Assembly (NCBI GenBank): GCA_020057015.1
Contig: JAGVGS010000213.1
Coordinates: 1-32,184, forward strand
Direction of reading: 5' to 3'
Source: Candidatus Omnitrophota bacterium
GTDB lineage: Bacteria; Omnitrophota; Gorgyraeia; Aquiviventales; Aquiviventaceae
DNA: 32,184 bases
Each line of letters begins with the position of its first letter. Positions within the stretch are counted from its first letter, which is position 1. Both the position numbers and the translations under genes were made by a program. Below, in pieces: positions 1 to 32,184 of this stretch. The notes beneath the pieces were generated by a model. The model ran no database searches and had not been told where the DNA came from. It worked only from the letters and a program-made list of their open reading frames with translations.

Positions 1-188
1 CCCTGCTGCGCCGGCTGCAGGAGCGGCTGGAGCAGCGCGAGAGTGCGCGCATCGAACTGACAACCGAAATCGCCCCAGCACTCCTCGGCGGGCTGCAGGT
101 GGTACTCGATCATCGCGTCATTGATGGCTCTGTGCGCCGGCAACTGGATGACCTGCGCACGCAACTGCGCAGTATTTCCGTAAGCTAA
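1..188 (+). CDS. atpH: F1 ATP synthase delta subunit, C-terminal fragment
   Basis: Only the last 61 codons are present; the gene begins before the window. The reading frame opens at base 3 and ends at the TAA at 186-188. The tail contains a GG-L-x-V-V-L-D-H-x-V-I-D-G-S-V-R-x-x-L-x-x-L pattern, the conserved C-terminal signature of the delta/OSCP subunit, which links F1 to the peripheral stalk b subunits. It sits directly upstream of atpA, the usual order in bacterial atp operons. The identification rests on this C-terminal motif and on position; the N-terminal domain cannot be judged. Confidence 0.9.
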
Positions 189-201
189 GGGAGTCGCCCA
201 C

Positions 202-1728
<1,527 letters not shown>

Positions 1729-1748
1729 GGCGGGCGTAGAGTAGCACG

Positions 1749-4041
<2,293 letters not shown>

Positions 4042-4094
4042 CCTGCCCGAAATACGCCCGAAACATTTTTTGGGTAGGCTGGGATTGGTGAGAC

Positions 4095-4373
4095 ATGGCA
4101 AAGACCCTCACGTTGCGCGTGGTAACGAATGATGGCCACGGTTTTACCGAGCAGGTCAGCGCCGTGCGCGCCCCAGGCGAAGCCGGCTCGCTGGGCATTC
4201 TCTTTAATCACGCCCCACTGGTTACGACCCTGGTGCCGGGCAAGCTGCTGTGGCGCAAGCTCAGCGGGGCGGAGCACGCGGCCCAGATCGGGGCCGGCCT
4301 GCTCGAAGTCTCGCACAATCGCATCACAGTGCTCACCGACCACCTCGCCGAGACGGCGGCGGCCGCAGCCTAA
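4095..4373 (+). CDS. atpC: F1 ATP synthase epsilon subunit, short form without C-terminal helices
   Basis: The protein has 92 residues and contains only the N-terminal beta-sandwich of epsilon. Conserved points are VRAPGEAGSLGILFNHAPLVTTL near residues 24-46 and the final strands with EVSHNRITVLTD. After LAETAAAAA the protein stops, where most bacterial epsilons (about 130-140 residues) continue into a helical hairpin that can inhibit ATP hydrolysis. The stop is followed 3 bases later by the next start codon, so no hidden continuation is evident. Short epsilons are known in some bacteria, for example green sulfur bacteria. I infer that inhibition by an extended epsilon hairpin is absent here. 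Confidence 0.93.
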   Translation: MAKTLTLRVVTNDGHGFTEQVSAVRAPGEAGSLGILFNHAPLVTTLVPGKLLWRKLSGAEHAAQIGAGLLEVSHNRITVLTDHLAETAAAAA

Positions 4374-4376
4374 GCC

Positions 4377-5828
4377 ATGAGTAGCGAATCAGCCCCCGCT
4401 CCCTCGCTGCGCGACTGGGGCTGGTACGCCCTGGGCGTGATCGGCACGCCGGGGCTGTTGTCGCTCTTGGGGCTCACCGTCCAGCAAACGCTCGCGGTGG
4501 CCGGCTTTGCCATCGTGCTCTTCGGCGCGATCTTCTTCTGGCAGTACCGTTTGGCGTTTGCGTGTTTCGGCATTTCGCTCTTGCTCTCCGCCGGCCTGCT
4601 CGATATCCCCCATCTGGTGGAGTTTGCCGGGCTGGATATCATCCTCTTCCTGATTGCCATGATGACGATCATCGGTTTCATGGAGGAGCGGCAATTCTTC
4701 GAGTACATGATCGAAAAGCTGCTCGAATGGGTCGGGCCGCATCCCAAGAAGATCCTCGTCGTCATGATGATCGTGGCGACCCTTGCGGCCGCCCTCGTCG
4801 ATGAAGTGACTTCGATTCTCTTTATGACCGCAGCCCTGCTCAACCTGCTGGGCGGCTCCCGCGTGAACCCCGTGCCCTTTATCCTGATGATTGTCTTCGC
4901 GACCAACATCGGCTCCAGTGCGACGGTGGTCGGCAACCCTGTCGGCGTCATTATCGCCATGCGCAGCGGGCTCACCTTTGCCGACTTCATTCGGTGGGCA
5001 ACCCCGATTTCCGTGGCTTGCTTGGGGCTCTGCATTCCGATCTGCCTGACGTGGTTTCGGAAGGATATTCAAGGCTTAAAAGGCGTGCTCACGGGCAAGC
5101 GCGGGGAAAAGCATATCGAGCATATCGTGGTCAATGAGCGCAAGGCCAAGCGCGGGGTCAAGCAAAGCGGCATACTCTTTGCGCTGGTGGTCGTAGGCTT
5201 AGTCCTGCATCACCAGATTGAGCGCGGGCTGCACCTGCCGGCGAACACCATGTTGCTTGGGATCGCCCTGCTGGGGGCCGGGGTGGCCCTGGCCATGACG
5301 GGTGCTCAAGCGCGCGAGCTGGTGGAAAAGCGCGTCGATTGGTGGACCCTCGCCTTCTTCCTGCTGCTGTTTTCCTCGGTGGGAACGCTCAAGTTTACGG
5401 GGGTCACGAGTGTGTTGGCCGAGCGCATCGTGAATCTCTCCGGCGGCAATGTGCCGGTGCTGACGACACTCTTCGTGTGGTCCTCCGGGGTGCTGACGGC
5501 CGTGATGGATAACGTGCTCGCGGTCGCCACCTTTGTGCCGATCGTAGGCGATGTCGCGCAGACCGGGATTCCGACCTTTCCGTTGTGGTGGGCGATGCTC
5601 TTTGGCGGGACGCTGATGGGCAACGCCACCTTGATTGGCTCAACCGCCAATATCGTCGCCGCCGGCCTTTTAGAGCGGCGTCAGATGGGGACCATCACGT
5701 TCGGCGAGTGGCTTAAACCCGGGCTCTTGGTGGCCATTACGACAACGATCTTGGCGAATCTCTTGCTGCTGGCGCAGCTCTCGCTGATGCCGGCCCACCC
5801 CGCGGCCGCTCCCCTCCTCGGCCACTAA
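4377..5828 (+). CDS. NhaD/ArsB-like ion transporter (IT superfamily)
   Basis: A 483-residue integral membrane protein with roughly a dozen hydrophobic segments. It has the internal two-fold repeat of the ion transporter superfamily: the first half has TNIGSSATVVGNPVGVIIA and the second has MDNVLAVATFVPI followed by GNATLIGSTANIVAAG. Each half carries the re-entrant-loop signature seen in NhaD sodium/proton antiporters, ArsB and CitM. An EEF-like region (about 100-115: MTIIGFMEERQFFEYMIEKL) resembles the corresponding NhaD segment. The start ATG lies 3 bases after the atpC stop, so it is probably translated from the atp transcript. Sodium/proton exchange is my preferred role; a carboxylate or arsenite substrate cannot be excluded. 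Confidence 0.8.
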   Translation: MSSESAPAPSLRDWGWYALGVIGTPGLLSLLGLTVQQTLAVAGFAIVLFGAIFFWQYRLAFACFGISLLLSAGLLDIPHLVEFAGLDIILFLIAMMTIIGFMEERQFFEYMIEKLLEWVGPHPKKILVVMMIVATLAAALVDEVTSILFMTAALLNLLGGSRVNPVPFILMIVFATNIGSSATVVGNPVGVIIAMRSGLTFADFIRWATPISVACLGLCIPICLTWFRKDIQGLKGVLTGKRGEKHIEHIVVNERKAKRGVKQSGILFALVVVGLVLHHQIERGLHLPANTMLLGIALLGAGVALAMTGAQARELVEKRVDWWTLAFFLLLFSSVGTLKFTGVTSVLAERIVNLSGGNVPVLTTLFVWSSGVLTAVMDNVLAVATFVPIVGDVAQTGIPTFPLWWAMLFGGTLMGNATLIGSTANIVAAGLLERRQMGTITFGEWLKPGLLVAITTTILANLLLLAQLSLMPAHPAAAPLLGH

Positions 5829-8560
5829 GCCTTCGTGTTACGGCGCACGCGCCACTTCTCTAACTCGACTGCCCAAAACACGATGGAGCTGACCGCGACA
5901 CACGCCAGCAGTTCCAGGGGGTTAAGCCCCGTCGTGTGAAACAGCCGCTGCAGCGGCGGCCAGTACACCACGGCAATCTGCAAGCCCACCATCAGCAGCA
6001 CGGCCCCGGCGAGTGCCTGATTCGACCAGAACCCCAACCGAAAGAACGACTCCCGCTCTGAGCGCCCGGCCAGGACATTGCTCAGCTGCGACCAGGCCAG
6101 CGTCGTAAACAGCATCGTCTGCCAGTGGGGCGAGCCCAGGCGCCACATCCACCAGCCTATCGCCAGGGTCGCGGCCCCCATCAGCAGGCCTGCCCAGAGC
6201 ACGTGGCCGCCCAACCCCCGCGCAAACACACTCTCCTTCGGGGGGTGCGGCGGGCGCTGCATGACGCCGGGCTCCGGTGGCTCGACGCCTAAGGCCAAGG
6301 CCGGCAGGCCGTCGGTCACGAGATTGATCCAGAGGATCTGCAGCGGCAACAGCGGCAGGGGCATCCCGAGGAAAGGCCCGGCGAGCATCACCCAGATTTC
6401 TGCGGCATTGGTGGTGAGCAGATATTTGATGAACTTGCGCAGGTTGTCGTAAATCACGCGGCCTTCTTCCACCGCGGCGACGATGGTGGCGAAGTTGTCA
6501 TCGAGCAGCACCATGTCGGCCGATTCTTTGGCCACATCGGTGCCCACGAGTCCCATGGCGACCCCGATATCCGCCTGCTTGAGCGCGGGCGCGTCGTTGA
6601 CCCCATCGCCGGTCATGGCCACGATATGCCCGCGGCTGCTGAGGGCTTTGACGATTTTGAGTTTGTGTTCGGGTGCTACCCGGGCATAGACGCTGATAGT
6701 TTCCACCTGCTCGGCCAGCGCTTCGATCGACAGCTTCTCCAGCTGCGCGCCAGTGAGCAGGGTGTCGGCGCCGGGAAAGCCCAGCGTGCGGGCGATATGC
6801 TGGGCGGTGAGGGGATGATCACCGGTAATCATCACCGGCCTAATGCCGGCCGTGAGGCAGCGGGCCACGGCCTCGCGCGCCTCGGCCCGCGGTGGGTCGA
6901 CCATGCCCACCAGGCCAATGAAGATTAACTGTTGCTCCACCGAGACATCTACCGGCCCGGTGGGGGTGCCCGGCAGCAGCCGGGCCGCCACCCCCAGCAC
7001 TCGCTGGCCGCTCGAGGCCAGCTGGTCATGAGCACTGGTGATGCGCTGGCGCCAGGCCTCGTCGAGGGGCTGCACCTTGCCGTTGTCGAGCACGTGCGTC
7101 GAGAGGTGCAGCAGTCCGTCGACCCCGCCTTTGGTGATCACCAGGCACGCCCCCGCTCCTAAGTCGCGCCAGCCGCTGAGCGCGGGGGGCAGGGTCGCCG
7201 GCAGCGCGTGCAAGGTAGTCATGCGCTTGCGCTCCGAATCAAAGGGCACCTCGCCCACACGGGGCAGCGCCTGCTCGAGGGTTTGTTTGGGCAGACCGAA
7301 ATGAGCGGCCGCCATTACGAGGGCGTTTTCCGTAGGGTCGCCGAGGGCTTGCGGCTCAGCGCCATCTTTGGCTGCCTCGAATACCGTTTCATTGCACAGC
7401 GCACCACCCGCCAGCAGCAAGGCTAGCGAGGGGTGCTCCGGCATCTCTGTCGGTGGCGTCGCGAGCGACTGGGCCACCGTAGTGGGGCGCAGCGGCTCCT
7501 TGAATTCCAGCCGAAAGCCGGCGACATCGAGCACCGTGACGGCCATGCGATTTTCGGTGAGCGTGCCGGTTTTATCCGAGCAGATCACCGTCACCGAGCC
7601 CAAGGTTTCCACCGCGGCCAGCCGCCGAATCAGGGCCCGGCGCTTGAGCATGCGCTGAGCACCCAGGGCCAGCGCGATCGTCACCACCGCGGGCAAACCC
7701 TCAGGGACCGCTGCTACCGCGAGGCTGATGGCGGTCATGAGCATGACAGGGAGCGCTTCGCCGCGCAGCAGGCCGAGTGCGAAGACCACCGCCACGATCC
7801 CTAAGGCAGCCCCGGCCAGCCGGTGGCCGACCTGCTCGAGACGGCGCTGCAGCGGGGTGGGCTCGCGCTTGACCTCTTGCAGCATGCTCGCGATGCGGCC
7901 CAGCTCGGTCTTCATGCCGGTGGCGACGACGAGCCCGGTGCCGCGCCCGTAGACCACCATGGTGCCGCGGTAAGTCATGTTGCGCCGATCGCCCAGGGTG
8001 AGCTCCGCGCCCTGGATAGGGTCGGCGGTTTTCTCCACCGGCACCGACTCGCCGGTGAGCGCGGCTTCCTGCATCCGAAGGTTGACCGCCTCAACCAGGC
8101 GGCAGTCGGCGGGTACCAAGGTGCCGGCTTCGAGCAAGATGAGATCGCCCGGCACCAGCACTTGCGCCGAGATCTCGCGCACCTGCTTATCGCGTTTCAC
8201 TTTTATTCTGGGCACGGCGAGTTCCTTAAGGGCCGCCAGGGCCCGCTCGGCCCGGTATTCCTGGTAAAAGCCGAGCAAGGCGTTGAGGACCACGATGGTG
8301 AGAATAACGAGGGTGTCTTTGAGTGCTCCCACGAGCAGGGAAATACCGGCGGCGGCCAGCAGGATGAGGACCATGGTGGCGGTGAGCTGATCCCAGAGGA
8401 TGCGCCACGGGTGGCGCCCGCTGCGCTCGATGAGGGTATTCGGGCCGTAGGTCTGGAGGCGCTGTTGGGCCTCGGCTTCGCTGAGGCCTTGATTGAGATC
8501 GGTGCTGAGTGCCTGGGCGATCTCCGTGGCCGGGCGTTCGTGCCAGGTAGCAGAAGCCAT
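5825..8560 (-). CDS. P-type ATPase, P2A calcium-transporting type
   Basis: A 911-residue cation pump. In order: an N-terminal cation-ATPase domain, the actuator loop with TGES (169-172), the M4 motif PEGLP (286-290), the phosphorylation site DKTGTLT with Asp329, the nucleotide-binding domain, and the hinge with TGDGVNDAPALK. Residues that bind calcium in SERCA are kept: Glu in PEGLP, N-x-x-E in M5 (TTNAAEI) and N-x-x-T-D in M6 (INLVTDGLP). The M8 glutamate of SERCA site I does not appear conserved, so one-site, PMCA-like stoichiometry is possible. The stop overlaps the stop of the convergent transporter by 4 bases. It follows the Pit gene by 49 bases and probably shares its transcript. Calcium efflux from the cytoplasm is the likely role. 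Confidence 0.9.
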   Translation of the reverse strand: MASATWHERPATEIAQALSTDLNQGLSEAEAQQRLQTYGPNTLIERSGRHPWRILWDQLTATMVLILLAAAGISLLVGALKDTLVILTIVVLNALLGFYQEYRAERALAALKELAVPRIKVKRDKQVREISAQVLVPGDLILLEAGTLVPADCRLVEAVNLRMQEAALTGESVPVEKTADPIQGAELTLGDRRNMTYRGTMVVYGRGTGLVVATGMKTELGRIASMLQEVKREPTPLQRRLEQVGHRLAGAALGIVAVVFALGLLRGEALPVMLMTAISLAVAAVPEGLPAVVTIALALGAQRMLKRRALIRRLAAVETLGSVTVICSDKTGTLTENRMAVTVLDVAGFRLEFKEPLRPTTVAQSLATPPTEMPEHPSLALLLAGGALCNETVFEAAKDGAEPQALGDPTENALVMAAAHFGLPKQTLEQALPRVGEVPFDSERKRMTTLHALPATLPPALSGWRDLGAGACLVITKGGVDGLLHLSTHVLDNGKVQPLDEAWRQRITSAHDQLASSGQRVLGVAARLLPGTPTGPVDVSVEQQLIFIGLVGMVDPPRAEAREAVARCLTAGIRPVMITGDHPLTAQHIARTLGFPGADTLLTGAQLEKLSIEALAEQVETISVYARVAPEHKLKIVKALSSRGHIVAMTGDGVNDAPALKQADIGVAMGLVGTDVAKESADMVLLDDNFATIVAAVEEGRVIYDNLRKFIKYLLTTNAAEIWVMLAGPFLGMPLPLLPLQILWINLVTDGLPALALGVEPPEPGVMQRPPHPPKESVFARGLGGHVLWAGLLMGAATLAIGWWMWRLGSPHWQTMLFTTLAWSQLSNVLAGRSERESFFRLGFWSNQALAGAVLLMVGLQIAVVYWPPLQRLFHTTGLNPLELLACVAVSSIVFWAVELEKWRVRRNTKA

Positions 8561-8609
8561 ACTTCGATTGTAGCGGGAGCGCCGAACGGCGCCTAGCAGA
8601 ACTGGACGC

Positions 8610-9599
8610 CTAGCGGACGAACAAGAGGACGAGCTTAGTGGTCCCCCAGGCGACCACCCCGCAGATCGGGAAGGTGAGCACCCAGGCCGTCACGATATTC
8701 CGCGTGACGCCCCAGCGCACGGCGGAGAAGCGCCGGGTGGCCCCCACCCCCATAATCGCCGTGCTGATGGTGTGGGTGGTGCTCAGGGGAATGCCAAAGT
8801 GCGAGGCGAGCACAATGGTGCCGGCCGCGGCGGTCTCGGCGGCAAAGCCGTGCACCGGCTCGAGCTTGGTGAGCGACATGCCCAGCGTCTTCATAATGCG
8901 CCAGCCGCCGATCGCGGTGCCCAGCGCCATCGTGACGGCACAGAGCAAAATGACCCACAGCGGCACGTGAAACTCCGGCATCACGCCACTCAGCAACAGC
9001 ACCAAGCAAAAGGCCCCGATAAACTTTTGCCCGTCATTCGAGCCGTGGCTGTAGGCCATGAAGCCGGCCGAGACAATCTGCAGCCGGCCAAACACCCGCC
9101 GGATGAACGCCGGATGCGCCTTTTGGAAGATCCAATAGATGGCCACCATCAAGAGCAACCCCGCGGCAAAGCCCAGGAACGACGAAAACAGCAGGCCGAT
9201 GCCCACCTTCTTCCAGCCACCGAGAATCAAGGCTTCCGGGCCGGCGGTCGCGAGTGCGGCCCCGGTGAGGCCGGCAATGAGGGCATGCGATTCGCTGGTC
9301 GGCAGGCCGTAGTACCAGGCCAGAGTGCTCCAGAAGATAATGCCCACCATGGCTGCGCCGACAGTGTAGATGCTGATCACTGAGGGATCGACAATGCCTT
9401 TGCCGATGGTGGCGGCCACGGCGGTGCCGGATAACGCGCCCAAGGCATTGAGGACGCTGGCCATCAAGAGCGCTTTGCCGGGGGAGAGCACGCGGGTGGA
9501 CACGACGGTGGCGATGGAATTAGGCGCATCGGTCCAGCCGTTGACAAACTCGGCCGCGAGGACTAAAAAGAGCACGCCCAGGACGACGGGGGAGAGCAT
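8610..9599 (-). CDS. PiT family inorganic phosphate transporter
   Basis: A 329-residue membrane protein of the Pit/PHO4 family, which takes up phosphate, usually as a neutral metal-phosphate complex with protons or with sodium. The two family signatures are NGWTDAPNSIATVVSTR near residue 20 and SHGSNDGQKFIGAF near 185. The long hydrophobic segments fit 9-10 membrane passes. The start follows the DUF47 stop by 7 bases, the standard pairing for Pit with its accessory protein. I would call it a low-affinity phosphate permease. Direct use of calcium phosphate, suggested by the neighbouring calcium pump, is inference only. Confidence 0.93.
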   Translation of the reverse strand: MLSPVVLGVLFLVLAAEFVNGWTDAPNSIATVVSTRVLSPGKALLMASVLNALGALSGTAVAATIGKGIVDPSVISIYTVGAAMVGIIFWSTLAWYYGLPTSESHALIAGLTGAALATAGPEALILGGWKKVGIGLLFSSFLGFAAGLLLMVAIYWIFQKAHPAFIRRVFGRLQIVSAGFMAYSHGSNDGQKFIGAFCLVLLLSGVMPEFHVPLWVILLCAVTMALGTAIGGWRIMKTLGMSLTKLEPVHGFAAETAAAGTIVLASHFGIPLSTTHTISTAIMGVGATRRFSAVRWGVTRNIVTAWVLTFPICGVVAWGTTKLVLLFVR

Positions 9600-9606
9600 C
9601 GCTGCC

Positions 9607-10230
9607 TCAGGCGTTCTTCAGCACGATGGCTTCAACGGTATTGGCGATGTCCTGGCACTTGTCGGTGGCGGTTTCCAGGTATTCATAGAGGCCGCGCCAT
9701 TTGATCACGGTGATGGGGTCGGGCGTGCCGTCAAACAAGGCGCCGATCGAATCGCGCAAAATGCGATCCGCCACATTCTCGAGGCGGTTGATCTCAATGC
9801 AGTGCTCGAGCACATGCTCGCGCCGCAGGTGCCGCAGCTTGGGCAGCATTTGCTGCACTTGGGCCACCTGGTCGCGGATCACCTTGGCGATTTGGTTGGC
9901 TTCCGGCCGCAGATGGTCGACCTTGTAGAGCACGAAGCGCTCGGTCGCGGCCTCCATCAAATCCAGCACATCATCCAGGGCCGTGGCCATACGGTGGATG
10001 TCTTCGCGATCCAGCGGGGTGATAAACGTGCGGTTCAGGCGCGCCATAATCTCATGGGTGATTTGATCGCCGTCGTGCTCCAGGCGCTCGATGCGCTTAG
10101 CTCCTTCCACCATGTTCTCAACCCGCGCGGTGGCCTGCACCAGCTCCTCGGCGGCCTTCACCAGGACGCCGCAGAGCTGCTCGAACATGTCAAAAAACGA
10201 TTCTTCCTTCGGAATAAGGCGAAACCCCAT
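9607..10230 (-). CDS. DUF47 family PhoU-like Pit accessory protein
   Basis: A 207-residue helical protein of the DUF47/TIGR00153 family, related to PhoU. Acidic helix motifs typical of the family are visible: ERLEHDGDQITHEI near 48-61, NRLENVADRILRD near 150, and ETATDKCQDIANTVEAIV near the C-terminus. These line metal-binding clusters in PhoU-like folds. It is the first gene of the minus-strand operon and directly precedes pit, so its likely role is to modulate phosphate uptake through Pit. The ATG is preceded by an AAGGGGG ribosome site. Family assignment is strong; the mechanism is not known from the sequence. Confidence 0.92.
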   Translation of the reverse strand: MGFRLIPKEESFFDMFEQLCGVLVKAAEELVQATARVENMVEGAKRIERLEHDGDQITHEIMARLNRTFITPLDREDIHRMATALDDVLDLMEAATERFVLYKVDHLRPEANQIAKVIRDQVAQVQQMLPKLRHLRREHVLEHCIEINRLENVADRILRDSIGALFDGTPDPITVIKWRGLYEYLETATDKCQDIANTVEAIVLKNA

Positions 10231-10284
10231 AGCGACCCCCTTGTTATCGGCGCGTGCGGATGACCTTGAAAACAGGTGAGCCAG

Positions 10285-10320
10285 CCGATTATAGCAGAGG
10301 CCCTGGCGCGACGGTAGCCA
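10285..10320 (-). promoter_or_regulatory. Extended -10 promoter for the DUF47-pit-ATPase operon
   Basis: Read on the minus strand, TGCTATAAT occupies 10296-10288, an exact extended -10 (TGn-TATAAT). There is no good -35, which is common when the extended -10 is present. The start of DUF47 lies about 58 bases downstream. No experimental support. Confidence 0.6.
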
Positions 10321-10324
10321 AGTT

Positions 10325-10345
10325 CTTGTGCTATAATACCCCGTT
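10325..10345 (+). promoter_or_regulatory. Extended -10 promoter for the tRNA-Val transcription unit
   Basis: TGCTATAAT at 10329-10337 is an exact extended -10 with no clear -35. Transcription would start near 10344, about 40 bases before the mature tRNA-Val 5' end. It faces away from the identical extended -10 on the other strand. Confidence 0.65.
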
Positions 10346-10383
10346 CGTTGACTCCCCGACCACTCCCGTACCTGCTCGATTTC

Positions 10384-10457
10384 GGGCGGTTAGCTCAGCT
10401 GGTTAGAGCGTCTCCTTTACACGGAGAAGGTCGAGGGTTCGAGTCCTTCACCGCCCA
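10384..10457 (+). tRNA. tRNA-Val (anticodon UAC)
   Basis: The cloverleaf folds fully: acceptor GGGCGGT with ACCGCCC, D-stem GCTC/GAGC, anticodon stem TCTCC/GGAGA with loop TTTACAC giving anticodon TAC, T-loop TTCGAGT, and discriminator A. The CCA end is not encoded (the next bases are GTT). The downstream protein gene starts 24 bases later and seems to be in the same transcript. Confidence 0.95.
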
Positions 10458-10481
10458 GTTTTTCAACTCAAGGAGGGGCCG

Positions 10482-10838
10482 ATGGAACAGGCAACAGCAC
10501 CGACCGAGGTAGGCAAGTCGTCTACCGGGATGCAGGCCAACTTTGCGGCCCTGCTGGCGTACGTCTTTGGGCTGGTCACCGGGCTGGTCTTTTTCCTCGT
10601 CGAGAAAGAGAGCAAGTTCGTGAAGTTCCACGCGATGCAGTCGATCTGCTTCTCGATTGCGTTCTTCGTGGCCGGCGTCGTGCTCGCCTTCATCCCGATC
10701 ATCGGATGGGCGATCGGCATCCTGCTCAACCTGGGAGGCATCGTGCTCTGGATCGTGTGCATGGTGCAGGCGTACCAGGGTAAGTGGTTCCGGCTACCCG
10801 TGGTCGGTGATTTCGCCGCCAAGCAAGTCGGCGTCTAA
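10482..10838 (+). CDS. Small DUF4870-like membrane protein
   Basis: A 118-residue protein with a hydrophilic N-terminus (about 18 residues) and three hydrophobic stretches, near 20-40, 53-75 and 78-97. The pattern ALLAYVFGLVTGLVFFLVEKESKFVKFHAMQS is the hallmark of the DUF4870/Tic20-like small membrane family: a first helix, then a charged loop with a conserved FVKFHAMQS. The start has a strong AAGGAGG site at 10470-10476. It lies between two tRNA genes with no room for separate promoters or terminators, so it is probably processed from a mixed tRNA-mRNA transcript. The function of the family is unknown. Confidence 0.85.
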   Translation: MEQATAPTEVGKSSTGMQANFAALLAYVFGLVTGLVFFLVEKESKFVKFHAMQSICFSIAFFVAGVVLAFIPIIGWAIGILLNLGGIVLWIVCMVQAYQGKWFRLPVVGDFAAKQVGV

Positions 10839-10855
10839 CGTCGTTCTCCCCATTT

Positions 10856-10932
10856 GGGGGCGTAGCTCAATTGGTTAGAGTGGCGGCCTGTCGAGCCGTA
10901 GGTTGCGGGTTCGAGCCCCGTCGCCCCCGCCA
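10856..10932 (+). tRNA. tRNA-Asp (anticodon GUC)
   Basis: Acceptor GGGGGCG pairs with CGCCCCC, the D-stem is GCTC/GAGT-like, the anticodon stem GCGGC/GCCGT carries loop CTGTCGA (anticodon GTC), and the T-loop is TTCGAGC. Discriminator G and the CCA end are encoded (10929-10932). Its 3' end is duplicated at 24388-24414, making it the likely integration site of a genomic island. Confidence 0.95.
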
Positions 10933-10936
10933 TTTA
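10910..10936 (+). repeat. Left direct repeat (attL-like) at the tRNA-Asp 3' end
   Basis: The 27 bases run from the T-loop through the acceptor end and CCA plus TTTA. They match 24388-24414 in the same orientation at 26 of 27 positions. A repeat covering the 3' end of a tRNA gene is the classic scar of site-specific integration by a tyrosine recombinase. Confidence 0.75.
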
Positions 10937-10948
10937 GAAGTAGAGGCT

Positions 10949-10989
10949 AAGCCGTTATCTGGCAACAGATAACGGCTTCCCCCTTTTTT
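10949..10989 (+). terminator. Intrinsic terminator after tRNA-Asp
   Basis: A perfect 13-bp stem (10949-10961 with 10966-10978) closes a GCAA loop and is followed by CCCCC and six T residues. It would end the tRNA-Val / DUF4870 / tRNA-Asp transcript. It lies just inside the left end of the proposed island. Confidence 0.92.
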
Positions 10990-11119
10990 CGGCTCACCCT
11001 GAAACGTAACCATGCAGCGTAGCTTCGTTTTCGTCTCTGCTAGAGAGTTGCTAACCCCCCCTTACGATGGTGGGTAATGATGCGCATGTTGGATTTTCTG
11101 ATGCTTCAGTCTCGTTCCA

Positions 11120-11148
11120 TTGCGAGTTATTCCTGATAGGGGGATAAT
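11120..11148 (+). promoter_or_regulatory. Putative sigma70-type promoter for the glycosyltransferase gene
   Basis: TTGCGA (11120-11125) and GATAAT (11143-11148) are separated by 17 bases, close to the vegetative consensus. The start codon of the glycosyltransferase is about 45 bases downstream. The rest of 10990-11193 shows no coding capacity or RNA gene that I recognise. Confidence 0.5.
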
Positions 11149-11193
11149 AAACGCTGGTTTTGATAAGCCGAGACTTGAGTGGGGAGCGGCCGC

Positions 11194-12525
11194 ATGAATA
11201 TCATTATGATGACGAATACGTATAAGCCGATTATGGGCGGCCTCGAGAAGTCCATTGAATCATTCTCGAAAGAGTTCCGCAAGCGCGGCCACCGTGTGAT
11301 CATCGTCGCTCCTGAGTTTGAAGGCATGGTGCCCGAGGACGATGTCATCCGCGTTCCGGCTATTCAGCATTTCAGCGGCACCGATTTTTCCCTGCAGCTG
11401 CCGATTCCCGGCGTGTTGGCTGAAACGCTAGGCGACATGGTGCCGGACATCATCCACTCCCACCACCCATTTTTAGTCGGCAATACCGCGTTGCGCATGG
11501 CGTATAAGTTCAATAAGCCGCTTATTTTTACGCACCACACGCTCTATGAACAGAACACCCACTTTTTTCCCGGGGATTCCGAGGCGATGAAACGGTTTGT
11601 CATCGAATTGTCCACGGGGTATGCCAACCTCGCTGACCGGGTTTTTGCGCCCAGCGAAAGCGTGATGGAGCTGATCAAAGAGCGGGGCGTTGAGACCCCG
11701 ATTGAAGTGGTGCCAACCGGATCCTACACCGAGCGCTATGCCAAAGGGGATGGGGAACAAATGCGCAAGCGCGCGGATATTCCGAAAGAGGCTTATGTCG
11801 TCGGTCATTTGGGAAGGCTATCCCTCGAGAAAAACCTGGAGTTTCTCGCTAAGGCGATTAGTCTTTTTCTTTTGCAGGAGAAAAGGGCGCATTTTCTTCT
11901 TGTCGGCAAAGGCCCCTCGGAAGAAACGCTGCCGGCCTTGTTTCAGGAAGCCGGCGTCGCCGACCGGTTGCATATGACCGGGCCGCTATCCGGCCAAGAC
12001 TTGGTGGATGCTTACCATGCCATGGATGTTTTCGCTTTTGCCTCGCAGAGCGAAACCCAGGGGCTCGTGCTTGTGGAAGCCATGGCTTCGGGTTTGCCGG
12101 TTGTGGCTTTGGATGCGCCGGGTGCTCGGGAAGTGGTGAAAGACGAGGTCAACGGCCGGCTGCTGATGAGTGAGCGGGCCGAAGACTTTGTCGCCGCCCT
12201 TCAGTGGGTCATGCGCCAGAGCCCTGAATCGCTTGCAAAGATCAAGGTAAGCGGGCTTGAAATGGCGGATGAATTTTCCATGGGACGGTGCGTTTCGCGG
12301 GCCCTGGAAATCTATACTCCGCTTGCAGCGGATCAGCAGTATAAGCGCAAGCAAAGCGATGAAAGCGGTTGGGCTAAAGCCGTTCGGCTTATTCAAGCGC
12401 AGTGGGATATTACGAAGAACATCACAAACGCCACCAAAGAGGCGGCCTTACCTTCTCCGGATAAGCAAGATAAGCCAGCAAAGGATCCTGTTGAGGGCGA
12501 GCCGTTTTCCACCCCGCGGGCTTAA
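11194..12525 (+). CDS. GT4-family glycosyltransferase
   Basis: A 443-residue GT-B fold retaining glycosyltransferase (group 1). The N-terminal domain opens with NIIMMTNTYKPIMGGLEKSI and holds HSHHPFLVG and the FTHHTLYEQ segment near 112-120, also seen in diacylglycerol glucosyltransferases of the GT4 family. The C-terminal domain has GHLGRLSLEKN, VGKGPSEE and the nucleotide-sugar E-x7-E motif (E287, E295). A Lys-rich tail of about 60 residues follows the fold. I chose ATG 11194 because GGGGAG lies 7 bases before it; a GTG at 11179 is also in frame. It lies 21 bases before the AP-EEP gene, probably as one operon. A lipid or cell-surface acceptor is plausible; the substrate is unknown. Confidence 0.85.
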   Translation: MNIIMMTNTYKPIMGGLEKSIESFSKEFRKRGHRVIIVAPEFEGMVPEDDVIRVPAIQHFSGTDFSLQLPIPGVLAETLGDMVPDIIHSHHPFLVGNTALRMAYKFNKPLIFTHHTLYEQNTHFFPGDSEAMKRFVIELSTGYANLADRVFAPSESVMELIKERGVETPIEVVPTGSYTERYAKGDGEQMRKRADIPKEAYVVGHLGRLSLEKNLEFLAKAISLFLLQEKRAHFLLVGKGPSEETLPALFQEAGVADRLHMTGPLSGQDLVDAYHAMDVFAFASQSETQGLVLVEAMASGLPVVALDAPGAREVVKDEVNGRLLMSERAEDFVAALQWVMRQSPESLAKIKVSGLEMADEFSMGRCVSRALEIYTPLAADQQYKRKQSDESGWAKAVRLIQAQWDITKNITNATKEAALPSPDKQDKPAKDPVEGEPFSTPRA

Positions 12526-12546
12526 GCCCGGCGCCGCATATCCCAG

Positions 12547-15000
12547 ATGATTGTCCCGGCAGAAGCACTGCGGCAGCGATTACGCGACTTCTTCAGCCGA
12601 AGCGAGTGGCTGGCGCGGTTTTTGAACATAGCACCTCCCAAAGGCATTTCAGCCGAGCCGGGCCTCGTGATGATACAAATCGACGGCCTAAGCCTGACAC
12701 AGCTTGAGCGCGCCATAACAAAAGGGCACATGCCCTTTCTGAGCCGGCTGTTGAATCAGGAGCAATATAGCAAGTACCGGCACTATACCGGCATTCCCTC
12801 CAACACGCCTGCGGTGCAGGGAATGCTTTTTTACGGTGTTAAAGCCTGCGTTGCCGCCTTCAGTTTCCGGGATAACCGCAACGGGCAAGTCGGCAATATG
12901 TTTACTCCGGCGACCGCAGCAGCCGTGGAAGCGGTCCTGAAGGATAAAGGCGAAGCTTTATTAGACGGCGGCAGCGCCTATGGAGATATTTTCACCGGAG
13001 GGGCTAAAGAAGCGCGCTTCTGCGCCGCTTCCATAGGCTGGGGCAGTTTGCTTAAAGTAGCCAATCCGGCAGGCGTGCCGTTCACCCTGCTGTTTAACCT
13101 GCACATTCTAGCCGGTGCCTTGCTTCTCGCTGTTGTCGAGTTTTTCCTGGCCCTTATCGATTCGTTCCGCGGGATCATTTTCGGGGAAAAGCTGCGGGAA
13201 GAAATTCAGTTCATCCCGCTGCGGGTGATGGTTTGCGTTGTGCTGCGGGAAATCGTGGAGATGAGCGTCCGCATCGATATCGCCCGCGGAATTCCGGTTA
13301 TCCATGCTAATTTTGCCGGTTATGACGAACAGGCCCACCACCGCGGTCCGACTTCGGCTTTTGCGCATTGGTCGCTTCATGGAATCGACGGGGCGATCCG
13401 GCGCGTCTGGAAGTCTGCGCGGCGCTCGCGCCCTCGCGACTACGATGTGATTATCTATTCAGACCACGGGCAGGAGGAAACAGTTGATTATCCAACCGAA
13501 ACCGGCCGGTCGCTGGAAGAAGCGGTGGCGCAAGTCTTCAGCGAAAAGATCTCAGCCGGTGGCTGGAAAACAACGCCATTTATCCCAAGCAATCCGCACT
13601 GGCGAGCACAGCTGCTGCGCAATCCCGCCAATAAGCCGGTGTCTGCCGCACCGGTAGCTCTTGCACCAGCGGTTGAGGGACTGGAAAAGCAGCCGGATTT
13701 GAATGTTACGATTACCGCCATGGGCCCCTTGGGCCATATTTATCTGCCGCAAGCTTTGACATCGAGTGAGAGCGAAATGATCGCGCGAAAGCTCGTGGAT
13801 GAAGCAAAAATTCCCCTTGTCATGCGGGCGGATGGAACGGGGCGGGTGTTTGCCTGGAACGCGCAGGGAAGATTTGCGCTTCCCGATGAGGCGGATAAAG
13901 TCATTCAGCCGGACCATCCGTATTTTGATGAGGTGAAAAGAGACCTGGTCGACCTGTGCCATCATCCCGATGCAGGCATGTTTGTGATTTCCGGATGGAG
14001 ACAAGGGGCTAAATCGCTTACCTTCCGCAAAGGCGAACAGGGAAGCCATGCCGGCCCGGGAGTTGAGGAAACAAACGCGTTTGCCTTGCTTCCTTTCGGG
14101 GTACTTCCGCGTCATTTAAGAAACAAAAAAGCCATTGATACGCTCGAGCTACGGCAGATCGCGCGGTCCCTGTTGGGCCACCCCGTAGAGCACAAGCCTG
14201 CCGCAGAGGTTGCTTCAGGCGCGGTTGCAACTGTGCTGCGCATCATGACGTATAACGTGCATGGCTGTATGGGAAGGGATGGGAAAGTCTCCCCTGAGCG
14301 CATCGCCCGGATTATTGCCAGGCATGAACCGGATGTCATTGCGCTGCAGGCATTGAATATGCGGGAAGGCCTCAATCAGGCCGAGGTTATCGCCCGCAAG
14401 CTGTCTATGCCGTTTCACTTCCGTTCAGCCGTTGCCGCTGAGCAGGGACGCATCGGTAACGCTATTTTCAGCCGGTTTCCCATGCGACTTGTCCAGGCGC
14501 AGGAGCTGCCGCGATTTTCCAAATTGCCGCTGGTGAAACCGCGGGGTGCCTTGTGGGTTGAAATCGAATTGCCAGGCAAAAAAGTGCAGGTGCTCAATAC
14601 CCACTTAAGCCTCTATTCGGCGGAGGGCCTGGTGCAAGCGCAAGCCCTCTTAGGCAATGGATGGCTCAAGCATCCGGCCTGTGCAGAGCCGGTCATTCTG
14701 TGCGGCGATTTCAATGCATTGCGCCAATCAAAAATCGGCAGCCTGCTTGAGAAGACGCTTAAGAATACTCGCGTAGAGCCTAATAGGCGCGGCTTCTTCG
14801 CCTCGGTGCCAAGCTACCCCGGGGGGCCGGGGGACCATATTTTTGTAAGCCCTGAAATAACAGTGAAGGCGTCATGGGCTCCCAAGACAGACTTGGAAAA
14901 AACCGCATCAGACCACTTGCCGCTTATTACAGAAATAGAAATAGCCGGCCCAAGCCCGGCTGGTGAACCGGCAAGCACTGCGGCTCAACAGATATCCTAA
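12547..15000 (+). CDS. Fusion protein: alkaline-phosphatase-superfamily domain plus EEP domain
   Basis: An 817-residue two-part protein. Residues about 38-500 resemble type I phosphodiesterase/nucleotide-pyrophosphatase-like members of the alkaline phosphatase superfamily: MIQIDGLSL (D46), TGIPSNTPAVQG with candidate nucleophile T87, YDEQAHHRGP (D260, H264) and YSDHGQEE (D306, H307). A hydrophobic segment lies at about 176-206. Residues about 563-805 form an endonuclease/exonuclease/phosphatase domain: TYNVHG (N570), NTHLSL (H686), GDFNA (D721, N723) and SDHLPL (D789, H790). The conserved metal-binding Glu of the LQE motif is Ala602 (ALQALN), so EEP activity may be weakened or changed. The likely target is a phosphodiester in a lipid or glycan, judged from the adjacent glycosyltransferase; this is inference. 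Confidence 0.8.
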   Translation: MIVPAEALRQRLRDFFSRSEWLARFLNIAPPKGISAEPGLVMIQIDGLSLTQLERAITKGHMPFLSRLLNQEQYSKYRHYTGIPSNTPAVQGMLFYGVKACVAAFSFRDNRNGQVGNMFTPATAAAVEAVLKDKGEALLDGGSAYGDIFTGGAKEARFCAASIGWGSLLKVANPAGVPFTLLFNLHILAGALLLAVVEFFLALIDSFRGIIFGEKLREEIQFIPLRVMVCVVLREIVEMSVRIDIARGIPVIHANFAGYDEQAHHRGPTSAFAHWSLHGIDGAIRRVWKSARRSRPRDYDVIIYSDHGQEETVDYPTETGRSLEEAVAQVFSEKISAGGWKTTPFIPSNPHWRAQLLRNPANKPVSAAPVALAPAVEGLEKQPDLNVTITAMGPLGHIYLPQALTSSESEMIARKLVDEAKIPLVMRADGTGRVFAWNAQGRFALPDEADKVIQPDHPYFDEVKRDLVDLCHHPDAGMFVISGWRQGAKSLTFRKGEQGSHAGPGVEETNAFALLPFGVLPRHLRNKKAIDTLELRQIARSLLGHPVEHKPAAEVASGAVATVLRIMTYNVHGCMGRDGKVSPERIARIIARHEPDVIALQALNMREGLNQAEVIARKLSMPFHFRSAVAAEQGRIGNAIFSRFPMRLVQAQELPRFSKLPLVKPRGALWVEIELPGKKVQVLNTHLSLYSAEGLVQAQALLGNGWLKHPACAEPVILCGDFNALRQSKIGSLLEKTLKNTRVEPNRRGFFASVPSYPGGPGDHIFVSPEITVKASWAPKTDLEKTASDHLPLITEIEIAGPSPAGEPASTAAQQIS

Positions 15001-15060
15001 CAAGCCCCCCCCGCAGCATTCTTCAATCGCCTCATCCGCTATGATGAGCCCTATTCATTC

Positions 15061-15109
15061 AGCATATGCATACTATGCATTGGCTTTATACAATGCCGAG
15101 TGCGATTAT
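15061..15109 (+). promoter_or_regulatory. Shared 49-bp regulatory element, copy 1
   Basis: This matches 19036-19084 at 40 of 49 positions without gaps (32 of 36 in the last 36). Its core is the palindrome GCATTG-N8-CAATGC at 15077-15096. A TTGGCT to GATTAT pair 18 bases apart could be -35 and -10 boxes. It lies 97 bases upstream of the TIGR04073 gene. It is either a binding site of the LysR protein encoded nearby or a promoter for an alternative sigma factor. Confidence 0.65.
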
Positions 15110-15206
15110 CCCCTGTGGCCAAATAGACGGCATGGCTTACAGGTGGAAGAGACAAGGGGGGAAGCGTCGGGCAGTAACGAAGAGTAGTCACTAAGGAGGA
15201 TGCGCA

Positions 15207-15557
15207 ATGCATCGAAAGCGAATGGGGTACGTACTGTTTCTGGGCGGCCTCTTGAGCCTTGTTGCCGGTCATTCAACCGTGTATGCCTTGGGTTCGACAG
15301 CTGGCGATAAATTGACGCGGGGACTCGCCAACACCATTCAAGGTATTTTCGAGGTTCCACGGAACATCAGTAATACGACTGAAACGCAAGGCCTTCTGAC
15401 CGGTTTGACTGTGGGATTAGGTAAGGGCCTGGGCTATGGGGTGCTGAGGACGCTGGTCGGGCTCTACGAAGTCGTGACGTTTCCCATCCCGGTGCCCGCG
15501 GGCTATGCGCCTATCATCCAGCCGTATGCGTGGAACACTGGCGGAATGTGGCTGTAA
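15207..15557 (+). CDS. Secreted TIGR04073-family exosortase-associated protein
   Basis: A 116-residue protein with an N-terminal signal peptide (basic start, hydrophobic stretch, cleavage probably after VYA near residue 27). The mature part carries the family pattern KLTRGLANTIQGIFEVPRNI, then a QGLLTGLTVGLGKGLGYGVLRTLVGLYEVVTF stretch and a final PVPAGYAPIIQP. This matches the small proteins known as TIGR04073, often found in genomes with an exosortase system. The start has a strong AAGGAGG site at 15194-15200. It is the first gene after regulatory element copy 1 and is probably co-transcribed with the following small membrane proteins. The biochemical role of the family is unknown. Confidence 0.8.
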   Translation: MHRKRMGYVLFLGGLLSLVAGHSTVYALGSTAGDKLTRGLANTIQGIFEVPRNISNTTETQGLLTGLTVGLGKGLGYGVLRTLVGLYEVVTFPIPVPAGYAPIIQPYAWNTGGMWL

Positions 15558-15621
15558 TGTGAGAAGGTCTTCAGGCAGGAAGTGGTTACGGTCTTTAAGG
15601 AAGGAAGGAGGAGGCTAAGCG

Positions 15622-16029
15622 ATGGTGTTAGAAGTAGCAGCCGTTATCGCTGTCGTCATTTTCGCGGTTTTGGCCGCGGCGACCATTCAGACTCAACTTA
15701 AATTGCAGCGGACCTTGGCGGAAGCCCAGCGCGTGCTGGGCACCGTACAACAGGAAATCCCTGTGCTGGCGGTGAACCTCAACGCCATGGCTTGCGCCGT
15801 TACTGCGTTGTCGATAGAAGCGCGGCGCGGTGTTGATCAGGCCTCTGGTTTTCTAGGGGCGGTCGAAGAGGCCGGTGAAGGGCTGAAACAGATGCAGCGT
15901 CTCGTGTATGGAAAAGGCGACGCATGGTATATGCAGGCGCGAGGAGTTTGGGCAGGCGTGCGCGCCGCGTCATTAGTACTCTTGGGGGCGGTGTCACTAA
16001 CAAAGGGAAGACATTCCAATGGACAATGA
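15622..16029 (+). CDS. DUF948-like membrane-anchored protein
   Basis: A 135-residue protein with one N-terminal transmembrane helix (about 4-25), an amphipathic segment with the hydrophobic heptad spacing of a coiled coil (about 28-90) and a weakly hydrophobic stretch near 112-125. This layout matches DUF948/YoxC-type proteins. It has an AAGGAGGAGG ribosome site, and its end overlaps the following YtxH gene by 11 bases, which suggests coupled translation. YtxH and DUF948 proteins are often neighbours in other bacteria and are regarded as general stress or envelope proteins. Assignment is by topology and context rather than by a sharp motif. Confidence 0.6.
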   Translation: MVLEVAAVIAVVIFAVLAAATIQTQLKLQRTLAEAQRVLGTVQQEIPVLAVNLNAMACAVTALSIEARRGVDQASGFLGAVEEAGEGLKQMQRLVYGKGDAWYMQARGVWAGVRAASLVLLGAVSLTKGRHSNGQ

Positions 16030-16324
16030 ACAGCAAGGCGGGTCGGCGGCGGTAGGTTTGGCGTTTTTGCAAGGAGCGGTAATCGGAGCCATTGGGGCAT
16101 TGTTATTAGCGCCTCGTTCCGGCCGAGAGTTCCGCAAACAAATCAAGGGGTATGCACAGCAGACAGGCGAGAAATTACGCACCGTGGCGGGCAATGGACA
16201 GGATGCGCTTCAGCACGGCATGGAAGAGGGAAGACATCTCGCCGAAAAAGGCCGTCAGATTCTCAGAGAGGCTGCAGAGGCCGGCCAGAGCGCCATCAAA
16301 CAGGAGCGTGGTCGTCCTTCGTGA
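16019..16324 (+). CDS. YtxH-domain protein
   Basis: A 101-residue protein. The pattern FLQGAVIGAIGALLLAPRSGREFRKQIKGYA (about 17-47) is the YtxH signature: one glycine-rich membrane helix ending in LLLAPxSGxExR, then a charged amphipathic helix rich in Glu, Lys and Ala. YtxH proteins are small stress-associated membrane proteins of unclear mechanism. The gene overlaps its upstream neighbour by 11 bases and its stop overlaps the downstream GTG start (GTGA), so the four genes from 15207 form a tight operon. Confidence 0.88.
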   Translation: MDNEQQGGSAAVGLAFLQGAVIGAIGALLLAPRSGREFRKQIKGYAQQTGEKLRTVAGNGQDALQHGMEEGRHLAEKGRQILREAAEAGQSAIKQERGRPS

Positions 16325-18135
16325 GCGATATGGGCGCTGAAGCAAAGGCCGTTGAAAAAATGATCAAGGGGATAGGGGCCATGCCGCACGCGCAGGGTGT
16401 TGCGTTTCGCGTGTGGGCGCCCCATGCGCAACGCGTATCCGTTATCGGGTCATTCAACGACTGGAATGGCAGCAAGCACCCCATGCAAGCTGAGGAGAAC
16501 GGCACCTGGTACGCCAATGTGGCCGAGGCGCATGTCGGCGATGAGTATCGCTACCAATTGGCGACGCCGAAGGGCGAGGTGAAGCGCATCGATCCGTATG
16601 CCCGCGAAGTGACCGGCTCGGTCGGAAACGCCATTATCCACGACTCGAAGTTCGACTGGGAAGGGGACAACTTCCACCTCACGGCGTGGAACGAGCTGGT
16701 CATCTATGAGCTGCATGTCGGCACTTTCAATGATGAGGCGGGCGGTGACCAGTCGGGCAAGTTCGCATCGGTGTCGGCTCGATTGGGGCACTTGAAAACC
16801 CTTGGCGTGAACGCCATCGAGATCATGCCGGTGGCCCAGTTTGCGGGAGAGCGGTCATGGGGGTACAATCCCGCCCATATTTTCTCGATTGAAAGAGCGT
16901 ATGGGGGCTCGTTGGCATTTAAGCGATTTGTCAAACAGGCCCATAAGCAGGGCATCGCGGTGATTCTGGATGTGGTGTACAACCACTTAGGTCCCAGTGA
17001 CCTCGATTTATGGCAGTTCGACGGCTGGTCTGAAAACAATCGCGGCGGCATTTACTTCTACAACGATGACCGAGCGAAGACGCCCTGGGGGGAAACCCGG
17101 CCGGATTACGGGCGCGGCGAGGTGCGGCAATTCATCCGCGACAATATCTTCATGTGGCTTGAGGAGTACCACGTCGACGGCCTGCGCTTCGACTGCACTC
17201 AATTCATCCGGACCATGAATGGATCGAACGACCACGAGCTGCCTGAGGGTTGGAGCCTGCTCCAATGGCTCAACAGCCAGGTTGCCGAGAAGTTTCCTGG
17301 CCGGATTACGATCGCCGAGGATTTGCAGAATGATAAGCGGCTCACCCAGGACGCCGGATCCGGCGGAGCAGCTTTCGGTTCGCAATGGGATGCCAACTTC
17401 GTGCACCCGATCCGCCAGGCGGTAATTGCTCCCGAAGATCAACAGCGGTCTTTAATTGCCATTCGCGATGCGCTGACTTACCGCTACAACGATGATGCCT
17501 TCGACCGGGTCATTTACAGCGAATCGCATGATGAGGTGGCCAACGGCAAAGCGCGCGTCCCGGAAGAAGTGAACTCGCAAGACCCCAAAGGCTGGTATGC
17601 GCAAAAACGCTCAACCTTGGCCGCCGCCATGGTCTTCACGGCCCCCGGCATTCCCATGCTCTTCCAGGGCCAGGAATTTTTAGAAGGCGGATGGTTTCGC
17701 GATACGGTGCCTATCAATTGGGACCAAAACGAAGAGTTCCATGGCATTGTTCGCCTCTACCGCGACCTCATCCGTTTGCGTCTTAACCGCGGCGGCTTTA
17801 CCCGCGGCCTCTGCGGGCAGTTTACGCAGGTCCATCACTTAGACGATGAGCGCAAGGTTCTAGCTTTTCACCGCTGGGAGAAGGGTGGGCCAAAGGACGA
17901 CGTGGTGATCGTTGCCAATTTTTTCCATCAGCCGCAAGACGGCTACGTCATCGGCTTTCCGGCGGCAGGCGCTTGGAAATTACGGTTCAACAGCGATTGG
18001 CAAGGCTACAGCGATGATTTCAAAAATCATCCAAGCAGCGATGTAACCGCCGGAGCAGGCGAGCACGACGGCTTGCCCTTCCATGCAGCGCTTTCGATAG
18101 GCCCCTACAGCGTGCTGATCTTTTCACAACTCTAA
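16321..18135 (+). CDS. GH13 alpha-glucan enzyme, branching-enzyme type
   Basis: A 604-residue alpha-amylase superfamily protein. An N-terminal CBM48/E-set domain (about 24-100: VAFRVWAPHAQRVSVIGSFNDWNG) precedes the catalytic barrel. Conserved regions are DVVYNH (217-222), GLRFD with nucleophile D291, ITIAEDL with acid/base E333, and SHDE with transition-state residue D404. This combination is typical of 1,4-alpha-glucan branching enzymes (GlgB-like) and of the related trehalohydrolase TreZ. I prefer branching enzyme but cannot exclude TreZ. The GTG start overlaps the YtxH stop by 4 bases. No other glycogen or trehalose gene is in the window. The 3' end overlaps the convergent lysR end by 12 bases. 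A role in making a compatible-solute or storage glucan would fit the stress-type neighbours. Confidence 0.85.
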   Translation: MSDMGAEAKAVEKMIKGIGAMPHAQGVAFRVWAPHAQRVSVIGSFNDWNGSKHPMQAEENGTWYANVAEAHVGDEYRYQLATPKGEVKRIDPYAREVTGSVGNAIIHDSKFDWEGDNFHLTAWNELVIYELHVGTFNDEAGGDQSGKFASVSARLGHLKTLGVNAIEIMPVAQFAGERSWGYNPAHIFSIERAYGGSLAFKRFVKQAHKQGIAVILDVVYNHLGPSDLDLWQFDGWSENNRGGIYFYNDDRAKTPWGETRPDYGRGEVRQFIRDNIFMWLEEYHVDGLRFDCTQFIRTMNGSNDHELPEGWSLLQWLNSQVAEKFPGRITIAEDLQNDKRLTQDAGSGGAAFGSQWDANFVHPIRQAVIAPEDQQRSLIAIRDALTYRYNDDAFDRVIYSESHDEVANGKARVPEEVNSQDPKGWYAQKRSTLAAAMVFTAPGIPMLFQGQEFLEGGWFRDTVPINWDQNEEFHGIVRLYRDLIRLRLNRGGFTRGLCGQFTQVHHLDDERKVLAFHRWEKGGPKDDVVIVANFFHQPQDGYVIGFPAAGAWKLRFNSDWQGYSDDFKNHPSSDVTAGAGEHDGLPFHAALSIGPYSVLIFSQL

Positions 18136-19017
18136 GGCGCGTCCAGGCGCTTTTAGGGGAGTGGTGAGGAGATTGATGAACTTCTTTGCCGGCAGCGAGA
18201 GCTCTGCTCGCTTTCGAGTGATTATCCCGATGGTGCGTTCAAACGGGCCTTCCGCGAGTTCCAGAGCTTTCAGCTTTCCGTATCGAACTTCATCTAAAAC
18301 GGTGATTTGAGGCACTAGGGCAAGCCCTAAGCCGGCTTCCACCGCGCGCTTCGTAATTTCAATATTGTCGAAGGCGTGCATGACTTTAACCCGGATATTG
18401 GTCCCCCGCAAAATATCATCTACCGGAAACTCCGCCTGAGGGACGATGAACGGCGCATCCTGCAGCTTGGCAAGAGAAACCTTCTTTTTAGCGGCCCACG
18501 GGTGCTTGGGCGGCACGATCAGGACGACCTGCTCTTTCCTAAAGGGTGTAATCGTTAACTGAGGATGTGGTTTAGGGGAGTCGACAATCCCGACCTCTAT
18601 CCGGTCAGCGAGGACGGCATCCTGCACGTCCTTATCTTTGAGGTACGTCAGGAAAAGGTCGACCTTCGGATAACGCTTGAGGAAGTGGCTCGTGTACTGG
18701 GGCAGCTGGTAGAGTCCCGTCGTGTAGATGCTGGCAATCCGCAGGTGGCCGGTTACTTCGCCCGGTGGCGCCTTAAGGGCGCTCTCAAGCTGTTCGTACC
18801 TCTTGAGGAGATCCTGAGTGGCCTCAAAAAACAGGGCTCCGGCCCGGGTGAGTCGAATTTGCCCGCGGCCCCGTTCTACAAGCTGCTGCCCGAAAGCCTT
18901 CTCGATTGCTCTTAAGTGATGACTCACCGCCGACTGTGTCAGGAAGTTGCGGTGTGCCGCCTCGGTGAAGCTTTGGGTGGCCACGAGGTCCCGGAAGATT
19001 CGGAAAGCACGCAACAT
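18124..19017 (-). CDS. LysR-family transcriptional regulator
   Basis: A 297-residue LTTR of normal length. The N-terminal winged helix-turn-helix (about 1-60: FRDLVATQSFTEAAHRNFLTQSAVSHHLRAIE) is followed by a linker helix and a periplasmic-binding-protein-like effector domain (about 90-295), with the typical GHLRIASIYT and AFDNIEITKRAVEAGLGLALVP segments. The gene is transcribed away from the GlsB gene. The 193-base intergenic space holds one copy of the repeated element (19036-19084), the position expected for an LTTR that controls its own and a divergent gene. The effector is unknown. Confidence 0.92.
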   Translation of the reverse strand: MLRAFRIFRDLVATQSFTEAAHRNFLTQSAVSHHLRAIEKAFGQQLVERGRGQIRLTRAGALFFEATQDLLKRYEQLESALKAPPGEVTGHLRIASIYTTGLYQLPQYTSHFLKRYPKVDLFLTYLKDKDVQDAVLADRIEVGIVDSPKPHPQLTITPFRKEQVVLIVPPKHPWAAKKKVSLAKLQDAPFIVPQAEFPVDDILRGTNIRVKVMHAFDNIEITKRAVEAGLGLALVPQITVLDEVRYGKLKALELAEGPFERTIGIITRKRAELSLPAKKFINLLTTPLKAPGRALEL

Positions 19018-19035
19018 GATGAATTATCCTCATCT

Positions 19036-19084
19036 AGCATATTACGAGTATGCATTGGCCTTATACCATGCCGCGTGCCATTAT
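19036..19084 (+). promoter_or_regulatory. Shared 49-bp regulatory element, copy 2 (lysR intergenic)
   Basis: This is the second copy of the element at 15061-15109, in the same orientation relative to the genes downstream. The core palindrome reads GCATTG-N8-CCATGC at 19052-19071, one mismatch from perfect. TTGGCC and CATTAT are 18 bases apart. It lies 18 bases from the lysR start codon and 126 bases before the GlsB gene. Confidence 0.65.
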
Positions 19085-19111
19085 GCAATGCCAGATTGAA
19101 AGGAGGGTGTT

Positions 19112-19189
19112 GTGAACCGCATGGGCCTGCCGTGGCTGAGCTTAAGCGGGCACGGGAAGCGGCGCAAGCCAGGGCGCTCGTTAAGTTAG
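19112..19189 (+). CDS. Possible 25-codon leader ORF
   Basis: A GTG (or in-frame ATG at 19121) follows AGGAGGG at 19101-19107 and opens a 25-codon frame ending in TAG, just before the GlsB gene. The peptide is basic, with a GKRRK segment. In the matching leader after element copy 1, an ATG at 15132 opens a 20-codon frame that also has a central GKRR. It may be a leader peptide or chance; evidence is weak. Confidence 0.2.
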   Translation: MNRMGLPWLSLSGHGKRRKPGRSLS

Positions 19190-19210
19190 AAAGCAAACAA
19201 GGAGACGAAT

Positions 19211-19471
19211 ATGGAAAGCAGAGCAGAGTACTGGATTTGGTTCCTCGTAATGGGTGCCATCGTTGGTTGGTTGGCAGGAATCATCATGCGTGGCCGCGGG
19301 TTTGGGCTTTTCGGCGACATCGTAGTCGGCGTTGTGGGAGCCGCGCTGGGTGGGTGGGTAGCCAACACCATGGGGCTGTATGCCACCAGCTCGCTCGGGG
19401 CTTTCCTCGTGGCACTTGGCGGCGCATTGCTTTTGGTGGCTCTCACGCGTTTTGTGAAGCGCTTAGCTTGA
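19211..19471 (+). CDS. GlsB/YeaQ/YmgE family (transglycosylase-associated) membrane protein
   Basis: An 86-residue, very hydrophobic protein with three membrane segments (about 8-26, 32-50, 60-80). The motif GWLAGIIMRGRGFGLFGDIVVGVVGAALGGW is the family hallmark: a short first helix, a polar G-rich loop and a glycine-zipper-like second helix. Despite the name, no transglycosylase activity is established for this family; members are typically stress-induced small membrane proteins. The start has an AAGGAGA site. It is the first clear gene after element copy 2. Confidence 0.88.
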   Translation: MESRAEYWIWFLVMGAIVGWLAGIIMRGRGFGLFGDIVVGVVGAALGGWVANTMGLYATSSLGAFLVALGGALLLVALTRFVKRLA

Positions 19472-19554
19472 TATTGGCAGAAGTGATTGTTCGTGGGAAA
19501 TGATTCATGCCCTGTGCGCACGCGAGTGCCACGGGGCGCAAAAGGAGAACTTCG

Positions 19555-20229
19555 ATGTTTGGGTATAAATCACTTGTAGTGGGATTACTTGGCGTCGGGT
19601 TGTGTAGTGGGATTGTCCCAGGCGCTGTCTCGGCGGCAGAACTGGTGGTCCCGGTGCGCCAGGCTGCGGGACAAATCGTATGGCTGGATACCCAGCTAGG
19701 ACGCCTGCAACTGAACGCGGATAACTCCCCAGGAATGCAGGCCACACAGTACACGATTACTCAGCATGACACCCGTGTGACTGACCGTTCGGATAAGCAG
19801 TTTCTCGCTATTACGGATTTACGAGCAGGGCAGCATATCACGATTGAATCCCGGGCCAGCGGGGAGGAGCAAATCGCGACCAAGATTACCGTGGAACCTT
19901 CCTCGGCACCCTTATTCCAAGAAGCTGAGGGTACGATTGAGTCAATTGACGCCGGTAATCCGGGCACGTTTACCCTCAAGGAGACTACAGGCACCCAGCC
20001 AGCGGGAACGGTGTCCTTGTTCACGTTTGATCCCAATACCATAGTTGTCATGGAAAGCCCTAGCCTTCAGCCGGTTCGATTGGAAGTAAAGCCCGGTGAT
20101 TTTGTGAGGGTGGCCTACGTGGTGAATGATGGCAAGCGCACTGCGCGTTCAATGATGCGGTATTCAGTCAGGCCGGCGCCATCGACCACCATCACCACTA
20201 CGACAAGCACCACGACCACGACGCAATAA
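19555..20229 (+). CDS. Secreted protein with Thr-rich C-terminal tail, function unknown
   Basis: A 224-residue protein with a clear signal peptide (hydrophobic 6-26, cleavage probably after AVSAA near residue 30). The mature region has repeated beta-strand-like segments (RQAAGQIVWLDTQLGRLQL; a TDLRAGQHITIESR stretch; LEVKPGDFVRVAYVV), suggestive of small OB/beta-barrel domains of the DUF5666 kind. The last 17 or so residues are almost all Thr/Ser, resembling an O-glycosylation or wall-spanning tail. The start at 19555 was chosen for the AAGGAG 10 bases upstream; a frame extension to 19507 lacks such a site. I do not recognise a specific function. Confidence 0.65.
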   Translation: MFGYKSLVVGLLGVGLCSGIVPGAVSAAELVVPVRQAAGQIVWLDTQLGRLQLNADNSPGMQATQYTITQHDTRVTDRSDKQFLAITDLRAGQHITIESRASGEEQIATKITVEPSSAPLFQEAEGTIESIDAGNPGTFTLKETTGTQPAGTVSLFTFDPNTIVVMESPSLQPVRLEVKPGDFVRVAYVVNDGKRTARSMMRYSVRPAPSTTITTTTSTTTTTQ

Positions 20230-20279
20230 GGGTGATTTTTAAGGATGCGTCTAGCAAATGAGAAGCTAAGGAGTCAGAG

Positions 20280-20567
20280 ATGCGTTATGTTTTTTACGTT
20301 GTGATAGCCGGTACCCTGCTCGCAAGCGGCCCACTGGGGTGCGCGAGCAGGAGGATCACTACCGTCAAGACACAGGAGCAAGTCCAGCGTCCAGGGGTAA
20401 TGGTGGGCACGGAAGAGGTGCGCATGGACAAGGTAACGACGACCACCACGGTCACCCAAACTCCTCAGGAATCGCGAGGAATACTTTCCACCACGATTCA
20501 TTTCCTGGGTGAAGTCATCAGTTGGCCGTTTCGTTTGGTCGGTTCTCTGGTGCGTGCCCTCTTCTAA
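20280..20567 (+). CDS. Small predicted lipoprotein
   Basis: A 95-residue protein. The N-terminus is MRYVFYVVIAGTLLASGPLGCAS: a short positive start, a hydrophobic core and a lipobox-like LGC, so Cys21 is probably lipidated. The mature region has a Thr-rich run (VTTTTTVTQT), then a hydrophobic amphipathic C-terminus (FLGEVISWPFRLVGSLVRALF) that could lie on a membrane. Start ATG follows a CTAAGGAG site. It shares the Thr-rich flavour of the gene 50 bases upstream. No family is recognised. Confidence 0.65.
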   Translation: MRYVFYVVIAGTLLASGPLGCASRRITTVKTQEQVQRPGVMVGTEEVRMDKVTTTTTVTQTPQESRGILSTTIHFLGEVISWPFRLVGSLVRALF

Positions 20568-20584
20568 AGTGAGCAGGAGATGCG

Positions 20585-21106
20585 ATGAAGGTTAGCGAGT
20601 GCATGACCACGGACACGAGTGTGTGCGTAGCTGAAAGCAGTTGTGCGGCAGCCGGCGAGATCATGCGCCGGAGCCAGTCCGGATTCATGCCGGTTGTTGA
20701 CAGCCTTAAAAACAAACGGGTCGTGGGCGTGGTGACGGATCGCGACTTGATGCTTCATTTGGTTCGTCAACCGCCCGCACGCCATATCCCCGTGAAGACT
20801 TGCATGACGAAAGCCCCCACGCTGATTGCGGCCGATGCAGATCTCGAGGAAGCGATACGCGTGATGAAAAGGGCGGCGGTGCCCCAGCTGCCTGTCGTCG
20901 ATGACGGGGTCCTTGTCGGGGTGCTCTCGTTGCTGGATATTGCCCTGGCCGTTCGCAGGCAATGGGCCTATGTAGGACCGAATGTCACGGACAATCATGT
21001 GACCGAGATCATTGAAGCGATCGCGGTGGCTCGAGCCGCGGCCCAAAATGGCCACGCATTACTTAGGAAGCCTAAAACGGTAAAAAGAAAGGTGCGTTCT
21101 TTATGA
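20585..21106 (+). CDS. CBS-domain pair protein
   Basis: A 173-residue soluble protein with two CBS motifs, about residues 1-62 (VSECMTTDTSV with FMPVVDSLKNKRVVGVVTDRDL) and 68-125 (VKTCMTKAPTLI with VPQLPVVDDGVLVGVLSLLDIAL). The pair forms a Bateman module that binds adenine nucleotides and is typical of stand-alone energy or stress sensors. The C-terminus is a basic tail (KPKTVKRKVRS). The start lies 17 bases after the lipoprotein stop. Its stop overlaps the start of the entericidin-like gene (ATGA), so the two are translationally coupled. Confidence 0.88.
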   Translation: MKVSECMTTDTSVCVAESSCAAAGEIMRRSQSGFMPVVDSLKNKRVVGVVTDRDLMLHLVRQPPARHIPVKTCMTKAPTLIAADADLEEAIRVMKRAAVPQLPVVDDGVLVGVLSLLDIALAVRRQWAYVGPNVTDNHVTEIIEAIAVARAAAQNGHALLRKPKTVKRKVRSL

Positions 21107-21228
21107 AGACACTCGTATCCATTCTGGTTGCTCTCGGCGTACTTGTGGGATTGACTGGCTGCCACAGCGGGACCATGCGTGGGGTGGGTTCCGATGTGGA
21201 GCGCCTCGGTGACAGGATGCAGCGATAA
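21103..21228 (+). CDS. Entericidin-like small lipoprotein
   Basis: A 41-residue ORF. The N-terminus is a lipoprotein signal (KTLVSILVALGVLVGLTGC), with a lipobox LTGC putting the lipidated Cys at about residue 20. The mature part, HSGTMRGVGSDVERLGDRMQ, matches the entericidin A/B pattern (C-N-T-x-R-G-x-G-x-D-v-x-x-x-G). Entericidins are tiny lipoproteins of the cell envelope, stress- or stationary-phase-controlled in enterobacteria, where they form a toxin/antidote pair; only one is seen here. The ATG overlaps the CBS gene stop. Confidence comes from the coherent lipobox and motif in a very short frame. Confidence 0.78.
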   Translation: MKTLVSILVALGVLVGLTGCHSGTMRGVGSDVERLGDRMQR

Positions 21229-21341
21229 GGTGAAGCCGTGGCTATGTAGCAACCAACACGACTACGAAATTCGAAGGAACCAAATTCGAAAGGGCTCGAT
21301 CGTCTAGTAATGAAGGAACAAAAGATTTCCGATGTGAGGAA

Positions 21342-22550
21342 ATGCCTATACCGGATAAACTCAGCAGTCTGGCAAGTCAAACGAATTCGAAAACAGCGAA
21401 GCGTTTTGGGGCGATGCCGCTGGGGCAGTTGTTGCGCTCCAGGCCGAGATCTCACAAGAAGCGCCCTGCGAGTCAGGATTTTGCAGATATCAGCAAGCTT
21501 CTGATTGGCTCGGGGGACAGCCGTGCCTTTGCCCTCAATGCGATCCTCGTTCTCCTGGTCATCTGCACGCTTTACTTCGGCCGCACGGCCATTCTCCCTA
21601 TGGTTTTGGGGATTTTTCTCAGCTTTTTGCTTCGGCCCATTGTTCGCCAACTCGCCGTGTGGAAGATTCCAGAATCGGTAGGAGCCGGCATCGTCCTGTT
21701 GGTCATGCTCGGCACCCTGAGTTTTGGCGTCTCTCAACTCGCGGAGCCGGCATCCCTGTGGATGCGGAAGGCCCCTGAGAGCCTGCAGGAGATCGAGTGG
21801 AAGCTTCGCAATGTGCTCAGACCTGCCAAGCAAGTCAGTCAGGCGGCTGAACAGGTTGAGCAGATGACGGGCGGCGCGAAGGACAAAGAAGTCCAAACTG
21901 TGGAAATAAAATCTCCTGGCCTGCTGGATATGGTGCTGCTTGGCATGAAGAACATCCTAGGCGGGGTCGTGATTACCTTCGGCGCGCTCTACTTTCTCCT
22001 CGCCTCCGGAGATTTCTTTTTGCGTACGTGGGTCGAAGTCTTGCCAGGCCTCACCGAGAAAAAGCGGGCCGTAACCATTGTGCGTGAGCTCACGAGGACG
22101 ATGTCCAGGTACCTCGGCACCATTACGGTGACTAACATCGTGCTCGGCGTCCTGACCGCCTTCGCGATGTCCCTCTTAGGCATGCCCCATCCGATCCTCT
22201 GGGGCGTGCTGGGAGGCGTTCTGAACTACATCCCCTATTTAGGGGCGCTTGTGGCTGTCATCATCATCGGCCTGGTCGCATTGCTGCACTTTAGCTCGGT
22301 GGGGCATGCGCTCCTTGCCCCCTTAAGCTATTGGGCTCTTACCATCGTGGAAAGTGGGCTCATAAGCCCGATCTTCCTCGGTCGCCAATTAGCCCTCAAT
22401 CCCGTCATGATCTTCTGCTCACTCGTCTTCTGGGGCTGGCTGTGGGGGATTCCTGGGACGTTTCTCGCTGTTCCGAACCTGATGGCCCTGAAGATCATCT
22501 GCGATCACTCGAAACCCTTGGCCTTCATCGGGAAGTTCTTGGGGCGATGA
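21342..22550 (+). CDS. AI-2E family transporter (PF01594 type)
   Basis: A 402-residue membrane protein with 7-8 hydrophobic segments: two near 63-100, one near 105-128, a long soluble stretch to about 195, then segments up to the end with LGVLTAFAMSLLGMPHPILWGVLGGVLNYIPYLG and GRQLALNPVMIFCSLVFWGWLWGIPGTFLAVP. This is the AI-2E/YdiK/TqsA fold; members act in export of varied solutes, in sodium/proton exchange or in autoinducer movement, so the substrate is open. A basic N-terminal extension of about 55 residues precedes the first helix. The ATG is close to TGAGGA; a slightly different start cannot be excluded. Confidence 0.87.
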   Translation: MPIPDKLSSLASQTNSKTAKRFGAMPLGQLLRSRPRSHKKRPASQDFADISKLLIGSGDSRAFALNAILVLLVICTLYFGRTAILPMVLGIFLSFLLRPIVRQLAVWKIPESVGAGIVLLVMLGTLSFGVSQLAEPASLWMRKAPESLQEIEWKLRNVLRPAKQVSQAAEQVEQMTGGAKDKEVQTVEIKSPGLLDMVLLGMKNILGGVVITFGALYFLLASGDFFLRTWVEVLPGLTEKKRAVTIVRELTRTMSRYLGTITVTNIVLGVLTAFAMSLLGMPHPILWGVLGGVLNYIPYLGALVAVIIIGLVALLHFSSVGHALLAPLSYWALTIVESGLISPIFLGRQLALNPVMIFCSLVFWGWLWGIPGTFLAVPNLMALKIICDHSKPLAFIGKFLGR

Positions 22551-22846
22551 GCGGTAGGTTTGAAATCAGAGACGGAAGCGCTCGCCTAAAAACGTAACCA
22601 GGTTGTAATCAGCGGCGTTGATTTCGTGCAAACTCCTGCCACGTCCTGCTAGTGAGGCATCGTCACCAAGTGGTTCAGGCATCAACGAGGAGGGGTTTTT
22701 GGTTTCTGCAAGTCGAGCGACGGGCTCCCGCGGAGCGAGTCGGCGATGGCCGGCTCGCGGAGTGCCGAACCTTCCCCGAATAGGTATAGCTAGTGTCATG
22801 GCGCTATACCCGTTACAGCCTATTTTTAACTAATCCACGTAATTAA
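22551..22846. other. Intergenic stretch before the hip operators
   Basis: No convincing gene is found on either strand; the 77-codon minus frame and 71-codon plus frame have no recognisable motif. Two half-sites matching the hip operator, GGTATA (22783-22788) and TATACC (22805-22810), face outward with 16 bases between them. The base composition changes from GC-rich to AT-rich near 22800. Confidence 0.4.
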
Positions 22847-22864
22847 TATACCGTTTAGGGTATA
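22847..22864. promoter_or_regulatory. hip operator O1
   Basis: A perfect palindrome TATACC-N6-GGTATA, the same as O3. The likely ligand is the HipB-like repressor encoded downstream. It is 31 bp from O2. Confidence 0.7.
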
Positions 22865-22877
22865 GTATTTATATAGC

Positions 22878-22895
22878 TATATCCTTAAGGGTATA
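22878..22895. promoter_or_regulatory. hip operator O2
   Basis: TATATC-N6-GGTATA: one mismatch to the O1/O3 consensus. It starts 31 bp after O1 and 42 bp before O3, about 3 and 4 helical turns, so three HipB dimers would sit on the same DNA face. Confidence 0.65.
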
Positions 22896-22919
22896 TTTAT
22901 CGTGTTTATATCTTGAATT

Positions 22920-22937
22920 TATACCTGATATGGTATA
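22920..22937. promoter_or_regulatory. hip operator O3, overlapping the hipB promoter
   Basis: A perfect TATACC-N6-GGTATA palindrome ending 11 bases before the hipB ATG. TTGAAT at 22913-22918 and TAGTAT at 22936-22941 (17-base spacer) could be -35 and -10, so repressor binding would block RNA polymerase. The hipB mRNA would then be nearly leaderless. Confidence 0.7.
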
Positions 22938-22948
22938 GTATTTATGAC

Positions 22949-23182
22949 ATGGATACGTTTGGGAAGCAGATCAAGGAATTGCGCAAGCGAGCCGGCCTCA
23001 CGCAGCTGGAATTTTCCAGCCGAGCGGGCGTCGGGTTGCGGTTTATCCGTGACCTTGAACAGGGTAAGCCCAGCGTGCGTCTGGATAAGGTAAACCAGGT
23101 GCTGAAATTCCTGGGGCATCACCTGGAGATCGTGTCAGACCATGAGCGAAGAACAGACTCGAAGAGCGACCGTTCAGTATAA
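22949..23182 (+). CDS. hipB: HipB-like antitoxin/repressor (XRE family)
   Basis: A 77-residue protein, almost entirely a helix-turn-helix of the HTH_3/XRE type (about 5-60: GKQIKELRKRAGLTQLEFSSRAGVG, then FIRDLEQGKPSVRLDKV), followed by KFLGHHLEIV, which forms the dimer strand in HipB. It is the expected DNA-binding antitoxin of a Hip locus and should autorepress through the three palindromes upstream. I chose ATG 22949; a TTG-initiated frame from 22913 would run through operator O3 and adds residues with no family match. No Shine-Dalgarno is visible. The last 41 bases overlap the next gene. Confidence 0.88.
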   Translation: MDTFGKQIKELRKRAGLTQLEFSSRAGVGLRFIRDLEQGKPSVRLDKVNQVLKFLGHHLEIVSDHERRTDSKSDRSV

Positions 23183-23471
23183 CGGGCGGGTCGCAGGCTT
23201 CTTGTCGGAGACGGCAACCGGCTACCGGTTCAGCTACGACAAGGACTACCTCCGCACAGGCCCCGCGATCTCCATCTCGCTGCCTCTTCGCGAGGAACCC
23301 TATGAGTCCAAAGATCTCTTCAGTTTCTTTCGGGGATTGCTGCCCGAAGGGTGGTACCTGTCGATTGTCAGTGCCACCGCCAAGGTTGATGCGCAGGATG
23401 CGTTCGGGATCCTCCTGGCCACGACGGCCGATACGATCGGTGCGGTCACCGTGCATAAGGCAGACGCGTGA
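23142..23471 (+). CDS. hipS: HipS-like protein (free HipA N-terminal subdomain)
   Basis: A 109-residue protein equal to the N-terminal subdomain 1 (Couple_hipA) of HipA, here encoded separately. Visible hallmarks are ATVQYNGRVAGFLSE, YRFSYDKDYL, AISISLPLREEPYES and the conserved FFRGLLPEGW. In the described tripartite HipBST systems the free HipS, rather than HipB, neutralises the HipT kinase. It overlaps hipB by 41 bases and hipT by 4 bases (GTGA), so the three subunits are translationally coupled. This is not simply a broken HipA: the frame is open and the boundary falls at the known domain junction. Confidence 0.85.
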   Translation: MSEEQTRRATVQYNGRVAGFLSETATGYRFSYDKDYLRTGPAISISLPLREEPYESKDLFSFFRGLLPEGWYLSIVSATAKVDAQDAFGILLATTADTIGAVTVHKADA

Positions 23472-24349
23472 GTGCGGGGGCCTTGATGGTTGACGCGAAA
23501 ACGCTCAAGGGCCTGTTCCATCTCTCGGTGGCACCCACCCTTTCACTCTCGCTGCCGGACATTTCTCTGCAGGCGCAGGCGATGGTCGGGAAGATGTCCA
23601 TTTCCGGGGTCCAGCCGAAACTGTCGCTACGGCTGGATAAGGCCAAGCGAGAGCTGGTCCCGGTTGCTGCCGGCGGCGAATACATCTTGAAGCCGCAGAT
23701 TCAGGCGTTTCCCCATGTCCCTGAAAATGAGAGCTGCTGCATGGATCTCGCCGCGATGCTGGATATCGACGTACCGCCGCATTGCCTCTTGCCGCTGAAA
23801 GACGGCACGCTGGCCTACGTGGTCAAGCGCTTCGATCGGGACGGAGAGCAGAAGATCCACCAGGAGAATTTTTACCAGATCCTTGAGAAGAAGGATAAAT
23901 ACGCGGGTGCTCTAGAGGAAATCGGCAAGAAGCTCAAGGAAATCTCGGCTGTGCCGGGGCTAGACGTGCAGCTGTTCTTTGAGCGCGTCGTCCTCAACTT
24001 CTTGATCGGCAACGGCGACGGGCATTTTCAGAACTACTCGATTTCGTATACCGACCACGGCGTGCGCCTGGCCCCGGCGTATGATCTCGTGTGCACGAAG
24101 CTGGTGATCCCCACCGAGGAAGATTCCGCCTTAACGCTGCATGGGAAACGAAACCACCTCACGCGGAACGACGTGGATGCGCTGGCAGACTACCTGGAGA
24201 TTCCCTCGCGCGTTCGCTATCAGAAATTCGTCGGCACGCTGACCCGGATGGAGCAGCTGGTCAAGGCCAGCCGCCTGCCCACCGCGTTCTGTGAGCGATT
24301 CCTCGAGATCATCCGGTTGCGGCACGGGCGCCTAAAACTGAGCTCCTGA
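23468..24349 (+). CDS. hipT: HipT-like serine/threonine kinase toxin
   Basis: A 293-residue HipA-like kinase lacking the N-terminal subdomain. The glycine-rich loop reads KMSISGVQPK with the SIS pair S44/S46, equivalent to the two autophosphorylated serines described in HipT of enteropathogenic E. coli. Further features are ILKPQ with the ATP-binding Lys75, VVKRFDR (118-124), the catalytic loop GNGDGHFQN with D184 and N189, and AYDLV with metal-binding D206. These are complete, so the kinase is probably active. The GTG start overlaps the hipS stop. Known HipT phosphorylates tryptophanyl-tRNA synthetase; the target here is unknown. Confidence 0.87.
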   Translation: MSAGALMVDAKTLKGLFHLSVAPTLSLSLPDISLQAQAMVGKMSISGVQPKLSLRLDKAKRELVPVAAGGEYILKPQIQAFPHVPENESCCMDLAAMLDIDVPPHCLLPLKDGTLAYVVKRFDRDGEQKIHQENFYQILEKKDKYAGALEEIGKKLKEISAVPGLDVQLFFERVVLNFLIGNGDGHFQNYSISYTDHGVRLAPAYDLVCTKLVIPTEEDSALTLHGKRNHLTRNDVDALADYLEIPSRVRYQKFVGTLTRMEQLVKASRLPTAFCERFLEIIRLRHGRLKLSS

Positions 24350-24387
24350 CGCTTTACGCAAGTCCTTGCAATTCCTCGTCTTCCGAA

Positions 24388-24414
24388 TTCGAGCTCCGTC
24401 GCCCCCGCCATTTA
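24388..24414 (+). repeat. Right direct repeat (attR-like), tRNA-Asp 3' end remnant
   Basis: It repeats the T-loop to CCA plus TTTA of tRNA-Asp (10910-10936) with a single C-to-T change. There is no tRNA 5' half nearby, so this is a remnant and not a second gene. It lies 38 bases after the hipT stop. Confidence 0.75.
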
Positions 24415-24421
24415 TCATCAG

Positions 24422-24459
24422 GCTTCAATATGTGCTCGATCTGCGGGTCATATTGAAGC
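24422..24459. repeat. Inverted repeat next to the right island end
   Basis: An 11-bp perfect inverted repeat (GCTTCAATATG at 24422-24432 and its complement at 24449-24459) with a 16-base loop. No T-run follows, so it is not a standard terminator. It begins 8 bases after the attR-like repeat and could be a recombinase arm site or a structured RNA. Confidence 0.5.
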
Positions 24460-24550
24460 GATAAGTGGGGCAGAGTGCCCTGGCTTAAGATCGCTTAGCA
24501 TTGCATAGACCGTATTTTCTGCCCCCTTTCTCCTTGTGTCCTAGACTGCC

Positions 24551-24618
24551 GAGAGGTAGCCTGGCGGGGTGTGGTGAACCCTCGCTGTCGAGGCTCTCCA
24601 GCCTACGGCACGTGTGCC
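24551..24618 (+). promoter_or_regulatory. Potentially structured leader of the LamG-protein gene
   Basis: The bases can fold as an outer GAGAG/CTCTC stem enclosing GGGT/ACCC and CCTCG/CGAGG hairpins, followed by a small GGCAC/GTGCC hairpin right before the ribosome site. I do not recognise a known riboswitch class; in particular, the GEMM core is absent. Confidence 0.25.
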
Positions 24619-24636
24619 TGCGAAGGAGATTATGTC

Positions 24637-27048
24637 ATGAAGAAGCTTCTGTTCTTGGTAGCGTTGCTCGCCTTTGGTTTCCTCGCTCCTTCCTCTGCCC
24701 ATGCTGCACAGCCTGTGGGTTATTGGAATTTTGAGGAGCAGACGGGCTCGCAGGTCATTGGTCGCCCTTTAAGAAATTCCGGAATGTTAACAGGAGCGAG
24801 CCGAGGTGGTGGCAAGGTAGGCATGGGCGTATGGATGAATGGAAGCGGAGGTGTCACCATTTATCCAAGCGAAGACTTTAATTCCTTGCTCGGAGGATTC
24901 ACATTCTCGGCGTGGATCAACCCTAGCAGTAATGTGTCCGGGTACGTGACCATTTTCTCGAAAAGCCCGAACCCTTTAGCTACAAACCCCGCAGATGTTC
25001 ACAATCAACTGCACATTCGCGTGCATAATGATGGCCACCTGCAATTCGTGCTGAACAATCATGTAGATTTCGGGGGCTTCCAAGGCTTTACTCCGGCGGG
25101 TGTTGTTCCTCACGGCTCCTGGTCTTTCGTTACTTGGACCTATGATGAAACCATCCACCGCATTCATGTCAATGGTGTTGAGGTATTCAGCGCCTCATTC
25201 AATCAGCCCTGGACTGGGAACAGCGAACCGCTGGGCATTGGTCAAGGAGTCGAACCCTTTGTCGGATCTATCGATGAGGTTCGTGTGTATAAGGGGGCGC
25301 AAACGCTGGAAGAAATCGTTGCCGATATGAACAACACCACCGTGCAACCCACGGGTGTCTATTTAGACTGGGGCTTTCCGATGGTTACAGCAGCGAGCCC
25401 GCAAGAGGTAAAAATTGAGTTCCAAGTTAGTAATGGGGGACCCGACAATTTAACAGAGTCCATGTTTGAGGACTTTGGCAATATTGGCGGAGGACCATTT
25501 GGCTCTTTCCCTGGTGAGTATTATACCCAGACAGTTGAACCCTGGTATGTTGGGCTGAATATGGCTCCTGGAGAAAGCAAGCAGTTTCATGTCATTTCTT
25601 TAACTGCGACAGGTCAAGGGGCTCCCCCTGGTGAGTATGGTGGGGAGGGATGGATGAGACTTAAGCTTGAATTCGATCTTTTTGATCGATTTGGATCGCA
25701 ATCTTCAAGGTATCCCAGGCCGTTTAGATTCACAATTCTTCCACCTCCCAATCTCTCCGATATACTTACCTTTCCTAACATTTCCGGTCTTCAATTTCAA
25801 GTCATCACGTCAAACATCGCTGCACCGCTCATGGGCAAAATTGGCTCTGGAAGGGATTTAACAGTAGATAGTAATGGAAATATCTATGTGGGTGGAGTTT
25901 ACCGCGGCGCTCCAGGTTACAGTTCGCCAGGCTCGGCAGCGGTGATGAGGATTCTTCAAGATGGGACGAGCCATGTGGTTGCCTACGTTAACCCGCCTGA
26001 GGGATTTCAGAGTCCTGAACCTCCCGAGGGCATGGCTTTTGATCCTGATGGTAACTTAATTGTACAGTTCACACTAAAGTCTGTACCCGACGGGTACATG
26101 ACAGTGCATCCGTTGGTCAGAATCACGGGTCTTTCATCAGCTGTTGTTGAACCCGTTGCGACTCCGACAATTGACCCATCTGGTGGCGTATTCGATTACC
26201 CTGTTGATGCGACAATCGCAACAGCTACGGCGGGTGCAGAAATACGCACGACACTCGATGGAAATATCCCTACAGCGCTGTCAGCGTTGTATACGGGGCC
26301 TATTCAGATATCTCAAAGCGGGGTCTTGAAAGCGAAAGCCTTCAAGTTTGGCAGGTCAGATAGTGCTGTTGCCAGCGCCAGCTTCACGATCCAGGCAGCT
26401 AGCCCGATCATTAGTCCAGCCGGAGGGAGCTTCGTCAGCTCAGTTCAGGTGAGCCTATCATCGAGCACGAGCGGTGCGACGATACGTTACACAACCGATG
26501 GAAGTACCCCAAACTCTGGCTCAACGGTTTACGGAAGCCCGTTTACGCTAACAAGCAGCAAGCCGGTGAAAGCTTATGCCAGCAAGTCTGGGATGACGGA
26601 CAGCGGTGTGGCCAGCGCGGACTTTACTATTACCCAGCCAGCTGGAACAATCACGATCCCTGCGTCAGGAACCTCAACCCGCAGCACCGGCTGGCTCACC
26701 ACCAACAGCACCGAGCTGTGGTATTGGAATGCGAACCAGTGGCTGGAATACTCAGTAGATTTTGGGGCGGGTGGCAGCCGGACAATCAGTGCCACGGCGA
26801 TCAACCATAACAGCGCTGGGCTGGGCCTGCCTGCGGGCTATACCTTCAATCTCACTGTGCTGATCGATGGCGTCAACAAGGGCACCCTCAAGGTCCCGGG
26901 CTCCACCACGCTCTATAAGACCGGCAGCCTCGTCGTGACCGCCCCAGCCGGCGTCCACACCGTGCGATTTACCTGGACCAATGATGTGTGGACCGCGGGG
27001 CTGTATGACTCAAACATCCAGGTCAAAGAGGTGTCCATCGCGCCGTGA
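24637..27048 (+). CDS. Large secreted protein: LamG-like, chitobiase-like and CBM-like domains
   Basis: An 803-residue secreted protein. Residues 1-23 are a signal peptide ending in SAHAA. A LamG/concanavalin-like domain (about 24-230) follows, with GYWNFEEQTGS, FTFSAWINP and the closing GSIDEVRVYKGAQTLEEI. The middle (about 235-500) is a mostly beta region with a short NHL-like stretch (LTVDSNGNIYVGG, MAFDPDGNL). Then come two chitobiase/hexosaminidase C-terminal-type domains (about 508-668, each with T-x-D-G-x-x-P) and a CBM6/35-like domain (about 669-803: WLEYSVDFG, then GVHTVRFTWTNDVW). The ATG has an AAGGAG site; an upstream GTG in frame (24571) is less likely. The role is probably surface adhesion or glycan binding; no catalytic motif is seen. 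Confidence 0.82.
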   Translation: MKKLLFLVALLAFGFLAPSSAHAAQPVGYWNFEEQTGSQVIGRPLRNSGMLTGASRGGGKVGMGVWMNGSGGVTIYPSEDFNSLLGGFTFSAWINPSSNVSGYVTIFSKSPNPLATNPADVHNQLHIRVHNDGHLQFVLNNHVDFGGFQGFTPAGVVPHGSWSFVTWTYDETIHRIHVNGVEVFSASFNQPWTGNSEPLGIGQGVEPFVGSIDEVRVYKGAQTLEEIVADMNNTTVQPTGVYLDWGFPMVTAASPQEVKIEFQVSNGGPDNLTESMFEDFGNIGGGPFGSFPGEYYTQTVEPWYVGLNMAPGESKQFHVISLTATGQGAPPGEYGGEGWMRLKLEFDLFDRFGSQSSRYPRPFRFTILPPPNLSDILTFPNISGLQFQVITSNIAAPLMGKIGSGRDLTVDSNGNIYVGGVYRGAPGYSSPGSAAVMRILQDGTSHVVAYVNPPEGFQSPEPPEGMAFDPDGNLIVQFTLKSVPDGYMTVHPLVRITGLSSAVVEPVATPTIDPSGGVFDYPVDATIATATAGAEIRTTLDGNIPTALSALYTGPIQISQSGVLKAKAFKFGRSDSAVASASFTIQAASPIISPAGGSFVSSVQVSLSSSTSGATIRYTTDGSTPNSGSTVYGSPFTLTSSKPVKAYASKSGMTDSGVASADFTITQPAGTITIPASGTSTRSTGWLTTNSTELWYWNANQWLEYSVDFGAGGSRTISATAINHNSAGLGLPAGYTFNLTVLIDGVNKGTLKVPGSTTLYKTGSLVVTAPAGVHTVRFTWTNDVWTAGLYDSNIQVKEVSIAP
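26405..27036 (+). repeat. CHB_HEX-like plus CBM-like DNA cassette, copy 1
   Basis: This cassette is closely similar at nucleotide level to 30490-31105 and 31165-31780 in the neighbouring gene, with long exact runs such as the region coding GTLKVPGSTTLYKTGSLVV. Similarity this high between genes suggests recent duplication or gene conversion. Confidence 0.75.
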
Positions 27049-27719
27049 GCTGCGCAGGAATCCTGAATCCTGGGACACATGCCTTAGGAGAAAGAGCTTT
27101 GCATTGTATACACCTGGATAACAAGCGCGTGTGCCGTCGAAGTTGGCTTCATCTGGCAAGTGGTTTGTTCGTTGTCTGCTTTGGCGGGTGGTTAATTAAC
27201 GACCATCGTGCCAGCGCACCCCAAGGAGCGGACGTCGCGTTCTACCGATATTCCCCATCGATGTCTATGCAAGATGTCAGCCTGACCGGCTATCTCGATC
27301 GGAATGGTGTTTTGGTCAGAGGCTGCACTATCGAGGGAAGGCGCCTGGGCTTGGAGAGTAAGCGCTACGGCGTCTTCAAGATCGCTGCGGAGAAAGTGAT
27401 CGGCATTCATGACGCCAAGGCTACGTTTCTTGAGGCCGATCAGGTGGTTTCGGTTGTTACTGCGAAGAAAGCCGTGACGGAGGCCATTCGCGAGCGGGGA
27501 ATCGCTGGGGCTGTGGCCGGCGGTCTCCAGTTTACTGGCGAGGTGGTGCTCACAACGAAGGATCAGCGCGTTCTCACGTGTGATCGCATGCGCTGGGAGC
27601 CTTCGACCGGCCATCTTGTTGCGGGCAGTTGCATTTACTATTGGGACAATAAGATCGCGCGAATCGAGGCAGTCAACTCAGATCCGGAACTTAAGAATCT
27701 TCGGGAGGGTTCAACGTGA
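27045..27719 (+). CDS. Membrane-anchored protein, possibly LptC/OstA-like
   Basis: A 224-residue protein. The first 34 residues are polar and basic, followed by one membrane helix (about 35-52: HLASGLFVVCFGGWLI) and a mostly beta extracytoplasmic domain. The latter contains FTGEVVLTTKDQRVLTCDRMRWEPSTGHLVAG, which resembles the repeating pattern of LptC/LptA OstA-like domains (strand with Asp/Gln-Leu, then a D-R-x-x-W-x-x-x-x-x-x-L/I-x-G ending). LptC-like is my best guess but not firm. The GTG start overlaps the previous stop (GTGA), and its own stop overlaps the next start, so it is bound into an operon with two huge repeat proteins. No other Lpt gene is present. Confidence 0.6.
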   Translation: MSCAGILNPGTHALGERALHCIHLDNKRVCRRSWLHLASGLFVVCFGGWLINDHRASAPQGADVAFYRYSPSMSMQDVSLTGYLDRNGVLVRGCTIEGRRLGLESKRYGVFKIAAEKVIGIHDAKATFLEADQVVSVVTAKKAVTEAIRERGIAGAVAGGLQFTGEVVLTTKDQRVLTCDRMRWEPSTGHLVAGSCIYYWDNKIARIEAVNSDPELKNLREGST

Positions 27720-30700
27720 ACATGCGGCGTGGTGTCTGGGCTTCGGTCCTGCTTGGGTTTATCATCTGGGCGCCTCCTTGCTATTCTGCAGATACAACCT
27801 CCCCACACACTTCGCAGCACAATCCATCGGTCAGCGCGGTCGGTGTCGACCTGGATACGAGTATTAGCCTGCATATTCTGGATCTGGACAGCGGCGTGAA
27901 TCAGTCCACCATAAGAATCAGCGTGGAGGGCGCACTGGTGTATGACGGTTCAACGCCACTTTCCTACCCGAATGTGACCATAATGGGCTCCCCCTCTGAT
28001 TTCAGCCTCACGTACTATCCGCCTGCAAGCTACGCATTTCTTCAGGTCATCAATGTGGCCGTGGATGCAGCGGATTTATCGGGTAATGCGATGCCGCAAA
28101 ATGTCTATTCCTTCACCATTCGGGGCAGGCTCCTTCCGGATGAGGCGGTGGAGCGAGGAAAGAACGAGCTTCTTCAACGTAAGGATGTCTTCAAAGCAAA
28201 CCAATTGTTCAACGAAGCCCTATCGCAGAACCCGAATCACCCCAAAGCCCTATTCTGGCATGCCATCACGCGCTTCTCTGAGAATAGTGAAGCTGTAACG
28301 CTGGTTCGAGACTCGCAAGTTATCGATGAACATAACCAAGCACTCTTCGATGCGCAAGGCAGATGGGGCGCTGATCTGAATCAGCCGTTTCCGAACCTGA
28401 CAGAGTATCAACAGGGAGGAATCGGTTTGCTTCCAGACATCGACGCGGCACTCGCAGAGCTTGCTCCGCTGGACCAGACATTTAGCGATACGCTGTCGGT
28501 TGTGCAGATATTCGATTTGGATTATGGGGAGGCAAAGCTTTATGAAGCCGGTCTGCTCGCAAGCAAGGCGGCAGTTCACATCGGTGCGGCGTACGATGCG
28601 GATTACGCGGATCTGGCCCCGCGGTTTATCCAGCCAACGTCTGGCAAGGGACGGGAGATTATTCGGCAGATTATGCTTGAGTATCCGCAGGGGTTGACTC
28701 TCTTACCAGGCGCGGCAGCACATCTTGCACAGGCCAAGGAAGCCATTCAGCAGTCGCTGGAGGCGTATCTCGAAGCTTCAGCCTTCATACGCCACCGCTC
28801 CGACAATGACGGGTTGAACCATCTTGTGCGGTTCTACGACCTTGACGACACGCAGCAAGAGAGGTTCATAGCGCTCTTCGCGGAGGCCATGCTGCGCGGG
28901 AAGCTGGCGGATCTTCAGGACCACCTAGCTAATCCGGGTGGGTTTCCCATGTTGAGGGTCAGCTACGATGCCTACATGGACGGCCTGAATGAGTTCAATA
29001 AGGTACCGCTGAGGCCTCGCAAGTTTGATATCAATGAGTTCTTGTCATATCCCAAGAATGTCAGGGCCTATCTCAATGAGTTCTTGAGCAATGACTTTGT
29101 CGTCAATTCATTTTCCGACCCCACCTTGGGACAGGTGCTGCCCGAAGCGACGCCGCCCGATTACAATTGTGTCGCCGGCCGGGGAGCGAACTTCAAGAAG
29201 CGTTTCCCCGCTGTGGTTACTTGGTCCGGAGGTCAGGCTTCGGCGCAACTGGCTTGGGATCCGGTTGACCCACGATTTGTGGGCGCCTTTCTGCGCGCTG
29301 AGATCTACCGTTCCGCTTCGCGGCCGGTTGACTCCAGCTCCCAGCTGATGACGACCCTCACGAATCCTACTGTGACGGCATTCCTGGATGTGGATCTGGA
29401 TGAGGCGGTTGATAGCTACTACTATCGTATTTACACCTACTATAATTTTGGCGGCGGCCGCACCGCGACAGCTTATAGCGCGGTGGCTGAGGCGGTTCTG
29501 CGAAGCTCTCCCGATACGCAGTATCCGGAAATAGTTGTGACGGTGCCCAGCGAGGGCGATTCGATCACGGCGGACCGGGTCACCGTAACCGGCAGCATCG
29601 CGAATGAAAGAGGCATTGCGTACGCTGTCATCAAAGTCAATGACGGCTCATTCGAGGGGCTGGCTTTGGATGAAGAGGCGGGTGGGTTCTCCCATGAAGT
29701 GCCTTTGCGTCCGGGACTGAATCAGATAGTACTTCAGGCATCCAACTACTCGAATCTTGTTCAGGAACATGCGCTGAACGTATGGAGGTTGGTCGACATA
29801 ACGCCGCCAACTACCACCGCCACCCCGCCAGGCGGCAACTACATAAGCCCGGTGAATGTTGTCTTGGGCGCGAACGAATCCGCGACGATCTACTACACAA
29901 TCAATGGGAGCGCGCCGACGACCGCCTCCTCGGTATATGCGAGTGCGATACCTATCAATGGTAATACCACACTCAAGTTCTTCGCGGTAGACAACGCTGG
30001 AAACCCGGAGTCTACAAAGACAGAAACCTATATTGTGAGCCAGGGTGCGCAGACAATCATCATTCCAGGAGCCAGCACCTCCAATCGCAGCAGCGGGTGG
30101 AGTGTCGGGGGCACCGAAGCCTATGCGTGGAACGCCCAGAACTGGCTGGAGTACTCGGTAGATTTTGGGCTGGGCGGGACTTGGACTTTCAGGGTGACGG
30201 CGAAGAACCAGAACAATCCAAGCGCACCAGGCCTTCCGGGTGGGTACGCCTTTAATCTGGCGGTACAGATCGATGGCGCCAGCAAGGGCAATCTGCAGGT
30301 CCCTGGGTCCACCACTACCTATCAGACGGGTAGCTTGGCGGTGAGTGTTCCGGCAGGGGTCCACACCGTTCGATTCACCTGGACCAACGATGCGTGGAGT
30401 TCTGGGGTCTACGACGCGAACATCCGTGTGAAGGAAGTATCGTTTACCTCAGAAGGGGTGCCTCCTGTGGATCCGGTCGCGACGCCCACGATCACGCCGG
30501 CTGGAGGCAGTTTCGTCAGCTCAGTTCAGGTGAGCTTATCATCCACCACCAGTGGAGCGACGATCCGCTACACAACCGATGGAAGTGCCCCAAGTTCTAG
30601 CTCAACGGTTTACGGAAGCCCGTTTACGCTAACAAGCAGTAAGACGGTGAAAACTTATGCCAGCAAGTCTGGGATGACGGACAGCGGGGTGGCCAGCGCG

Positions 30701-31804
30701 GACTTTACTATCACCCAGCCAGTTGGGACGATCACCATCCCCGCCGCCAACACCGCCACCCGCAGCACCGGCTGGCTCACCACCAACAGCACCGAGCTGT
30801 GGTATTGGGCGGCTCACCAATGGCTGGAATATGCGGTCGACTTCGGCACCGGCGGTAGCCGCACCATCAAGGCAACTGCTATCAACCACAACAGCGCCGG
30901 CCTCGGGCTACCGGCAGGGTACACCTTCAACCTGGACGTCAAAATCGACGGCGTGGTCAAAGGCACCCTCAAGGTCCTGGGCTCCACCACGCTCTATAAG
31001 ACCGGCAGCCTCGTTGTGACCGCCCCAGCCGGCGTCCATACCGTGCGCTTTACCTGGACCAATGATGTGTGGACGGCTGGGCTGTATGACTCGAATATTC
31101 AGGTGAAGGAAGTATCGTTTACCTCAGAAGGGGTGCCTCCTGTGGATCCGGTCGCCACACCCACGATCACGCCGGCTGGAGGCAGTTTCGTCAGCTCAGT
31201 GCAGGTCAGCCTATCATCGACCACGAGCGGTGCGACGATCCGCTACACAACCGATGGAAATACCCCGAACTCTGGCTCAACGGTTTACGGAAGCCCGTTT
31301 ACGCTAACAAGCAGCAAAACGGTCAAGGCTTATGCCAGCAAGTCTGGGATGACGGACAGCGCTGTAGCCAGTGCGGACTTTACTATCACCCCACCAGCTG
31401 GAACGATCACGATCCCTGCGTCAGGAACCTCAACCCGCAGCAGCGGCTGGCTCACTACCAACGGCACCGAACTGTGGTATTGGGCGGCTAACCAATGGCT
31501 GGAATACGCGGTGGACTTCGGCACCGGCGGCAGCCGCACCCTGAGTGCTGCCGCCATCAACCACAACAGCGCTGGGCTGGGCTTGCCTGCGGGCTATACC
31601 TTCAATCTCACCGTGCTGATCGATGGCGTCAACAAGGGCACCCTCAAGGTGCCCGGCTCCACGACCCTCTACAAAACAGGCAGCCTCGTCGTGACCGCCC
31701 CAGCCGGCGTCCATACCGTGCGCTTCACCTGGACCAATGATGTGTGGACCGCGGGGCTGTATGACTCGAATATTCAGGTCAAAGAGGTGGCGGTGGGGCC
31801 GTAA
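27716..31804 (+). CDS. 1362-residue secreted repeat protein with TPR-like and CBM-like domains
   Basis: After a signal peptide (residues about 1-25) comes a Big_5/Ig-like domain (about 35-140). A helical region with at least one TPR-like unit (about 143-185, NELLQRKDVFKANQLFNEALSQNPNHPKALFWHAITRF) leads into a longer helical stretch to about 430. A fibronectin-like segment (about 500-600) and a beta domain of the Big/cadherin-like kind (about 605-690) follow. The C-terminal 650 residues alternate chitobiase-like domains and three CBM6/35-like domains (WLEY-x-VDFG to GVHTVRFTWTND). Two consecutive units have a period of 675 bases. The GTG at 27716 overlaps the preceding stop; ATG 27722 is an alternative. 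No catalytic site is seen; a large adhesin or glycan-binding matrix protein is the likely role. Confidence 0.8.
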   Translation: MNMRRGVWASVLLGFIIWAPPCYSADTTSPHTSQHNPSVSAVGVDLDTSISLHILDLDSGVNQSTIRISVEGALVYDGSTPLSYPNVTIMGSPSDFSLTYYPPASYAFLQVINVAVDAADLSGNAMPQNVYSFTIRGRLLPDEAVERGKNELLQRKDVFKANQLFNEALSQNPNHPKALFWHAITRFSENSEAVTLVRDSQVIDEHNQALFDAQGRWGADLNQPFPNLTEYQQGGIGLLPDIDAALAELAPLDQTFSDTLSVVQIFDLDYGEAKLYEAGLLASKAAVHIGAAYDADYADLAPRFIQPTSGKGREIIRQIMLEYPQGLTLLPGAAAHLAQAKEAIQQSLEAYLEASAFIRHRSDNDGLNHLVRFYDLDDTQQERFIALFAEAMLRGKLADLQDHLANPGGFPMLRVSYDAYMDGLNEFNKVPLRPRKFDINEFLSYPKNVRAYLNEFLSNDFVVNSFSDPTLGQVLPEATPPDYNCVAGRGANFKKRFPAVVTWSGGQASAQLAWDPVDPRFVGAFLRAEIYRSASRPVDSSSQLMTTLTNPTVTAFLDVDLDEAVDSYYYRIYTYYNFGGGRTATAYSAVAEAVLRSSPDTQYPEIVVTVPSEGDSITADRVTVTGSIANERGIAYAVIKVNDGSFEGLALDEEAGGFSHEVPLRPGLNQIVLQASNYSNLVQEHALNVWRLVDITPPTTTATPPGGNYISPVNVVLGANESATIYYTINGSAPTTASSVYASAIPINGNTTLKFFAVDNAGNPESTKTETYIVSQGAQTIIIPGASTSNRSSGWSVGGTEAYAWNAQNWLEYSVDFGLGGTWTFRVTAKNQNNPSAPGLPGGYAFNLAVQIDGASKGNLQVPGSTTTYQTGSLAVSVPAGVHTVRFTWTNDAWSSGVYDANIRVKEVSFTSEGVPPVDPVATPTITPAGGSFVSSVQVSLSSTTSGATIRYTTDGSAPSSSSTVYGSPFTLTSSKTVKTYASKSGMTDSGVASADFTITQPVGTITIPAANTATRSTGWLTTNSTELWYWAAHQWLEYAVDFGTGGSRTIKATAINHNSAGLGLPAGYTFNLDVKIDGVVKGTLKVLGSTTLYKTGSLVVTAPAGVHTVRFTWTNDVWTAGLYDSNIQVKEVSFTSEGVPPVDPVATPTITPAGGSFVSSVQVSLSSTTSGATIRYTTDGNTPNSGSTVYGSPFTLTSSKTVKAYASKSGMTDSAVASADFTITPPAGTITIPASGTSTRSSGWLTTNGTELWYWAANQWLEYAVDFGTGGSRTLSAAAINHNSAGLGLPAGYTFNLTVLIDGVNKGTLKVPGSTTLYKTGSLVVTAPAGVHTVRFTWTNDVWTAGLYDSNIQVKEVAVGP
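30431..31105 (+). repeat. 675-bp tandem cassette, unit 1
   Basis: Linker (SEGVPPVDP), chitobiase-like domain and CBM-like domain. The first 50 bases are identical to the start of unit 2 at 31106. The period is exactly 675 bases (225 codons). Confidence 0.85.
31106..31780 (+). repeat. 675-bp tandem cassette, unit 2
   Basis: Second copy of the linker, chitobiase-like and CBM-like cassette, in frame with unit 1. Its CBM part is nearer in wording to the cassette in the LamG gene than some parts of unit 1 are, which suggests gene conversion between the two genes. Confidence 0.85.
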
Positions 31805-31869
31805 GCGTGGTTTGGCGGATAGGGATGGGGATAGTATTGGCGTTGTTTCAGCCATCTGGGGAGGCGGCA

Positions 31870-32184
31870 ATGGCGCTTAAGCTGACATCCAGCGTGTTTT
31901 CCGATGGGGAGGAAATCCCAGCGAAGTATACGTGTGTAGGGGAGGATCTCTCACCACCGCTGGCGTGGACCGGCGTGCCCCAAGGCACGCGCAGCCTGGC
32001 GCTGATTGTTGATGACCCCGATGCGCCAGACCCGAACGCGCCGAAGATGACTTGGGTCCACTGGGTCTTGTACAACATCCCGCCTGAGGTCTCCGCCATT
32101 ACGCAGGGCGCTTCAGCTAGCGATCTCTCCCCGCAGGTGGAGTCCGGTCTCAACGACTGGAAGCGCACGGGCTATGGCGGGCCG
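31870..32184 (+). CDS. YbhB/YbcL-family (PEBP, Raf kinase inhibitor-like) protein, 5' part
   Basis: 105 codons are present and the frame is open at the window end. The text reads LTSSVFSDGEEIPAKYTCVGEDLSPPLAW, then a conserved DDPDAPDP with WVHWVLYNIPP, the ligand pocket of phosphatidylethanolamine-binding/YbhB proteins. The ATG at 31870 has a GGGAGGCGG ribosome site. In-frame starts at 31825 or 31807 would add a short hydrophobic stretch like a signal sequence (MGIVLALFQPSGEAA), so an exported form is possible. It lies 65 bases after the large repeat protein. The bacterial function of this family is mostly unknown. Confidence 0.9.
   Translation, partial: MALKLTSSVFSDGEEIPAKYTCVGEDLSPPLAWTGVPQGTRSLALIVDDPDAPDPNAPKMTWVHWVLYNIPPEVSAITQGASASDLSPQVESGLNDWKRTGYGGP

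Follow-up and report, generated by a model that had tools for sequence, protein, structure and literature searches.

The window analysed here is a contig of 32,184 nucleotides (JAGVGS010000213.1) from Candidatus Omnitrophota bacterium, whose draft genome comprises 1.73 Mb in 223 contigs and is 73.6% complete. It carries a gene for a protein in which an alkaline phosphatase (AP) superfamily domain is joined to an EEP domain. A GT4 glycosyltransferase gene (448 aa) ends 21 bp 5' of the AP-EEP ORF (Table 1). The listed GT4 ORF begins at GTG 11179. ATG 11194 is the likelier start, judged from the sequence, because it is the invariant Met6 of the GT4 family and has GGGGAG upstream. A second AP-EEP gene in the same genome (G000:C129:2-856; L008, L135) is truncated, as its contig stops ahead of the EEP part, and this contig is without a GT4 of the window's GT4 family.

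Table 1. Features of the window and of related loci
Feature	Position or loci	Strand	Basis or remark
Pit-type phosphate transporter and PhoU-like (DUF47) gene	8610-10230	-	Divergent from the GT4/AP-EEP pair
tRNA-Val(TAC) and tRNA-Asp(GTC), DUF4870 gene between	10384-10932		
GT4 glycosyltransferase	11194..12525	+	Pfam; ORF; invariant M6; upstream sequence
AP-EEP fusion protein gene	12547..15000	+	ORF, Pfam, conservation, AlphaFold2 model; ATG start, 817 aa
AP-superfamily NPP-like domain (~residues 36-530)	12652..14136	+	Pfam Phosphodiest; conservation; profile match to NPP 2gsn
Hydrophobic helical hairpin (residues 176-247) inside AP domain	13072..13287	+	Hydropathy; AlphaFold2 model helices
EEP domain (~residues 563-800), with N570, H686, D721, N723, D763, D789, H790	14233..14946	+	Pfam, conservation, fold matches
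GCA (Ala602) replacing the metal-binding Glu codon	14350..14352	+	Alignments, codon comparison
Exosortase-system-associated TIGR04073 protein, then DUF948-like (below cut-off) and YtxH small proteins	15207-16324		Directly downstream of AP-EEP
GH13 branching-enzyme or TreZ-like protein	16321-18135		Well below NCBIfam equivalog cut-offs
Two large proteins with chitobiase C-terminal, CBM6 and other carbohydrate-binding repeats, flanking a 224-aa protein without Pfam match	24571-31804		
Six-hairpin GH15-like protein, upstream of GT4	L011:2850-5111, L013:3375-5684, relatives		Model, no Pfam match
EEP and cardiolipin-synthase-like PLD operons, same glycosidase family	L127, L132		
EEP and cardiolipin-synthase-like PLD operons, same GT4 family	L129, L130		
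Single-ORF GT4-AP-EEP loci, Omnitrophota	L013, L022, L032, L034, L040, L080, L091, L093, L096, L102, L104, L110, L136		

The first-pass annotation proposed that two unrelated phosphoesterase folds are joined in one protein, and this is a true fusion. A single ORF encodes both domains, and Pfam places Phosphodiest at residues 40-362 (E 2e-13) and Exo_endo_phos at residues 567-790 (E 4e-19), both above the curated cut-offs. AlphaFold2, with 48 family members as input, gives one confident two-domain model (pLDDT 86, pTM 0.89). Since the relatives align end to end with the window protein at 37-55% identity, the fusion is far beyond chance. Read by eye, the N-termini of the AP-EEP proteins show no obvious signal peptide, which suggests a cytosolic location.

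The AP domain matches PF01663 with 51 bits against a cut-off of 23, and the same profile is matched by all 48 family members (48/48 at E 0.001). Its metal ligands were annotated as intact, and indeed the two-metal ligands and the Thr nucleophile (D46, T87, D260, H264, D306, H307, H501) are present and near invariant in relatives. We take these residues to fill the corresponding roles in NPP numbering. The profile match to bacterial NPP is weak (E 2e-4). A hairpin is inserted in this domain; its hydropathy reaches 2.42 in the window protein (19-residue span) and is also high in most of the 48 relatives. In the AlphaFold2 model it is made of helices H176-183, H185-211 and H216-247. It is a probable membrane contact.

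The PF03372 match of the EEP domain spans the full profile (1-225). The top Foldseek matches obtained with the AlphaFold2 model are EEP structures, including 4ruw, Tdp2 and nocturnin, and the best 50 structure matches of the whole AP-EEP model are EEP structures as well. Residues N570, A602, H686, D721, N723, D789 and H790 all stand in the alignment where they had been annotated. Together with D763, the motif residues other than A602 are essentially invariant across the family. The metal-binding Glu of the LQE motif is absent from the window protein, and the GCA codon for Ala602 was confirmed. The loss of this Glu had been presented as a feature of the system, with the suggestion that AP-EEP fusions might always lack it. 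Homologues with a normal LQE motif were found instead. Glu occupies the site in 81/81 other sequences covering it in a first alignment, and in 112/112 after the phylum-wide search was added, a count in which a few genes appear more than once with different trimming. The sister gene L009, 54-55% identical to the window gene, has the Glu codon GAG. Glu loss as a family trait is thus ruled out, and it is local to this genome because all other homologues covering the site keep the residue. The relatives use GAG or GAA, and GAA to GCA is one base; in the aligned sequences, Ala602 is a local single-base change and does not define the family.

The change at Ala602 is likelier to be a real, lineage-specific substitution than a sequencing error, as far as the alignments tell, since other conserved EEP sites have also changed in the window. 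At sites constant in L009 and five outgroups, nine changes are found only in the window (602, 604, 626, 652, 657, 663, 664, 753 and 776), against four comparable changes found only in the sister, a suggestive difference. Substitutions at sites conserved among relatives include D604N, H626R and E664K. The terminal branch of the window is 0.62 against 0.29 for the sister in the EEP domain, and 0.46 against 0.36 in the AP domain; relative-rate tests of the window EEP domain against the sister did not reach significance. An assembly or sequencing error, with an intact EEP site in the real protein, is improbable. The single-base distance from GAA, the fragmentation of the draft genome into 223 contigs and the retention of 44/48 strongly conserved EEP columns would suit it. 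However, a random error at precisely this codon is improbable a priori, and the nine altered sites and the longer EEP branch speak against it, non-significant though the rate tests are. Because 44 of the 48 columns are kept, the window EEP domain is no wreck; broad decay of the domain is unsupported by these columns and by the rate tests. The matching change E240A in the EEP deadenylase Ccr4/CNOT6L abolishes activity (PMC4613498). By this analogy, the EEP domain of the window protein is probably catalytically weak or dead through E602A.

The AP-EEP fusion extends well beyond this genome. Scanning GTDB genome contigs gave 80 loci, the majority with full-length AP-EEP fusions, and Gammaproteobacteria, Thiobacillus, Elusimicrobia and Spirochaetia are among the groups in which they lie. 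More than 70 full-length fusions were recovered, from Omnitrophota, Nitrospirota, Nitrospinota, Pseudomonadota, Desulfobacterota, Planctomycetota, Verrucomicrobiota and others. The follow-up suggested earlier, a search for other AP-EEP fusions, was thus answered by a family spread over many phyla, with a member in a named strain, Thiobacillus denitrificans RG (L036). The phylum-wide search gave a match in 45/384 genomes. No viral relatives were found. Among plasmids, there are 425 matching records, not one of which covers 80% of the query, and in the eight matches listed the coverage is about the C-terminal third of the query. One plasmid region with a match is without annotation. Neither Pfam nor NCBIfam holds a dedicated AP-EEP model, and no paper on this domain combination was found among the open-access full texts searched. 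AP-EEP is a widespread and apparently undescribed family. Its domains are each of a known kind; their combination is conserved across many phyla.

The GT4 neighbour, whose conservation had been left as a question, is indeed kept. A GT4 of the same family lies directly upstream on the same strand in 49/67 loci with usable flank, and in six of these 49 it is fused. The GT4s of relatives in the aligned set are 43-54% identical to that of the window. In 13 Omnitrophota loci, GT4, AP and EEP form a single in-frame ORF of ~1210-1290 codons (14 distinct strings, one of which is a cut copy). These fused proteins are strong evidence that phosphodiester and glycosyl chemistry are coupled. The upstream GT4 is absent in 18/67 loci, which indicates that the AP-EEP fusion can work without an adjacent GT4. 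The window GT4 matches Glycos_transf_1 (6e-35) and Glyco_transf_4 (5e-31), and its E-x7-E motif is present, with E292 and E300 invariant in the GT4 alignment. The annotated resemblance to glycosyltransferases of lipids stands in part. The closest NCBIfam equivalogs include lipid glycosyltransferases (alpha-monoglucosyldiacylglycerol synthase) and the solved relatives include PimA, but GT4 profiles score equally well with the small-molecule transferase MshA.

Further partners recur around these genes. In 44/63 loci, a protein of ~750-770 aa without a Pfam match is encoded upstream of the GT4. Its predicted structure (pLDDT 82) is a six-hairpin barrel closest to the bacterial glucoamylase 1lf6; its fold relatives are glucoamylase, dextran dextrinase and GH94 phosphorylases. 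The model suggests a GH15-like six-hairpin glycosidase. In the neighbourhood clustering, a VTT (TVP38/DedA) membrane protein often precedes the glycosidase gene. VTT/DedA proteins are lipid flippases or scramblases (PMC10127716), a role that fits lipid handling. The window locus has only GT4 and AP-EEP: a search of the genome it belongs to, at 73.6% completeness, gave no glycosidase, and Pfam scans of the window gave no VTT gene. Other Omnitrophota loci carry a stand-alone EEP, ~40% identical to that of the window and with the Glu kept. Next comes a cardiolipin-synthase-like PLD in which both HKD motifs are present. These loci include the same glycosidase family, the same GT4 family or VTT proteins (Table 1), and stand-alone EEPs of Nitrospirae and Verrucomicrobia likewise adjoin PLD or VTT genes. 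Where AP-EEP has its AP domain, these loci have a PLD, and this swap points to chemistry on the phosphodiesters of phospholipids.

The best reading of the whole is a membrane-bound glyco(phospho)lipid enzyme system. AP-EEP itself may be a bifunctional phosphodiesterase attached to the cytosolic face of the membrane and working with the GT4, a reading to which we give slightly less than an even chance. The hairpin would dip into the inner membrane and place both active sites at the cytosolic face, where the GT4 would act. The Thr87/two-metal AP site and the EEP site would act on the phosphodiester headgroups of a glycerophospholipid or phosphoglycolipid, either cleaving or transferring them, and the coupled GT4 would glycosylate the lipid acceptor. 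In loci that have them, the six-hairpin glycosidase would trim the glycan and the VTT protein would move the lipid between leaflets. In the window genome, the AP domain and the GT4 would remain as working parts beside a probably weak or dead EEP site. PF23226, the EEP domain of PGAP2IP/CWH43, is matched by 42/48 family members, and the PGAP2IP/CWH43 family is tied to GPI-lipid remodelling (PMC6686924). Against a lipid role, nucleases and functionally uncharacterised proteins are among the nearest EEP relatives with a solved structure. Of the first-pass proposal of a route that trims and sugar-modifies a phosphorylated lipid or polymer, the glyco/phospholipid role is kept as the best reading; we infer the lipid substrate, the reaction direction and the order of steps, and likewise the effect of E602A. 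A wider version is more tentative: VTT, GH15-like glycosidase, GT4 and AP-EEP would together make or remodel a novel phosphoglycolipid. The EEP would be the shared element, next to which AP and PLD could replace one another as the part that handles phospholipid.

Two other readings are unlikely, to a similar degree. AP-EEP could strip phosphate headgroups to give diacylglycerol, from which the GT4 would make a glycolipid, saving phosphorus. PlcP with a glycosyltransferase is an established pair of this kind (PMC4796936), and the Pit phosphate transporter and PhoU-like gene of the window are just upstream of the pair, in divergent orientation. However, the neighbourhood clustering contains no recurrent phosphate-uptake gene; the glycosidase and VTT recur instead, and this scheme leaves the glycosidase unaccounted for. 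That third conserved gene, if it does encode the modelled six-hairpin glycosidase, would fit glycan processing, in which the glycosidase and the two phosphodiesterases degrade or edit a GT4-made phosphoglycan, either a phosphodiester-linked surface glycan or a lipid-linked precursor. Yet the clustering shows no recurrent set of flippase, ligase or polymerase genes of the kind a surface polymer needs, and the apparently cytosolic location of AP-EEP (no obvious signal peptide by eye) argues against it. A nucleotide or nucleic-acid phosphodiesterase with no lipid connection is the least probable, since its likeness to Tdp2, nocturnin and bacterial NPP among the closest characterised folds is opposed by the frequent GT4, glycosidase, VTT and PLD partners and by the hydrophobic hairpin.

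Under the preferred glyco(phospho)lipid reading, the interest lies in an operon conserved across many phyla rather than in the missing Glu. The tempting claim is corrected: the lost Glu belongs to one genome and not to the system. With GT4, AP and EEP coupled in frame, a so far unknown membrane glycolipid pathway can be put to the test, in the Thiobacillus strain as well.

To our knowledge, none of the ybhP-clsB-ybhN operon, the PlcP-Agt pair and the CWH43 EEP domain shares the AP-EEP fusion. YbhP is an EEP protein. PlcP belongs to the calcineurin-like metallophosphoesterases rather than to AP or EEP, and the AP-EEP protein has no Pfam match to that fold. The EEP superfamily (PF03372; Tdp2, nocturnin, CNOT6L, 4ruw) has the same fold and the same N, H, D-x-N, D and D-H motifs, whereas the window protein is fused to an AP domain and is without the metal-binding Glu. 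Xanthomonas NPP (2gsn/2gso) of the AP superfamily has the same Thr nucleophile position and metal-ligand pattern. The window AP domain differs from it in its weak overall similarity, the inserted hydrophobic hairpin and the fused EEP. In PlcP-Agt, a phosphodiesterase is found beside a lipid glycosyltransferase, as in the window (PMC4796936). The C-terminal EEP domain of CWH43/PGAP2IP is common to the 42 family members given above, with no match in the window's own EEP at E 0.001; unlike CWH43, the AP-EEP protein is without the membrane CWH43 part and there is no GPI. The ybhP-clsB-ybhN operon of Enterobacteriaceae, in which ClsB is a PLD-type cardiolipin synthase (PMC9241728), resembles the stand-alone EEP relatives described here, which adjoin Cls-like PLD genes. 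Neither a GT4 nor a glycosidase is named for this operon, whereas the window has a fused AP domain in the place of the PLD.
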